This document shows, piece by piece, positions 1 through 64,000 of a DNA stretch of 64,000 bases. The notes below the pieces were generated by a model. The model made no database searches. It had not been told where the DNA came from and saw only the letters and a list, made by a program, of their open reading frames with translations. The stretch lies in assembly GCF_026013615.1 (NCBI RefSeq), contig NZ_JAPDPI010000012.1, positions 1-64,000 of the forward strand, written 5' to 3'. This DNA is from Plebeiibacterium marinum. Its GTDB lineage: Bacteria; Bacteroidota; Bacteroidia; Bacteroidales; Marinilabiliaceae. The position numbers and the translations under genes are program-made. The stretch's first letter is position 1, and each line of letters begins with the position of its first letter.

Positions 1-239
1 TTTTTATAAGTGTTAGATTATGAGATACTTAATAAAATCAACTCAAGTTAGGTAAAGATCTTATTTTAAGCATCTTGCAAATAAGTCTCTTATCTAAAAT
101 CTAAAATCTAACGATCTGTTATATATAAAACTCTTTATTAATGATATAATTCTAAAGATTAAACACTTACATAAACTTAATGAATTTGTGACCCGGAGAA
201 AAGAAACTCAAAGCTCATATCTTTATTAAAACTAAAAAA

Positions 240-1073
240 CTAATCTTCATGAGTTCGAAATTTATTTAAAAAAATATTAGCATATCTTTTCCCTAATTCA
301 CGCTGCCCTTCTGAGTTAAAATGCAGTTTATCTCCCCTGTCTGCTAAATCATTTGAATTTACAGCAACAGCGTACTTATCCTTCCTTGCATAACGCTGTA
401 TCCGGGCATTCATCTTTTTCCAGTTTTTAGGATCTTTTGAATAATTCCCCAACTTTCCCATTACAATCGGTAATTCTTTGTTCCCCGCCATTGTCCTGAA
501 TTGAGTAAATAAACTATCTAAATGTTCCTTACGTTTTTTTATTCTATCCGCTTTTATATCAGATTCACCCTGATGCCAGAGAACACCTTTAATTTCTCCA
601 TATTTTTGAGCAATTTCTACCTTTTCTTTAAAATTAGACAAAAGGGGGACACCCCGATGGGGAGCATCTGAAAGCCACTTTAAAATGGAACTTCCTCCTA
701 CTGCCGTTGGTACCATTAAAATGCTAATACTATCCGGTATATATGCCAATAATTCCCTGGCAAACGACATCCCACAATCTAAACCGGTCATTTTTGGTTC
801 ATAAAAATGCAAGGGTTCTTTGGCTAATATAACCTCGTTCGCCATATTTATGGTTAAAATACGGTTATCCGGGATAGTATCTCCAGGTTCTACAAAGCCT
901 CTTCCTGCCATATTCGATTGTCCGGCCATCATAAACACCCAAACATTGTCTTTATCAGGAATCGTAACTGGCTTTAATTCTTCTTGAGGAAAATTTGCTT
1001 GCCTGTTTTGCGACCATGATACTGAAGAGATCGAAACAAAAATAAAAAAAATGATAATATTATTTTTATACAT
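240..1073 (-). CDS. SASA-domain carbohydrate esterase (sialate O-acetylesterase/CE6-like), secreted
   Basis: This is probably a serine esterase that removes acetyl groups from a polysaccharide. The SGNH-like signatures are visible: GQSNM early in the mature protein (nucleophile Ser), GGSSI, WHQGESD in the middle and LHFNSEGQ near the C-terminus (catalytic His). These are the hallmarks of the SASA/DUF303 family, which includes CE6 acetyl-xylan esterases and sialate acetylesterases. The frame is open 22 codons further upstream, but the start at 1073 gives a clean signal peptide (MYKNNIIIFFIFVSISSVSWSQ) with cleavage before QNRQ, so it is preferred. At about 278 residues it has the normal length. 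It lies divergent from the hybrid two-component gene of PUL1, which fits a role in deacetylating the target glycan. The natural substrate cannot be told from sequence. Confidence 0.8.
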   Translation of the reverse strand: MYKNNIIIFFIFVSISSVSWSQNRQANFPQEELKPVTIPDKDNVWVFMMAGQSNMAGRGFVEPGDTIPDNRILTINMANEVILAKEPLHFYEPKMTGLDCGMSFARELLAYIPDSISILMVPTAVGGSSILKWLSDAPHRGVPLLSNFKEKVEIAQKYGEIKGVLWHQGESDIKADRIKKRKEHLDSLFTQFRTMAGNKELPIVMGKLGNYSKDPKNWKKMNARIQRYARKDKYAVAVNSNDLADRGDKLHFNSEGQRELGKRYANIFLNKFRTHED

Positions 1074-1298
1074 AACTAACTTTAAATATGTTTTAAAATT
1101 CAGGCCCTGGAATAAAGTACGGATAAAGTTGTGCAACAATATTAAGGCTTTTCATCATACATTTTCATATCATTCAAAGACAGTTGATGTCATATTTTGA
1201 CCTTGTGCCATAATATACATTCTTTTTGATTAATATTGGAGTATACTATCGTAGTGAATAATAGTTGAACAGATCACTTATCAAACATAAATTTCAAG

Positions 1299-4200
1299 GT
1301 GAAAAAACTAAAACAATACACATTAGTTGTCCTTATATTTTTGGCTCTGGGTACAAATCTACTTTCAAACAGCCTTTTTTTTGAGAAAATAGAAGGCTTG
1401 CCTAATATGCCCAATACACCCATACATGGTATTGTCAAAGATTCTATTGGTTATATATGGTTTGGAACGGAAAACGGGTTATATCGTTTTAATGGATTGG
1501 ATTTTGAATTATATATAAACTTAAAAAATGACTCAACCACAATACCAGAAAACCGTATCCGCAATATTATTCTGGATAAAGAAGAACAACTCTGGGTTTT
1601 AGATTTTAATAACCTATACACTAAATATAATTATTCATCCAACAATTTTATAAGAATTCCAGGCAGCCATGTAAACAACGCTGTAAAAGAAAAACTCAAT
1701 AGCAGATCCTTCAAACTTAATTATGACAAGGTGATAAAAGACCATAGATTTTATTTATCGAATCACCATTTTTCATCTATAAATATTAAAACTCAAAAGG
1801 CCCATACCTATTTTTCTAATTATAAAAAACCAGGATGTTTAACAGAGGATTACATAACCTCTTTTTACATAGATAATCAGGATTTTATATGGATAGGCAC
1901 CAGGGAAGGATCTATTTACAAAGTAGACTCTAAAAGAAAGCCCTTCGACTACAACCTGAATTTTAAAGCTCAAAATAAAAACACCTTTGAAACCTCTGTT
2001 AGAGCCATTCTTAAAACAGATGAAGAATTATGGCTTGCCTCAAACCATAGTGGCATTTCGGTTTATAGAGATGGTGAATTACAATTGAAGCATCCTTACT
2101 ACAACTCTAATAACAAACAAAGACAAGTAAGAGTATTAACCAAAGACCATTATGGCAATATATGGATTGGAGGAGTTGATGGGCTGGGAATGTTTGACAA
2201 TAAGAACCAAATAAAAGTCCCTGTTATTAATAAAGAAACAAAACCGGAATTTAACAGATGGTCGGTATACTGTTTGGCGGAGTCTGATTCTGGTTTTATT
2301 TGGGCGGGGGTGTTTAATAAACTAGTAAGGATAAATGTCCAAACCCACGAAACAACATATATATATCTGACGGAATTAATTGGAGAACATAGCATCACAG
2401 CAATACACCAGGATAGGAAAGGAAATATCTGGTTAGGGACAGAAGGCAGTGGCTTAATACGGCTAAAACGAAATGCTGAGGGTGAAATCAAAGATACCGT
2501 GATATTATCAGATGATGTGGTAATAGGAAACAGAATTTACGCCTTATATGAGGATAAACAGGGAACCATCTGGGTAGGGACATCTGAAGGCGTAAGTGCA
2601 ATAAATCCAAATAATTTAAGCCACAAAGGGATATATTCCCTGAACCAAAATAAACCTTGTTATATTAGTTCAATCACAGGCGACAATGCCGGAAACATTT
2701 GGGTTACACATAAAGAAGGCTTATTTAAAATTGAGTTGAAGAATAATTTTACAACGCATTATAATCTGGGGACTCATGCTAACGATTGGGTATTTTTAAA
2801 CGGAGCATCTTTTAACGACAAGGATAGCATACTTTATTTTGGAGCCAGAGAAGGGTATGTTAAATTTCAACCAAACAATATCCGGAAAGACAACCTGGCA
2901 CCCAAATTATTTCTTTCTTCATTATCAGTTGCCGGAATTAAAATTGAACCACAAACACTTATTGATGGAAACGCGATTCTGGAGCATGCCCTTTTTAAAA
3001 CCAAAAACATACGATTATCCAATAAAAACAGGAATTTCTCATTGGAAATGATTGCTTTTTATTACCAAAATCCTAATGGTGTAAAATACTATTATCAGCT
3101 CGATGGGATTGATGATAGCTGGCAAGAAACAAAGGAAAACAAAGTTGCATATAAAAAAATCCCCCCTGGAAATTACGTTTTTAAAGCAAAGGCTTTATCA
3201 CCAGACGGCATTTGGTCTGATGAAAAACAACTGAAAATATTCGTTTCATCGCCTTGGTATGCTACAACACATGCTATAATTATATATATAGTACTGGTGC
3301 TTTCTGTATTATACTTAATATATTTTGAACTAAAAGCTCGTGAGAAATTAAAAAACAAGATTTTGCTAGAACGCTTAAACGCTGAGAAAAACGAAGAAAT
3401 AAACACAGAGAAGTTAGAATTTTTCACCAATGTGTCACATGAATTAAGAACCCCTCTTACATTAATCACAGATCCGGTAAAGCAACTAAAATCTACGGAT
3501 ATAAGTCTCGACAAAAAACGTCTGTATATTGACATTATAGACAGAAATGTGACCCATCTTACATCATTAATTAATCAGATTTTAGATTTTAGAAAAACAG
3601 AGGCCGGTAAAATAAAGCTTAATTACGAAATAAAGGATGGTATAAAAATCATATATGAAACCATGAAAACCTTTGATGCCATGGCTAACCAAAGGCAAAT
3701 TGAACTCAATTTTTCAACCAACTTCTTAACTTTTATAGGATTATTTGATGAAGATAAATTAAAAAAAATAGTCTTAAACATCATTTCAAATTCGTTTAAA
3801 TACACACCCGATAAAGGAATTGTCAATGTAGATGTAACTATCAACCAAGAGGAAACACAGTTGAAAATCAAAATATCGGATAATGGGGTTGGCATAAGTA
3901 AAAATAAACTAAATAAAGTTTTTGATCCATTTAATAGTATAGGCACCAAACCTTTTCAGGGATCAACCTCAGGCATGGGGCTTGCCCTTACTAAAAAATG
4001 GATAGAACAATTAAATGGCAAAATTGACATTACAAGCCAACACAAAAAGGGAACCGCTGTAACTATTACACTACCCGTAAGGGGGCAAAACGACCAAATA
4101 GGAAAAGAAGTTGATGAGCTTGTTGATGAAAATATGGTTGGTGGAGAATACATAGATGCCATTGATGATTCAAAAACTGTTATTCTAATTGTTGAGGACA

Positions 4201-4928
4201 ACCAGGATATCCTTTCTTACCTGAACCAGGAATTAAAAAAAGACAATTCCATACTTATGGCAAACAACGGACTTGAGGGACTGGATTTAGCATTTAAACA
4301 TATTCCTGACATTATAATAACCGATGTAATGATGCCGGAAATGGATGGCATAGAGATGTGTTCAAAAATAAAAAACGATGAAAAAACTTCTCATATACCT
4401 GTAATTATGCTGACTGCAAAAACATCAAGCAACTCACAGGTGGAAGGATTAAAAACAGGTGCAGATGTTTATATCCCTAAACCTTTTAATATTGAAGTTA
4501 TTAAAGCACAAGTAGAAAGCATCATTCAGAACCGGAAACGATTACAAGAAAAGCTCGCCGGAAGAAAATTTGCTTCTCAATTAAAAGAATCCATAAATCC
4601 TATTGACAGCGCCTTTTTAAACAAAGCAAATAAAGCTATTGAAGAAAACCTTGGCAAACCGGGTTTTAAACAAGAGGATCTGGCCCGGTTATTAAGAATA
4701 AGTACGCGACAATTATCCCGAAAGGTAAAGGCAACAACCGGAAATACGGTTCATGAATACATTACCAAAGTAAGGATGGAAAAGGCATCTGATCTGTTAC
4801 TCAATTCAAATTTAAATATTACAGAAATAGCTTTTGAATTAGGGTTCTCTGAACAATCAAACTTTTCCAGATCTTTCTCAAAATATTTTGGATGCAGTCC
4901 ATCAAAATACAAGGAGCAGCCTGTTTGA
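1299..4928 (+). CDS. Hybrid two-component system sensor/regulator (HTCS) of PUL1
   Basis: A single-polypeptide glycan sensor of the Bacteroidota HTCS type. Domains in order: signal peptide (1-24); a periplasmic beta-propeller of Reg_prop repeats marked by repeated IWFGT/IWIGT motifs (about 30-560); a Y_Y_Y domain (about 585-650); a transmembrane helix near 657-680; HisKA with the FFTNVSHELRTPL box and phospho-acceptor His714; HATPase_c with NG and GMGLAL motifs (about 810-930); a receiver domain with DVMMPEMDG, phospho-acceptor Asp1009; and a C-terminal AraC-type HTH ending in the GFSEQSNFSRSF helix. All key residues are intact. The start is GTG. It is followed by GH2, thioredoxin-like, SusC and SusD genes, so it most likely senses an oligosaccharide in the periplasm and activates PUL1. 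Confidence 0.95.
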   Translation: MKKLKQYTLVVLIFLALGTNLLSNSLFFEKIEGLPNMPNTPIHGIVKDSIGYIWFGTENGLYRFNGLDFELYINLKNDSTTIPENRIRNIILDKEEQLWVLDFNNLYTKYNYSSNNFIRIPGSHVNNAVKEKLNSRSFKLNYDKVIKDHRFYLSNHHFSSINIKTQKAHTYFSNYKKPGCLTEDYITSFYIDNQDFIWIGTREGSIYKVDSKRKPFDYNLNFKAQNKNTFETSVRAILKTDEELWLASNHSGISVYRDGELQLKHPYYNSNNKQRQVRVLTKDHYGNIWIGGVDGLGMFDNKNQIKVPVINKETKPEFNRWSVYCLAESDSGFIWAGVFNKLVRINVQTHETTYIYLTELIGEHSITAIHQDRKGNIWLGTEGSGLIRLKRNAEGEIKDTVILSDDVVIGNRIYALYEDKQGTIWVGTSEGVSAINPNNLSHKGIYSLNQNKPCYISSITGDNAGNIWVTHKEGLFKIELKNNFTTHYNLGTHANDWVFLNGASFNDKDSILYFGAREGYVKFQPNNIRKDNLAPKLFLSSLSVAGIKIEPQTLIDGNAILEHALFKTKNIRLSNKNRNFSLEMIAFYYQNPNGVKYYYQLDGIDDSWQETKENKVAYKKIPPGNYVFKAKALSPDGIWSDEKQLKIFVSSPWYATTHAIIIYIVLVLSVLYLIYFELKAREKLKNKILLERLNAEKNEEINTEKLEFFTNVSHELRTPLTLITDPVKQLKSTDISLDKKRLYIDIIDRNVTHLTSLINQILDFRKTEAGKIKLNYEIKDGIKIIYETMKTFDAMANQRQIELNFSTNFLTFIGLFDEDKLKKIVLNIISNSFKYTPDKGIVNVDVTINQEETQLKIKISDNGVGISKNKLNKVFDPFNSIGTKPFQGSTSGMGLALTKKWIEQLNGKIDITSQHKKGTAVTITLPVRGQNDQIGKEVDELVDENMVGGEYIDAIDDSKTVILIVEDNQDILSYLNQELKKDNSILMANNGLEGLDLAFKHIPDIIITDVMMPEMDGIEMCSKIKNDEKTSHIPVIMLTAKTSSNSQVEGLKTGADVYIPKPFNIEVIKAQVESIIQNRKRLQEKLAGRKFASQLKESINPIDSAFLNKANKAIEENLGKPGFKQEDLARLLRISTRQLSRKVKATTGNTVHEYITKVRMEKASDLLLNSNLNITEIAFELGFSEQSNFSRSFSKYFGCSPSKYKEQPV

Positions 4929-5140
4929 AACCTATTTACAATACAAACACAACACTACTGATTTACAATGCATTCGCAATACAGATCAGTTATACAGTAA
5001 TAATATGATATATTTACTTGTCGTAAATTGATACAAGTTGTCTCAATTAGACATTCCTCATCCCCAAGATATTGGGTTACTTTACAATGAATAAAATTCA
5101 AATATTCACTGTACGATAAAACACTAAGGGAATTTAAATA

Positions 5141-8100
5141 ATGAATCAGATGAGAACAACAAAGTCAACAGTTTTAATTTTATCTTTTGTGCTCTTTATG
5201 ATGGGCATTGGTATAAATAGTTGTTATGCCAAACGAACGAAGTATAATTTCAACCATGGTTGGAAATTACATGTAGGAGATCAGGAAGGGGCAGAGAAAA
5301 TTGGTTTTGATGACAACAGCTGGAAGCAAGTTACATTACCATATGCATGGAACCAGGATGAAGCTTTTAAGAAAGATATTGTTGACCTGTCCACCTCCAT
5401 TGTTTGGTATCGCAAAACATTTCAATTACCTGAAACCAACAATCACGACAAGGTGTTTGTTGAATTTGAAGGTGTTCGACAAATGGGTGAAGTATATATC
5501 AATGGAAAATACATAGGTTTTCATGAAAACGGAGTGATGGCTTTTGGGTTTGACTTAACACCATTTTTAAGCCCTTATCCTGAAAAAAATGTGATTGCGG
5601 TAAAAACCGATAACGATTGGAAATACAAAGAACGTCATACCGGAAGTGGTTTTCAATGGAATGATAAAAACTTTAATGCCAATTACGGAGGTATCCCCAA
5701 AAATGTATTTTTACATACTACATCAAATGTTTATCAAACATTACCGTTATATACCTCTCTGGGAACAACTGGCACTTACGTATATGCAACCGATTTTGAT
5801 ATAAAAGCTAAAAAAGCAGTTGTAAATATTGACACCCAGGTAAAAAACGAATCTGAATCGATGGTTGATGTACAGCTAAATATCAAAATTGAAGATTTGG
5901 ATGGTAATATTGTGAAAACTTTTACCGGAGATGTGTATAGCCTGTCACCTAATGGAATGCGTGAAATTCATGCTGCAGATACGGTAACAAATTTAAACTT
6001 TTGGAGCTGGGGATATGGTTATCTGTATAATGTATATTCTGAACTTAAAATTGATGGGAAAGTTGTTGACCAGGTTAAAGTTCGTACCGGATTCCGAAAA
6101 ACAAAATTTGCCAACGGTATGATCTATCTTAATGATCGGGTTATCATGATGAAAGGTTATGCGCAAAGAACGAGTAATGAGTGGCCATCTGTGGGTATGT
6201 CTGTTCCTGCTTGGTTAAGTGATTATGGCAACAGTTTGATTACTGAAGGTAATGGAAATATGGTGCGTTGGATGCATGTTACACCATGGAAACAAGATGT
6301 AGAGTCGTTTGACAGGATGGGACTGATTCATGCCATGCCTGCCGGGGATGCAGAAAAAGACGTTACAGGAAGGCGCTGGGAACAAAGAAAAGAGCTGATG
6401 CGCGATGCCATTATCTACAATAGAAACAACCCCAGCATCCTGTTTTATGAGTGTGGAAATGAAAGCATCTCAGAAGAGCATATGGCAGAAATGAAAGCGA
6501 TCCGAAACAAATATGATCCTTATGGAGGTAAAGCCATAGGCAGCAGGGAAATGCTGGATAGCAAAGTTGCAGAATATGGGGGTGAAATGCTTTATATCAA
6601 TAAAAGTGCCGACATTCCTTTTTGGGCCATGGAATATAGCCGTGATGAGGGTTCCCGGAAATATTGGGACGATTTTACAGCTCCTTATCACAAAAATGGA
6701 GAAGGTGGAACTTTTGGTACTAATGTAAATGGCAGTAAAATCAAAGACGCTTCCCCATACAACCACAACCAGGATTCTCATGCCATAGAAGATGTTGTAC
6801 GTTGGTACGATTACTGGGAAATGCGCCCGGGTACAGGAAAAAGGGTGAGTTCTGGTGGTGCCAACATTATTTTTAGTGATACCAACACACACTACCGTGG
6901 AGAGCAAAATTTTAGAAGAAGTGGAGAGGTTGATGCCATGCGCATACCCAAAGATAATTACTGGGCTCATAAAGTAATTTGGGATGGTTGGGTTGATACA
7001 GATACTGTTAGGGCCCATATATTAGGTCATTGGAATTATGAAAACAACGTAACCAAGGATATTATTGTTGTATCCACAGCTAATAAAGTGGAGTTGTTTA
7101 GAAATGGTAAAAGCCTTGGGAAAGGCCAACAGAGCCACAGGTTCCTATTTACCTTTAAGAATGTGAAATTTGAGAAAGGTACTTTAAAAGCCATAGGTTA
7201 CAATGCTGAAGGCAAACCAGTTTGTGAGGACATAAATAAAACCGTAGGTGAACCATATTCTCTAAAGCTTACTTCAATCCAAAACCTCAATGGCATGGTG
7301 GCCGATGGCCAGGATTTAGCTATTGTTCAGGTTGAAGTGGTTGATGAATCAGGAAATCGCTGTCCAACAGCCTTAAACATGATCAATTTTGAGGTAAAAG
7401 GAGCTGGAGAATTTGTGGGTGGTATAGCCCATGGAAAAGATAATTATGTTGGAAATAAGCAATTACCTGTTGAATGTGGCGTAAACAGGATTTTTGTCCG
7501 CTCAATTGCCAATAAGGCAGGCAAAATTAGCATTCTGGCCACGTCAGATAATCTTAAAAAAGATAAAATCACAATTGAAACCAAGGGAACAGATACAAGG
7601 GCTCTTTCTGGAGTAATGCCAGATGATAACTTGCCATCTTACCTAAAAATGGGACCTACTCCCCAAACTCCTTCTTATGAAATATCCAGAATCCCTTTAA
7701 AAATAATTTCAGCAAACGCTTCCTCTAACCAGGATTCTGTTGAGTTATCATACGACGATAATGAATTTACAGAATGGCATAATGATGGGCACTTAAATAC
7801 CGGGGTTATTGAATATGAACTGGAAAGAGAAGCAAACATTAATCAGGTGGTTGCAAAACTTAAGGGATGGCGAAGAAAAAGTTACCCCATAAGTATTTTT
7901 GTAGACAACAAGAAAGTGTTTGAAGGCCAATCTCCCCGCAGCCTTGGATATGTAACTTTTAACTTTAAGCCAACAAAAGGGAAAAAAGTTCGCATTGCTT
8001 TAACCGGAGCTGCTACCGATGATGATGCTTTTAACATTGTAGAAATAACCGGAAAAGTTGATCTGGCCGGCGTTGAAAAGGAAGGCTCCAAAGGGGGCAG

Positions 8101-8146
8101 TTTAAATATTTTAGAAATTGAGTTTTATGAACCCGTAGGAATGTAG
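5141..8146 (+). CDS. Glycoside hydrolase family 2 protein (beta-galactosidase-like), exported
   Basis: Exported GH2 enzyme of 1001 residues. It opens with a hydrophobic signal, and the INSC tetrapeptide could serve as a lipobox. A GH2 sugar-binding jelly-roll (about 35-195), an Ig-like domain and a TIM barrel (about 325-620) follow. The acid/base glutamate is E441 in the YECGNES motif, and E498 in WAMEY is the likely nucleophile. After the barrel come a DUF4982-like segment, an Ig-like domain starting near 705 (LKLTSIQNLNGMVADGQDL) and a C-terminal discoidin/F5-8C-like module (about 850-1001), which may bind sugar. It lies 212 bp after the HTCS. A strong terminator follows immediately. Exact specificity (galactoside, glucuronide or other) is not determined. 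Confidence 0.88.
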   Translation: MNQMRTTKSTVLILSFVLFMMGIGINSCYAKRTKYNFNHGWKLHVGDQEGAEKIGFDDNSWKQVTLPYAWNQDEAFKKDIVDLSTSIVWYRKTFQLPETNNHDKVFVEFEGVRQMGEVYINGKYIGFHENGVMAFGFDLTPFLSPYPEKNVIAVKTDNDWKYKERHTGSGFQWNDKNFNANYGGIPKNVFLHTTSNVYQTLPLYTSLGTTGTYVYATDFDIKAKKAVVNIDTQVKNESESMVDVQLNIKIEDLDGNIVKTFTGDVYSLSPNGMREIHAADTVTNLNFWSWGYGYLYNVYSELKIDGKVVDQVKVRTGFRKTKFANGMIYLNDRVIMMKGYAQRTSNEWPSVGMSVPAWLSDYGNSLITEGNGNMVRWMHVTPWKQDVESFDRMGLIHAMPAGDAEKDVTGRRWEQRKELMRDAIIYNRNNPSILFYECGNESISEEHMAEMKAIRNKYDPYGGKAIGSREMLDSKVAEYGGEMLYINKSADIPFWAMEYSRDEGSRKYWDDFTAPYHKNGEGGTFGTNVNGSKIKDASPYNHNQDSHAIEDVVRWYDYWEMRPGTGKRVSSGGANIIFSDTNTHYRGEQNFRRSGEVDAMRIPKDNYWAHKVIWDGWVDTDTVRAHILGHWNYENNVTKDIIVVSTANKVELFRNGKSLGKGQQSHRFLFTFKNVKFEKGTLKAIGYNAEGKPVCEDINKTVGEPYSLKLTSIQNLNGMVADGQDLAIVQVEVVDESGNRCPTALNMINFEVKGAGEFVGGIAHGKDNYVGNKQLPVECGVNRIFVRSIANKAGKISILATSDNLKKDKITIETKGTDTRALSGVMPDDNLPSYLKMGPTPQTPSYEISRIPLKIISANASSNQDSVELSYDDNEFTEWHNDGHLNTGVIEYELEREANINQVVAKLKGWRRKSYPISIFVDNKKVFEGQSPRSLGYVTFNFKPTKGKKVRIALTGAATDDDAFNIVEITGKVDLAGVEKEGSKGGSLNILEIEFYEPVGM

Positions 8147-8173
8147 CCTCCTGTATACATTCATTGAATTATA

Positions 8174-8208
8174 AAGCATTTGACTTTTAGGAGTCAAATG
8201 CTTTTTTG
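8174..8208 (+). terminator. Intrinsic terminator after GH2
   Basis: A perfect 12-bp stem (AAGCATTTGACT at 8174-8185 pairing with 8192-8203) with a 6-nt loop is followed by a run of T. It sits 27 bp after the GH2 stop codon and separates it from the thioredoxin-like gene. Confidence 0.9.
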
Positions 8209-8318
8209 TTTTACAGATATTATTTACTTTCGTTTGAAACCTTAACTATTACAACATATAAACTCATCATTACATTTATATAAATCCTCAATTCTAAAAA
8301 AACTAACACAAACAAACC

Positions 8319-9938
8319 ATGAAAAAGTATTTTTTATTTTTAGGCTTATCCTGTCTTATTTGTACCCTTGGCATTGCCCAAAACAACACCATTCATCGTC
8401 CCCAATATGAAACCAGTAACACATCATTATTTGAGATTGACAAAATAGAATTAAAGGATGATACTACCATATTGTATTGCGATGTGTACAACAGAGTTGG
8501 AATGTGGGTAAGGATTAGCTCCAACAGTTATTTAAAAGGACACTCGGGTCAGGTATATAAATTGCTATATTCGGAAGGCTTTGAACTGGACAAAGAGGTA
8601 CCCATGCCCCCCTCCGGGAATATTAGTTTTAAACTATTCATGGAGCCTTTAGGTGTAAATGAAAATACCTTTGATTTTATGGAAGGTGAATATGAAAATG
8701 CCTTTAAAGTTTTTGGGATAAAAACATTTAAACCTCAAGCCTGTGATGCTCCTATACACTGCAAATTACAAGGAGAAGTGATAGGCCGCCCCCATAGTAG
8801 CCGTTTAGTACTCACCAAAGAACGGGGTGATGAGCGCATTTCAGCAATATATATTCCTATCCGGGATGGGAAATTTGAATACACCTTAAACTGCCAACAT
8901 ATAGAATCTTACGACTTAACTTTTTTTGATGAAATGCTAAACGGGGCATGGAGACCCATAAAATTCTTCTCCGACTCTGATTCTATTTCGTTTAAACTGT
9001 TTCCTGGTGAGGAGTTCAACAAAAACATAGTTATTGGAGGAACAACTAACAAGGAATACAGTACGCACTTGTCAAAAGCCGACTCAATATTTAATATTCA
9101 ACAGGTACAACAGCAGTTTGACAGTTTAATGAAGGCAGGGAAATACAATTCTCCTGAATGTATTGAATTACAAAATGAAATCAACTTGGCAAACGACCGT
9201 AAACAAAAGGATAGCTTAGGCATATTATTATCACAAATGTATAATAACGGAGAAGCCTATACCCGGGAAGCAAACGAATTGATTTCTCATTCACAAAAAC
9301 TAAGTCAACAAATTAAAGATTATGACACGGATTATATCAAAAACAATTCATCAATAATGGCCTATAGTTTATTGGTTAACAAAATACAAGAAGCCCTTGA
9401 TAATCCGCAAGAAGATCTTAATGACTATATAGATTCATATAACATTTATGCAAAAAAATACCCCAAACACCCATATACCCAAAAGCTGTACAATATAGTT
9501 GAGAGCTATACTTCCATTAAAGTTGGAGGTTCGTTTATAGATGTTTCTGCTAAAGACTTCGATGGCAATCCTGTTGTTCTGTCTGAACAAATCAAAGGCA
9601 AAGTAGCTTTAGTAGACATGTGGGCCTCATGGTGCGGTCCGTGCCGGAAAAATGCCATAAGCATGATTCCTGTATATGAATCGTATAAAGACAAAGGGTT
9701 TACGGTTGTAGGTATTGCCAGGGAAAGGGAAATATCATCAGGAATTAACGCTGCTAAAAAAGATAAATACCCCTGGTTAAATCTAATTGAATTAAACGAT
9801 TCCGGTAAAATTTGGGAAAAATATGGACTTGGAAATTCAGGAGGAAGCTCATTTTTAATAGATAAAGATGGAACTATCCTGGCAATTCACCCCAGTGCGG
9901 ATGAACTGAAGAAAATACTTGATGGGCTGTTGAAATAG
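8319..9938 (+). CDS. TlpA/ResA-like thioredoxin-domain protein with long N-terminal extension, exported
   Basis: Exported protein of 539 residues with a signal peptide ending near GIAQ. The N-terminal part resembles the DUF4369-type beta-sandwich often found ahead of Bacteroidota thioredoxins. The middle (about 255-380) is charged and likely helical. The C-terminal 145 residues form a thioredoxin fold with the redox motif WASWCGPCR (C439 and C442) and a late KDGTILA strand. The family reduces or rearranges disulfides in periplasmic or surface proteins. It lies alone between two terminators inside PUL1, between GH2 and SusC. Its partner is unknown; helping disulfide-containing PUL1 proteins fold is only an inference. 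Confidence 0.85.
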   Translation: MKKYFLFLGLSCLICTLGIAQNNTIHRPQYETSNTSLFEIDKIELKDDTTILYCDVYNRVGMWVRISSNSYLKGHSGQVYKLLYSEGFELDKEVPMPPSGNISFKLFMEPLGVNENTFDFMEGEYENAFKVFGIKTFKPQACDAPIHCKLQGEVIGRPHSSRLVLTKERGDERISAIYIPIRDGKFEYTLNCQHIESYDLTFFDEMLNGAWRPIKFFSDSDSISFKLFPGEEFNKNIVIGGTTNKEYSTHLSKADSIFNIQQVQQQFDSLMKAGKYNSPECIELQNEINLANDRKQKDSLGILLSQMYNNGEAYTREANELISHSQKLSQQIKDYDTDYIKNNSSIMAYSLLVNKIQEALDNPQEDLNDYIDSYNIYAKKYPKHPYTQKLYNIVESYTSIKVGGSFIDVSAKDFDGNPVVLSEQIKGKVALVDMWASWCGPCRKNAISMIPVYESYKDKGFTVVGIAREREISSGINAAKKDKYPWLNLIELNDSGKIWEKYGLGNSGGSSFLIDKDGTILAIHPSADELKKILDGLLK

Positions 9939-10443
9939 ACGGAATATAAAACGCTTCACAATATTTCTCCATCTAAAAACATAAATCAGATTCGTTTTAT
10001 AATTACGAAGAGGGTATCAAAACGACACCCTCTTTTCTTTTATTGCATTAACCCACTCGATAAAAACGCAACATACGCAATCCCTCCTTATTACCTGCTA
10101 TTATCCTTTTGTGTTATTTCATTTAACAACCAGGATTCCAATCAAAAATACACACCTTGTCGCTTTTTGAATACTATTGTCCATTTATGATAGGTTTTAT
10201 AAAATGACTCTCTATAGTTTTACTACAAAGCAAAGAACATAGTATATAAGACTGATTAATAAAGTGAATTTATGCAGAAAACTGCATATAATAAGTTTAA
10301 ATCCATTTGTTAATTTATGTTACTTTTTGATAATTTATATTTATATTGAAGATCCGTTTTTTCAATTTACTCGGTCCTAAGTCTATGAAGAACTAAAAAA
10401 AACCACTAACAACAGCATATTGTTAAACATTAATCTATTATTT
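9939..10443 (+). promoter_or_regulatory. Gene-free regulatory region upstream of PUL1 susC
   Basis: About 500 bp with no credible ORF. Apart from the terminator at 10008-10041 it is AT-rich leader and promoter DNA. A perfect dyad TATGCAG-AAAA-CTGCATA lies at 10271-10288, a possible regulator site. A TACTTTTTG stretch near 10320-10328 is close to, but does not match, the Bacteroidota -7 consensus TAnnTTTG. The dyad is seen directly; its use by the PUL1 HTCS is a guess. Confidence 0.4.
10008..10041 (+). terminator. Intrinsic terminator after thioredoxin-like gene
   Basis: An 8-bp stem (AAGAGGGT at 10008-10015 with 10027-10034) and an 11-nt loop lead into a T-rich tail. It lies about 70 bp after the preceding stop codon. 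Confidence 0.8.
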
Positions 10444-13400
10444 ATGAAAAAGAACATTAGTTTTTCCGGATGTAATATCTCTGCAAAAAAGAGAGCATCC
10501 GGGATAATGAAATTTATGGCATTGCTTTTTGTCATATCCATGTGTAGCATTGTATCTGCAGCCTCTGAAAAAGGCTCATTAAAAACAGACGGCAGTAGCA
10601 CCACTACTCAAGAATCTAAAGAAGTAAGGGGAATTGTAACTGATGAATCGGGAGAAGCGATACCCGGAGTAAATGTAATCATCAAAGGCACAACAGAAGG
10701 TACAATTACTGACATTAACGGAGAATACCTATTATCGAACGTTCCCAACGATGCCGTTTTGCTTTTTTCTTTTGTAGGAATGGAATCACAGGAAGTCGTA
10801 GTTGGAGGGAAAAGCATTCTGAATATTATCCTAAAAAGCAGTGCTATAGGTCTTGACGAAATAGTAGCTATTGGTTACGGAACAGCAAACAGAAAAGAAG
10901 TAACAGGATCAATTGCCTCGGTTAAATCGGATAATTTTGCAGATGCCCTGCCTATGGCTCCTGATCAGATTTTACAAGGAAAAGTAGCAGGGGTAAACAT
11001 TGTACAGGCGAGTGGGTCACCTGGAGCTGCGTCTACAGTAAGAATCAGGGGTAGCAGTTCTATTTCTGCAGGTAATGATCCATTATATGTTGTAGATGGA
11101 GTACCCATGCAGTTTGGAAGTGCCAACAACAGCGTTAGTTTAGGAGCATCAGGAGGCACAACTCCCCTATCCAGTGATGTGTCAAATCCTTTAAACATCA
11201 TCAACCCAAGCGATATTGAGAGTATTGATATTTTAAAGGATGCCTCGGCCACAGCTATATATGGATCCCGGGGTGCAAACGGGGTTATCATTATTACTAC
11301 AAAAAACAAAGGAAGATCAAACGAATTTGTGTCATACGATGGCTTTATGGGAATATCCTATGTTCCAGAAAACCTTCCGTTTTTATCGGCCAGCGAATAC
11401 CGAAAATTTGCAGAAGACAACGATTTGGCCTACCCCGATGAAGGTGCCAATACAAACTGGCAAGACCAAATATTCAGGACCGCAATCACCCAAAACCACA
11501 ACCTTTCGATGGCCGGTGGGTCAGAAAACTCCAACTTCAGGGCCTCGTTTGGATACAGTGATGAAGAAGGTGTGATACTGTCATCCGGATTAACTAAATA
11601 TACAAGTAGGCTGAATGGGATGCATAAAGCATTAGAGGGCAAGCTTCAAATTGATATAAACATGTCATATTCCCATATTGATGAAGACAAAACGCCAATA
11701 TCATCTTCAATTGGAAATGAAGGAGGTAATATTTTAAAGGACGGGTTACGATGGGCACCTACCCTACCTGTATATAACGAAGATGGATCTTATTATCAAA
11801 TTGGAGAATTACGTATCAACCCTGTATCCTGGGTTGAGGTGCTGGATGAAACAAAAACCGATGTTTTCTTAGGTAATATTAGTTTTGGTTATGATATTTT
11901 CGATTTCTTAAAATATAATTTAGACCTGGGAGTATCCAATGAATATACCAATCGCTATACTTGTATACCAGATACACATCCTGCCGGAGAAACTGAAGGA
12001 GGTAGGGCTTCTATCAGTAAATTCCAGAATTCATCAGTAATTGCTGAAACCAATTTTACGTTTGATAAAGATATATCAGACCACAGTCACATTACTGCTT
12101 TAGTAGGGTACTCTTACCAAAGGTTCCAAAACGAAAATACCTATACCCAGGCCAACCAGTTTGTATCTACAGTTACTAAATGGAACTTAATGCAATCGGG
12201 TACCATATTGGCAAACACATCTTTTAAAGAAGCCAACAGGCTGGCATCATATTATGGTAGGATTAACTATAAATTGAAAAACAAATACCTGTTAACTTTT
12301 ACTCTACGACGGGACGGCTCCAGCAAGTTTGGAGGAAACAATAAGTGGGGTACTTTTCCCTCAGCTGCTTTAGCCTGGAATATTGCTGACGAAGAATTCC
12401 TGACCGGCACACAGGTAAGCAACTTAAAGCTACGCCTGGGTTTAGGGGTAACCGGTAACCAGGAAATTCCAAACTACCTGTACATGGAACAATTGGGTAT
12501 AACAGGATCAAGCACCTATTATTTAAACGGATCTGCAGTTCCTGCCGTATTACCAACTAACTATGCCAACGAAGATTTGCAGTGGGAAGAAACCAAGCAG
12601 ACCAATATCGGTGTTGACTTTGGCTTTTTTGCTGAAAGAATTTCCGGTTCTATTGACTATTACAGCAAAAGAACAACTGACCTGCTGCTAAGTTTTTCAA
12701 CAGCTGCACCATCTGTTGTTTCAACCCAATGGGCCAATGTTGGTGAAGTTACCAATAAAGGTATTGAAGTGAATTTAAGTGGCGTGGTAGTGGATGGTTC
12801 CGATTTTACATGGAGAACAAACATCAACTTTGCCACCAATAAAAACAATGTTGAGTCGCTTTCAAATGAAACGTTCAAGCGTGATGAAATCAGAACAACA
12901 AACGGATCTGGTGTAGTAGCCAACAACAACAACATTAAAATCATTATTCCAGGAGAACCTTTGGGTACATTTATTGGCCGGAAATTTACAGGTCTCGACG
13001 AAAACGGTATGGAAACCTATTTAGATGGAGATGGAGATGGTACTGCTGATGAAGTAGTGATAGGCCATGTGGATCCTGATTTTACTTTTGGTTTCAATAA
13101 CAATTTTAAATATAAAAACTTTGATGCTGCTATCAACATCAGGGGCGTTGTTGGAAACGATATATATAACAATACCGAAGCAGAATTTTCATATCCTTCC
13201 ACTGCTCCTGGTGTTAATGTTTTACGTTCTGCTTTAACCTCAGGTACCAGCATGGATCAAACTTCTGAGTTTTCTTCGCGATGGATACAGGATGGAAGTT
13301 ACCTGCGTGTGGATAATGTAAGCATTGGGTACACTATTGATGTATCAAAAATTGACTTTATTAAAAAAGCCAGGGTATATGTATCTGGCAAAAACTTACT

Positions 13401-13518
13401 AGTGATTACAAACTATTCCGGATTTGATCCTGAAGTAAACACCAGGTCTTCAGGTATTGACTATCTGTCATATCCAAGACCAAGAACTTTTATGGTTGGA
13501 GCAAGTCTTTCTTTCTAA
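10444..13518 (+). CDS. SusC-like TonB-dependent outer-membrane transporter (PUL1)
   Basis: Outer-membrane oligosaccharide importer of 1024 residues. The TTG-initiated frame could begin 8 codons earlier, but the ATG at 10444 starts the MKKNISFSG leader and is preferred. After the signal sequence (to about residue 40) comes a carboxypeptidase-D-like regulatory domain (VRGIVTDESGEAIPGVNV, about 58-135), then the TonB plug with QILQGKVAGVNI and VRIRGSSSISAGNDPLYVVDGVP, the DASATAIYGSRGANGVI box, and a barrel ending in an aromatic strand (ASLSF). There is no STN signalling domain, which fits control by the HTCS rather than by a FecIR pair. Its SusD partner follows 166 bp downstream, an unusually long gap. 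Confidence 0.95.
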   Translation: MKKNISFSGCNISAKKRASGIMKFMALLFVISMCSIVSAASEKGSLKTDGSSTTTQESKEVRGIVTDESGEAIPGVNVIIKGTTEGTITDINGEYLLSNVPNDAVLLFSFVGMESQEVVVGGKSILNIILKSSAIGLDEIVAIGYGTANRKEVTGSIASVKSDNFADALPMAPDQILQGKVAGVNIVQASGSPGAASTVRIRGSSSISAGNDPLYVVDGVPMQFGSANNSVSLGASGGTTPLSSDVSNPLNIINPSDIESIDILKDASATAIYGSRGANGVIIITTKNKGRSNEFVSYDGFMGISYVPENLPFLSASEYRKFAEDNDLAYPDEGANTNWQDQIFRTAITQNHNLSMAGGSENSNFRASFGYSDEEGVILSSGLTKYTSRLNGMHKALEGKLQIDINMSYSHIDEDKTPISSSIGNEGGNILKDGLRWAPTLPVYNEDGSYYQIGELRINPVSWVEVLDETKTDVFLGNISFGYDIFDFLKYNLDLGVSNEYTNRYTCIPDTHPAGETEGGRASISKFQNSSVIAETNFTFDKDISDHSHITALVGYSYQRFQNENTYTQANQFVSTVTKWNLMQSGTILANTSFKEANRLASYYGRINYKLKNKYLLTFTLRRDGSSKFGGNNKWGTFPSAALAWNIADEEFLTGTQVSNLKLRLGLGVTGNQEIPNYLYMEQLGITGSSTYYLNGSAVPAVLPTNYANEDLQWEETKQTNIGVDFGFFAERISGSIDYYSKRTTDLLLSFSTAAPSVVSTQWANVGEVTNKGIEVNLSGVVVDGSDFTWRTNINFATNKNNVESLSNETFKRDEIRTTNGSGVVANNNNIKIIIPGEPLGTFIGRKFTGLDENGMETYLDGDGDGTADEVVIGHVDPDFTFGFNNNFKYKNFDAAINIRGVVGNDIYNNTEAEFSYPSTAPGVNVLRSALTSGTSMDQTSEFSSRWIQDGSYLRVDNVSIGYTIDVSKIDFIKKARVYVSGKNLLVITNYSGFDPEVNTRSSGIDYLSYPRPRTFMVGASLSF

Positions 13519-13585
13519 TGAATCATAAATAGTAAGAGCTTAATAAATAATGTAATTTAAAATATAAGTCAATGAAACGAGCCAT

Positions 13586-13599
13586 GAGAAAATTTTCTC
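13586..13599. repeat. Perfect 14-bp palindrome between susC and susD
   Basis: GAGAAAATTTTCTC is a perfect palindrome within the long susC-susD spacer, 68 bp after the susC stop. It could be an RNA hairpin or a protein site; no further evidence. Confidence 0.4.
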
Positions 13600-13626
13600 T
13601 CACAGGAAAAACATTATAGGCGAGTT

Positions 13627-13649
13627 CCCCGTCTGTACAAACGGACAGG
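13627..13649. repeat. Short dispersed palindrome, CCCCGTC...GGACAGG type
   Basis: The sequence CCCCGTCTGT-ACAA-ACGGACAGG folds as a short stem (GTCTGT with ACGGAC, one G-U pair). The same outer words CCCCGTC and GGACAGG with different centres recur at 18302-18333 and 20956-20976, all in intergenic DNA. Confidence 0.5.
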
Positions 13650-13684
13650 CATCGAATACCTTTGGAAATAAAAATTATAATGAG

Positions 13685-15259
13685 ATGAAAAAAATAGATA
13701 TAAAAATCAATAACATATTAATAGGAGGATTGACTTTTTTCCTATTAATGATGTCGGGCTGTAGCCTTGAAGAAGACACCTATTCGATATACACACCTGA
13801 TACATTTTATTCAAACGAAGAACAGGTGCTATCCTCTATGTCGGGCATATACAGAAACTTTACAGATATTGCCAGAATGGGTACCCAATACAGGTGTATG
13901 GAGTTATCGGGCGACCAGGTGGTTGTTCATGGAAAAATTCAGGGATGGTGGCAAAATGCCAGTTTCGAAAGTCTGATGCAGCATACCTGGGATGATGGCC
14001 ATGCGTACATAAGAAGCACTTATGATTTCTTTTTTAACATTGTTGGTCAGGCCAATGCTTTAATTGCCTCATTAGAATCTTCTGGCCTGGATGATAAAGT
14101 AACCGGTCCCATTGCTGAATTAGTAACATTAAGAGCTTATTCTTATTTCTATCTAATGGACCTCTTTGGCAACGTACCCATCTTTACCGAAGAAAAAGTG
14201 GATCCGTTAAACCTGCCTGAACAAAATACAAGAAAACAGGTTTACGATTTTGTAATAGCTGAAATAGAAAGGGCAATCCCTGACTTGCCGGCAAAATCAG
14301 AAACTCCGGATAGCTATTACGGACGAATCACTAAAGAAGCTGCCTACGGCATATTGGCTGTTGTATATTTAAATGCAGAAGTATATACAGGAACTGCAGA
14401 TTGGGATAATGTAATTAAATACACCGATTTGGTTATTAATTCAGGTTCATATAAGTTGTTGGATGATTACTTTGACAACTTTGTATACAACAATGAAAAC
14501 AATGAAGAATTTATATTTGGTGGTGTATATACCCCGGACATTACCGGAGGTTTAGGCCATCCATTGGTTCAAAAAGTTTTACCTGGTATTTCTGGCGGAC
14601 TGTTTGATTTGCCTTATACCCCTCAAAATGGTTTTGCCACCAGGCCATCAGCATACAACATTTATGAAGATGGAGATATAAGGAGAGATATGTTCCTGTA
14701 TTATGGAGAATTAAAAGATCCAAGAAATGGAAATACGGTTATGGTTGAGGAACTAGTACCTGATGGTAATTCTGTTTTGTATGTTGAAGGAAAATCAACA
14801 AAAGGGCCTGTTCCATATGAAATTATTCCGGCTACCGGCATCCGTAACCAACCCATGAATGCAGGTATCAAATGGATAAAGTGGGGTATTGATCCCAATA
14901 CTCAAGGTGGAAATGCCGGAAACGACATTGCCTACATCCGCTATGCCGACATTTTACTTATGAAAGCGGAGGCTTATGCAAGGAAAAATGATTTCTCATC
15001 AGCCTTACCTCTAATCAATACTGTAAGAAGAAGGAGTAATGCCGATGATATGGAATCCGTTACTCTTGAAGATGTTTTTGAGGAAAGGAGCAGGGAATTG
15101 GCATTTGAAATGCACCGCAGAAGGGATTTAATACGCTTTAACAAGTTTACTGATGCATGGGAATTTAAAGAAGTATCAGAGTCGTTCAGAAACTTATTCC
15201 CAATACCGAATACAGCATTGGATGCCAATGATAAATTAAAACAAAACGAGGGATATTAA
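13685..15259 (+). CDS. SusD/RagB-like surface glycan-binding lipoprotein (PUL1)
   Basis: Surface lipoprotein of 524 residues that caps the SusC channel and binds the glycan. The lipobox MSGC places the acylated cysteine at residue 26, followed by the acidic SLEED stretch typical of lipoproteins exported to the surface. SusD landmarks include the TPR-type helices (LRAYSYFYLMDLFGNVPIFTE), the late ADILLMKAEAYARKN helix, a VRRRSN turn and the C-terminal FEERSRELAFEMHRRRDLIRF segment ending with the usual NEGY tail. It is downstream of and paired with the PUL1 SusC. A bidirectional terminator follows. Confidence 0.95.
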   Translation: MKKIDIKINNILIGGLTFFLLMMSGCSLEEDTYSIYTPDTFYSNEEQVLSSMSGIYRNFTDIARMGTQYRCMELSGDQVVVHGKIQGWWQNASFESLMQHTWDDGHAYIRSTYDFFFNIVGQANALIASLESSGLDDKVTGPIAELVTLRAYSYFYLMDLFGNVPIFTEEKVDPLNLPEQNTRKQVYDFVIAEIERAIPDLPAKSETPDSYYGRITKEAAYGILAVVYLNAEVYTGTADWDNVIKYTDLVINSGSYKLLDDYFDNFVYNNENNEEFIFGGVYTPDITGGLGHPLVQKVLPGISGGLFDLPYTPQNGFATRPSAYNIYEDGDIRRDMFLYYGELKDPRNGNTVMVEELVPDGNSVLYVEGKSTKGPVPYEIIPATGIRNQPMNAGIKWIKWGIDPNTQGGNAGNDIAYIRYADILLMKAEAYARKNDFSSALPLINTVRRRSNADDMESVTLEDVFEERSRELAFEMHRRRDLIRFNKFTDAWEFKEVSESFRNLFPIPNTALDANDKLKQNEGY

Positions 15260-15280
15260 GAGGGATTTAAGTTAGATAAA

Positions 15281-15323
15281 AGCCTGTTGGGAAACTTCAA
15301 TTGTTTCTCAACAGGCTTTTTTT
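15281..15323. terminator. Bidirectional terminator between convergent susD and GH2
   Basis: A 15-bp stem with one mismatch (15281-15295 pairing with 15303-15317), a 7-nt loop, a T tract on the plus side and an A run on the left let it serve both the plus-strand susD and the minus-strand GH2. Confidence 0.88.
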
Positions 15324-15343
15324 GATTAAATAAATATTCTAAT

Positions 15344-18223
15344 TTACTTGCTCTTATTCTTTTTAGGCTTTAACTCATCGGGTGTGCCCACGGTATAAAG
15401 GTTTACTTTTTGTCGCTCTTTCTTTTCAAACAGTTCCAATACTGTTTCCGGTTTAACCTCATCTTTAGGATTAAATTCCGATGAGTTCATATATTTTGCA
15501 ATGCTTTGGCGCAATTGAGCTGATGCCGGGCCATTATCCGGATCCAGATTTAAGGTTGATACAACCAACTTCCCTTTTCCTACCCTTACTTCAAACAACT
15601 GAGCGAGGCGACGGTTTAAAAACCAGGTATCAATAGGCTGAACCAAGGGTTTTAGCTGTGTTGGGAAACTATCAACGCACATAATTTGGCGGCCATTTAA
15701 AATTTCCCACCACTGATAATTCGTATGATAAGATGTTGGAAATTCGGAAAATACAGGATGATCTTCTTTTACCAGAATCCCTGTGGTATGCGGTGGTCGC
15801 ATTTTAAACCATGAGGTATTCCAGAATACAGGCGTAAAATTGGCCACAACATCTTTTCCATTCTCAACTTTACCCGAGGCATCTAAAAATACCTTTCCGC
15901 CCTCTTTTAATTTATCCAGGGCCTTTTTATCAAGGTTGGTGGTGTAGTAAACCTCATCTTCAGATATAGGCGCTTGCCTGGATGGATATACCCAAAAATC
16001 CCAGCTATTAGTATAGTTAGCAACAGAAATTTCCAACTTGCATTGAACGGCCTTTTTTATTTCTGTCAATAAAAATTCTATTTCTCCTATACTATTCAAC
16101 ATTCCTGTTTTAATATCTGATGCCTGCAATTTGTCTGAAACCAGCGTATCTCCTTTTATTGTTGTAATGCAATATGATGGTTGTATATTATCAAGATCTG
16201 CTGGCCCATAATGGGAAACAGAAACCGGACATTTTAAACTTTCCTGGTTTGTATAAACAAATTTACTTAATTCGGCCAAAGGAACTGTTTGATTGCAGAA
16301 CCGGCTAATTGCTTCTTTGGTTATATAATCCTTTTCTTCCCAAAACACATTTAACAACCCAATAATTGCCGATCCCTGGCCGGGGAAATCATTTAATCCC
16401 AAAAGCTGAAATCCATCCAGGGTGGTTGTTCGTAGCTGGGCCTCTATTTCCGCCTTATAACAAAGAGCCTGCAGTTTTCCTGAAGCCATTAAAAAGTCAT
16501 GGCCCTGATCGCCCATATGCTTTTCTTCCAGCAGTTCCCTGAACATTTCAAAATTCCCGGCTTTGTATACCCCTGTATATTTTTCTATTTCAGAAAAGTC
16601 GGGGAACACACAATATTGCCCCATTTCATGGGTAATGTACGGACGGGATTCATCTGCAATCCTTTCTTCGTAATTAAAAATGGCATTAGGTTGTTTCTTA
16701 AACGGTAAACCTCGCGGAACCGAGCGTACAATAAACTGACTCTCCGGGTTTACACTCCAGCTTTTACCAATACAGGCTGCAGTATATATTCTTCTGGGGT
16801 CTTTAGTTTTCCACTCCACCAAACTTTTATCTAAAAACGGAACATAGTTTCCATACGGCTCATTGCAATATGCCCACAGCACAAATGAAGGATGGTTTCC
16901 ATATGCCTTGATAATCCGTTCTGTTTCATTTAATACATACTGGTCTGTTGGTCGCCCGCCGCCTAAAGAAGTGCCATGATTTGGCCAACTTGCCGCCTCG
17001 GGTTGTAAGTAAATACCCAGCTTGTCTGCCGCATTAAAGGCAGCCTCGGGGGGACAATGGGAGTGGAACCGGATATGGTTTAACCCACTTTTTTTGCACA
17101 CCTCAAAAATCCTTGCCCAACTCTCTTCATCTGTGGCTGGATATCCTGTTAACGGGAAGGTATTGCATTCCAGAGTACCCCGCATAAATACGGCCCTACC
17201 GTTAATTATTATCTTACCCTCTTTAATGGCCACTTCACGCATACCAAACACCTCCTTCTTTTCATCCAGGACTTTACCACCATCTTTAACAAGCACTTTC
17301 ATTTGATAAAAATCAGGATTGAATTCATCCCATAATTTCATATCATCACCCATGGCATAGGCAATTTCTATCTTTTCAGTGCCTTTGTTCAACTGCAGTT
17401 TTTCACTTAACAAAGGTAAGGACGTGGATTCTCCGGAAACAAGCCGGACCTGCAAAACAACATCTGCCTCCACTACCGATTCCGATATGTTTTTCAGGCT
17501 AATAACCGTATGTACCATTTTGTTTTTCACATCAGGATACAGCTGAATATCTTCAACATAAACTTTTGAACCGGATTGAATGTACATATCCCCTACTATT
17601 CCATTCCAGTTTCCTTGTGTATGGTCTGAAACGGAATGAGAATCCGGCCCAACGTTTATCGAATCCGTCCTGTTATCAACGCAAATTGTAATGTAATTTG
17701 TGCCCGGTTTTGCCACATCGGTTATATTAAATTCATGAGGGGTGGAAAGACTGTTTTGATACCCTACTGGCTCATCATTTACCCAAACACGGGTTTGCCA
17801 ATGGGGCCTTTCTAAATGGAGAACAACCCTTTTCCCATCCCAGTCTGACGGGATGTTTACCTCTTTACGATACCAGGCTGCACCTTTATAATATTTATTG
17901 GGAGTTAGCCAAAAAGGGAATTTTACATCACCTTCTTTTCTAAACTTATCATAGCCTGGATTAAAATAAAAGGAGCTATCATAAATAGTTCCTGTCCATG
18001 GCGTTTTTAAACCGGGGGTATCGCCTTTGCCATTGTCTTTCATGGAACCCGGCAAAACAACATTTTCAGGTAACGATTGTGAGTACCACTTCTCCTTTTG
18101 GCCTGTATCTGATGGATCGGCAGCAAATTGCCAATTACCCGACAAATCGATTCGTGAAGAAGTTTTATGATTACAAGACACCAAAAATACGGCAATACAA
18201 AAGGCAATAAATGATAGTTTCAT
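15344..18223 (-). CDS. Glycoside hydrolase family 2 lipoprotein, PUL1
   Basis: A 959-residue GH2 enzyme. The frame opens 26 codons earlier, but ATG at 18223 gives a clean lipoprotein signal with lipobox LVSC (Cys17), so it is used. Order: GH2 jelly-roll (about 45-215, with AAWYRKEV and HLERPHWQTRVWVND), Ig-like domain, TIM barrel with NHIRFHSHCPPEAAF, acid/base E455 in WAYCNEP and likely nucleophile E533 in YITHEMGQY. After the barrel there is a C-terminal region of over 250 residues, with an aromatic cluster (NYQWWEILNGRQ), that I cannot name. It points toward susD with a shared terminator and reads away from the AraC gene. It is likely a periplasmic exo-enzyme on PUL1 fragments; linkage specificity is unknown. 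Confidence 0.87.
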   Translation of the reverse strand: MKLSFIAFCIAVFLVSCNHKTSSRIDLSGNWQFAADPSDTGQKEKWYSQSLPENVVLPGSMKDNGKGDTPGLKTPWTGTIYDSSFYFNPGYDKFRKEGDVKFPFWLTPNKYYKGAAWYRKEVNIPSDWDGKRVVLHLERPHWQTRVWVNDEPVGYQNSLSTPHEFNITDVAKPGTNYITICVDNRTDSINVGPDSHSVSDHTQGNWNGIVGDMYIQSGSKVYVEDIQLYPDVKNKMVHTVISLKNISESVVEADVVLQVRLVSGESTSLPLLSEKLQLNKGTEKIEIAYAMGDDMKLWDEFNPDFYQMKVLVKDGGKVLDEKKEVFGMREVAIKEGKIIINGRAVFMRGTLECNTFPLTGYPATDEESWARIFEVCKKSGLNHIRFHSHCPPEAAFNAADKLGIYLQPEAASWPNHGTSLGGGRPTDQYVLNETERIIKAYGNHPSFVLWAYCNEPYGNYVPFLDKSLVEWKTKDPRRIYTAACIGKSWSVNPESQFIVRSVPRGLPFKKQPNAIFNYEERIADESRPYITHEMGQYCVFPDFSEIEKYTGVYKAGNFEMFRELLEEKHMGDQGHDFLMASGKLQALCYKAEIEAQLRTTTLDGFQLLGLNDFPGQGSAIIGLLNVFWEEKDYITKEAISRFCNQTVPLAELSKFVYTNQESLKCPVSVSHYGPADLDNIQPSYCITTIKGDTLVSDKLQASDIKTGMLNSIGEIEFLLTEIKKAVQCKLEISVANYTNSWDFWVYPSRQAPISEDEVYYTTNLDKKALDKLKEGGKVFLDASGKVENGKDVVANFTPVFWNTSWFKMRPPHTTGILVKEDHPVFSEFPTSYHTNYQWWEILNGRQIMCVDSFPTQLKPLVQPIDTWFLNRRLAQLFEVRVGKGKLVVSTLNLDPDNGPASAQLRQSIAKYMNSSEFNPKDEVKPETVLELFEKKERQKVNLYTVGTPDELKPKKNKSK

Positions 18224-18301
18224 ATACACTATTTTATTAATATCAGGATTTAAGTAGTCTCTGCAAGAAAACTCCTGTTTTATAGAGCCCCCACCACTCA
18301 C

Positions 18302-18333
18302 CCCCGTCCTCCCGAATACAAGTTCGGGACAGG
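18302..18333. repeat. Short dispersed palindrome, CCCCGTC...GGACAGG type
   Basis: It contains the outer words of the family found also near 13.6 and 20.96 kb, here with an inner dyad CCCGAA-TACAAG-TTCGGG. It lies in the 266-bp gap between the GH2 and AraC genes, which shows no other feature apart from AT-rich DNA. Confidence 0.5.
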
Positions 18334-18489
18334 CTCTGAAGAGGAAATCTCTCGCTCTGGGTGGGTTAGGAATCTCCCTTCAGGTACTTAATCATGATAG
18401 TTGATGTTTACACAATTCTACAAATTCAAAAATAGGATTATCCCTGTAGCTATAAAATGCAAAATCATATGAAATGATGGACTATATTA

Positions 18490-19392
18490 TTAATTCATAC
18501 TTCTATACTCACTAGGCGAAACACCAACGCTCTTTTTAAACATGCGGGTAAAATGCTGGGGGTATTTAAATCCTAGCTCATAGGCAACTTCGCTCACTGA
18601 TTTTGTTTCGTCAAGCACCCGGTCTTTGGCAATATTCATCACTTTTAAATGGATGTACTCCAAAGCTGACTTGCCTGTTTCTTTTTTTACTAAATCGCCA
18701 AAATAGTTAGCCGATAGATGAAGCGCTTCGGCAAAGTACGATACCGATGGCAATCCTATGGTTTGAGGTTTTTCTGTTTCAAAATAATTATTCAGCTCCC
18801 TGTCGAACTGCTCTATAGAACCTTGATTCAGGTGTTCACGCGTAATAAACTGCCTGTCGTAAAACCGGATACAATAATCAAGGAACAACTGAATATTGTT
18901 TACAATCAGCTTTTTGCTGTGCTTATCAATAGGCTGGGCAATTTCATATGATATTTTGTCAAAACACTCTAAAACCATTCTCCGCTCGCGCTCTGAAATA
19001 TGCAAAGCTTCGTTAATATCGTATGAAAAAAAGGTATATTCCGAAATGTGTCTTCCCAAACTTGTTCCATGTATTAAATCCGGATGAAATATTAATGCCC
19101 ATCCCTTCCTTGTTGTCACTTCAGGGTTTCTGATTAATTCCAATAATTGTCCGGGAGAAATAAACACCAAACTTCCTTCTTCGTAATCGTATTTATTACG
19201 TCCATACCTAAGCTCACCGCAGTTTACCTCTTTAAGAAAAACAGCATAAACACCATAATAAAAATGGGTATGTTCAGAGAATTCTGAATCAACCTTTGAA
19301 AAATCAATAATACTAACCAAAGGATGTAAAGTTTCCACACCATTTATTTTATTATAATCCGCAACTTTTTCAATTCTGTATATATTTTTCAT
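18490..19392 (-). CDS. AraC-family transcriptional regulator
   Basis: 300-residue regulator. The N-terminal two thirds form a cupin-like ligand domain (YGVYAVFLKEVNCGELRYG, SLVFISPGQLLEL). The C-terminal about 100 residues are a standard AraC double HTH, with LSANYFGDLVKKETGKSALEY in the first helix pair and SVSEVAYELGFKYPQHFTRMFK in the second. It is transcribed divergently from the flavodoxin gene. The 273-bp gap between them holds one of three copies of a conserved box that also lies upstream of the iron alcohol dehydrogenase and the radical SAM cluster. That makes this protein the obvious candidate to bind those sites, but the binding is inferred from position and spacing only. Confidence 0.92.
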   Translation of the reverse strand: MKNIYRIEKVADYNKINGVETLHPLVSIIDFSKVDSEFSEHTHFYYGVYAVFLKEVNCGELRYGRNKYDYEEGSLVFISPGQLLELIRNPEVTTRKGWALIFHPDLIHGTSLGRHISEYTFFSYDINEALHISERERRMVLECFDKISYEIAQPIDKHSKKLIVNNIQLFLDYCIRFYDRQFITREHLNQGSIEQFDRELNNYFETEKPQTIGLPSVSYFAEALHLSANYFGDLVKKETGKSALEYIHLKVMNIAKDRVLDETKSVSEVAYELGFKYPQHFTRMFKKSVGVSPSEYRSMN

Positions 19393-19438
19393 CGTTTATG
19401 TTTTTAGTATCAAAATATAAGTATCAAGTATCAAGATT

Positions 19439-19510
19439 AGTAGCGAGCGATTAAGCTAAAGCGAAGCGTCCTAAAGGCGTAGCCGTCCTATCAGCTATAA
19501 GCTATCAGCC
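19439..19510. repeat. Small GC-richer repeat patch in araC-flavodoxin gap
   Basis: An imperfect direct repeat (AAGCGAAGCGTCCTAA followed by AAGGCGTAGCCGTCCTA) is followed by a CAGCTATAAGCTATCAGC stretch. It is more GC-rich than its surroundings and looks like a decayed intergenic repeat. No function can be assigned. Confidence 0.35.
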
Positions 19511-19570
19511 ATAACCTAATACAAATATACGCTCTTAATAAGTAGAAAAACAGCCTTTTAAACCGAATCA

Positions 19571-19634
19571 GTAATAATGGTATGTAAACCTGTAATTTGT
19601 ATAATAACTGAGTAACGAAAGTGTAAGATATTTG
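19571..19634 (+). promoter_or_regulatory. Conserved activator box and TTTG promoter, flavodoxin (site A)
   Basis: The box spans about 19571-19604, with core words ATGGTATGTAAACC and TGTAATTTGTATAA. A promoter-like ATATTTGTAT lies at 19629-19638, with TTTG at 19631-19634, exactly 26 bp after the box. Very similar boxes at 23948-23981 and 57760-57793 have 26 and 25 bp spacing to TTTG. The leader to the flavodoxin ATG is short (about 30 nt). This is the layout expected of an AraC-type activator bound next to the -33 region. Confidence 0.65.
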
Positions 19635-19665
19635 TATCGGTAAAATTTGTAAAAGATATTTCGTT

Positions 19666-20181
19666 ATGACAAAGAGTTTAATTGCGTACTATTCCCGCAA
19701 AGGTCAAAATTACGTTAATGGAAATATTGTTGACCTGCCGGTTGGCAACACAGAAGTAATTGCACAAAAAATTCAGTCGCTAACGGGTTCTGACCTATTT
19801 AAAATAGACACCATAAAAGAATATCCTGTTGATTATATGGAAACCACTCGGGTAGCTAAAGAGGAGCTCAATGCAAATGCCCGACCTGAATTAATTAACA
19901 CTGTAGAAAATATGGATGAATACGATGTGGTTTATCTGGGCTATCCAAACTGGTGGGGCACTTTTCCCATGGCTGTATTTACATTTTTACAGTCGTACGA
20001 TTTGTCAGGTAAAACCATTATTCCGTTTTGCACCCACGAGGGAAGCGGCATGGGAGGTTTAAGCGATATTAAACTATTATGCCCTACTGCAAAACTTGAT
20101 AACGGCATTGCCATAAAGGGAAGCAGTGTTCATGGGGCCGACAAAGTGGTTAAAAACTGGATTTCGAAACTTTCCTATTAA
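19666..20181 (+). CDS. Flavodoxin-family protein
   Basis: A 171-residue flavodoxin-like FMN carrier. It begins SLIAYYSRKGQNY, the phosphate-binding loop position, and has the second flavin loop at YLGYPNWWGTFPMAVFTFL and a third at CTHEGSGMGG. No signal peptide, so cytoplasmic. The family passes low-potential electrons, for example to radical SAM enzymes, or acts as a small NAD(P)H quinone/flavin reductase; sequence does not settle which. The serine acetyltransferase follows after 13 bp and is probably co-transcribed. Its promoter box matches that of the radical SAM cluster at 58 kb, which raises the possibility that it feeds that enzyme. Confidence 0.9.
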   Translation: MTKSLIAYYSRKGQNYVNGNIVDLPVGNTEVIAQKIQSLTGSDLFKIDTIKEYPVDYMETTRVAKEELNANARPELINTVENMDEYDVVYLGYPNWWGTFPMAVFTFLQSYDLSGKTIIPFCTHEGSGMGGLSDIKLLCPTAKLDNGIAIKGSSVHGADKVVKNWISKLSY

Positions 20182-20194
20182 CTAAATTAATTTA

Positions 20195-20842
20195 ATGATA
20201 GAAGATATTAAAGCAATAAATAAAAATGATCCGGCAGCAGGAGGTATATTATTTTTACTCTATCCGGGATTTTGGGCAATAACCGTGCACCGGTATATCT
20301 CACACCCGCTATATTGGATGGGCAACAAAATCAGGAATCCTTTTCATAAAGGTATATTCAGTTTTTTTGCTTTGCTGTTTGCTCAATTATCCCGTTTTAT
20401 AACTCAAATAGAAATACATCCCGGGGCAAAAATTGGCAAAGGATTGTTTATAGACCATGGCAACGGGGTGGTGATTGGCGAAACTGCTGTAATTGGAGAC
20501 AATTGTGTGATTTTTCATGGTGTTACCATTGGGGGAACAGGAAACCATACAGGCAAACGGCATCCAACTATCGGAAACAAGGTGTTTATTGGCACAGGAG
20601 CTACAATTCTGGGGCCCGTTACAATAGCTGACAATGTAAAAATTGGAGCGCAGAGTGTAATTGTAATGCATAATGTTCCTGCCAATGCAACGGTAATAGG
20701 ATCTCCTGCCAGGATTGTAAAACTTAATGGCATTAAAACAGATCTTCCTTTAAAAAGAACTGACTATAAAAAAGACGAGAAAAAAATAACAATGCAGGTT
20801 TGGAAAAAAACATATCCTGCTTATAAATGTTGTAATGGATAA
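20195..20842 (+). CDS. cysE: Serine O-acetyltransferase (CysE/EpsC type)
   Basis: Transfers acetyl from acetyl-CoA to L-serine, the first committed step of cysteine synthesis. 215 residues: an N-terminal helical part (LLYPGFWAITVHRYISHPLYW) and a left-handed beta-helix of hexapeptide repeats containing the serine acetyltransferase signature FIDHGNGVVIGETAVIGDN. D87 and H88 correspond to the catalytic pair, and IFHGVTIGGTGNHTGKRHP follows. This is the short EpsC-type form, lacking the long N-terminal domain of the E. coli enzyme. The C-terminus contains a Cys-Cys pair. No cysteine synthase gene is nearby. It starts 13 bp after the flavodoxin stop and probably shares its promoter, which could link cysteine or Fe-S supply with that regulon. 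Confidence 0.88.
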   Translation: MIEDIKAINKNDPAAGGILFLLYPGFWAITVHRYISHPLYWMGNKIRNPFHKGIFSFFALLFAQLSRFITQIEIHPGAKIGKGLFIDHGNGVVIGETAVIGDNCVIFHGVTIGGTGNHTGKRHPTIGNKVFIGTGATILGPVTIADNVKIGAQSVIVMHNVPANATVIGSPARIVKLNGIKTDLPLKRTDYKKDEKKITMQVWKKTYPAYKCCNG

Positions 20843-20955
20843 AACACCCCAATCGCTCATCCCGGCTCTTTAATACTTTTTATTTACATATTTGTTGTAT
20901 GAAGTTATTGTGTCAGAAGGTTGAAAACCTGAACTGTACATCATGGAAATCAGCT

Positions 20956-20976
20956 CCCCGTCTGTCACCGGACAGG
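20956..20976. repeat. Short dispersed palindrome, CCCCGTC...GGACAGG type
   Basis: CCCCGTCTGTCACCGGACAGG directly abuts the left arm of the larger inverted repeat at 20977. The outer words match the copies near 13.63 and 18.31 kb. Confidence 0.5.
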
Positions 20977-21124
20977 TCCTCCTTTAAAAGGAGGAGTACC
21001 TCGACGCAGGAGAGGGGAGGTGGTTTTATACCTATGTTATTTGAATTTAAAAAATGGAAATATAAGTATTTAAAACCACCTCCCGGTTCGTACCTCACCG
21101 TACTCCTCCTTTGTAAGGAGGAGA
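20977..21124. repeat. Large imperfect inverted repeat (MITE-like), copy of a dispersed family
   Basis: Left arm 20977-21028 and right arm 21071-21124 are imperfect reverse complements of about 52 bp, enclosing about 42 bp of AT-rich DNA. Each arm contains its own small hairpin built on CCTCC...GGAGG. The reverse complement of the left-arm outer 37 bases matches the element at 62953-63005 at all but one position. No ORF here is believable and no transposase is present. The rest of the 409-bp gap (20843-21251) is AT-rich without further signal. Confidence 0.75.
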
Positions 21125-21251
21125 GCCAATTTACAGCTTGTAAGCACTATTAAACAATCAATAATAATACATGAAACGAACATGTAAATTTTAATCTTAA
21201 AAATTACACACAGGGAAATGATTAAAATTTCCTGAGAGTTCCATGTGGTAA

Positions 21252-22442
21252 ATGAAAGAAAATAATATACACATGAAAGATAGTATCAAAATAATCATAT
21301 TAGCCATCATCTGTTTTGTATTGGGAACTTCAGAGTTTGTTATTGTTGGCGTATTGGATAAAATAGCATCCAGTGCCCATATATCAATAGCCCAGGCAGG
21401 ACAGCTAATCTCGGTATTTGCCATTACGGCAGCCGTAGGAACACCCATTGCCATCTTCTTTTTAAAAAATGTTCATCAGCGAAAAATTCTAATCCTGTCG
21501 CTTGCCATAATTTTAATTGCCTGTGTCATGATGTTTTTATCGTTAAACTATCAAATATTGCTTTTGGCAAGAATTATTATGGCCCTTGGAGTAGGGGTTT
21601 TCAATGTATATTGTTTTACAGTAGCCACCAGTCTGGCGCCGGCAAATAAACGAGCCAGTGCAATAGCTACCGTTACTGTAGGATATAATGCGGCATTAAT
21701 TGTGGGCTTACCTATTGGAAGAATGGTAACTTCAATATGGGGATGGCAATCTATTTTTGCGTTTACAGCCGTATTTTGTTTATTGGCAATACCTGTTATT
21801 TACAAACAAATACCTGCAGCGTTTAATAAATCAGCCTCCGGTAATACCAATCAGTTTTCCATATTGTTAAAACCCAAAATCATATTAAATATTTTGGTAT
21901 CGTTTTTCTGGATTCTGGGATATGCCATGCTTTATTCCTACATCACCCCATTCCTGACAAGCACAACTGCAATGAACGAAAACATTTTGAGCATTGCTTT
22001 ATTTGCCTTTGGCGTGGCAACACTTATCGGAAATAAATCAGGCGGGTATTTTGGCGATAAAATTGGCAATTCAAAAACAACACTTTACAGCATGGTATTT
22101 CATGTAACTTCGTTGGTATTGTTGTCCGTTTTTACCGATGCCATATACTTTACCATATTTATTTTAATGCTTTGGGCTGTTTCTGCCTGGGCTGTTGGTC
22201 CTATACTCCGATTCAATGTGTTAGACCTGAGTCCGGAAGCCCCCCAGTTTATATTAAGCCTGTATAATTCGGTTATACAGCTGGGTTTTGCAACGGGTGC
22301 AGCCCTGGGCGGTGCTGAATTTGAGCACTTCTCCCCTATTATACTTAGCTGGACGGCAGCAGCCATGGTTTTTATTGCATTGATTTTTACCCTGGTAAAT
22401 ATTTACAGTTCATCCTTACGAACAATCTTGATTAGGAAGTAG
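21252..22442 (+). CDS. MFS transporter (DHA1/AraJ-like efflux family)
   Basis: Inner-membrane major facilitator of 396 residues with about 12 hydrophobic helices. The first helix carries FVLGTSEFVIVGVLDKIA, typical of the AraJ/sugar-efflux/PbuE branch, and the second carries GQLISVFAITAAVGTPIAIF. Loop 2-3 has an abbreviated NVHQRKILIL in place of the GxxxDRxGRR motif. An in-frame ATG seven codons downstream (21273) is an equally good start. Substrate unknown. It is a single gene after the large inverted repeat and before the aldo/keto reductase. Confidence 0.88.
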   Translation: MKENNIHMKDSIKIIILAIICFVLGTSEFVIVGVLDKIASSAHISIAQAGQLISVFAITAAVGTPIAIFFLKNVHQRKILILSLAIILIACVMMFLSLNYQILLLARIIMALGVGVFNVYCFTVATSLAPANKRASAIATVTVGYNAALIVGLPIGRMVTSIWGWQSIFAFTAVFCLLAIPVIYKQIPAAFNKSASGNTNQFSILLKPKIILNILVSFFWILGYAMLYSYITPFLTSTTAMNENILSIALFAFGVATLIGNKSGGYFGDKIGNSKTTLYSMVFHVTSLVLLSVFTDAIYFTIFILMLWAVSAWAVGPILRFNVLDLSPEAPQFILSLYNSVIQLGFATGAALGGAEFEHFSPIILSWTAAAMVFIALIFTLVNIYSSSLRTILIRK

Positions 22443-22573
22443 TAACAATTAGTTATTGGCTGTTGGTTATTGGTTATTAGCCAATTCGTATTAAATGATA
22501 ATTATTACATTTTCCAAAATTATGATTGCCATTCAATCAACAATCTAGCATCTCCGTTAGGCAGAAATTATAA

Positions 22574-23587
<1,014 letters not shown>

Positions 23588-23644
23588 AACTGAAAATTTT
23601 GATTTTATACATTAATTGCATAGAAGACCATAGAAATCGCCTTT

Positions 23645-23870
23645 AGAAATAAATATATTTTGAAGTCGAGATTCCGACATCAGCAACGTAACTTGGGACC
23701 CACTTTTCTTTAATTTTGAAAAGACAGAAAGCTGTTTGAACGCAGTGAGTTCTTTCTGTCTCAAAATAAAGAAAATAGTGGGTAAGTGAGTGATGTCGTC
23801 GGCGGACTTTTTTGTTTACTTTTTTTGACTGCAGAAAAAAAGTAAAAGCCATTGCGGCTTGAGCAAATAA
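23645..23870. repeat. Hairpin-rich dispersed repeat, copy 1
   Basis: It begins with ATATATTTTGAA and ATCAGC words, then a 10-bp stem AGACAGAAAG (23722-23731) with CTTTCTGTCT (23752-23761). A second stem around 23816-23845 brackets TTTGACTGCAG, and the element ends with GCGGCTTGAGC. The closing segment (23797-23864) aligns closely with 62809-62874, including GCGGACTTTTTTGTTT, TTTTTTGACTG, AGAAAAAA and GCGGCTTGAGC. No transposase. Confidence 0.65.
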
Positions 23871-23947
23871 ATGTTTTCTTGATATAAAAAGAGTGTTTTT
23901 TCTTAAAAGCGATTTCCCTGCATACAAAGCACATTTCTTCACAATCC

Positions 23948-24011
23948 GTAAAAATGGTATGCACTCCTGTAATCTGTATAACAATCAATAGCTTGTTTTT
24001 AAAGACCTTTG
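23948..24011 (+). promoter_or_regulatory. Conserved activator box and TTTG promoter, iron ADH (site B)
   Basis: The box has core words ATGGTATGCACTCC and TGTAATCTGTATAA at 23948-23981. TTTGTAT follows, with TTTG at 24008-24011, 26 bp after the box, the same spacing as site A. The ATG of the alcohol dehydrogenase lies 37 bp further on. Confidence 0.65.
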
Positions 24012-24047
24012 TATTATGAAATTTTAAATATTCAAAATCAGTATTTA

Positions 24048-25232
24048 ATGGAAAATTTTAATTTTTATGTTCCAACAACCGTTCATTTCGGGAAAGGACA
24101 AATAGAAAATTTAGCTTCTTCAATCAAACAATTTGGTGGAAGCAAAGTGATGTTGGCGTATGGTGGTGGAAGTATTAAAAAAAATGGCATTTACGATACT
24201 GTCACCTCAGAATTAAAAAAAGCAGATATACCTTTTGTTGATTGCGATGGCATAAAACCCAATCCCCCGGTGGCCGACGTAAGAAAAGGAATTCAGATTT
24301 ACCGTGATAATTCATGTGATTTTATTTTGGCCGTAGGTGGAGGTTCTACTATTGATGCAGCAAAAGCAATGGCTGCCGGAGTATGTTACGATGGTGATGT
24401 GATGGACTTAATGGCTGATGGCAAAGGCGAAATAACAGCTGCGGCTCCTTTAGCATCGGTACTAACCATGGCCGGAACAGGAAGTGAATTGGATCTGGGT
24501 GGCGTAATTACAGGTGAAGTAAACCACAAGAAGCACACCATTATGCATCCACTCCTGTATCCAAAATTCTCTATCCTTGATCCAACATTTTCTTTCTCAG
24601 TACCAGAGAAACATTCTATGGCCGGATCGTTTGATGCCCTGGATCATTTACTGGAATGCTATTTTATTGCCGGTAGTGAATCTACTGATGTGCAAAATAT
24701 GATGAATGAAGGTTTGATGCGTTCTATCATTAAAAACGCTCCTAAGGTGCTGGCTAATCCTGAAGATTATGATGCCCGTGCTAACATTATGTGGGCAAGC
24801 TCCATGGCATTGGCAAGTTTTCAGTTTGCAGTAGGCAAAAAAGGTTCTAACTGGCCTATGCATGCCATGGGTCACGAATTATCGAGCTTATACGATATGA
24901 CTCATGGTGTAACTTTGGCATTAATAGCACCTTCTTACTTGGCTTATACCCTTGAAAAAGCACCAGAATACACCTGGTTGTTTGCAAACTTTGCACGTAA
25001 TGTATTTGGTGTAGTACAAGGTGATGATGCGTTGGCTGCAAAAGAAGGTATTGCAAAGGTGAAAGAATTTGCCGATACCATCAATATGCCTAAAAACCTG
25101 AAAGAAGCTGGTGTAGAAGAAGGTAAACTGGAATACCTGGCTGAAAAGGCAACCGAATGGGGAAATATTGGTGCATTATGCCCAATAGAAAAAGAAGATG
25201 CGCTTGAAATTTACAAAAGGGCATTTCTATAA
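24048..25232 (+). CDS. Iron-containing alcohol dehydrogenase (BdhA/YqhD-like)
   Basis: NAD(P)H-dependent group III alcohol/aldehyde reductase of 394 residues. The frame is open 13 codons earlier from a TTG, but MENFNFYVPTTVHFGKG at 24048 is the family's usual N-terminus. Cofactor loops GGGSIKKNGIY and AVGGGSTIDAAKAMAAG are present. The metal ligands D196, H200, H272 and H286 have the spacing found in YqhD/BdhA. It probably reduces short-chain or toxic aldehydes in the cytoplasm. Its promoter shares a box with the flavodoxin and the radical SAM cluster, so it may be stress or metabolite induced by the nearby AraC regulator. Confidence 0.93.
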   Translation: MENFNFYVPTTVHFGKGQIENLASSIKQFGGSKVMLAYGGGSIKKNGIYDTVTSELKKADIPFVDCDGIKPNPPVADVRKGIQIYRDNSCDFILAVGGGSTIDAAKAMAAGVCYDGDVMDLMADGKGEITAAAPLASVLTMAGTGSELDLGGVITGEVNHKKHTIMHPLLYPKFSILDPTFSFSVPEKHSMAGSFDALDHLLECYFIAGSESTDVQNMMNEGLMRSIIKNAPKVLANPEDYDARANIMWASSMALASFQFAVGKKGSNWPMHAMGHELSSLYDMTHGVTLALIAPSYLAYTLEKAPEYTWLFANFARNVFGVVQGDDALAAKEGIAKVKEFADTINMPKNLKEAGVEEGKLEYLAEKATEWGNIGALCPIEKEDALEIYKRAFL

Positions 25233-25311
25233 TTAAAGCACAAATTATTGCTTTAATTGCCTGAATACCTAACAACCAGAGTTCGATATAAAATTTCAAC
25301 CGAACTCTGGT
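25231..25311 (+). terminator. Two consecutive hairpins after iron ADH
   Basis: Hairpin 1 is a perfect 10-bp stem (25231-25240 with 25249-25258) overlapping the stop codon. Hairpin 2 is a perfect 11-bp stem ACCAGAGTTCG (25275-25285 with 25301-25311). Neither is followed by a clear T tract, so termination is likely but not certain. The remaining DNA to 25514 is AT-rich and empty. Confidence 0.5.
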
Positions 25312-25514
25312 CTATATGTTGTATCCGTTCATTATTACATTTTCGGCTTATTGTTTAGGGGAAAAAATAATATTAGATGTTTTAATTGATTCGGATACAA
25401 CAATTATAATTTTTTATTGCTTTATCCCTAAGATTTTATTAAACCGATAAAATGATTACCAAAGGTTAAAAACCTCTGATAATCATACATAAACTAATAC
25501 AATCTAAAAATCAA

Positions 25515-28052
25515 CTATTGTAATTTCCAGTAATCCTGCCATTTGACAACAGGTTTTTCCCCGCTAAAGGTTATAGGTAACCAGATATATCTGCCATCTA
25601 TATGATATCCCGGATTCCATCTATCTCCCATAAAAATGTATTTATCATTCTGCCCTTGAACAGGCAACACAAAGGTGCTTTGCGAATTGAAAGTTAACTC
25701 CCCTCCTTTTCCAACACAGGGATTTCCTATCATTTCCCATGGCCCCCAGATAGTAGATGCCACAGCTGATCTTGCAGGGTTGGGATCCCATCCTGTACAT
25801 CCGGATGTAATTAAATAATACTTATTATTGTGCTTAAAAATTGCTGGTGCTTCATTATGTCCTCCCGGGAACAAACGGGTATACTTACCAGTATAACCTA
25901 AATAATCCTTTGTAAGCTCGGCTATATGAATGGTCAGATTCTCTTCCGAAGAATAAATATGATATGCCTTACCATCATCATCCACAAATAAGGTCATATC
26001 TCTCGACATTTGTCCCCCACTAAAATCTCTTCTAACGAACAAACCATCTTCAACAGCTTTCCTCCATTCCGGAGTCCACCATTCTTTAAAATCAGCAATT
26101 GTGACATCCATAGTTTGTTGTTCTTCTGTCATATTCACAGGCCATTTACCTGCATTTGGTCTTAAAGCTTTAATAAAAGAATATGGTCCTGCAGGAGATT
26201 TACTGGTTGCAATACCTACTTTGGCGGCATCATACACTTGTCCTTTAAGTTCAAGATGAAAAAACATAACAAATTGTTTTGTTTCCTTATTATAAATAAC
26301 CTTGGGACGCTCGATAGTACATCCTTTGGTAATCGGGCTCGAAGGATTATTCTTTACAACAGGTAATGCAACACCTTCATCCTTCCAGTTGTATAAATCC
26401 TCAGACGAATAACATCTTACCCCTATTAATGCAGCGCTGGTATTTGCGCTCTTATGCTCTCCAAACCAATAATAAATACCATCGTAAAACATAATGCCTC
26501 CACCATGTGCATTAATATGTTCTCCATTGTTATCGAGCCAAAGCTCTCCTGGATGGAAAGCCTGATATTTAAATTCCTCACATCCAAAAAAGTTTTTTAA
26601 AAGATCTATTTTATCCTTCAACGTTTTTGCCTCAATAATTTCAGATATCTTTTGAAATGAAAAATCAAATCGCTTGTTGTTACGACTAAACTTTTTATCT
26701 ACTACAAAAACATTATTTACCTCAGATGTATTCCTGTCAGAACCAAAATCAAGACTTCCGGAAGAGCCGCCCACAGTGCAAAATACATTATTCTGTAATT
26801 GTGTTTTTTCTGGCCACTTATTTCCCCAATCACCCATTTTTAGAATACGATTGTCGATGGAATCGCTTTCTTTTGGATGCTGAACAATAAGGTTATTATA
26901 AATCATTGTGTTTTCTACCGGACCTGTAATATGAAAAACCGGAGTAAACCAACCAGCTTGCTTTGTAGGATAATTCCTAATACCATCATTAACACTTATA
27001 TTATATCTGACAGTGGTATTTAAAGTTCCTATATTCCAAGGCTTACCTAAAGAGTTACCATCATTGCAAACCAACAGAAAACCTCCTGCATTATCATGAC
27101 TGTAATTATATTGGATAATAGTGTTCCTGCAGTTGTAATCCGCATCAAAACCCTGCCCATCCCATTTTGCGTTATGACCACTCACCTCATTAAACTGAAT
27201 CAAGGTATTATCACAACTCCAGGGCCAAATGCCTGCAGCTGCTTCATCTGGAGATAAAACATCAGGACAATTCCGCATAACATTGTATTCAATAACAGCA
27301 CCATCACAAGCAATAGGCACAATACCATCTCCCGGTACCTCTTCAATCATATTTTTTCGAACAATTGTGTTCGTACTATATCTTCCATAATCCCTATCGC
27401 TTGGCGCACTCCAAATAATCGCATTACGTTCGCAACGGCGGATAACACAATTCTCTATTAAAAGACTATCATATAATGATGCCTTTTCTTCACCTCCGGA
27501 AACGATAAGAATACCTGAACCTCCCCCTTCATTTTTAACCAAACTTCCATTTACATCGTGGATATCCAGAGCATTAAGGGTGATGCTACGTGATATGCCA
27601 TGGTTTTCAGAAAGCACCTTTATTCCTGTTCTACCAGGCAACCTTGATGTTCCTGTATTAATGATCTCCAGGTTCTGAACCGTAAGGTAATCCGAATTTT
27701 TCACCTGAACGGCAAACAAAGAGCTGTCTGGAGCTGATATACAAGGTTTATTCCCGGAACCATAAGCATCAACTACAATTCCACAATCAGAACGCCCCTG
27801 AGCAGTAATTTCCAGCCTATCTCCAAATACAGAACCTCTTCGTAACAGAATGCTGTCTCCGGCTTTCAGCTGGATATTGTCAATATTACCGAAACTCTTC
27901 CAGGCTTTGCCTTCAGATAATCCGTTGTTTTCGTCACTCCCGTCTATACTATCAAAGTAGTAGTTTGTCCCCTCTTTTTCTTCAGTTGATAAGCCACAAC
28001 CACACATTAACATGGTTACTAAAATGCTCAATGATATAATCTTAAAGTTCAT
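25515..28052 (-). CDS. Beta-helix domain fused to GH43-like glycoside hydrolase, lipoprotein (PUL2)
   Basis: An 845-residue surface or periplasmic lipoprotein (signal with MCGC lipobox, Cys near 19). Residues about 30-450 form a right-handed parallel beta-helix, with repeated runs such as LTVQNLEIINTG, NTIVRKNMIEEV, DGAVIEYNVMRNC and NTLIQFNEVSG, the fold of many pectate-lyase-like and epimerase-like proteins. From about 498 to the end lies a five-bladed GH43-type domain (LDNNGEHINAHGGGIMFYDGIYYWFGEH, later GGHNEAPAIFKHNNKYYLITSG). Such a fusion could pair polymer backbone recognition or cleavage with side-chain removal. The catalytic residues of the beta-helix half cannot be picked by eye. 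It is the most distal gene of the minus-strand PUL2 group. Confidence 0.82.
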   Translation of the reverse strand: MNFKIISLSILVTMLMCGCGLSTEEKEGTNYYFDSIDGSDENNGLSEGKAWKSFGNIDNIQLKAGDSILLRRGSVFGDRLEITAQGRSDCGIVVDAYGSGNKPCISAPDSSLFAVQVKNSDYLTVQNLEIINTGTSRLPGRTGIKVLSENHGISRSITLNALDIHDVNGSLVKNEGGGSGILIVSGGEEKASLYDSLLIENCVIRRCERNAIIWSAPSDRDYGRYSTNTIVRKNMIEEVPGDGIVPIACDGAVIEYNVMRNCPDVLSPDEAAAGIWPWSCDNTLIQFNEVSGHNAKWDGQGFDADYNCRNTIIQYNYSHDNAGGFLLVCNDGNSLGKPWNIGTLNTTVRYNISVNDGIRNYPTKQAGWFTPVFHITGPVENTMIYNNLIVQHPKESDSIDNRILKMGDWGNKWPEKTQLQNNVFCTVGGSSGSLDFGSDRNTSEVNNVFVVDKKFSRNNKRFDFSFQKISEIIEAKTLKDKIDLLKNFFGCEEFKYQAFHPGELWLDNNGEHINAHGGGIMFYDGIYYWFGEHKSANTSAALIGVRCYSSEDLYNWKDEGVALPVVKNNPSSPITKGCTIERPKVIYNKETKQFVMFFHLELKGQVYDAAKVGIATSKSPAGPYSFIKALRPNAGKWPVNMTEEQQTMDVTIADFKEWWTPEWRKAVEDGLFVRRDFSGGQMSRDMTLFVDDDGKAYHIYSSEENLTIHIAELTKDYLGYTGKYTRLFPGGHNEAPAIFKHNNKYYLITSGCTGWDPNPARSAVASTIWGPWEMIGNPCVGKGGELTFNSQSTFVLPVQGQNDKYIFMGDRWNPGYHIDGRYIWLPITFSGEKPVVKWQDYWKLQ

Positions 28053-28353
28053 TACTTATACCTTTTTGTTAAATTCAATTTTTATCATTCTCAAATATTC
28101 AAGCAAATTATTGCTTATAGCTAACTTTTGGGTATTTAAATAAAAAATAACTGTACCCTTCTATAGAAATATAGGAAAAGAGAGTTCCTTTTCAAATTAA
28201 AACAAGAAGGCCATCCCAAAACAAGTTTTTGAACAACCTCCTATTTCAATTATTAACAATCAGGACTCTATTCTTAAAATCGATTTAAATTCTTACTTAT
28301 TGTTGACAACAAGATACTATTGTACCTTGTTGTCATTTATAAACACTTAGTGA
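28053..28353 (-). promoter_or_regulatory. Gene-free gap upstream of the beta-helix/GH43 gene
   Basis: 301 bp, AT-rich, no ORF. A hairpin GACAACAAG (28305-28313) with CTTGTTGTC (28326-28334) sits 20 bp beyond the stop of the multidomain T9SS protein and may end or stabilise its transcript. It lacks a T tract on the minus strand. The promoter for the downstream gene must lie here if it is not read through. Confidence 0.4.
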
Positions 28354-31300
28354 TTACTGTACCACTTTACGAACCCATCCCAAGCTTCCTTTGACTATTA
28401 ACAGTCTGCTGGATTTTGGAACTGATGTTTTATATATACCTGCCTGTTTATCATCTTTTAAAATCAACTCACCTGTCACCGAATAAACTTCAACAACTTC
28501 TTGATTCGGGCTGTCAACTGTAAGAATATTATCCTTTAAGGTTAAAACAACTTTCGACTCCTGTTTACTGATACCTGTATAAACAGATACATTTACTAAA
28601 CAACTTGCAACAACAGATCCATCAGCTGTTTCAAGGCTTATTGTTGCAGATCCTTGTCCACTAGCAGTAACCATACCATCAACTACACCTGCTACACTTG
28701 CGTCAGTTGTTTTCCAAACCAAATCAGCAGTATTTGCATTATCAGGAAAAAACGTTGAAGACAATTGATAACTTTCATCAACCAGTAATTCCAAACTATT
28801 GGGAGAAAGGGTAAGTGAATATACACTTTCATCCATCACAGCATTGATTTCATCATCATTTAATGCTCTGTTGTAAATTCTGAATTCATCGAACATACAA
28901 GTTGTATACGAATCTGAAGACCATCTTGATTTTACCAGGTAATTATACAAGTTCTCTCCCATATCAGATGGATAAACTGTCGCATTATTATCCTCTAGTA
29001 TAAGCTCTCCATTCATATACATTTTAAAAGTTGTTCCTTGTTGGCTTAGGGCAAGATTGACCCACTCGCCGGTTGGAATAGAATATCCGCTGGCTGTTAC
29101 ATCATAAGTACCTGCGGCACATGTAATCTTGTACCTTAATCCGGTTGATAACATCATAAATGTGCTTGTAGAGTTACCAAAATCAAAAATACGAGAACCC
29201 TTTGTGGTTAAGTTACCCCAGAAAGAGATCGTAAAATCATCCAGATCACTTGTAAGACCACTTGCTAACTGTACATATGATTTATCATCTGCAACAAAAT
29301 CTACCGCATTATTTTTCACTCCTGTTACACTTGCTGTTGCATTTGGCGTTCCATTGTATCCACCCCAGGAATCATAATATGTTCCACTTGTTTCGTCAAA
29401 ATTGAAATATGCATATTGCCCGTACTTTGGAGTTATCTGGTAAACAACAGGATCAACAAATTCACCTGCAGTATTAAACGCTGCTACTTTGTAAAAATAT
29501 ATTTGCCCATTAGTCAGTTCCTTATCTGCATAACGGGTTGCATCAATATTATCTGCAATCATCACAAAATTTCCATCTTCACTATCCGAACGATAGATTC
29601 GATACAATACATCATATTGAAAATCCCATGTCAAAGCTATTTGTGAATCGCCACTTGAAGCAAACACTCCGGAAATAGCTGTTGGTACTACAATTGTATT
29701 AGTTGTTACAGTAACAGGCTCTGAATCTTCAGTTTCGCCAAGATTGTTTACTGATGAAATTTTGTAATAGTAAGTAGTACCTTCTGCTAATTCGGAATCT
29801 CTATACGTAAGTCCTGTAAGATAACTACCTATTGTTTCATATGTTCCATCAACAGTTGCAGATCGTTTTAAGTTGTATGATCTGGCTCCATCAACAGCAG
29901 ACCACGATAGATCAATAATTGATGAAGAAACAACTGTACCACTTAAATCTATTGGAGCCGTAACTTCCGGATCCAATGTTAGAGTAACAATACGCGAATA
30001 AATTGATTCTGTATCCTTATAACTAACTGCTTTTACTCTGTACTCAGCTGAATTTGTAATAGGATCGGAATATGTAACATTGCTACCATAGGTATAATCA
30101 TCTCCCGGAACCAAAGTAGCCAAAGTTGTAAAGTCACTCTCTCCTTCAAGCTTTCTTTCTATAATATAGCTTGTTCCTGTCTCTCCATTATGATCGTACC
30201 ATTTTAGAATACATGAGCTATAATCATCCGAAAGAGTGTAACTTGGTAAAGGAGGTGCAATATGCCATGTATGGATATACTCTTTCGTCTTGGAAAAACC
30301 GACTTTTGATTTGTAATCTGCAAAATATTCTCCTGCAGGAGTCAACTTACCTCCTAATGCGACTGCACGTGCATCTTGCACCCAATTATAAAAAGCGTGA
30401 CGTTCCAAATACTCACAACGATCAAGTCCATCCAATGCATCTTGAATCCATGCCAACTGTTTTGCAGCATTTTCTGGAGACAATGGCCTTGTTACTTCAG
30501 TCGTATTGCCATCTTCATCATAAATAATATTCATATCAGCATCCCTCTGCGGTCCTGAAGCAGTAGGCCATGTTTCACTCGTCCAGTTTGCACCGTTGTT
30601 CCACTCTGTAATCCACATCGGGCGTCCTCCATACAAGTTCGTACATACATCTGTAATACTATTATAAAGCCCTTGCCCGGTTTGTCCACTCCAGTACATA
30701 TGACCAGCCACAAAGTCTACACGATAATTCAAACTGTCGGCCATTTCCAGAAAATCTACCAACCATTGTTTACGGATAGCATCCGGTGCTGGTGATCCAA
30801 GTCTCAATCCGGACTTAAACAATTCCGGCCATTGCCTGATAGCTTCTTCTACTGTCATGTTAGCCTGATCGGTATGGGACGGTTCATTATACCCTAATAC
30901 ATGAGATACATTAGTTCTGGAATTAATCACATCAAAGGAAGCCCAGCCTGCATTATGACGCATTGGAACATATTCATAATCTGAATACCCTGTGCTTGCA
31001 GATGCTCCCCAATCATAAAACCAGGAAGAATTGGTTATTCCCGGAAGACTTCCACAAATTCCCTTTTTACTAATCCATTCCCAACGGAGTACACGAACAA
31101 AAGAAACAAAATCCAAACCTTCAGGCATTACCGGCACCTCTAAGTCGCTATCACTTGCAATATAAACGCGAGAAAAACCTGTTCCATTCTCATTGTTTGC
31201 AAAGGTACAAGAATAACCTTTTTTCAATTTGAAAGAACGAACATTATTATCAAAAGAACCCAGTTCAGCAGACCTATAATAATTATTAATCTCAAACTGC

Positions 31301-33561
31301 ATGGATTCTCCAGAAAAATCTGTTCCATTGTATATAGTTAATGCTTGTTGGGCATCTACTTTTCCATTAGGAATAATAACTGTACCCCCACCATAAATTG
31401 CAATCCTATCTGTTTCTTCATTAAAATCAGCTCCGTTAATTTTAATATTACTTAAATATTCGGCAATAACTGTGGATGGTTTTACTGCATCTAAATAAAG
31501 CCATGAGTCAACAGATTCAAGGTTAATAGAACTTTCTAACAAGGGTTCTGTTGAAGTAAGATGCAACTCTGATGTACCGCTAACTGTAATGTTCATATAT
31601 TTAGCAGCTGTAATACTAACCTGATCATTGTTTATAGTAAGATCTACCATAACAGGATTCTCCTGAGTAACAAACCTGGCATAAAGAGTTGTATTTTCAG
31701 AAACAGAATTAGTAAAATCGAATGGTACAGAATAAGTATTATCGGTATACCAGCCAGCAAATACATAACCATCTTTTGTTGGTTCGTCAGGTTCAACAAT
31801 AGTGTATGACTCTCCATCTGCAAAGTACTGCTTGGCGATTGAACTACCTCCATCAGTATCAAACACTACGGATAGAGCATTTTCAGCTTCTGTAATATAA
31901 AAATCCCAGGCAACATTCCTGTCTGATCCATTGGTGGTTTGCCAAACCATATAATATGTACCATCAACATCGGCCGAGAAAAAGAAACTAAAGGCTGTGT
32001 TTGTACTCCACTTAGGTGCAATTAATGTTTGGGAATTTAGCATTGTCCCCGAAGCATCACTAGTAGAGTTAATCCCAAACATAGTAGTAACCGCCCCATT
32101 GATGTTTGAGTTAGTACATGAGAATTGATAAATACTGCCAGCTTTTAACTCAATGGGAAATGAAAATACATTATCGTTTGCAGGATGTGTAAATGCGCGC
32201 CCTACCCCAAGGTTATCCCTGTATCTATAAGCATAATTGTCATTATCATTAGAGGCATCTACCCAGGTAACAGAACTGCTACATGCCCAACCAAAGTCGC
32301 TGGGAACATCTGTAGTTGTGCCAATTCCATTTCCATCCCAACCAGTCATATAGTTGAACTTAAAAACTACAGTATATGTTTTTGTTGAACCATTGCCGGC
32401 AGTTACAATAACTGTACCCGAACCAGGAATTGCAGATGCCTGTGTAATATCTATCGTTGCAGCATCATTGGCGGTAGCAGAAACCGTTGGTATAGCAGAA
32501 TTTGGCGCAAGATCATAAACATAATCCTGAATATTAGCATCAAAACCATCAATATCAGAACTATTTACCAAAAGACTTAACAGACTAGCATCCTGATAGT
32601 TTGAAATAGCATCAGTTAAGGAGTCAAGAGCAATGGATACTTGCTCTACTGTAGCTGATACATCATCTACTACAGTTTGGGCGCTGGTAATTTCATCATT
32701 AAGATAAGACTGCCCCGTTGGGGTTCCGCCAGTAAGCAATCCTTCAGCCTCTGTAATTAGTGCAGATAATTCTCCTTTAATATCATTCCACCTGGCATAA
32801 ATAGTGGTACCGGTTGTTACTGATGCTGAGAAATCAAAGGCACTAGTCAATGCTTCATCCGAATACCAACCTTCAAAAATATATCCAGTTTTGATTGGTG
32901 TTGACGGTGTACTAACTGTATAAGATTCCCCCTCTAAAAAATACTGGCTCTCTACTTCACTGCCTCCATTGGTATTAAAAACAACCGGAATGGCATTTCC
33001 TAATTCTGTTATATTTAACAACCAAATCCCGGCATCGTTCCATGTTCCACTGTTTACATGAACATCCCAGAGAAAGTAACCACTCGTAAAGCCTTCTGGT
33101 ACAGCCAACCTCAAATCACTGAAGGTACTTACAACATTATTACCGGTAACTGTCAAAGATGTTTCCGAAACAGGATCAGATCCCAAAAGATCTTCTGCCA
33201 AACAAAAATTGAATGCTACGCTTCCCGTTGATCCGTTTCGCCTCCAGGCCTTACCTGCAAGACCATATACTTTGCCTTCGGTAACCGTTACAGGATAACC
33301 ATACTTTGTGTCTGCCAGGGTAATATACAACATTGGATCAGAACCATTATAAACAGGACTACCCAAATTGGTTCGATACCTGTTATCGGAACCATTCAGT
33401 GTTCCCCAGGTAACAGAAATGCTACCATCAACCCGCCAACCGGCATCATAAGGAGTGCCGGCTGTATCATCCCAGCCTTCTAGTATATTTTGCGCCTGGG
33501 TATTAATAATCCCAATACAAAACATAACAGACATAAAAATCATTGTAGAAAATCTCTTCAT
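28354..33561 (-). CDS. Large T9SS-exported multidomain protein with glycosyl-hydrolase core (GH128-like)
   Basis: A 1735-residue secreted protein. Domain order from sequence: signal peptide (1-24, ends NTQAQ); a carbohydrate-binding-like sandwich; an InlB B-repeat (about 193-256, GYIFEGWYSDEALTSAF); a cadherin-like fold (about 334-404); another sandwich; a second InlB B-repeat (about 564-627); a glycosyl-hydrolase catalytic-core domain of the PF11790/GH128 type (about 810-1095) with E893 in GYNEPSH as likely acid/base and E986 in WITEWN as likely nucleophile; three fibronectin III-like domains (about 1104-1377); a LamG domain (about 1380-1567); a BIG_2 domain (about 1577-1660); and a type IX secretion C-terminal signal ending WVRKVVQ. 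It is likely cell-surface anchored or released to attack polymer outside the cell. GH128 enzymes known so far cut beta-1,3-glucans, but the match here is by eye only. Confidence 0.8.
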   Translation of the reverse strand: MKRFSTMIFMSVMFCIGIINTQAQNILEGWDDTAGTPYDAGWRVDGSISVTWGTLNGSDNRYRTNLGSPVYNGSDPMLYITLADTKYGYPVTVTEGKVYGLAGKAWRRNGSTGSVAFNFCLAEDLLGSDPVSETSLTVTGNNVVSTFSDLRLAVPEGFTSGYFLWDVHVNSGTWNDAGIWLLNITELGNAIPVVFNTNGGSEVESQYFLEGESYTVSTPSTPIKTGYIFEGWYSDEALTSAFDFSASVTTGTTIYARWNDIKGELSALITEAEGLLTGGTPTGQSYLNDEITSAQTVVDDVSATVEQVSIALDSLTDAISNYQDASLLSLLVNSSDIDGFDANIQDYVYDLAPNSAIPTVSATANDAATIDITQASAIPGSGTVIVTAGNGSTKTYTVVFKFNYMTGWDGNGIGTTTDVPSDFGWACSSSVTWVDASNDNDNYAYRYRDNLGVGRAFTHPANDNVFSFPIELKAGSIYQFSCTNSNINGAVTTMFGINSTSDASGTMLNSQTLIAPKWSTNTAFSFFFSADVDGTYYMVWQTTNGSDRNVAWDFYITEAENALSVVFDTDGGSSIAKQYFADGESYTIVEPDEPTKDGYVFAGWYTDNTYSVPFDFTNSVSENTTLYARFVTQENPVMVDLTINNDQVSITAAKYMNITVSGTSELHLTSTEPLLESSINLESVDSWLYLDAVKPSTVIAEYLSNIKINGADFNEETDRIAIYGGGTVIIPNGKVDAQQALTIYNGTDFSGESMQFEINNYYRSAELGSFDNNVRSFKLKKGYSCTFANNENGTGFSRVYIASDSDLEVPVMPEGLDFVSFVRVLRWEWISKKGICGSLPGITNSSWFYDWGASASTGYSDYEYVPMRHNAGWASFDVINSRTNVSHVLGYNEPSHTDQANMTVEEAIRQWPELFKSGLRLGSPAPDAIRKQWLVDFLEMADSLNYRVDFVAGHMYWSGQTGQGLYNSITDVCTNLYGGRPMWITEWNNGANWTSETWPTASGPQRDADMNIIYDEDGNTTEVTRPLSPENAAKQLAWIQDALDGLDRCEYLERHAFYNWVQDARAVALGGKLTPAGEYFADYKSKVGFSKTKEYIHTWHIAPPLPSYTLSDDYSSCILKWYDHNGETGTSYIIERKLEGESDFTTLATLVPGDDYTYGSNVTYSDPITNSAEYRVKAVSYKDTESIYSRIVTLTLDPEVTAPIDLSGTVVSSSIIDLSWSAVDGARSYNLKRSATVDGTYETIGSYLTGLTYRDSELAEGTTYYYKISSVNNLGETEDSEPVTVTTNTIVVPTAISGVFASSGDSQIALTWDFQYDVLYRIYRSDSEDGNFVMIADNIDATRYADKELTNGQIYFYKVAAFNTAGEFVDPVVYQITPKYGQYAYFNFDETSGTYYDSWGGYNGTPNATASVTGVKNNAVDFVADDKSYVQLASGLTSDLDDFTISFWGNLTTKGSRIFDFGNSTSTFMMLSTGLRYKITCAAGTYDVTASGYSIPTGEWVNLALSQQGTTFKMYMNGELILEDNNATVYPSDMGENLYNYLVKSRWSSDSYTTCMFDEFRIYNRALNDDEINAVMDESVYSLTLSPNSLELLVDESYQLSSTFFPDNANTADLVWKTTDASVAGVVDGMVTASGQGSATISLETADGSVVASCLVNVSVYTGISKQESKVVLTLKDNILTVDSPNQEVVEVYSVTGELILKDDKQAGIYKTSVPKSSRLLIVKGSLGWVRKVVQ

Positions 33562-33672
33562 GCGTACATAAATTTAAATAGTTAATAACTTGTTGAGGGG
33601 CAATATTCCTTAATAAAAATGTATACCTATATAAGTTTGCCTATTGCCGCCTTCAACTTCTGTTTTCTTAAA

Positions 33673-35529
33673 TTATTTCAATAAAGCTTTAAGGGTTTGG
33701 CAACTCACTGCAGCGTTGTAGATGTAGATACTATTAAGCGGCTTACCCACTTCTATTGCCTTGAGTTTAAAACTATCTATAGTTATGGATTGACTTAGTA
33801 ATCCGTTTATATAAATATTTAGTATTCCGTTTTTGCTTGTTAATGATAATTGTACCTTCGAATATTTTACAGGTTCACGCCATTTCCCACCAGTACCTTT
33901 ATCATATTCTTTCCAGGAATCGGAATTTCCTAAAATATTATTGCTCTGATATTTTTGTCCGCCAACCATTAAATATGGTTTCAAAGTTTCTCCATTAAGT
34001 TGATATTCAATATCTCCTGCCTTAATAAGTAAACCTTTATAATTATCCGGCTCCAAAGCAATATCTGCAACTACTGAAAACTCAGTTAATGTTCCAGGAA
34101 TTTTTATCTTTTTTACATTCTCTTCTTGTTTATATTCCTTTTTATGAACCAGTCCTTTTGTTGTATCAACACTTTTGCTATATAAATCATAATCAGATTT
34201 AATAGAAGTACAATACCCTAACGGACGCTTTTTACTCACAATCCAATCATAATAATTTCCATACATCCATACCATACTTAAAGGGCTATCTCCCCTATTG
34301 GGAATAATGTAAGGACGTACATTATTTAGTTTTGAATCTCTGGTTAACGTATCTGTTTTTATAATTTCTTTATTCTCTCCAAGTATATATCTTACTATTT
34401 CATATACCTTTCCATTCTTACCTTCTACAGGAACTGAGCAATAAATTTCATTGGTATTCTGATCGTCAATGGCCATTCCCCCGCTATAACACTTTTCAAT
34501 ATGGGGTGTTTGATGAAAATGTCCTCCTGCATTGGATAAGAAAACCTTTTTCCATTGATTCCCATCCCAGTAAGCATAATAATAATCGTGAGAAGTTTTA
34601 TCTCCATTGATAGTTACCATGGCAATAACAGGCTTTTGTTCCTTATCTAATACAACTTGCCACAACCAGTCACGTAATTGGCTTGCATCAACAACAGCAT
34701 CCGGGTAAGATTTTTGATAATCGACAGTAGCCGCTATATGATGCAAGTCCTCCCCTATTTTTGACAAAACATTTTCTTTAATATCCTTTAATTCGAATGT
34801 GTTTATATCGATATAATTCAGGTATATATAATTAGGCATTGTAGGATCAGGGTGCCCTGTTGTATAGGCCATATAGATTTTATCTTTCCCATTACTGGTA
34901 TATTTGGCATAGGGCCTGGAAGCTGTAGACTGCACAATTTGTTTGGGTCCCCATACAGTTTTCACTGCTCCTTTTTCATCAGGTAATGTAATTTTTGCAA
35001 TTGTTGGATGCCAGCTAACGCCTCTCCATAATAAGTAAAAATGGTCAGGGTCATCCGATAAAATAAAAGGAGAAGGATATGTAGTATTTTTTTGTGTATG
35101 TATCTTATATTCTGTTCCTAATGTGGTAATATCTCCTTTTTTCTCCGAAACCCTGTAGTAAAAACATCTTTCATCAGTATGGCGCGAATAAAAGACCATT
35201 ACCCGTTCATCCGGAAGTACCAGAAATGTAGGATTATTATGGTCATCCGGCTGGAACCACGACCGAATTAAAACCTCTTCCGTTTCACCTGTTATAAAGT
35301 CGTGCTGGGTAGCTTTAATATTTCCATGAATATCGATATAACCAATATAACTTTTGTTAATTGAACCATTTTCATTTTTATAATGTATGGCGCGTGGATC
35401 TGCAAACCAACACCATGCGCCTTCTTTTGCAACTTCATATTCTCCTTTTATTTTGTCCTTGGCCATTATTGGCTGAGCAATTGAAAACAAAACAATTACA
35501 ACATGAATGATTAAAATATATTTCTTCAT
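33673..35529 (-). CDS. BNR_4-type beta-propeller protein with C-terminal LamG-like domain (candidate polysaccharide lyase)
   Basis: A 618-residue exported protein with signal peptide (MKKYILIIHVVIVLFSIAQ, ending PIMA). Residues about 30-455 read as a BNR_4 propeller (GAWCWFADPRAIHY, WFQPDDHNNPTFLVLPD, SRHTD, HFHQTPHIEKCYSGG), and about 460-618 as a concanavalin-like module (SVVADIALEPDNYKGLLIKAGDIEYQ). Propellers of this family include ulvan lyases (PL24/PL25) and proteins of unknown activity. The next gene upstream encodes a hydrolase for unsaturated uronates, the products of lyases, and no classical lyase is recognisable in the locus. So a lyase role is plausible but not proven; conserved His and Tyr residues are present. 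Confidence 0.72.
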   Translation of the reverse strand: MKKYILIIHVVIVLFSIAQPIMAKDKIKGEYEVAKEGAWCWFADPRAIHYKNENGSINKSYIGYIDIHGNIKATQHDFITGETEEVLIRSWFQPDDHNNPTFLVLPDERVMVFYSRHTDERCFYYRVSEKKGDITTLGTEYKIHTQKNTTYPSPFILSDDPDHFYLLWRGVSWHPTIAKITLPDEKGAVKTVWGPKQIVQSTASRPYAKYTSNGKDKIYMAYTTGHPDPTMPNYIYLNYIDINTFELKDIKENVLSKIGEDLHHIAATVDYQKSYPDAVVDASQLRDWLWQVVLDKEQKPVIAMVTINGDKTSHDYYYAYWDGNQWKKVFLSNAGGHFHQTPHIEKCYSGGMAIDDQNTNEIYCSVPVEGKNGKVYEIVRYILGENKEIIKTDTLTRDSKLNNVRPYIIPNRGDSPLSMVWMYGNYYDWIVSKKRPLGYCTSIKSDYDLYSKSVDTTKGLVHKKEYKQEENVKKIKIPGTLTEFSVVADIALEPDNYKGLLIKAGDIEYQLNGETLKPYLMVGGQKYQSNNILGNSDSWKEYDKGTGGKWREPVKYSKVQLSLTSKNGILNIYINGLLSQSITIDSFKLKAIEVGKPLNSIYIYNAAVSCQTLKALLK

Positions 35530-35734
35530 TATTATGTATTTTCTCTAGTAAAAGGGGACTTAAAATAAATGTAATTCTTTTGCGATGAGATATACACGCT
35601 ATGCGCCACATCTGCACCTGAAAAAAAATAATAAAATCCCATTGTTTCAGAACGCATAACCAGCATAAAATGCCCCAACAGCTTATGAGATCTTTGAAAT
35701 ACTCCTACAAGCTAACGCAATATGTGCAATAGCA

Positions 35735-36886
35735 TTAATTTAGCTTATCAATAAACTTATACATTTCTGCAGCTGCAATTAAAAAGGCCCCCACTCCAAA
35801 ATTTGCAGTTGAGTTCTCATCAACCTGCTGACCCGGTATTGCACGTTCTCCGATTGGCTGAACATAACCTAATCGACCATCTTGTTGCAATGCAACATTG
35901 GTTAGATATTTCCAGGATTTTTCAATCACACCTGAATATTCGTCTTTATTTAAAAGACCATTATTTATCCCCCACAAATAACCATACGTAAAAAATGCAG
36001 TTCCACTTGTTTCTGGTCCCGGGGCATGCTCTGGGTCTAACAGGCTTCTGGTCCAATAACCATCAGGTTGCTGAGCTCCTTTTAAGGCGACGGCCATTTT
36101 CTGATATATTTCAATAAATTCTATCTTATGTGCATAAGTCTCTGGCATATCCTGAATAATCTTGGCCAAACCGGCAAATACCCATCCATCTCCCCTGGCC
36201 CAAAAATCTTTTTTCCCATTTACCGATTTATGCTTTGGGTAAGTATATTTGGCATCCCTGAAAAACAATCCCGTTTCTTCATCATACATAATTGATTGGG
36301 CATACTTAAAATATTCATATAATTTCTCCAGGTATAGTTCATTTTCTGTAACATGATACATTTTTACCATAACCGGCATTACCATATACAAACCATCGGC
36401 CCACCACCAATAATCATTTCTAGCTGTACCCATCTGGTATTCCATAACCTCTCTGGCACGGGCTATCATTGAAGAATCTTTTTCTGCAGAAAGGTTAAAC
36501 AAATCAACATAGGTTTGGAAACAGATTTGCCAGTCGCCAAATAAAACATATTCGGGAGATTCGCCATAACCGGATTTCCATAATTCTTTATTATCAGATG
36601 TTGCGCCTTTCCAATTGTTGTGCTGAGCCCACGCAAGTGAATACTCTTTATATTTTTCAAGCCCGGTAACTTCATAGGCAGCTATATTACCGGTATGATA
36701 AGCTGCATGATCCCAAAAAGCACGCTTTTTACTCGTATTGTGTGTTTGCCAATAATCATTTACTTTTATGATAACATCTTTAATATCCTGCTTTGTAAAA
36801 TTATTACAAATTGAATTGTTCTTTTCCCTTTGGGTACATGATAACAATAAGACAGAAACCACTACTAATATCCACTCTTTCATCAC
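35735..36886 (-). CDS. Unsaturated uronyl hydrolase, GH88/GH105 family, lipoprotein (PUL2)
   Basis: Hydrates and cleaves the unsaturated uronic acid at the non-reducing end of lyase products. 383 residues with lipobox LLSC (Cys17), so membrane-anchored in the periplasm. The alpha6/alpha6 barrel signatures are clear: the RAFWDHAAYHTGN opening, D164 in WWWADGLYM and D233 in WARGDGWVF (the two acidic catalytic positions), then GYWTRSLLDPEHAPGPETSGTAFFTYG. Its presence implies that a polysaccharide lyase supplies its substrate, so PUL2 targets a uronic-acid polymer such as ulvan, pectin or a related algal or plant glycan. A terminator separates it from susCD upstream. Confidence 0.9.
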   Translation of the reverse strand: MMKEWILVVVSVLLLSCTQREKNNSICNNFTKQDIKDVIIKVNDYWQTHNTSKKRAFWDHAAYHTGNIAAYEVTGLEKYKEYSLAWAQHNNWKGATSDNKELWKSGYGESPEYVLFGDWQICFQTYVDLFNLSAEKDSSMIARAREVMEYQMGTARNDYWWWADGLYMVMPVMVKMYHVTENELYLEKLYEYFKYAQSIMYDEETGLFFRDAKYTYPKHKSVNGKKDFWARGDGWVFAGLAKIIQDMPETYAHKIEFIEIYQKMAVALKGAQQPDGYWTRSLLDPEHAPGPETSGTAFFTYGYLWGINNGLLNKDEYSGVIEKSWKYLTNVALQQDGRLGYVQPIGERAIPGQQVDENSTANFGVGAFLIAAAEMYKFIDKLN

Positions 36887-37012
36887 TATATTATTTTATT
36901 CAACAGCCAGGTACCAATCTGTTTGTACAGATCAGAAACTCACTACAATTGTTATTTTCAGGGGATGATACAATCCATATCCTGGCTCGTATTACCTAAA
37001 TATTATTTGTTG

Positions 37013-37066
37013 TAAAAAAGGTGGTTCCAAAACAAAAAAATCAAACGTGCCCAAATGGAACCACCT
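37013..37066 (-). terminator. Intrinsic terminator after PUL2 susD (minus strand)
   Basis: A perfect 11-bp stem AGGTGGTTCCA (37019-37029) with 37056-37066. On the minus strand the stem is followed by a run of T. It lies just after the susD stop and before the GH105 gene, so the downstream enzymes depend on read-through or their own promoters. Confidence 0.82.
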
Positions 37067-37101
37067 CTTCTTAATCAACTATAAAAAGTCATAAAATTCT
37101 A

Positions 37102-39081
37102 TTATTCAACTTTACTCTCGTCAGCTACTGCATCCTCCCAGTTCTGCCATACCGTAACATCCGCATCATATCCATCATACCCGAAATTTTGAGAAAGGAT
37201 ATCCTTTGAGTTTTGTGTAATTGAACTATTGGGGACAGGCCAGTATAAGTTCTTTTTATTTATTTTATAAGTATAAATACCCCCTGAGTTATTACTGTTA
37301 ATTGTGATGCCATCATTACCTAGCTGATAAAAATCATTATAATGAATAACACGTTGATACCAGTAACTTCCTCCTACCTGGTCAGTACCTTCTTGCATAT
37401 CATAGGTATTGATATCATAAGTGTTACCCCATTCATCAGGCTGACCACTTAGTGCTAAACAAAGCGATACACGGCTCAATTCAACATGTCTGAATTCCTC
37501 AAGGTATAACTCCCTTGCTCTTTCATCCATTATATCACCAATAGTAAAAGAAGCATCTTCAGGGTATAAGTAACTACACTTAGCCCTTTTTCGAACCTCG
37601 TTAACATCTTTGGCTGCTAAGGCCGCATTACCTAAATAATAATTTGCTTCAGCCCGCAGCAAATAGGTCTCTGCCAAACGATAAATATACCAATGCGCAA
37701 CACTTCCTAAACTGGCACCTGCAAAGTTTGTTGAATTTAACTTACTTTCTGCAACTTCATCCTTTAAATATATTTTATATAACGGGAAGTCAAAGTAAGC
37801 GCGGATAGTGTCCGGACAACTGGCTGGAACATCAGCAAATGATTGTCCGTAGTAATTTGATGAAGGATTGTTATATTTAAGAGAATCCATAGGAAACCAG
37901 TTTCCTACAGTACTGTTGTGCCTCAAATCACCATCATCAACAGAACCATCCAAATGCCAAACCGATGTGGTTGCAAAATAACTTGGCCTAACATCAGCAA
38001 TACCCCTGCCAATAGCTCTCAAAAAGTCAAGCTCCTCATTATAGGACCCATGTGTCCTTGAATAATTTTTTACGGCAGATACCCCGTCAGGATCCTTTAA
38101 CTTACTATCGTTCCAAAATGGGCCATACCTACGCATGGTACTGAAACCTGAAAACGAATCTCCACTACCCATATTAACAGCTCCCAAAAGTACTTCCTTA
38201 TTGGCCTTTATCAACTTATTTTCAGGTCTGTGCAAATCCCAGATAACATTTCGTGTAATATTCCATGTTTGTGGCTCACCACTGTTGATAAAGCTGCCAA
38301 AACCATCTTGCATTAAAGCAAAACCTGATTGATCAATCAAAATATCTGCCTGCTCCTTAGCTTTTTGAAACTGTCCTGTAGCAAGGTAACATTTAATCAA
38401 TAGTTGACGACATGCACCTTTGTTAACCATTCCATATGTATCCATATCTGCCTGCTCCGGAACCCACTCTACAGCAAACTCCATATCCTTTGTTATCATT
38501 TCAAGAATAGCTTCTTTAGAAGTGGATTTAAAGTTAATCTTAGGCACCTCAATCAGTTTAGTTAACAATGGAACATCATTAAACTGAAATGCCAGCATAA
38601 GATAACGGAAGGAACGGTGAAAATAGGCTCTTCCAAGATAGGCATTCCGGGTTGCCTCATCCAACCCTTCTACCAAGTCAATATAACTACATACTGTATT
38701 AGCATATTTAATTCCGGCATATCCTTCGCTCCAAAACCAACCAACAGATTCCTTTAATTGTGTTGGCGTTAAACGCTCATCCACATTGGTAAACATATTT
38801 TTATCATCCGTTTTTCCTCTTACTCCCATATCTGAAAACAACAACTCCGTTTTTAAAGGATCACCTGTAACATAGTAATCGCGGATGTGCTTATCTGATG
38901 TTGTTAACGCTGCTTTTAAACCTGATTCTGTTGTATAGGTAGCAGCCGGTTCATAAAATGATAATGGATCCTGATCCAGAAAGCTATCAGAGCAGCCTGT
39001 AGCGATAATTGAGCCTAATGCAACCGTTGCGCAAGTTTTTAATGACAATCTTGCTAACTTAAAATTATATATCTTCTTCAT
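37102..39081 (-). CDS. SusD/RagB-like surface glycan-binding lipoprotein (PUL2)
   Basis: 659 residues with lipobox ATGC (Cys30) followed by SDSFLDQDPLSFY, the usual SusD start. Family helices include GRAYFHRSFRYLMLAFQFNDVPLLTKL, AETYLLRAEANYYLGN, VNEVRKRAKCSY and DERARELYLEEFRHVELSR, and the late WPVPNSSI and QNFGYDGYD elements mark the C-terminus. It is longer than the average SusD, mostly from loops between residues 260 and 480. It sits 13 bp downstream of the susC partner and binds the PUL2 glycan at the cell surface. Confidence 0.95.
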   Translation of the reverse strand: MKKIYNFKLARLSLKTCATVALGSIIATGCSDSFLDQDPLSFYEPAATYTTESGLKAALTTSDKHIRDYYVTGDPLKTELLFSDMGVRGKTDDKNMFTNVDERLTPTQLKESVGWFWSEGYAGIKYANTVCSYIDLVEGLDEATRNAYLGRAYFHRSFRYLMLAFQFNDVPLLTKLIEVPKINFKSTSKEAILEMITKDMEFAVEWVPEQADMDTYGMVNKGACRQLLIKCYLATGQFQKAKEQADILIDQSGFALMQDGFGSFINSGEPQTWNITRNVIWDLHRPENKLIKANKEVLLGAVNMGSGDSFSGFSTMRRYGPFWNDSKLKDPDGVSAVKNYSRTHGSYNEELDFLRAIGRGIADVRPSYFATTSVWHLDGSVDDGDLRHNSTVGNWFPMDSLKYNNPSSNYYGQSFADVPASCPDTIRAYFDFPLYKIYLKDEVAESKLNSTNFAGASLGSVAHWYIYRLAETYLLRAEANYYLGNAALAAKDVNEVRKRAKCSYLYPEDASFTIGDIMDERARELYLEEFRHVELSRVSLCLALSGQPDEWGNTYDINTYDMQEGTDQVGGSYWYQRVIHYNDFYQLGNDGITINSNNSGGIYTYKINKKNLYWPVPNSSITQNSKDILSQNFGYDGYDADVTVWQNWEDAVADESKVE

Positions 39082-39094
39082 TTTAATTTTCTGT

Positions 39095-42000
39095 TTAAAA
39101 AGTTAAGTCTAAACCAAGCGTATAAACACGGGTCATAAGCCCTTTAGTTTCCACATCACCATACTCATATTTATCCTTTTCCCAACTTCCTACGTTACGA
39201 ATTGTACCAAATACTTTCATGGATTTTACATTCCATCGCGACAATAAGGACTTTGGCAACCTATATCCTAATGAAATGCTCTCTAGTCGTATAAAAGTAC
39301 GGTTCCTCAACATCCCGGGGCTTTCTGCACCTGTAGGCCCCTTGGCTCCAAGACGTGCATATTTATTGGTAAGATTACCTGGCGTCCAATATTCTTTTTT
39401 AGACCTGTTTGCTCCATAGGTTAACAGGTTACTTCCGTTGTCAGCATTCAGATAATTATAGTCCAAATATTTTGATCCCATGTATGAATACATATTAAAT
39501 GAAAAGTCAATATTCTTTTTAAATGTAAAGCTGTTTCTCATGGACCAATTAATTGGTGAAGTTGTAGTTCCTAAAAACTCTTTATCCTTATCGTTATATA
39601 CAGGCGTAATGGTACCATCATCATTTACAACATCATCTTTTGTATAATTATTGGCAACCTTAGGATCTCCTGGCAACTGTCCATGTCTTTTAGCTTCTTC
39701 AAGTTCATCCGCTTGCCAAATTCCGGTTACACGGTAACTCCATATGGTATTAATATCCTTACCAATAAACCATTTTCCATACTCATCTCTTTCCTGTGTT
39801 CCGATAACATTTCCATCATCATCAAGCACATCTTCATACTCATAATACAGGTGTTTGATTTTGTTTTTATTGTATGAAAAGTTAAAAGTAGTATTCCATT
39901 CCAGCTTATCGGTTTTGATGTTTTGCGAGTTAATAGTAAACTCGAAACCTTTATTTTGTACTTCACCCAGGTTTGTAGCTATTGATCCAAAACCTGTGAA
40001 TCCCGGCAATTGCTTCGCCAAAATCATATCTTTAGTAACAATGTTATAAACATCAACATTACCACTTAAACGATTATCAAGAAAACCAAAATCCAACCCT
40101 ACATTTAAAGCCTCACTCTTTTCCCACTCTAAGTTCGGACTACCTAACCTATCCACAAGAAGATATTGTCCTTCGGTAAGATTCCCTGATGAATTCAGGT
40201 ATCCATATAGTTTTACGCCATTTCTTAAGTTAGATAGTGATATATATGGGTTAGATAAAGCCCTGTTTCCATTTTTCCCCCAGGAAACCCTCAACTTACC
40301 AACCGTCATTGCTTTCCAGTTAAAGAACTTTTCATTTTTAAATGACCACCCCAAAGCCAACGATGGGAATGTGGCATATGGATTATTACGTCCAAATGCT
40401 GAATATCCATCCCTACGTACTGATGCCGTTAACATATATCGGTTATCGTATGAATAAAAAAGCCTTCCTAGCAAACCATTTGCAGTATGATGGGTATCGG
40501 TTGATGAAAAGGAGCTTTCCTCTTTACCTGCATTCGCTGTATTATGAAAACCCAGGGCATCCGAAGGCTGTATATTGTTGGCATCAATATTATCTGCCCA
40601 ACTACGAAATTCTTCTGCCTCCTGCACCAAGGTAACATTTACATGATGTACCCCGTCAAACTCATAATCCCAATTGATGGTATTATTTAAGGACCAATCA
40701 AACCTTTTGCTTTGTCCCCTGTCAACACCAGTATTTACAGATTCCCAATCAGGATGTTCTGTAGAATGGAACTGACGGTTGTAATAAAACTGGTAACGCG
40801 GAGAAGCATTAAAAGTATAAGTTATATTAAAGGGCAACGATATTTTTGTAGAAAAAATACTATTAAAAATAGTGTACCCCTTTTCAAAATCAATATACTT
40901 TCTGTCAAAATCATAATTATACCCTTTAAAATAAGGGGCTCCATCCCCCATTGGGTGCACAGCCAGGTTTCCATCACTATCCCTGTAATTAGCATATGGA
41001 CTATTATTCAGGATTGAACCTACATCTATCGACAAGTCCTCATCTGATCGATCCTGAAAGTTGATATTACTACTAATTTCCAGCCAATTAGTTACTTTAC
41101 CTGATAATTTTAAATTAGCCCGGATTGCGCTGTATTCATCCCCCCGAACAACACCTTCGTTATTTAAATAACCAACTGACATATAGTAATTCATCTTATC
41201 ATTGGCACCAGAAATACTGGCATTATAATCTTGATTTACCCCAGTTTGAAATGCATAATCATACCAATCAAATGTTTTGCCTGCCAGATAATTTTCAAGA
41301 ACCACATCATCAAGATCCAAACGCCTTGCATATAAGCTCAAATCCGATTCCCCTTCAATAGCTGTTAAAGCACCATTATTACGCCAGTCTTCAAGGCTAA
41401 CCCCTTCGGGCAATCTATCCGGCCTGTCATAATACCCTAACGGAGCAACCGGATTACCTTTACTATCTACTGCCTGATATGCCTCATATCCACCTGTTGT
41501 AGCATTAAGACCATATGAGGAAGTCCTGTACCAATCTTCGCGATAGTCCATATACCCTTCTGGTCCCCATACATCGCGATAATCAGCCTTAGTAACAAAA
41601 CCAATATTAGTTCTAAAGCTCACTACCGGCTTACCCACTTTACCCTTTTTGGTTGTGATTATAATTACACCGTTGGCAGCTTTTGCTCCATATACCGCTG
41701 CTGCAGAGGCATCTTTTAGCACATCTATCTGCCCGATATCATCAGGGTTAATTTCTGAAAGTTCCCCGTAAAAAGGCATCCCATCCAATATTAACAAGGG
41801 ATCAGATAATGATGTTCCGGAAACAGATCTCGCCCCACGTATTTGCATAGAACCACCACCTTTTGCAGAAGTGCTTATTCCTACTTTTAATCCGGGAACA
41901 CCCCTTAAAAGATCCTGAACTGTATTTGGTGCTTCGGCAGCTACATTATCGGGCTTAATTTGAATAACAGATCCAGTCAGATCCTTTTTTTTCATGGTTC

Positions 42001-42376
42001 CATACCCAACAACCACAACTTCACCCAGTTCAGTCAGGTCATCCTTTAGCGTTACATTAATCTCTCTTTTTCCATCAGTGGAAATTATTTGTGTTTCAAA
42101 TCCAATAAAGGAAAACACTAAATTCTTTCCTTGAGGAACAGTGATAGAATAATCACCATTTACATCTGTAATGGTACCTATATTAGTGTTTTCAACCAAT
42201 ATAGAAACTCCAATAACAGACTGTCCCGACACATCCGTAACCTTACCGGTTATTTTGTCACCTTCTTGCGCATATACATTTCCATAAAGAAAATTTATTG
42301 TCAAGAAAGATACCATCAACACAAGATATTTATATTGCGTTAATAATGATTTTCTTTTTTCGTTTCTTTTTTTCAT
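39095..42376 (-). CDS. SusC-like TonB-dependent transporter (PUL2)
   Basis: A 1093-residue outer-membrane transporter. After a leader ending VYAQ comes a carboxypeptidase-like domain (ITGKVTDVSGQSVIGVSILVENTNIGTITD, about 42-118), then the plug (VQDLLRGVPGLKVGISTSAKGGGSMQIRGARS, LLILDGMPFYGEL, DASAAAVYGAKAANGVI) and the barrel ending LGLDLTF. It lacks an STN domain, consistent with control by the divergent HTCS and not by sigma/anti-sigma signalling. First gene of the minus-strand PUL2 transcript. Confidence 0.95.
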   Translation of the reverse strand: MKKRNEKRKSLLTQYKYLVLMVSFLTINFLYGNVYAQEGDKITGKVTDVSGQSVIGVSILVENTNIGTITDVNGDYSITVPQGKNLVFSFIGFETQIISTDGKREINVTLKDDLTELGEVVVVGYGTMKKKDLTGSVIQIKPDNVAAEAPNTVQDLLRGVPGLKVGISTSAKGGGSMQIRGARSVSGTSLSDPLLILDGMPFYGELSEINPDDIGQIDVLKDASAAAVYGAKAANGVIIITTKKGKVGKPVVSFRTNIGFVTKADYRDVWGPEGYMDYREDWYRTSSYGLNATTGGYEAYQAVDSKGNPVAPLGYYDRPDRLPEGVSLEDWRNNGALTAIEGESDLSLYARRLDLDDVVLENYLAGKTFDWYDYAFQTGVNQDYNASISGANDKMNYYMSVGYLNNEGVVRGDEYSAIRANLKLSGKVTNWLEISSNINFQDRSDEDLSIDVGSILNNSPYANYRDSDGNLAVHPMGDGAPYFKGYNYDFDRKYIDFEKGYTIFNSIFSTKISLPFNITYTFNASPRYQFYYNRQFHSTEHPDWESVNTGVDRGQSKRFDWSLNNTINWDYEFDGVHHVNVTLVQEAEEFRSWADNIDANNIQPSDALGFHNTANAGKEESSFSSTDTHHTANGLLGRLFYSYDNRYMLTASVRRDGYSAFGRNNPYATFPSLALGWSFKNEKFFNWKAMTVGKLRVSWGKNGNRALSNPYISLSNLRNGVKLYGYLNSSGNLTEGQYLLVDRLGSPNLEWEKSEALNVGLDFGFLDNRLSGNVDVYNIVTKDMILAKQLPGFTGFGSIATNLGEVQNKGFEFTINSQNIKTDKLEWNTTFNFSYNKNKIKHLYYEYEDVLDDDGNVIGTQERDEYGKWFIGKDINTIWSYRVTGIWQADELEEAKRHGQLPGDPKVANNYTKDDVVNDDGTITPVYNDKDKEFLGTTTSPINWSMRNSFTFKKNIDFSFNMYSYMGSKYLDYNYLNADNGSNLLTYGANRSKKEYWTPGNLTNKYARLGAKGPTGAESPGMLRNRTFIRLESISLGYRLPKSLLSRWNVKSMKVFGTIRNVGSWEKDKYEYGDVETKGLMTRVYTLGLDLTF

Positions 42377-42712
42377 TGTAATAGAATTAATTTAAACAGA
42401 TTCTTAAAATTCTTCTTCATTCCTTTCCTTACTTTTAATAAAGCCTCTTTTTGTCATTTCATTTTTAAACACCCTTTTAACTTTTTTAACATTACAAATG
42501 TGACTTTATTATTCCTCAAACGAGTTCAAAGTTTTTTCTATTACGTAGAAATATTATTCAACGCTCTAAGCCCGGTAAACACAAGCATAATGAATATATT
42601 TCCAACTTATTGGAATATTATTTCAACCTTATTTTCTATTTACATTGCTTATTTTTAAATTTATTAAGGAATGAATCATTTATCAACTTAGTTAGAAAGA
42701 AATTTATCCCAT
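42377..42712. promoter_or_regulatory. Divergent regulatory region between PUL2 susC and HTCS
   Basis: 336 bp without an ORF, very AT-rich. A dyad TTCCAA-CTTA-TTGGAA lies at 42600-42615 and extends imperfectly into flanking ATAT, a candidate regulator site. No clear TAnnTTTG element could be fixed by eye on either strand. Assignment of the dyad to the HTCS is a guess. Confidence 0.4.
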
Positions 42713-45700
42713 ATGAAATTCCAAATATCTGTCATACTAATATTTACGTCTATAATTAACACAAGCCTATCGCAAAACATCACAATAAAAAAATTAGATA
42801 TACTAGATCAGTTACCCTCTAATTCTGTTGAAAGAATTTTTCAGGATAAAGAAGGATATACTTGGATTGGCTCCAAAGAAGGATTGTGCAGGTACGACGG
42901 TTACAGGGTTAAAACATTCAGATCAGATATACATAATCCAGAACTATTATCGAATAACCATATTACCAGTATTGAAGAGGCAGCTTCTGAAAAAATCATT
43001 ATTGGCACTCAGAGAGGATTAAATATTTTAGACAAAAAAACCTACCACATCACCCCCTTCCCTGATTCAACTCTATTCGACAAAAGCATTAAGGCCCTGC
43101 TATATGATAGTGATTCATCTTTATGGGTAAGTTACAACAATGGTTTAAACAGGTACGACAAGAATAACAAATTATTTACAAAATACATGTCACCAGGAAA
43201 CAGGTATAAACTACCAACCGGGGCTGCCAATATATTTAAAGATTCCTACAATAACGTATGGATTACTGTATGGGGGAAAGGACTTTTTAAGTTTAACCGA
43301 AATCTTAATAATTTCATTAAATATCCCCAAATAGGTAAAAGTGACAATCCATTCTGTCTATATCAGGATAATAAAAACAATTATTGGATAGGCACATGGA
43401 GAGAAGGACTATATCAATTCTTCCCAAATTCAAACCTTGAAAATCCATATAAAAAAATTCCGTTACCCACATGGATGAACAAATATTATAACACTGCCTT
43501 TTATTCTATCATTCAGGATAATAATTTAAACTATTTATGGGTAATGACCCTAAATGGCATAATTACTTACAAATACAACGAAAACGGCAATATTGAACCC
43601 ATAGATACAAGAGAAATATTTAAATCTTCAAATAATATTTTTAGCGAAATAAAGAAAGATAACAAAGGGGACCTGTGGATTGCATCATTTAGTGAGGGAA
43701 TTTCAAAAATTTCATTCAAATATCCATTAATAAACAATTTCCCATTAACAAAATTAGAGGATAACGGTAATGTTTCTCCTTCTTTTATCTCCTTATGCGA
43801 AGATAATGACAAAGATATTTGGATAAAACAAAACAGAGAAAGTTGTTATATTTATTCAGAAAAATACGATCAAATTAAAAATTTAACTGAGTATCCGGAA
43901 TTATCCCTTATTCCGGATTTTACCTTTATTAATTACGTGACCTATATATCAAGTTTAAAAGAAATATGGGCTTGTAGTTCAACGAATCCCGTAATATATA
44001 AAATCAAAAAAAACAACCATAAAATCACAAAAGTAACATCTGCCAGAATTGATCAGGAACAAGATTTTAATGTTTTCGTAACCTCTATTTATGAGGATCA
44101 TAATGCAAATATTTGGATTGGATCAAGGAATTCAATATACCTTCAACCTTCAGGTTCTGATAAAATTAAACTTGTAAAAAAGAATATCGGTAATATTTCC
44201 TCAATCTCTGTAGATATATATAATAACCTGTGGGTAAGTACAAATAATAATGGATGCTTCAGGTTAGAGCTTCCAAACAAGCTTAACGACTTCACCGCAA
44301 AAGAGCTAAACGCCAGGTTTAAGCAATACAACTTATTTGGAAATAAAATAAACTCACTAACTACGGACTATAGTGGTAATTTATGGCTTGCGAACGAAGA
44401 GGGACATCTGATTATATACAATATAATTAATAAAACCCATTCGTACGAGACAAGCAATTGCGGATTAGAAGGAGAAACTATCTTAGACTTGATTGTTGAC
44501 CAATTTAATCAACTTTGGATCATCACCTATAAAAATGTGATAAAATATAATCCTGACAACAAAGCTTCTTATTCCTATAACATTCATAATGGTTTTCTTG
44601 TAAACTCACATTATAAAGGAGCTTACTATTTATCTAAAGAATCCGGCAAAATTATATTTGGTGGAAATAAAGGTTATTCTTATATATACCCATCAAATGA
44701 ACTAAAGCAAGAAACAGAGCAAACTGAAACTATAATTTCAGATATTAAAATACACCATAAATCAATTTTAGGGAGTGAAATTGCGGAAAAATTTAATAGC
44801 CAGTCCAAAACATTAACTCTTTCTCCACACGATAAAAATATAGAATTATACTTCTCAACATTGAATTATAATAATCCACAAAAGATTAGATATGCCTATA
44901 AACTTGAAGGTGTTGATAATAATTGGGTTGAGTTAAAATCAGATCGTCAATTTGCAATTTATAGTGAATTAAAAAAAGGTGAGTATTTATTTAGAGTAAA
45001 ATCAACCGATATTTATAATATATGGAGAAACAAAGAAACACAATTAACCATTATAAAGAAACCGGCCTACTACGAAACCAGATTAGCATTTTTCCTATAC
45101 TTCATCATTCTAACGGGATCAATGGCCCTATTGATATACATCATCAAAAGCAGAATTACTTTCAGAAATAAAATGAATATTTCTGAACTTGAAAAGAAAA
45201 AAACAGATGAACTAACGCAAACTAAATTGAAATATTTCACCAATATTTCTCATGATTTATTAACACCATTAACCATAATATCCTGTATCATTGACGATAT
45301 TGAAATCTCTGATAAACCTCAAAAATTTCAACTATCAACAATGAGATCAAATATTGTGAGACTGAAAAGGTTGCTACAGCAAATATTAGACTTTAAAAGA
45401 GTTGAAAACGGAAAAATGCAGCTACATATTAGTAATACAGATATAAGCTCTTTTATTAAAAACATCTGCTATAGTCACTTCGTGCCTTTGTTCGAAAAAA
45501 AACATATAAATTTTAATCTCAACTCCCTTTCTAATGAAATCGATGCATATTTTGATGCAGACAAGATTGATAAAGTGATATTTAACTTATTGTCTAACGC
45601 ATTAAAATTCACTCCTGAACATGGCTCTATTAGTGTAAAACTTGATACAATTGAACAAAACAACATAGAACTTTTAAAAATTGAAATAAGCGATACAGGT

Positions 45701-46756
45701 ATTGGAATCCCCCCTCAGGATATCAAAAATATTTTCACTCGATTTTATACAAATCGAAAAATGAATGCCAGTGATACACATGGAATTGGGCTCTCTTTAT
45801 GTAAAGATCTTATTGAAATTCATCATGGATCCATCTCTGTAAAGAGTACCGTAAACAAAGGAACTACGTTTAATATTACTATTCCAATAAATAAAGGAAG
45901 TTATTCTCCGGCTGAAAGATCTACTGAATCCATAATTGAAATCCAGGAAACTGCTTCTATTACAGAATTCAATGAAAATGAAAGCCCTCAACACACAAAC
46001 GATATTAATATTCTCATCGTTGAAGATAATATGGAGCTTCTCCTGGTCATGAAGAATATATTATCTAAAACATATAACGTCTATACTGCAATAAATGGAA
46101 TTGAAGCTCTCGAAATAACAAAAACGAATGAGATACACATCATGATAAGTGATGTAATGATGCCGGAAATGGATGGCTTAGAATTATGCAAAACTATTAA
46201 GAACAACATTGAGAGCAGCCACATATCTGTAATTTTATTAACAGCAAAAAACAGCACTCAAGATCGTATTGAATGCTATAATGCAGGTGCTGATGCCTAT
46301 ATTTCTAAACCATTTGAATCAAATATCCTTTTAGCCAGAATTAATAATTTTATCAAACAAAAGCAAAACAAACAAAAGGAGTTTAAGGATAATTTAGAAA
46401 TTAATATTTCGTCGTTAGAAAATCATGAATTAGACAAACAGTTTCTTAAAAATGCAGTTGATATTATTGAAAAAAAACTATCTGTAATAGATTTTGACAA
46501 CAATATGTTTGCCAAGGAATTAAATATGTCAAAATCTTCATTATACAGAAAAATAAAGACCCTTACCGGATTGTCACCAATTGAGTTTGCAAGAAATATT
46601 AAACTGAAACATGCCTGTATTCTTTTAAAAAACAATACAGCATCAATAACAGATGTTGCTTATGCCGTAGGCTTCTCTGATCCAAAGTATTTCTCCACAT
46701 GTTTTAAAAATGAGTTTAATATGACTCCAAGCCTATTTCAAAAAGAAAACCTGTAA
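42713..46756 (+). CDS. Hybrid two-component system sensor/regulator (HTCS) of PUL2
   Basis: 1347-residue HTCS. Signal peptide 1-20; a Reg_prop double-propeller sensor (about 22-690) with repeated YTWIGS, NVWITV, YWIGTW, NIWIGS motifs; Y_Y_Y domain (about 708-785); transmembrane helix about 791-812; HisKA with KYFTNISHDLLTPLT and phospho-acceptor His847; HATPase_c with DTGIGIP and GIGLSL; receiver domain with DVMMPEMDG, phospho-acceptor Asp1147; and C-terminal AraC HTH (SITDVAYAVGFSDPKYFSTCF). All catalytic residues look intact; the kinase box has HDLL in place of the common HELR. Divergent from susC, so it presumably turns PUL2 on. Confidence 0.95.
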   Translation: MKFQISVILIFTSIINTSLSQNITIKKLDILDQLPSNSVERIFQDKEGYTWIGSKEGLCRYDGYRVKTFRSDIHNPELLSNNHITSIEEAASEKIIIGTQRGLNILDKKTYHITPFPDSTLFDKSIKALLYDSDSSLWVSYNNGLNRYDKNNKLFTKYMSPGNRYKLPTGAANIFKDSYNNVWITVWGKGLFKFNRNLNNFIKYPQIGKSDNPFCLYQDNKNNYWIGTWREGLYQFFPNSNLENPYKKIPLPTWMNKYYNTAFYSIIQDNNLNYLWVMTLNGIITYKYNENGNIEPIDTREIFKSSNNIFSEIKKDNKGDLWIASFSEGISKISFKYPLINNFPLTKLEDNGNVSPSFISLCEDNDKDIWIKQNRESCYIYSEKYDQIKNLTEYPELSLIPDFTFINYVTYISSLKEIWACSSTNPVIYKIKKNNHKITKVTSARIDQEQDFNVFVTSIYEDHNANIWIGSRNSIYLQPSGSDKIKLVKKNIGNISSISVDIYNNLWVSTNNNGCFRLELPNKLNDFTAKELNARFKQYNLFGNKINSLTTDYSGNLWLANEEGHLIIYNIINKTHSYETSNCGLEGETILDLIVDQFNQLWIITYKNVIKYNPDNKASYSYNIHNGFLVNSHYKGAYYLSKESGKIIFGGNKGYSYIYPSNELKQETEQTETIISDIKIHHKSILGSEIAEKFNSQSKTLTLSPHDKNIELYFSTLNYNNPQKIRYAYKLEGVDNNWVELKSDRQFAIYSELKKGEYLFRVKSTDIYNIWRNKETQLTIIKKPAYYETRLAFFLYFIILTGSMALLIYIIKSRITFRNKMNISELEKKKTDELTQTKLKYFTNISHDLLTPLTIISCIIDDIEISDKPQKFQLSTMRSNIVRLKRLLQQILDFKRVENGKMQLHISNTDISSFIKNICYSHFVPLFEKKHINFNLNSLSNEIDAYFDADKIDKVIFNLLSNALKFTPEHGSISVKLDTIEQNNIELLKIEISDTGIGIPPQDIKNIFTRFYTNRKMNASDTHGIGLSLCKDLIEIHHGSISVKSTVNKGTTFNITIPINKGSYSPAERSTESIIEIQETASITEFNENESPQHTNDINILIVEDNMELLLVMKNILSKTYNVYTAINGIEALEITKTNEIHIMISDVMMPEMDGLELCKTIKNNIESSHISVILLTAKNSTQDRIECYNAGADAYISKPFESNILLARINNFIKQKQNKQKEFKDNLEINISSLENHELDKQFLKNAVDIIEKKLSVIDFDNNMFAKELNMSKSSLYRKIKTLTGLSPIEFARNIKLKHACILLKNNTASITDVAYAVGFSDPKYFSTCFKNEFNMTPSLFQKENL

Positions 46757-46776
46757 ATTAAAAATTATACCCCCAA

Positions 46777-46805
46777 TAGGACCATATGCAGGTTACGGTG
46801 TCTTA
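46777..46805 (+). promoter_or_regulatory. ECF-type promoter upstream of GH43
   Basis: TAGGACCAT (46777-46785), 12 bp, then GTGTCTTA (46798-46805), with TTTAAAGAGC just after. The same two words with the same 12-bp spacer lie before the FecR gene at 48692-48720. GGACC and GTC separated by 16 bp resemble the -35 GGAAC and -10 CGTC pattern of group 4 sigma factors. Confidence 0.6.
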
Positions 46806-46942
46806 ATTTTAAAGAGCTGTAGAAATACCATGAAACATTTCCTTATTTCACAATAAAACTATAAAACAAGCTATCTTTGGGCTTTTAGGATATTTTTTCC
46901 TGAATGAATCATGTTTTGATAAACCAATTTAAAACAAAAAAT

Positions 46943-47983
46943 ATGAACACAAATCCTTTAAGAATCATTCCGCTATCGTTACTGTTGATGAGTACTTTAA
47001 TGGTAAATGCCATAACTCCTGAGAAAAAGAATGCTGCTACTCAGGAAACAGATTCTGTTTCTTCTGAAAAAATTGTTTACCGATGGGAAGCCAAGGGCAA
47101 TCCGATTGTTACGCACAAATATACCTGCGACCCTGCTGCTCTTGTATATAACGACACCCTGTTTATTTTTTCCGGTGAAGATGCTGCCGGTGGACAAAAA
47201 TGGTACAACATTGAAAAATGGTGTTGCTTTGCGACTACTGACATGAAAAATTTCTGGGAATATAAAATGCCTCTCAGAGCTACTGATTTTGCCTGGGGCG
47301 AAACCAATGCAGCATGGGCAAGCCAGGTAATAGAACGAAACGGTAAATTTTACTGGTACAACAGTTCGCAGACTACAGGTATTGGCGTTGCAGTAGCTGA
47401 CCGCCCCGAAGGCCCGTATAAAGATGCGCTGGGACATGCCCTATTGACCAATGAAGATAGTAAAGGGAAAAAACACAGCTGGCGCACCATTGACCCTACC
47501 GTATATATTGATGGTAACGATCAGGCCTGGTTGTTATGGGGTAACGGTGCCTGTTGGATTGTAAAACTAAACGAAGATATGGTTTCGTATGATGAAGACT
47601 ATGGCGTAAAAGAGATTGATATCAAAGGAGAAATGGAATTCCCATTTACAGAAGCTCCCTGGTTACACGAAAAAGACGGTCGTTATTACCTTTCCTTTGC
47701 CATTGGGTTTCCGGAACGTATAGCCTATGCGGTAAGTGATAAAGTTGATGGCCCATATGAATACAAAGGAATCATCAATGAAATTGCCGGCAATAGCAAT
47801 ACCAACCACCAATCCATCATTGAGTATAAAGGAAACTGGTATTTCATCTATCACAATGGAGGGATACAAACTGATGGGGGAAGCTTTAGCCGCAGTTTAT
47901 GTATCGACAAATTAGAATATGACAAAAAAGGCATGTACAAGCCAATCCTAATGACCACCAAAGGGGTTGAAAAGATAAAGTAA
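46943..47983 (+). CDS. Glycoside hydrolase family 43 protein, exported (PUL3)
   Basis: 346-residue exported enzyme with the five-bladed propeller of GH43. The frame opens 13 codons earlier, but MNTNPLRIIPLSLLLMSTLMVNA is a clean signal peptide, so 46943 is used. Catalytic acids: D63 in CDPAALVYND (base), D184 in TIDPTVYID (pKa modulator) and E237 in FTEAPWLHEKDGRYYLSF (acid). Likely activity is arabinofuranosidase, xylosidase or galactosidase; sequence does not choose. Although it lies beside the PUL2 HTCS, its promoter carries the ECF-type motif shared with FecR, so it probably belongs to PUL3. Confidence 0.9.
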   Translation: MNTNPLRIIPLSLLLMSTLMVNAITPEKKNAATQETDSVSSEKIVYRWEAKGNPIVTHKYTCDPAALVYNDTLFIFSGEDAAGGQKWYNIEKWCCFATTDMKNFWEYKMPLRATDFAWGETNAAWASQVIERNGKFYWYNSSQTTGIGVAVADRPEGPYKDALGHALLTNEDSKGKKHSWRTIDPTVYIDGNDQAWLLWGNGACWIVKLNEDMVSYDEDYGVKEIDIKGEMEFPFTEAPWLHEKDGRYYLSFAIGFPERIAYAVSDKVDGPYEYKGIINEIAGNSNTNHQSIIEYKGNWYFIYHNGGIQTDGGSFSRSLCIDKLEYDKKGMYKPILMTTKGVEKIK

Positions 47984-48014
47984 AGAGGGCTTGTAAACTC
48001 TTTATTCTACAGAG

Positions 48015-48080
48015 ACTCCAGGACACACAGAATAACAATATCTTAAGCTTTGTTATTCTATGTGCTCTTGGAGTTTTTTT
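48015..48080 (+). terminator. Long hairpin terminator after GH43
   Basis: A stem of about 23 bp with a few mismatches (48015-48037 with 48051-48074) begins ACTCCA and ends TTGGAGT. It is followed by a T run to 48080. Confidence 0.88.
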
Positions 48081-48123
48081 GTGGTTATGTTTTTTTTTAA
48101 TATTGTGATATAATTTTATCAGC

Positions 48124-48666
48124 ATGGGCTTCGAAGAAAACCGGTTTTCAGAACCGTTTACTAACAACTTTGATTATACAAGTTTTAATGAACTTTTCAA
48201 CTTGTATTACCCCCGTCTTTGTGCTTATGCTTATCAAATTACTAAAAACCCCACTGCCTCAGAAGACATTGTTCAGGAGGTTTTTATCCGGCTTTGGAAA
48301 GGCAGAAAGGAACTTAACATTAAAGGCGATATATTTAATTATCTGCTAAAAGCATGCAAGAATGCTTCCCTCAACTTCCTGCGTAGCGAATCATCCCGGC
48401 GAAAAACCTTAGAAGAAATTCCTGAAAAAGATTCCATAAATGATATGGATCTGATAGAAGAACAAGAATTGGTTGATTTTGTGCAACAATGTATTGATTT
48501 GCTCCCCCAACGAAGCAGACAAGTGTTTTTAATGAGCCGGTTTGAGGGTTTAAAGCAACAGGAAATAGCGGAAAGGCTTGGAACCTCAATTAAAACAATT
48601 AAAAACCAGATTTGGAAATCGCTCCAATATTTAAGGACTTGTCTTAAAGAAAAAGATGCTATTTAA
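48124..48666 (+). CDS. ECF RNA polymerase sigma factor (Bacteroides-expansion, FecI-like)
   Basis: 180-residue group 4 sigma factor. Region 2 runs from FNLYYPRLCAYAYQITKNPTASEDIVQEVFIRLW (about 20-55). Region 4 contains LPQRSRQVFLMSRFEGLKQQEIAERLGTSIKTIKNQI (about 128-165), with the HTH at QEIAERLGTSIKTIKNQI. No other domains. It is followed by a FecR anti-sigma and an STN-bearing SusC, the classical trans-envelope signalling set. It probably directs transcription from the shared TAGGACCAT-N12-GTGTCTTA promoters before GH43 and FecR. Confidence 0.94.
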   Translation: MGFEENRFSEPFTNNFDYTSFNELFNLYYPRLCAYAYQITKNPTASEDIVQEVFIRLWKGRKELNIKGDIFNYLLKACKNASLNFLRSESSRRKTLEEIPEKDSINDMDLIEEQELVDFVQQCIDLLPQRSRQVFLMSRFEGLKQQEIAERLGTSIKTIKNQIWKSLQYLRTCLKEKDAI

Positions 48667-48691
48667 TTTCTTTAAAAAATTACTTTCCCGA

Positions 48692-48720
48692 TAGGACCAT
48701 TTTTATTTCGTTGTGTCTTA
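48692..48720 (+). promoter_or_regulatory. ECF-type promoter upstream of fecR-susCD
   Basis: TAGGACCAT (48692-48700), 12-bp spacer, GTGTCTTA (48713-48720), then TTTAAAAGAGCA. It matches the motif before GH43 in both words and spacing. It lies between the sigma and anti-sigma genes, with the FecR start 18 bp after it. Confidence 0.6.
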
Positions 48721-48737
48721 CTTTAAAAGAGCACTAA

Positions 48738-49718
48738 ATGAGTCCTGACAATAAGATAAAAGAACACATAATTGATCATCTAACAGGTGAACAAAATCCA
48801 TCTGATGAATTAAATGAATGGAAAAATCAATCACCTGAAAACGACAAAACACTTTCTGATTTCCAAAAAATATGGAGAGCAACTGACTTTGTTTCTAATA
48901 TGCAAAAGTTTGATTCAAAACATGCCTGGAGAAAGGTTGGGGCTACAATCCTAAGGGAACAAAAACGAAAAACCAATTTTCAGAAAGCCATTTATGCTTT
49001 TTCCGGAATGGCAGCTTCTCTGATATTGGTATTCAGTCTGACAATTTTTAATCAACCCAATATCAATCATCAGAACCCAATTACATTATCCACAGAAAAT
49101 GGAAGCAAAGCAGAAATTACCCTGCCCGATGGAACTGAAGTAACTTTAAATTCAGGAAGTTCTATCTCCTATTTATCCAATCTGTCAGATGGCATCAGAG
49201 ATGTTTCTTTTTCAGGAGAAGCATTTTTTAAGGTTGCTAAAAGTAAAGTCCCATTTGTTGTGCAGACTGCTTCCGGAATGAAACTAAAGGTTCTTGGTAC
49301 ACAGTTCAATCTTTCTACATACGCCGAAAACAACCATATTGAAACTACTTTGCTCGAAGGTAAAGTTGAATTAACCAGTCCTAACGGTAATAATTTAATC
49401 CTGGAACCCGGACAGATGGGGTCATATAACCAATCAACCCAGAATTTGGCTTATAAAATAGGAACGCCTTCCCATGAAATAGGTTGGCTTAATAATAAAA
49501 TATACCTTGACAATACCTCTCTGGAGAGTTTAACCAGTTTACTTGAACGCCAGTTTAATGTTCAGATTCTGTTAGTCCCAACTAAACTGGGTACTGATAT
49601 ACACTATACGGGAGTTTTAGAAGAAAAAACAATTACAGACATATTGGATGCTTTAACCCAATTAAGCGACATTAAATACAAAATAAAAGGAACAGAAATT
49701 ATTATATCAGCTAAATAA
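48738..49718 (+). CDS. FecR-like anti-sigma factor
   Basis: 326-residue inner-membrane regulator. A cytoplasmic N-terminal part (about 1-80, with HLTGEQNPSDELNEW) is followed by one transmembrane helix (AIYAFSGMAASLILVFSLTIF, about 83-103). The periplasmic FecR beta-helix domain follows (EITLPDGTEVTLNSGSSISY through VKSKVPFVVQT-like segment and FNLSTYAENNHIETTLLEGKVEL), and the C-terminal DUF4974 domain (about 255-325, NTSLESLTSLLERQFNVQILL). It holds the sigma factor until the SusC STN domain signals transport. It starts 71 bp after the sigma gene. Confidence 0.93.
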   Translation: MSPDNKIKEHIIDHLTGEQNPSDELNEWKNQSPENDKTLSDFQKIWRATDFVSNMQKFDSKHAWRKVGATILREQKRKTNFQKAIYAFSGMAASLILVFSLTIFNQPNINHQNPITLSTENGSKAEITLPDGTEVTLNSGSSISYLSNLSDGIRDVSFSGEAFFKVAKSKVPFVVQTASGMKLKVLGTQFNLSTYAENNHIETTLLEGKVELTSPNGNNLILEPGQMGSYNQSTQNLAYKIGTPSHEIGWLNNKIYLDNTSLESLTSLLERQFNVQILLVPTKLGTDIHYTGVLEEKTITDILDALTQLSDIKYKIKGTEIIISAK

Positions 49719-49719
49719 T

Positions 49720-49784
49720 ATTGCGGGAGTTTTACCCACTCCCGCAATTGTCATAATCAAAAGTCTAATGCGGTAACATTAGAC
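49720..49784 (+). promoter_or_regulatory. Two hairpins in the fecR-susC spacer
   Basis: Hairpin 1: perfect 11-bp stem ATTGCGGGAGT (49720-49730) with 49738-49748. Hairpin 2: perfect 8-bp stem GTCTAATG (49763-49770) with CATTAGAC (49777-49784). Neither has a T tract, so they look more like attenuation or mRNA-processing structures than terminators. They lie 30-95 bp before the SusC start. Confidence 0.5.
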
Positions 49785-49814
49785 AATGTCTAATAATTAA
49801 AACGTTTCAAATTT

Positions 49815-52800
49815 ATGAAAAAAAAACATGACTTAAAGAACTCTACAAATTGGTTCTTTACAAGGTTTGTACTCAGGGCAAAGCTAACTTGCCTCATCTT
49901 ACTGATGCTTGGCTGGCATTTAACTGCAAATGCCGGATTCCAAAACCCACAATTAAATCTCAGTTTAAAAGGAAAAACCATCAAAGAAGCTCTCCATGAA
50001 ATTGAGGAAAAAAGTGAATTCAGATTTATTTATGAAAATGAAAAAATAGACCTGAATAAAAAAATCAATAATGATGTAAGTGAAGGTTCGGTAGAGGACA
50101 TTCTAAAACAGATCTTCACAAATGAATCAATAGATTTCTCTATTACAGAAAATAATCTGATCCTTATTAAACCTACCCCAAAAACGCAGGATCAAAATAC
50201 GAATAAAACCATTAAGGGAAAAGTCTCCGATACTACAGGAGCACCCCTTCCGGGAGTAACTGTTATTATTAAAGGGAGTACCAATGGAACAGTAACCGAC
50301 TATGATGGTAATTATGTGCTTAGTGATGTTCCTTCGGGAGCCATATTGGTATTTTCGTTTATAGGAATGGATACCCAGGAGAAAACTGTAGGAAATAATT
50401 TAGTTATAGATGTTGTTCTGCAATCCAACACTATTGGTTTAGAGGAAGTGGTTGCCATTGGATATGGTGTCCAGAAAAAAGCGACTTTATCAGGTTCTGT
50501 TACAAACCTGGAGGGAGAAAAACTGGCCGAGTCGCCGGTTACCAATGTGAGCCAGGGCATTGCCGGAAGGCTGCCGGGGGTTGTGGCAACATCCAACGGT
50601 GGCGAACCGGGTTACGATGGTACAACTTTAAGAATCAGGGGTGTTAATACTTTTGGTAATGCAGCTCCATTAATTGTGGTTGATGGTGTTCCTGGTCGTT
50701 CGTTAGACCGCATTGACCCAAGCACTATTGAAAGTGTGGCTGTTATGAAAGATGCTTCTGCTGCCATTTATGGTGCTCAGGCTGCTAATGGGGTTATATT
50801 AATTACAACAAAACGGGGTACAATAGGAAAACCCAGCGTAAAATTTTCGTACAACTACGGAATGGCCAGGCCTACCAAATTGCCTGAGCTGACAAATGCA
50901 GCAGAATACGCCACATTGCTGAATGAAATTGATGAGTACAATGGCGCAAACCCAAGGTACACAAATGAAGAAATACAAAAATTTAGTGATGGGTCTGATC
51001 CCTGGGGATATCCTGACACCGATTGGTTTGATGAAACATTAAAACCATGGTCGGATCAAACTTATGGCAATGTTTCAATAGATGGTGGTTCTGAATTTGT
51101 AAAATACTTTGTTAGCATATCCGAAAAATCACAGGATGGTTTTTATAAGAATAGCGCGTCCAAGTATAACCAGTATGACTTCAAATCAAATCTTGATGTT
51201 AAGATTAATAAATACTTAAAACTTTTCATCAATACGACTGGCAGGTTTGAGGACAGAAATTTTCCTGTAAGGTCCGCCGAAAATATTTTCAGGATGATCA
51301 TGCGTTCCAAGCCTACCATGCCTGCCTATTGGCCCAACGGACTTCCCGGACCTGACATTGAGTTTGGCGACAACCCGGTTGTAATTAGCACCAAACAAAC
51401 AGGTTATCAACGCGACAAACGGTACATTTTTAATGGTGATTTTGGCGTTGATTTTTCGGTTCCCGGTATTGAGGGCTTAACGGTTAAAGCAACGGCTTCA
51501 TTGGATAAAACCTTCCGATTTAATAAAGTATGGCAAAAACCATGGTATCTGTATACCTGGGATAGGGAATCGTACGATGAAAACGGCACCCCTCTTTTGG
51601 TAAAAGGTCAAAAAGGCTTTACTGACCCTAGGTTATCAGAGTCAATGGAAGACAACCAGAGCATTTTATTAAATGGGATTTTGAATTACAAAAAATCAAT
51701 TGGAGACCATTCCATAAACCTAATGGCTGGTGCTGAAAAAATTACAGGAAAAGGTGATAGCTTTTCTGCGTACAGGAGATATTTCTTGTCTGATGCTATT
51801 GACCAATTATTTGCAGGTGGACAAGAAGAAATTAACAATGATGGATCCGGCTATGAGGAAGCACGATTAAATTATTTTGGAAGGGTAAATTATAGTTTCC
51901 AAAATAAATATTTAGCCGAATTCGTATGGAGGTATCAGGGTTCATACATCTTTGAGGAATCGAGCCGGTTCGGATTTTTCCCCGGTGTATCTTTGGGGTA
52001 TGTGATTTCAGAAGAAAGCTTCTGGAAGCAAAACATTCCACTTATCAATTACGCCAAAATCAGGGCTTCATGGGGAGAAACAGGGAATGACCTGATCTCT
52101 GCTTATCAATACCTTGCCACCTACACTTTAAACGGCTTAAACTATTATACCAACGGAGGGGCTACTGCCAATCAGGGATTATACGAAACCCGTATTCCAA
52201 ACACAGGGGTGACCTGGGAATCTGCTGTTCAAAAAAACATTGGTGTTGACATGCAGTTTTTAGATGGGAAATTTGCGCTCACAGCTGATTATTTTGTAAA
52301 CACACGCGATGATATTCTTTGGTCACGGGAAGCTACTTTGCCTAGTACTTCAGGAGTTACCATGCCTGCAGAAAATATTGGTAAATGCGAAAATAAAGGC
52401 CTCGACTTTTCTTTGGATTATCATAAACGCTCTGGTGAACTCAAATTTGGAGCCGGCATAAACGGGGTATTTTCAAAAAACAAAATTCTTTATTGGGCAG
52501 AATCGCCGGGAGCACCCAAATATCAACAGTCCACAGGACGCCCTATTGGTGCCAGCCTTTATTATAATGCAATCGGCGTTTTTAAAGATCAGGCTGCAGT
52601 TGATGCCTACCCACATTGGGATGGCGCACGTCCGGGAGATATAATATTTGAAGATTATAACAAAGATGGCGTTATTGATGCCAATGACCGTGTAATGCAC
52701 GATAAAAGTTCTGCCCCAACCTTTACCGGTGGACTAAACTTTGATGCGCAATACAAAGGGTTTGACTTGTCGGTGTTATTTCAGGGAGCAACAGGAGGTG

Positions 52801-53183
52801 TGTTTTATTACGATAGTGAGTCAGGGGACTTTGCCAATTATTTTAAGAGTTTCTACGATAAAAGATGGACCAAAGAAAATCCCAACTCAAAACATCCAAG
52901 AACTTTTAACCGTACTGGTGAATACTGGAAAAGCAACAGCAACACATACTGGCTGCATAAAACAGATTACATTCGGCTAAAAAACGTAGAGATTGGATAT
53001 ACTATTCCAAAATCAATCACTCAAAAATATTTAATCCAAAATTTCCGTATGTACATAAGTGCGTTTAACTTACTTACATACAGTCCGGACATGAAGGATT
53101 TTGATCCGGAGAACACCAGTTCCAGGGGATACAATTATCCATTAAACAAAGTGATCAATTTTGGATTTAATATAACCTTTTAA
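49815..53183 (+). CDS. SusC-like TonB-dependent transporter with STN signalling domain (PUL3)
   Basis: A 1122-residue outer-membrane transducer. After a leader ending TANA comes an STN domain (about 50-118, LNLSLKGKTIKEALHEIEEKSEF to SITENNLILI), which contacts the anti-sigma factor. Then a carboxypeptidase-like domain (KGKVSDTTGAPLPGVTVIIKGSTNGTVTD, about 133-215), the plug (VSQGIAGRLPGVVATSNGG, LRIRGVNTFGN, DASAAIYGAQAANGVI) and a barrel ending FGFNITF. It is the only SusC of the three here with an STN domain, matching the FecI/FecR pair immediately upstream. Confidence 0.96.
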   Translation: MKKKHDLKNSTNWFFTRFVLRAKLTCLILLMLGWHLTANAGFQNPQLNLSLKGKTIKEALHEIEEKSEFRFIYENEKIDLNKKINNDVSEGSVEDILKQIFTNESIDFSITENNLILIKPTPKTQDQNTNKTIKGKVSDTTGAPLPGVTVIIKGSTNGTVTDYDGNYVLSDVPSGAILVFSFIGMDTQEKTVGNNLVIDVVLQSNTIGLEEVVAIGYGVQKKATLSGSVTNLEGEKLAESPVTNVSQGIAGRLPGVVATSNGGEPGYDGTTLRIRGVNTFGNAAPLIVVDGVPGRSLDRIDPSTIESVAVMKDASAAIYGAQAANGVILITTKRGTIGKPSVKFSYNYGMARPTKLPELTNAAEYATLLNEIDEYNGANPRYTNEEIQKFSDGSDPWGYPDTDWFDETLKPWSDQTYGNVSIDGGSEFVKYFVSISEKSQDGFYKNSASKYNQYDFKSNLDVKINKYLKLFINTTGRFEDRNFPVRSAENIFRMIMRSKPTMPAYWPNGLPGPDIEFGDNPVVISTKQTGYQRDKRYIFNGDFGVDFSVPGIEGLTVKATASLDKTFRFNKVWQKPWYLYTWDRESYDENGTPLLVKGQKGFTDPRLSESMEDNQSILLNGILNYKKSIGDHSINLMAGAEKITGKGDSFSAYRRYFLSDAIDQLFAGGQEEINNDGSGYEEARLNYFGRVNYSFQNKYLAEFVWRYQGSYIFEESSRFGFFPGVSLGYVISEESFWKQNIPLINYAKIRASWGETGNDLISAYQYLATYTLNGLNYYTNGGATANQGLYETRIPNTGVTWESAVQKNIGVDMQFLDGKFALTADYFVNTRDDILWSREATLPSTSGVTMPAENIGKCENKGLDFSLDYHKRSGELKFGAGINGVFSKNKILYWAESPGAPKYQQSTGRPIGASLYYNAIGVFKDQAAVDAYPHWDGARPGDIIFEDYNKDGVIDANDRVMHDKSSAPTFTGGLNFDAQYKGFDLSVLFQGATGGVFYYDSESGDFANYFKSFYDKRWTKENPNSKHPRTFNRTGEYWKSNSNTYWLHKTDYIRLKNVEIGYTIPKSITQKYLIQNFRMYISAFNLLTYSPDMKDFDPENTSSRGYNYPLNKVINFGFNITF

Positions 53184-53275
53184 TTGGATCAGAAACAAGT
53201 AAAACCGGATTTTGAATTATAAAAACTGTTGAAAGCTTGTTTTACCTGACAATTAAAAATCAAATTTAAACAATA

Positions 53276-55054
53276 ATGAAAAAGTTTATAATATTAATAT
53301 TTGCAATAAACCTTCTATTTGCCTCGTGTAGCACGGATTTTTTAGAAGTTAAGCCTCAAGACAAATATTCAGATGCTGATGTATGGTCGAATGAAGATCT
53401 TGTGGAGGCCTTTGTTAACAACATATACATCGACCTGTACTATGGTTTTCAAACTGTTATGTTGTCCTCACTATGCGATGAATCAATGGAAGTCTGGGGA
53501 TGGGAATCGGCTCCGATTTTAAACAGCCAGATTACAGATAGTTACCTGGGCATCTTAAACCAGGGTCATTGGACAGGAGCTTTTAATAACTTAGGATGGG
53601 ACAGAACCTATCAAACCATTCGCGAATGCAACTACTATTTAGATAAAATTCAGGACTCGGAACTTTCCGGAAATGCCATTGATCAACTAACAGGAGAGGT
53701 TTACTTTTTAAGGGCTTATCTGTACCACTGGCTACTTAGTTTTTATGGGGGTGTTCCGATTGTTGATAAAGCTTATGATCCTACTACAGATGATTTGACA
53801 ATTGCCAGAAACACACTGGCCGAAACGGTTGACTTTATTGTTGCAGACTGTAACACTGCTGCAAATCTGCTACCCCTTGATGGTGATAAGGCACGCGCAA
53901 CTAAAGGAGCTGCATTAACTCTGAAATCTAAAGTCCTACTGTATGCTGCCAGCGACCTGTATAACTCAGAAGGTTCATGGACAGATGGATATGAGCATCC
54001 TGAATTAATAAGTTATATTGATGGAGACAGAACTGAGCGCTGGCAAAAAGCCAAAGACGCAGCTTATGCTGTGATGCAACTTGGTATTTACGATTTGTAT
54101 GGAGGTACCAGTGCAAAATCAGCAGAACAAGCAAGTGACGACTATATTAATATTTTTCTGAATCATGGGAATATTGAAGATATCTTCCTAAGGTATTATG
54201 ACAATATTAATGATAATAACTGGACCTCTCCAAGTCCGGGTTTATTTAACGGCCCCAATGGCTATCACAACTGGGGAGGAAACACGCCAACGGGTCAGTT
54301 GGTAGACTCTTATGAAATGGCTGATGGAACAGCTTTTGACTGGAACAATCCCCTGCATAAAGCAAATCCTTATGCTAATCGCGACCCAAGGTTTTATGCG
54401 AGCATTTTATATAACGGAGCACAATGGAGGGAGCGCCCCGATGATACCAGAGGTATAGATCCGGAAGGTATTGTTCAAACAGGATATTACGAAAATGAAG
54501 ATGGCTCCTATTCACCAGGACTGGATACTCGACAAGGCCCAATAGAAGATTGGAATGGAACGTATACAGGCTACTACTTACGCAAGTTTATTGATCCGGC
54601 AATCAACCACCAATATGAAAGACAGAAATTACCCTGGCGCGAAATGCGCTATGCCGAAGTTATATTAAATTATGCCGAAGCATGTTTGGGACTGGATCAG
54701 GAAACAGAAGCCAGAACGTATATAAATATGATTAGGGCAAGATCCGGGATGCCAGCCATTCCCGAATCAGAAACAGGTAATAAACTTATCCAGCGATATA
54801 GAAATGAACGCAAAATTGAACTGGCATACGAAAATCACAGATACTTTGACATTCGCAGGTGGATGATTGCCACTGAGGTAATAAAAAATGCTGAAGGAGT
54901 AGACATTAGATATCCTTATGGGACTAATACACCTAACTATTCAATTATTGAAGTTCAGGATAGAAACTGGAATAATAACAAATCTTTTTTCTTACCAATT
55001 CTTTTAGATGAATTGAATAGAAATGATTTATTGATTCAGAATCCGGGGTATTAG
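53276..55054 (+). CDS. SusD/RagB-like surface glycan-binding lipoprotein (PUL3)
   Basis: 592 residues; lipobox FASC gives Cys18 followed by STDFLEVKPQDKYSD. Typical SusD helices are GEVYFLRAYLYHWLLSFYGGVPIV, AALTLKSKVLLYAASDLYN, MRYAEVILNYAEACLG and YINMIRARSGMPAI, with a C-terminal YRNERKIELAYENHRYFDIRRW helix and the QNPGY tail. It lies 92 bp after SusC and is its lid protein. Confidence 0.96.
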   Translation: MKKFIILIFAINLLFASCSTDFLEVKPQDKYSDADVWSNEDLVEAFVNNIYIDLYYGFQTVMLSSLCDESMEVWGWESAPILNSQITDSYLGILNQGHWTGAFNNLGWDRTYQTIRECNYYLDKIQDSELSGNAIDQLTGEVYFLRAYLYHWLLSFYGGVPIVDKAYDPTTDDLTIARNTLAETVDFIVADCNTAANLLPLDGDKARATKGAALTLKSKVLLYAASDLYNSEGSWTDGYEHPELISYIDGDRTERWQKAKDAAYAVMQLGIYDLYGGTSAKSAEQASDDYINIFLNHGNIEDIFLRYYDNINDNNWTSPSPGLFNGPNGYHNWGGNTPTGQLVDSYEMADGTAFDWNNPLHKANPYANRDPRFYASILYNGAQWRERPDDTRGIDPEGIVQTGYYENEDGSYSPGLDTRQGPIEDWNGTYTGYYLRKFIDPAINHQYERQKLPWREMRYAEVILNYAEACLGLDQETEARTYINMIRARSGMPAIPESETGNKLIQRYRNERKIELAYENHRYFDIRRWMIATEVIKNAEGVDIRYPYGTNTPNYSIIEVQDRNWNNNKSFFLPILLDELNRNDLLIQNPGY

Positions 55055-55065
55055 ACATTTAAATA

Positions 55066-55124
55066 AATTGGGCATACATTTAATCATGATAAAGTAATCA
55101 ATTGTATGCCCAATTCTTTTTATT
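55066..55124 (+). terminator. Intrinsic terminator after PUL3 susD
   Basis: A perfect 13-bp stem AATTGGGCATACA (55066-55078) with 55103-55115 and a 24-nt loop, followed by T-rich DNA. It separates susD from GH2. Confidence 0.85.
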
Positions 55125-55206
55125 TTAGATATGAAATGGATTTTCAAGGGACATAGAAATATTATAAACTATAGATAACCGAAAAATATTCAATTAAAAA
55201 TAAAAT

Positions 55207-57630
55207 ATGACGACAAAGAGGATATTATTCGCTGGAATAATAATGATGCTTTCAATTGGATTCATCTCTTGTAAGCAACAAGCACAAAGCATAAAGCGAA
55301 AGCATTTTTTTAGTAATGACTGGAAATTTCAGTTGGGTAGTATTGATGATGCTCAGTCTGTTGATATGGACCATTCGAACTGGCGAGCACTTGATTTACC
55401 ACATGACTGGAGTATTGAAGGACAAATTGACCAATCCAACCCTACCAGTAATGACGGGGGTTACTTTCCGGCAGGAATTGGTTGGTACAGAAAAGCTTTT
55501 GACGTTCCATCTGAATGGAAGGACATGAAAACAGCCATCTACTTTGAAGGTGTTTATATGAATGCTGAAGTTTTCATCAACGGCAAATCACTTGGAGTCC
55601 ATCCTTATGGATATACTTCTTTTAAACACGACCTTACTCCATTTCTGCAATTTGGAAAAGAGAATTTAATTGCTGTAAAAGTTGATAATTCGATCCAAAA
55701 AAATTGCAGATGGTATAGTGGTTCAGGTATATACCGTCATGTATGGCTTCAGGTAACGGATCCGGTACATCTTGATTCATGGGATATCGCCATTACCAGT
55801 CCTGTTGCAACCGAAGAACAAGCTTTGGTGAATATCAAATCTAAAATCCATAACGAAACCAAATTAAAGAAGAAAGCTTTAATAAAGATTTCGATAAAAG
55901 ATAAATCCAATCAAGTTGTAACCTCAACAAAGAAAAATATCCAATTGTTACCAGACGCTGTTGTGGACTTTGAGCAGGAAATAAATATCGAACATCCCTT
56001 ATTGTGGTCTCCTGATGTGCCCGATTTATATACTGCTGATATCTCAGTGGAATCAGAAGGAATAGTATTGGATCAATTATCAGAAACTTTTGGCATCAGA
56101 ACCATATCATTCAGTGCAGAGAAAGGCTTTTTACTAAATGGAAAACCCACCATTTTAAACGGAGGATGTGTTCACCACGACAACGGATGCTTAGGTGCTG
56201 CGGCTTATGACAGAGCAGAGGAAAAAAAAGTGGAACTCCTTAAAGAAGCCGGATTTAATGCGGTTAGAACATCACACAATCCACCTTCTGAAGCATTCCT
56301 GTCGGCTTGCGACAAGCTGGGATTGCTGGTTATTGATGAAGTGTTTGATGGGTGGAGAACTGCAAAGGCTCCACAAGCACCCATGGATTATTCTCTTCAT
56401 TTTGACAAATGGTGGAAGAAAGATATAGAAGCCATGGTACTCAGGGATAGAAATCATCCATCAATCATTATGTGGAGTATTGGCAACGAAATAATTGAAA
56501 GAAAGAGTCCTGAAGCGGTGGAAACAGCACGTATGCTGGCAACGCATGTACGCAAGATAGATCAAACACGCCCTGTTACATCGGCCATGACATCCTGGGG
56601 TGAAGGGTGGAAAATTTTTGATCCGCTAATGGCAGAGCATGATGTTTGTGGATACAACTATATGTTGCACATGGCTAAATCCGATCACCAAAGAGTTCCT
56701 TCACGTGTTATTTTCAGCACAGAATCTTATCCCAGAGATGCTTTTTATTATTACAATTTAATCAATAATAACAGCTTTATCCTGGGTGATTTTGTATGGA
56801 CTGCTATGGATTACCTTGGAGAATCAGGAATAGGGGGATACTATTACCCTGATGAACACGCCGATGAGCATTACAGGAGTGATCGGTACCCATGGCATGG
56901 TGCTTATTGCGGGGATATTGATATCACAGGCTGGAGAAAACCAATATCGCATTACAGAAGTATGCTGTATAATGACAATGAAAAACTTTATATGGCCATT
57001 AAAGAGCCAAATCCTGAAAATGGAAAAATAAAAGTTACAGCATGGGGCATTTGGCCAACCTGGGAAAGCTGGACATGGCCTGGTATGGAAGGAAAAGAAA
57101 TTCAGGTAGAGGTGTATTCAAAATATGAATCCGTTAATTTGTACCTGAATAATAAGTTAATACAAAATCTTCCTACTTCAAAAGAGCAAGAATTTAAAGC
57201 TGTATTTACCCTACCCTATTCACCTGGAGAACTAAAAGCTGTTGGTGTTAATGATGGAAAAGAGGTTGAATCTACTGTTTTAAAAACAGCGAAAAAAGCA
57301 AGCCAAATGAAATTAACTGCAGATCGTGAAGTTCTTCATGCCAACGGACAGGATTTATCATTTGTTACCATAGAGATTTGTGATGAAGATGGAAACTTAG
57401 TCCCCTATGCAGAAAACGAATTGAGCTTTTCAATTGAAGGAGAAGGTGAAATTATTGCTGTTGCTAACGCAAACATGAAGGATACTGATCCATATGTTGG
57501 GCATACCCGAAAAGCTTGGAAAGGAAGGGCAATGGTAGTGGTTAAAACAAAACATAAAAGTGGAGCCATTAATTTAACTGCAAATTCAACTGGTCTGCTA
57601 AAATCTGAATTGAACCTACAATCACAATAA
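55207..57630 (+). CDS. Glycoside hydrolase family 2 beta-galactosidase-like lipoprotein (PUL3)
   Basis: 807-residue GH2 with lipobox FISC (Cys near 22). Jelly-roll (about 30-195, DLPHDWSIEGQID and GIGWYRKAFDVP, IYFEGVYMNAEVFINGKSLG), Ig domain (about 197-300), TIM barrel with ILNGGCVHHDNGCLGAA and NAVRTSHNPPSEAFLSACD, acid/base E428 in MWSIGNEI and nucleophile E506 in FSTESYP. A DUF4982 segment follows (VEVYSKYESVNLYLNNKLI) and then an Ig-like C-terminal domain (TADREVLHANGQDLSFVTIEI). This is the standard architecture of Bacteroidota GH2 beta-galactosidases. It probably acts in the periplasm on PUL3 oligosaccharides. Confidence 0.93.
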   Translation: MTTKRILFAGIIMMLSIGFISCKQQAQSIKRKHFFSNDWKFQLGSIDDAQSVDMDHSNWRALDLPHDWSIEGQIDQSNPTSNDGGYFPAGIGWYRKAFDVPSEWKDMKTAIYFEGVYMNAEVFINGKSLGVHPYGYTSFKHDLTPFLQFGKENLIAVKVDNSIQKNCRWYSGSGIYRHVWLQVTDPVHLDSWDIAITSPVATEEQALVNIKSKIHNETKLKKKALIKISIKDKSNQVVTSTKKNIQLLPDAVVDFEQEINIEHPLLWSPDVPDLYTADISVESEGIVLDQLSETFGIRTISFSAEKGFLLNGKPTILNGGCVHHDNGCLGAAAYDRAEEKKVELLKEAGFNAVRTSHNPPSEAFLSACDKLGLLVIDEVFDGWRTAKAPQAPMDYSLHFDKWWKKDIEAMVLRDRNHPSIIMWSIGNEIIERKSPEAVETARMLATHVRKIDQTRPVTSAMTSWGEGWKIFDPLMAEHDVCGYNYMLHMAKSDHQRVPSRVIFSTESYPRDAFYYYNLINNNSFILGDFVWTAMDYLGESGIGGYYYPDEHADEHYRSDRYPWHGAYCGDIDITGWRKPISHYRSMLYNDNEKLYMAIKEPNPENGKIKVTAWGIWPTWESWTWPGMEGKEIQVEVYSKYESVNLYLNNKLIQNLPTSKEQEFKAVFTLPYSPGELKAVGVNDGKEVESTVLKTAKKASQMKLTADREVLHANGQDLSFVTIEICDEDGNLVPYAENELSFSIEGEGEIIAVANANMKDTDPYVGHTRKAWKGRAMVVVKTKHKSGAINLTANSTGLLKSELNLQSQ

Positions 57631-57678
57631 AGATGAATAAAGGTTGTAAGGCCTTACTCAATTCTAAATTAAAACAAT

Positions 57679-57716
57679 AGAGGATATCCTATACCCAAAG
57701 GTTATCCTCTTTTTTG
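57679..57716 (+). terminator. Intrinsic terminator after PUL3 GH2
   Basis: An 11-bp stem with one mismatch (AGAGGATATCC at 57679-57689 with 57700-57710), a 10-nt loop and a T run. It marks the end of PUL3. Confidence 0.88.
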
Positions 57717-57759
57717 TTATTCCCTCCAAAGCATCTATTCCATAAAATTCCCTCTATCC

Positions 57760-57822
57760 GTTATTTTGGTAGGTAAATCCGTAATCTGTATAAATATCTG
57801 GTATAGATAAAATCTAATTTTG
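57760..57822 (+). promoter_or_regulatory. Conserved activator box and TAATTTTG promoter, isoprenoid cluster (site C)
   Basis: Box words TTGGTAGGTAAATCC and CGTAATCTGTATAA span 57760-57793. TAATTTTG, an exact match to the Bacteroidota -7 consensus TAnnTTTG, ends at 57822 with TTTG 25 bp after the box. Sites A and B use the same box with 26-bp spacing. The first gene starts about 240 bp downstream. Confidence 0.62.
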
Positions 57823-58063
57823 TAATTGGAAAATTGTTGATCAGAAACCAACGTAGAATGGTCTGTGTTAAAGTTGCTGAATAATAAAGCATATCACTGG
57901 TTATATGACTCAAAACAGAACTCTAATACCGATCTAAAAATCAAAAGATTAAAAGACTTTTTTATCTTATTTACGATTCGTTTTTACCTATATTTTTTTC
58001 CTTTTTAGGAATATAATAAGGTCTTCAACAATAAAAGGTTGTAATTTAGAGATAAGAAACAAA

Positions 58064-58783
58064 ATGTTATTAAAGATGCCATCAGAAACGATATCTATTT
58101 GTTGTTGTAAATCAAGATCTTTTATCGAAAAAGAAAAAGTTGCACGTATTACTTCTATTTTAAGAAAGGCTGGTAAAAAAGTAAATTTAATAGATGATTT
58201 ATGTGCCCTGTTTACTAATGATCCTGATAAGGTAAAAGAAATAACACAAGGTACCATTATGGCGTGTCATACCAGAGCTGTAAGTTCACAGTTAAAAGCT
58301 CTGGATTTAGAGCCCAATCAAATCATCAATATCAGGTCGCAAACAGCGGAAGAAACGCTTAATGGCTATCAGTTAAATCTGGGAGATTCCTCATTAGCAG
58401 ACTATAATGAAATTATTAAAGAAATTGAAGATTTGCCACAGGCCATAGGTACTGATGCCTGGTATCCGGTAATTGATAAAAGCCGGTGTACTAATTGTGG
58501 GAAATGTAATGATTTCTGTTTGTTTGGTGTTTACACTGTCGAAAACAACGAAGTTCTGGTAACAAATCCTCAAAACTGTAAAAACAACTGTCCGGCATGC
58601 GCCAGAATGTGCCCCAGTCTGGCTATCATCTTTCCGAAATATGAGAAATCACCAATAAACGGAGGAACAGAGATTGAAGAATCCTTTTCTGAGGAAGATA
58701 AGCAGGCAATGTATCAAAAGCGTCTTCAATATCGCTTGCAACAAAACAGAAACCGTTTTTCCCTGCTAAAAAAAGATCAATAA
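58064..58783 (+). CDS. Two-[4Fe-4S] ferredoxin-like protein with Cys-rich N-terminal domain
   Basis: 239-residue soluble iron-sulfur protein. The N-terminal half (about 1-130) has a Cys triplet, C13-C15 ([11 protein letters not shown]), and C68 in MACHTRAV; it faintly recalls the N-terminal part of HdrA-type proteins, but I cannot name it firmly. The middle carries two ferredoxin motifs. The first is C142-x2-C145-x2-C148-x3-C152 ([12 protein letters not shown]). The second is C172-x3-C176-x2-C179-x3-C183 ([13 protein letters not shown]), with one extra residue between its first two cysteines. The C-terminal about 40 residues are charged and helical. Its stop codon abuts the ATG of the radical SAM gene, so the two are translationally coupled; it is the likely electron donor or partner of that enzyme. 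Exact role unknown. Confidence 0.8.
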
Positions 58784-60001
58784 ATGACAATAAACCAATA
58801 TATAGCCAATATTAAAACTGCTATGCGGGTTCCTCTGGAGTGCTCTCCCCGACTGGTATGGAAATTTGCGTATAATTTTGGATGGCGTAATTTGAAAAAT
58901 ATCAACCAGTTTGAAAAACGACAGGCTAAAGGAGAACCCTTCTTCCCTGCTTTTATCATGATTTCGGTAACAGAAAGCTGTAACCTGACCTGTAGCGGTT
59001 GCTGGGTGACTCCGGGAGGTAAGAAAGCACTTACCCCAAAACAAATTGATGGCATCATCACCGAAAGCAAAAAAAAGGGTTCGTATTTTTTTGGAATTTT
59101 AGGCGGCGAACCACTGCTATACAAAGGTTTATTTGAAATCATAGAAAAACATTCCGATTGCTATTTTCAGCTCTTTACCAACGGGATGCTAATCACTGAA
59201 GAAGTCGCTTTTCGCATGAAAAAGCTGGGCAATATCACGCCCCTCATCAGCATTGAAGGACTAAAAGAAGAAAGCGACCAAAGAAGAGGTAAAAACGATG
59301 TTTTTGATAAAACTCTTTCAGGAGTAAGAGCCTGCAAAAAAGCAAAACTCATATTTGGAGCCGCAGCAAGCATCTGCAAGAGCAATTATCCAGATTTGGT
59401 AAACAGGGAGTATATTAACCTATTGGCCAAAGAAGGGATTCATTATTTATGGTACTATATTTATCGTCCGGTAGGCCCTCATCCAAACATGGAAAATGCA
59501 CTTAACGAAGATGAAATTTATGCCTTAAGAAAGTTTATTGTTGAGCAACGAAAAGATGCTCCTTTATTTATTATAGAAACCTATTGGGATGCCTACGGCA
59601 ATGCGCTTTGCCCTGCCGCTACAGGTATGAGCCATCATATATCTCCGGGAGGTGCTGTGGAATTTTGTCCACCCATACAAATGGCTCGCGAATTTATAAA
59701 TGAAGACAGTTCAAACCTAGTGGAGGTATTTGAACAGTCTGAGTTTTTAGCTGATTTAAGAAAACAAACCGCACAAAACTCACGGGGCTGCATCATTTTA
59801 GAAGATCCTGGCAGGCTGGCTCAACTGTTAGAGAAACACAATACAGTGGATACTACAACAAGGAATACCGTTTTGAAGGAATACAAAAATATGGTTCCTG
59901 TAGCAGGACACGATCAACGAGGTAGAGAAATACCTGAGCAAAACGTTTTTTATAAACTCATGAAGAAGAAATATTTCTTTGGTTTTGGTGCTTATGGATA
60001 A
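58784..60001 (+). CDS. Radical SAM enzyme of the isoprenoid-type cluster
   Basis: 405-residue radical SAM protein. The cluster-binding motif is C66-x3-C70-x2-C73 (SCNLTCSGC), followed by the GGEP motif (FFGILGGEPLLY), FQLFTNGM and SIEG strand ends. A C-terminal region has scattered cysteines (ALCPAATG, VEFCPP, RGCII) that may hold an auxiliary cluster, although no complete SPASM motif is visible. No signal peptide. The branch is reminiscent of HpnH-type enzymes that act on hopanoids, but the N-terminus differs and the reaction is not known. Tight coupling to the ferredoxin-like gene before it, and 8 bp to the prenyl synthase fusion after it, suggest modification of an isoprenoid or lipid. Confidence 0.88.
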   Translation: MTINQYIANIKTAMRVPLECSPRLVWKFAYNFGWRNLKNINQFEKRQAKGEPFFPAFIMISVTESCNLTCSGCWVTPGGKKALTPKQIDGIITESKKKGSYFFGILGGEPLLYKGLFEIIEKHSDCYFQLFTNGMLITEEVAFRMKKLGNITPLISIEGLKEESDQRRGKNDVFDKTLSGVRACKKAKLIFGAAASICKSNYPDLVNREYINLLAKEGIHYLWYYIYRPVGPHPNMENALNEDEIYALRKFIVEQRKDAPLFIIETYWDAYGNALCPAATGMSHHISPGGAVEFCPPIQMAREFINEDSSNLVEVFEQSEFLADLRKQTAQNSRGCIILEDPGRLAQLLEKHNTVDTTTRNTVLKEYKNMVPVAGHDQRGREIPEQNVFYKLMKKKYFFGFGAYG

Positions 60002-60009
60002 TTGGATTT

Positions 60010-61569
60010 ATGGAAAAAACAAAGTTTAAATATACAGTACCCAACAGTAACAAACTCCGGAGTCAGCTTAGAAACGAAGCCCGGGTGTTTGTGAAAAACC
60101 AGTTGCTGAGTCCCCCTTTGTCGATGAATTCATTGATTGCTTTGGCCAATGATTTTATGATTCAAAACCAGGTGGATCATGACATTAAAGGATGGTTGAT
60201 GGTGGAGATGAATAATGCCATCTGGCTCGATACGGTTGCTTCCATCCCTCATGAAAAAAGAATTCTGCTGTTGCCCAAATGTTTAAGCAATTCAAAGAAT
60301 TGCAAGGCTGAGATTGATGATTTAGGTTTACTATGCAACTTATGTGGAGGTTGTAATATTCCTGATTTACAAACCAAAGCAGAAGAATTGGGCATGATGA
60401 GTTTAGTGGCCGAGGGGTTTACTTCGGTAATTGGCCTGGTTGAAAGCGGGGTAATTGATGCTGTGATTGGGGTGAGTTGCCTTGAATCCCTGGAGAAGGC
60501 CTTCCCCTTATTAATCAATCATGCCATACCCGGGCTGGCCATTCCTTTAAATGTTGATGGATGTAAGGATACAACCGTAGATGAGGATTATGTACTTCAG
60601 ATTATGGAAATGCAAGATGTTCAGGAAGCCCCGCTTTTGGATTACGACCAGTTGAAGTCTACCATAAAAACATGGTTCACTAAAGAAAACCTTGAAAAAG
60701 TGCTGACTGCTTCAAACGACCAGACCTCCATGATTACCATAAAATGGATGAGTGAGGAAGGGAAACGCTGGAGACCTTACTTATTAGCGGCTACTTACAT
60801 GGCGCTAAACGGAAAAAATGAAATTCCGGAAGAAGTACAACTTGCCGCCATTGCCATTGAGTGTTTCCATAAAGCTTCGTTGGTTCATGATGACATAGAG
60901 GATGAAGATGCAATCAGGTATGGAAAAGAAACCATCAATGCCGCATACGGGGTTCCCATAGCAATAAACGTTGGTGACATGTATTTAGGCGAAGGCTATC
61001 GTTTATTGTCGCAATGTAAACATATGGAGTTATTCAAAGTGGCCTCTGATGCCCATATCGCATTATGCAAGGGACAGGGAATGGAGCTGGAATGGAGTAA
61101 AAAACCTACAGCCCTGGATATGGATTTTGTGCTGGATATCTTTTGCCATAAAACAGTCCCCGCGTTTGAGGTTTCCCTGCTAATGGGTGCCATCTGCGTT
61201 AATAACAACGAAGAGGTTAAAAAACACCTGAGTGAATATTCAAAAGCTTTGGGTATTGCTTATCAGTTAAAAGATGATATAGAGGATTTTGCAGATAATA
61301 ATTCATTAAGCATCCGACCCTCATCGGTATTGGCTGCAATATGCGATATTAATCGTGATGAATTGTTTATTCATACCATGTTACACCATACTGACGTCAA
61401 AACATTTTTAAGAGCCGATGAGAATACAGACTTATTGAACAAAGCTCTGAAAACGGTTCATAACATGGCCAATGAATACCACAATCAGGCTTTGGGCATC
61501 ATAGAAAAGATTTCTAATGTTGAATTGAAAAGACTCTTATTCAGAGTAACTCAAAAGATATTAAAATGA
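60010..61569 (+). CDS. DUF116-polyprenyl synthase fusion protein
   Basis: 519 residues. The N-terminal half (about 1-220) matches the DUF116 Cys-rich domain: LLPKC (C91), C98, then C109-x2-C112-x2-C115 (LCNLCGGC), and a Rossmann-like VIGVSCLESLEKAF strand. The C-terminal half (about 225-519) is a trans-polyprenyl diphosphate synthase with both Asp-rich motifs: D294-D295-x2-D298 (VHDDIEDED) and D422-D423-x2-D426 (LKDDIEDFAD). Residues before the first motif are small (HKASLVHDD, Ala at -5 and Ser at -4). The Ala at -5 and a Ser/Thr at -4 are shared with long-chain synthases such as IspB (HTATLLHDD), so a product longer than C15 is expected but not proven. It condenses isopentenyl diphosphate units; the role of the DUF116 half is unknown. 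The last four bases overlap the next gene. Confidence 0.86.
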   Translation: MEKTKFKYTVPNSNKLRSQLRNEARVFVKNQLLSPPLSMNSLIALANDFMIQNQVDHDIKGWLMVEMNNAIWLDTVASIPHEKRILLLPKCLSNSKNCKAEIDDLGLLCNLCGGCNIPDLQTKAEELGMMSLVAEGFTSVIGLVESGVIDAVIGVSCLESLEKAFPLLINHAIPGLAIPLNVDGCKDTTVDEDYVLQIMEMQDVQEAPLLDYDQLKSTIKTWFTKENLEKVLTASNDQTSMITIKWMSEEGKRWRPYLLAATYMALNGKNEIPEEVQLAAIAIECFHKASLVHDDIEDEDAIRYGKETINAAYGVPIAINVGDMYLGEGYRLLSQCKHMELFKVASDAHIALCKGQGMELEWSKKPTALDMDFVLDIFCHKTVPAFEVSLLMGAICVNNNEEVKKHLSEYSKALGIAYQLKDDIEDFADNNSLSIRPSSVLAAICDINRDELFIHTMLHHTDVKTFLRADENTDLLNKALKTVHNMANEYHNQALGIIEKISNVELKRLLFRVTQKILK

Positions 61570-62438
61570 AAGGGGGCATTTCTTCAAAGCTATTAAACAG
61601 GCTTAACAAAGGTAAGCTTAGCCTTGGTAATGAAGCCAGGGATTGCTTTGTGAAGTTTATTCAATCTCAATTATTGGATGACCAGTCTTTCAAGGACAAA
61701 TCAGGTATATCCGATTTATATTATACCGGGTTTGGATGGATACTTTGTCTGGTTTTGGGAATCCGGCTCGACACACAAAAGATGTCTGTTTATTTGAAAA
61801 AGCATCAGGAAGGAGACCTGGATCTGATTCACTATGCTTCCCTGAAAAGATGTGAGTTAATACTCCAATTGATGGCATCCGGTAAAATCCTTACCTGGCT
61901 TAGGTTGATAAAAACTCAACCCATAAAACCATTAAATGAATTTAACCACGTCCCTCATCTGGATATTTATGCACCCTATTCACAATTTATATGGATGCTA
62001 TTATTGGAAGCTACCGGAAACAGGAAACAAAGCGATGTGGAAATGCAAAAAGTTTTGACCCAATATCAACTACCCCAGGGAGGGTATAAGAACAGCAGTG
62101 AAGGAGCGTGTGCCACAACAAATGCCACAACGGCAGCCTTATCGGTACTGGGAGAAACAAATGGATATAAAACAAATAAAGATATAGTTGCTCTAAAATC
62201 ATTTCAGGATATAAGCGGAGGCTTTTGGGCTGTCAAATCAGCACCTGTACCTGATTTATTATCTACAGCAACCGCTCTGTTTACATTAAGTTGTTACAAG
62301 GAGGAACCAACCTATCCTCCATCGGATTTTATTGAAGCTCATTGGACAGAATCCGGCGGTTTTGTACCTACATTAATGGATAATAAAAGTGATGTGGAAT
62401 ATTGTTTTTATGGATTATTGGCGTTGGGATGTGTGTGA
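61566..62438 (+). CDS. Prenyltransferase/squalene-oxidase-repeat protein (small terpene-cyclase-like)
   Basis: A 290-residue alpha-alpha barrel protein. Gly-rich QW-like repeats at about 166-176 (QYQLPQGGYKNS), 212-222 (FQDISGGFWAVKS) and 259-266 (HWTESGGFV) are typical of squalene-cyclase beta/gamma domains and protein-prenyltransferase beta subunits. No DxDD acid motif and no zinc ligand set is visible, so it may be a partner domain or lipid-binding module and not a full cyclase. Its ATG overlaps the synthase stop (ATGA), a sign of translational coupling. A 675-bp gene-free stretch follows before a second protein of the same repeat class. Function inferred only from fold and neighbours. Confidence 0.78.
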   Translation: MKGGISSKLLNRLNKGKLSLGNEARDCFVKFIQSQLLDDQSFKDKSGISDLYYTGFGWILCLVLGIRLDTQKMSVYLKKHQEGDLDLIHYASLKRCELILQLMASGKILTWLRLIKTQPIKPLNEFNHVPHLDIYAPYSQFIWMLLLEATGNRKQSDVEMQKVLTQYQLPQGGYKNSSEGACATTNATTAALSVLGETNGYKTNKDIVALKSFQDISGGFWAVKSAPVPDLLSTATALFTLSCYKEEPTYPPSDFIEAHWTESGGFVPTLMDNKSDVEYCFYGLLALGCV

Positions 62439-62632
62439 AAAGAGCGGAGGGCAGAGGGCGGAGGGCGAAGGGCTGAGAGTTGAGGGCAGAGAGTGGAGAG
62501 CCAAGAGCAGAGAGCGGAGAGTTGAGGGCCTTGATTAATGAGATGAAGGAAACTGGGAAAAGGGAAAAAGGAGAAAGGAGAAAGGAAATTGATGATTAAT
62601 TGAGTTAAAGAAAGAAGTAATTTAAACGAGAT

Positions 62633-62875
62633 ATATTTTGAAAGATAGAGTTTCAATCTCGAATGGTTCTCCCGGCATCAGCTGGTGAGCCAAAAAACAA
62701 GACACTGTAGTCGGCAAAAGCGGTGTTGGCTAAAGCCTTGAGGCACGAAAGGCAAGTTTCAGCGCTTTCGACGTAGGTACCGTAGTTTTTTTTGTGCGAA
62801 GCAGGTGCAGCCGCCGGACTTTTTGTTTCCTTTTTTGACTGTAGAAAAAAGGAAAAGCCCAGCGGCTTGAGCTAC
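62633..62875. repeat. Hairpin-rich dispersed repeat, copy 2
   Basis: It opens with ATATATTTTGAAA and a GGCATCAGC word. It closes with GCCGGACTTTTTGTTTCC, TTTTTTGACTG, AGAAAAAAGG and GCGGCTTGAGC, which align with the end of the copy at 23645-23870. The middle differs from copy 1, and both are hairpin-rich. Confidence 0.6.
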
Positions 62876-62882
62876 GGAATGA

Positions 62883-62912
62883 GAATGAGAATAAGAATAA
62901 GAATAAGAATGA
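62883..62912. repeat. Hexanucleotide tandem repeat (GAATAA/GAATGA)
   Basis: Five head-to-tail hexamers, GAATGA, three GAATAA and GAATGA, in intergenic DNA. A short simple-sequence tract of unknown role. Confidence 0.6.
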
Positions 62913-62952
62913 AAAAACGATATAATAAAATAAGTAAGAAAAATGAAATTAA

Positions 62953-63005
62953 AAAACCACCTCCCCTCTCCTACGTCGAGGTACTCCTCCTTGGTAAGGA
63001 GGAGA
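62953..63005. repeat. Solo arm of the dispersed GGAGG-type repeat
   Basis: It matches the reverse complement of the left arm of the inverted repeat at 20977-21028 in 36 of 37 outer bases, and ends with its own CTCCTCC-TTGGTAA-GGAGGAG hairpin. Only one arm is present here. Confidence 0.72.
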
Positions 63006-63113
63006 GTTTATTTGCATAATGCATAGCTATTTAAAACAGAAAATAATCAATAACAGGGAGCTGTATTCATACAGTATTCTTAAATTAATTAAAAAGAGAT
63101 AACCAATTAGACA

Positions 63114-64000
63114 ATGCAAAAAAGTAAAACAGATACAATGATCGAATATCTTCAGCATGAACTCCTGAAAAGACGTTCTGAGGACGGATTATGGACAGGA
63201 TTTTTATCATCCAGTGCCATATCTACGGCTGTATCCGTATTTGCTTTATTTATTGAGGACAAGGAAAAACACGCCTCTCTTATTCAAAAAGGTATTCATT
63301 GGTTACATAGCCATATGCTCCCTGACGGATCGTGGGGCGACAGTCCGGAAAGTCCGTCGAACATGACAGCTACACTCCTGTCTTATGCAACACTAAGTGC
63401 CACCGGAGAAGTACCTGAAAAAACCAGGCAGTACATCTTAAATCATTTCAAGGGTTTAACAGATCAGCATATCATTAAAGGCGTGCTCAGCTATTATGGT
63501 AAGGATTTAACCTTTTCTGCCCCAATTTTGGTGATGTGCGCTTTGGCTGGCGTTATTTCTTCATGGAAAGAGATTCCTCAACTCCCCTTCGAGGTTTCAG
63601 TATTACCCCAAAAACTATTCAGGTTTTTCAAACTTCCTGTTGTAAGCTATGCTATTCCTGCTTTGATTGCTGTTGGTATTTTAAGGTATAAAAAAGGGAG
63701 AAAGAATGCTATCCGACAGTCATTTATTGCCCCATCGTTAAGGATACTTACAAAACTTCAGCCTTCAAACGGTGGTTTTCTTGAGGCCGCACCACTTACC
63801 GGTTTCGTAGCGATGTGCATGTGTGGATCAGGTTTCCAGAAACACACAACTACGCAAAAAGCAATTGAATTTCTTACAGATTCTGTTCGTGACGATGGTT
63901 CATGGCCTATTGACACCAATCTCTCATCCTGGGTAACAGCACTAAGTGTAAGGGCTTTGGGAAACAGCATAGAGAATCCGGAATATTTGGCAAGTCAAAT
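63114..64000 (+). CDS. Squalene-cyclase-like (prenyltransferase repeat) protein, 3-prime truncated by window end
   Basis: The first 295 residues are visible and the frame runs off the window. It starts MQKSKTDTMIEYLQHELLKRR and shows QW-type repeats: W63 with DGSWGDSP at about 71-78, SNGGFLEAAP near 218 and DDGSWPIDTNLSSW at about 260-273. A DGSWG block near the N-terminus is typical of squalene-hopene/oxidosqualene cyclases and of a looser family of prenyltransferase-repeat proteins. The acid DxDD motif is not in the visible part; it may lie beyond the edge. The start has no competing upstream ATG. Same direction as the synthase operon, so it could be the cyclase that uses its product; this is inference. 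Confidence 0.75.
   Translation, partial: MQKSKTDTMIEYLQHELLKRRSEDGLWTGFLSSSAISTAVSVFALFIEDKEKHASLIQKGIHWLHSHMLPDGSWGDSPESPSNMTATLLSYATLSATGEVPEKTRQYILNHFKGLTDQHIIKGVLSYYGKDLTFSAPILVMCALAGVISSWKEIPQLPFEVSVLPQKLFRFFKLPVVSYAIPALIAVGILRYKKGRKNAIRQSFIAPSLRILTKLQPSNGGFLEAAPLTGFVAMCMCGSGFQKHTTTQKAIEFLTDSVRDDGSWPIDTNLSSWVTALSVRALGNSIENPEYLASQ

Follow-up and report, generated by a model that had tools for sequence, protein, structure and literature searches.

The cluster and its surroundings

The window analysed here, a 64,000-nucleotide stretch of Plebeiibacterium marinum DNA (contig NZ_JAPDPI010000012.1, positions 1 to 64,000), ends in a run of five plus-strand genes. An ORF listing placed all five where an initial annotation had them and reproduced the spacing described there for the first four. 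The cluster opens with a gene for a protein combining a Cys-rich and a 4Fe-4S ferredoxin domain (58064–58783; 239 aa), which is followed with a gap of 0 bp by a radical SAM gene (58784–60001; 405 aa) and, 8 bp further on, by a gene for a DUF116-polyprenyl synthase fusion (60010–61569; 519 aa). The latter overlaps by 4 bp with the gene for CYC1, a small cyclase-repeat protein (61566–62438; 290 aa). The fifth gene encodes the large cyclase CYC2 (582 aa); it starts at 63114, is still open at position 64000 and ends at contig position 64862. CYC1 and CYC2 are separated by 675 bp (62439–63113) with dispersed repeats; a plus-strand terminator-like hairpin (62984–63004) also lies in this stretch and disfavours a single transcript in this genome. 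At three related loci (L012, L013 and L089) the same gap measures 0, 10 and 61 bp, respectively. Terminator-like sites numbered 14 in 57500–64000 compared with 5.4 in shuffled sequences, and a scan for promoter-like sites showed no excess (15 versus 18.0 in shuffles).

Reading on past 64 kb, as the initial annotation had proposed, completed CYC2 and showed that the cluster, although its five genes are real, extends further than described. Directly 3′ of CYC2 and up to about 78.4 kb lie genes for PQQ/NHL-type propellers and for NapH-, NuoEF- and NuoG-like electron carriers, with gaps of at most 163 bp from CYC2 through to the NuoG-like and propeller genes. An electron-transfer set is located 3′ of the cluster in the window genome and in L133–L137; this envelope set comprises NuoEF, NuoG-like and NapH-like proteins, an exported 4Fe-4S protein and PQQ-type propellers. 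In neighbourhood scans, only loci of Marinilabiliales and Riflebacteria showed its FeS/NapH part, which is therefore not regarded as core. These scans used a home-made gene caller favouring conserved ORFs and covered the loci other than L001–L008 and L091; for the electron-transfer and PSY-CobW scans, the loci covered were those other than L001–L008 and L091–L112.

Domains and conserved residues of the encoded proteins

In the ferredoxin-type protein, a small Cys-rich domain (CxC...DLC...AC..R) is joined to a 4Fe-4S ferredoxin domain, for which every 4Fe-4S Pfam match falls below the curated cut-off; the two domains are encoded by separate genes in many clusters carrying CobW-type genes. A resemblance of its N-terminus to HdrA, suggested by eye, was dropped: PDB searches with a limit of E 10 found nothing, and three ferredoxin-type proteins showed no relevant Pfam match. 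The radical SAM protein matches Pfam Radical_SAM (2.8e-18). Its CxxxCxxC motif (C66/C70/C73) is invariant in 22 of 22 aligned members, and C276, C295 and C336 are also invariant; this count, like those for 81 fusion sequences and 14 GcvH-like proteins below, refers to members within length limits. NirJ1, NirJ2, AhbD, AhbC and HpnH are among its best NCBIfam models, all below cut-off. The score against HpnH (TIGR03470), 50.8 bits versus a cut-off of 225.05, agrees with the earlier statement that the protein is not of the HpnH type.

Both domains of the fusion were found in a single protein, as annotated (Pfam DUF116, 1.5e-29; polyprenyl_synt, 5.5e-44). The synthase half (approximately residues 209–519) is a canonical trans-polyprenyl synthase; archaeal GGPP and long-chain synthases are among the proteins it matches best in the PDB. 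Both Asp-rich motifs are present: D294/D295/D298 and D422/D423/D426 are invariant in 49 aligned sequences, and the motif Asp residues are kept in 98–100% of 81 sequences. Small residues preceding the first Asp motif are a rule for long chain length; as a sign of a long chain in this protein they were too weak for use. The DUF116 half (approximately residues 54–198) contains seven invariant Cys and scores 102.9 bits against PF01976 (gathering cut-off 25). A sequence comparison with the PDB found no match for it even at E 10, and fold searches with a model of the fusion barely tested it, the matches listed (50 each) being synthases over residues 209–519. The order of its strands and helices agrees with the flavodoxin-like fold that, together with a role in electron transfer, is suggested for arCOG02078/COG1852 (DUF116) in the section on this family in PMC5898192. 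That 2015 paper mentions as an aside that DUF116 is fused to a polyprenyl synthetase in some bacteria, for example in Psta_0175 of Pirellula staleyi.

The two cyclase-repeat proteins that the initial annotation had grouped together are indeed both cyclase relatives; they are not equivalent, however, as the class II motif is complete only in CYC2. The N-terminal part of CYC2 inside the window matches SQHop_cyclase_N (3.6e-15) and the full-length protein SQHop_cyclase_C (2.5e-30), both above the Pfam cut-off. A CYC2 profile matched both halves of squalene-hopene cyclase (1gsz) in the PDB at E 2.6e-38. PDADDT at residues 325–330, in which D326/D328/D329 are invariant in 18 of 18 aligned sequences, falls on PDVDDT of that enzyme, and the Asp/His pair D384 and H388 falls on its D-V-T-A-H; we take the aligned residues of squalene-hopene cyclase to be catalytic. 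Drimenyl diphosphate synthase (7xq4, 1.4e-16) and ent-copalyl diphosphate synthase (5bp8, 3.2e-09), sesquiterpene and diterpene cyclases with class II chemistry, are more distant. By its sequence, CYC2 thus belongs to the squalene-hopene cyclase family of class II terpene cyclases, with which it has the two-half profile, DxDD and Asp/His pair in common, whereas its score against the hopene_cyclase equivalog (TIGR01507) is 79.1 bits compared with a cut-off of 431.1.

CYC1 is a single alpha-alpha toroid protein with a Pfam Prenyltrans match below cut-off (7.1e-05). Its PDLLST aligns with PDADDT of CYC2, so that the DxDD position reads DLLS and two of the three acids are lost. The beta subunit of Rab geranylgeranyltransferase is its best PDB match by sequence (2e-11) and one of the best by fold (TM by query 0.5–0.6). 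At the site of the DPFHT motif of that subunit, however, CYC1 reads DLYYT and therefore lacks the motif His, presumably a zinc ligand in the beta subunit of protein prenyltransferases. No alpha subunit was seen.

Distribution and co-occurrence of the gene set

A search that finds relatives holding one of six peptide patterns traced the fusion to at least 123 further genome stretches, which belong to seven or eight phyla; among the carriers are the cultured Labilibacter sediminis and Plebeiobacterium sediminum. The best 80 of these 123 confirmed relatives were kept. From the resulting 81 fusion genomes, we assembled 50 for co-occurrence analysis, consisting of the window genome (G000) and 49 of the 80 loci, hand-picked for variety. 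Counts from this sample take in related, non-independent genomes without a species tree, and the genome searches score only candidates from a loose first pass. CYC2 reached at least 300 bits in 47 of the 50; of the remaining three, G031 has a 54-position fragment at a contig end, G007 matches weakly and in part, and G013 has none. As CYC2 lay within the fetched locus in only 20 genomes, some loci being short contigs, 27 of the 47 come from the genome search alone. CYC1 was present in 49 of the 50; of the 47 genomes with a strong CYC2, 29 have the two genes no more than 1 kb apart. The radical SAM gene of the set was found in 46; of the four genomes where it was missed, three (G007, G016 and G035, corresponding to L018, L031 and L067) have a different radical SAM gene at the same place, of the B12-binding type by a below-cut-off match in the one of the three that was scanned. 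The order ferredoxin, radical SAM, fusion, small cyclase, large cyclase recurs in relatives. Mirror distances between proteins of the set correlate (r 0.87–0.99; 8–22 loci per pair), which common descent alone could explain.

A second sample, chosen independently of the fusion, comprised 194 genomes from the phylum to which G033, a Verrucomicrobia record, belongs. The fusion (E 1e-100) was present in 31 and CYC2 (E 1e-60) in the identical 31; both lie on one contig in 16 of these, and in three genomes (G446, G511 and G558) the CYC2 match is a piece scoring under 300 bits. The co-occurrence in other genomes on which the initial annotation had staked its proposal was thus found in both samples, and the gene set behaves like one unit. 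The near one-to-one retention of the set across seven or eight phyla implies that the product must be useful.

A putative pathway, its alternatives and known systems

It is from the observed gene content, order, co-occurrence and conserved residues that we infer product, chain length, redox role and all chemistry as follows. We favour, with somewhat more confidence than doubt, the view that the five genes form the core of a pathway that yields a cyclised polyprenoid, apparently without using oxygen. With its intact motifs, the synthase half would build a linear all-trans prenyl diphosphate. Judging from its family and residues, CYC2 would protonate the far chain end through the DxDD acid and close rings as squalene-hopene cyclase does, while CYC1, without the DxDD acid pair, would most likely bind or hand over the chain or perform a step without protonation. 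With the ferredoxin-type protein as its presumed reductant, the radical SAM protein may alter the chain or the ring product, and DUF116 with its seven Cys may be a domain with a redox or metal function coupled to the synthase. Because the envelope electron-transfer set directly follows in Marinilabiliales and Riflebacteria, the product in these groups is probably itself a membrane electron carrier or destined for one. A more specific version seems rather unlikely to us: a squalene- and oxygen-independent polycyclic terpenoid acting as a new lipid-soluble redox carrier, its chain made by the DUF116-synthase, cyclised by CYC1 and CYC2 and finished by the radical SAM protein, with NuoEF/NapH-like proteins wiring NADH to exported propellers in these two groups.

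A divergent hopanoid or triterpene pathway, in which squalene is made elsewhere, CYC2 is an ordinary squalene cyclase and the radical SAM protein acts like HpnH, would account for the nearest relative of CYC2 and for the weak HpnH match. Moreover, genes of the SQS/PSY family (PF00494) are present in 36 of the 50 fusion genomes, in one of them (G001) at only 22.8 bits. Seven Verrucomicrobiota genomes have a PSY gene no more than 2 kb from the CobW gene, so that squalene could be the substrate there. In the window genome (98.2% complete), however, the family gave 0 matches (the control for this search was positive in 7 of 14 genomes), which bears out genome-wide the annotated lack of squalene synthase and phytoene genes. 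Since 13 of the 49 others also lack the family, the usual squalene route does not supply the substrate everywhere, and all 14 of these genomes keep CYC1; they could obtain the substrate by another route, for example through tetraprenyl-curcumene-type synthases. The low equivalog scores of CYC2 and the radical SAM protein also argue against this alternative, as do further, weaker cyclase matches beside CYC2 in 8 of the 50 genomes, which would be expected if CYC2 has another job. To our knowledge, a squalene pathway does not need a dedicated DUF116-synthase fusion. We therefore consider a hopanoid-type pathway unlikely.

Slightly less probable, in our estimate, is a product that acts not as a membrane lipid but as the carrier of a redox enzyme system: a modified prenyl cofactor, which might bear sulfur or a metal and have cysteine desulfurase, GcvH-like and CobW proteins, or the NuoEF/NapH set, as its partners. 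Genes for GcvH-like, CobW, desulfurase, radical SAM, Cys-rich, ferredoxin and fusion proteins abut or overlap in L045 and L083, the lysine of the GcvH-like protein is kept in 14 of 14, and both the electron-transfer set of the window genome and L133–L137 and the archaeal gene context linking DUF116 to electron transfer (PMC5898192) fit such a role. The CobW gene, however, although found in 38 of the 50 genomes, is missing in 12 including the window's, for which reason we rejected the CobW/GcvH-like/desulfurase module as core, and a cofactor-using enzyme is not among the genes identified. That the synthase is a housekeeping long-chain enzyme for menaquinone with unrelated neighbours is strongly disfavoured despite its canonical synthase half. 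Among 345 genomes of the window's phylum, 62 match the fusion profile, 61 of them only from profile position 230, that is, with a plain synthase half. Only the window genome has the fusion, and only it has CYC2. Together with the identical distribution in the 194 genomes, this led us to reject chance neighbours.

For the cyclised-polyprenoid pathway, the searches made found no named pathway that matches, in line with the initial annotation, which could not match the gene combination to hopanoid, carotenoid, menaquinone or sterol pathways. A literature search, largely without subscription papers, found the gene set in none of the titles and abstract openings listed, and DUF116 and its accession names in PMC5898192 only. 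Because no named pathway was found to match five co-travelling genes, the set probably makes a lipid or cofactor not yet described. Should this be a cyclic terpenoid, Verrucomicrobiota, Planctomycetota and their relatives would harbour an overlooked class of bacterial lipids or cofactors, with rings that could be mistaken for those of hopanoids or sterols. Related genomes exist both with and without the gene set, which opens the question to lipidomics.

Several known systems share parts of this arrangement. The Bacillus C35 terpene pathway (heptaprenyl synthase, YtpB and tetraprenyl-curcumene cyclase) likewise combines a long-chain synthase with a squalene-hopene cyclase homologue; we know of no radical SAM protein, DUF116 or CYC1 in it. 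The section on DUF116 in PMC5898192 has the fusion alone and, unlike the gene set here, ties no cyclase, radical SAM protein or product to it. The hopanoid pathway with HpnH also includes a radical SAM protein, but differs in that the window genome is without SQS/PSY genes and in that CYC2 and the radical SAM protein score far under the respective equivalog cut-offs; relative to it, the gene set adds the single-domain CYC1 and the DUF116-synthase fusion.

Gene layout around the set

The five genes of the set encode a ferredoxin-type protein, a radical SAM protein, a fusion of DUF116 with a polyprenyl synthase, and a small (CYC1, 290 aa) and a large (CYC2, 582 aa) cyclase-repeat protein. They lie at 58064-64862 of the plus strand on a contig of 120,225 bp, whose positions 1-64000 make up the window; the genome measures 5.62 Mb (completeness 98.2%). 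The ORF positions of the initial annotation were borne out, with spacings of 0, 8, -4 and 675 bp, and reading the contig on past 64 kb placed the end of CYC2, the fifth gene, at contig position 64862, beyond the window. Because the 675-bp gap between CYC1 and CYC2 (62439-63113) holds dispersed repeats and a terminator-like hairpin, CYC2 may have a separate promoter in this genome, whereas the gap measures 0-61 bp in the loci L012, L013 and L089. A queried stretch of the gap has matches at 17 further sites of the genome, of which three lie inside the window.

From CYC2 onward, neighbouring genes are never more than 163 bp apart. A pair of PQQ-type propeller genes (64903-67564) comes directly after it, then a pair of NHL type (67586-69610). 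These are followed by genes for an exported 4Fe-4S protein, a NapH-like membrane ferredoxin and the third PQQ-type propeller. The run closes with a NuoE/NuoF fusion (73694-76102), a NuoG-like 2Fe-2S protein and a lipoprotein of PQQ type, whose gene ends at 78395. Propeller names come partly from profile scans and otherwise, like the export and lipoprotein labels, from the sequence by eye. Directly upstream of the set, SusD-like and glycoside-hydrolase-like proteins read by eye (53276-57630) apparently form an unrelated polysaccharide locus. Histidine-kinase-like and LytTR-like regulators, also read by eye, lie near the set (L010:11303-13072, in the window's genome), and homologues stand beside it in L077 (4426-6250).

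Recurrence of the set across phyla

Scanning species genomes for the fusion by sequence patterns confirmed at least 123 relatives (35-77% identity), of which the best 80 were kept. By record title they span Bacteroidota, Verrucomicrobiota, Planctomycetota, Acidobacteria, KSB1, Omnitrophota, Riflebacteria and Lentisphaerae-type lineages. Conserved co-occurrence of the five families, proposed earlier as a check, was indeed found: the complete gene order recurs in six further loci (L012, L013, L089, L077, L082, L037), and the fusion, both cyclases and the radical SAM gene also co-occur at the genome level. Among 50 of the 81 fusion genomes, CYC1 was present in 49, the radical SAM gene in 46 and CYC2, as a strong match, in 47; of the other three, one gave a fragment at a contig end, another a weak partial match and G013, in the genome search, no match. 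CYC2 lay inside the fetched locus in 20 genomes and was detected by genome search alone in the other 27 of the 47, and search coordinates put it within 1 kb of CYC1 in 29/47.

In a sample chosen independently of the fusion, 194 genomes from the phylum to which G033 belongs (its record is titled Verrucomicrobia bacterium), the fusion and CYC2 profiles each matched 31 genomes, and these were identical; both genes shared one contig in 16, and three CYC2 matches were pieces below 300 bits. Fisher's p for this overlap (1.2e-36) ignores kinship and is not to be taken at face value. Of 345 genomes searched in the phylum of the window (Bacteroidota, to judge by its relatives), the window's own was alone in carrying the fusion or CYC2, the 61 other fusion-profile matches covering the plain synthase half only. 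Since the relatives scan found other Bacteroidota with the set, its distribution in this phylum is patchy.

In Verrucomicrobiota, a class I aldolase-like family stands just upstream of the radical SAM gene (six proteins, two read by eye; L123, L125, L126, L127, L131, L132), and a family of 114-137 aa has four members near it (L125, L126, L127, L132), the two that were read consisting of repeated units such as QIVDSFPDFKI.

Predicted enzymes of the core

CYC2 is assigned by sequence to the class II terpene cyclases of the squalene-hopene cyclase family. Its profile matched 1gsz over both halves (E 2.6e-38), PDADDT aligning to PDVDDT and D384/H388 to the D-V-T-A-H segment, and all of these CYC2 residues are invariant in 18 sequences. 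In such cyclases the DxDD motif is the proton donor, supported by the His. CYC1 is predicted to fold as a single toroid (pLDDT 91.8), and sequence and fold searches placed it nearest to Rab geranylgeranyltransferase beta and squalene cyclase domains. Its well-kept PDLLST (D230, L232 and T234 invariant in 18 sequences) falls on PDADDT in a profile comparison (E 8.3e-06, probability 83.5); CYC1 therefore looks like a relative minus two of the three acids.

The synthase half of the fusion is canonical, with both Asp-rich motifs. In the DUF116 half, seven Cys are invariant across 81 sequences, and strands alternate with helices in an order that agrees with the flavodoxin-like fold proposed for DUF116 in the part of PMC5898192 that also mentions a DUF116-synthase fusion. 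The radical SAM protein combines the three Cys typical of its superfamily with three further ones, invariant in 22 sequences, and reached no NCBIfam cut-off among the best 25 of 63 matches. Three of the four genomes lacking it (L018, L031, L067) have a different radical SAM protein of about 520 aa in the same slot between ferredoxin and fusion, an apparent non-orthologous replacement; the single copy scanned (L031) scored 74.5 bits against the B12-binding radical SAM family, below its cut-off of 251. Gene content, order, co-occurrence and conserved residues are direct observations; the chain length made by the synthase, the cyclisation, the radical SAM step and the redox role of the putative pathway are inferred from them.

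Partner modules, substrate and known pathways

CobW module genes (cysteine desulfurase, GcvH-like, CobW-type GTPase, separately encoded small Cys-rich protein; the first three named from L039 proteins) stand first, in varying sets, in KSB1, Acidobacteria, Planctomycetota, Lentisphaerae and many Verrucomicrobiota loci, and abut or overlap through to the ferredoxin in L083 and L045. CobW occurs in 38/50 fusion genomes. On inspection of loci, the FeS/NapH set was observed in six (G000, the window's genome, and G001, G002, G020, G037, G048), all within the 12 without CobW. This difference in distribution suggests that the modules are different supplies of electrons, metal or sulfur to a common core.

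Genome searches found no squalene/phytoene synthase family gene (PSY) in the window's genome, at 98.2% completeness, or in 13 of the other 49 fusion genomes; nine of these 14 also lack CobW, which hints that the pathway exists in two forms. In seven Verrucomicrobiota genomes (G021, G023, G026, G029, G033, G034, G038), coordinates place a phytoene-synthase-type gene no more than 2 kb from the CobW gene, and squalene or a product like it may be involved there. Given both situations, we restrict the general claim to a cyclised polyprenoid and that of a squalene-free route to the PSY-free genomes. In the seven Verrucomicrobiota genomes a GcvH-like gene lies between or beside the PSY-type and CobW genes, with lepA/lepB-like neighbours in most (named by eye); the Verrucomicrobiota loci L143-L150 show the PSY-type gene near GcvH-like and CobW genes, often next to lepA- and lepB-like ones.

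Among the titles and abstract openings listed by searches of open-access literature, none describes the set. The mismatch to the hopanoid pathway noted from the sequence held in all three features tested: the set differs in the missing PSY of the window's genome and in falling short of the cut-offs for HpnH, the hopanoid radical SAM protein, and for hopene cyclase. The set combines familiar enzyme families into an undescribed, phylum-spanning pathway.
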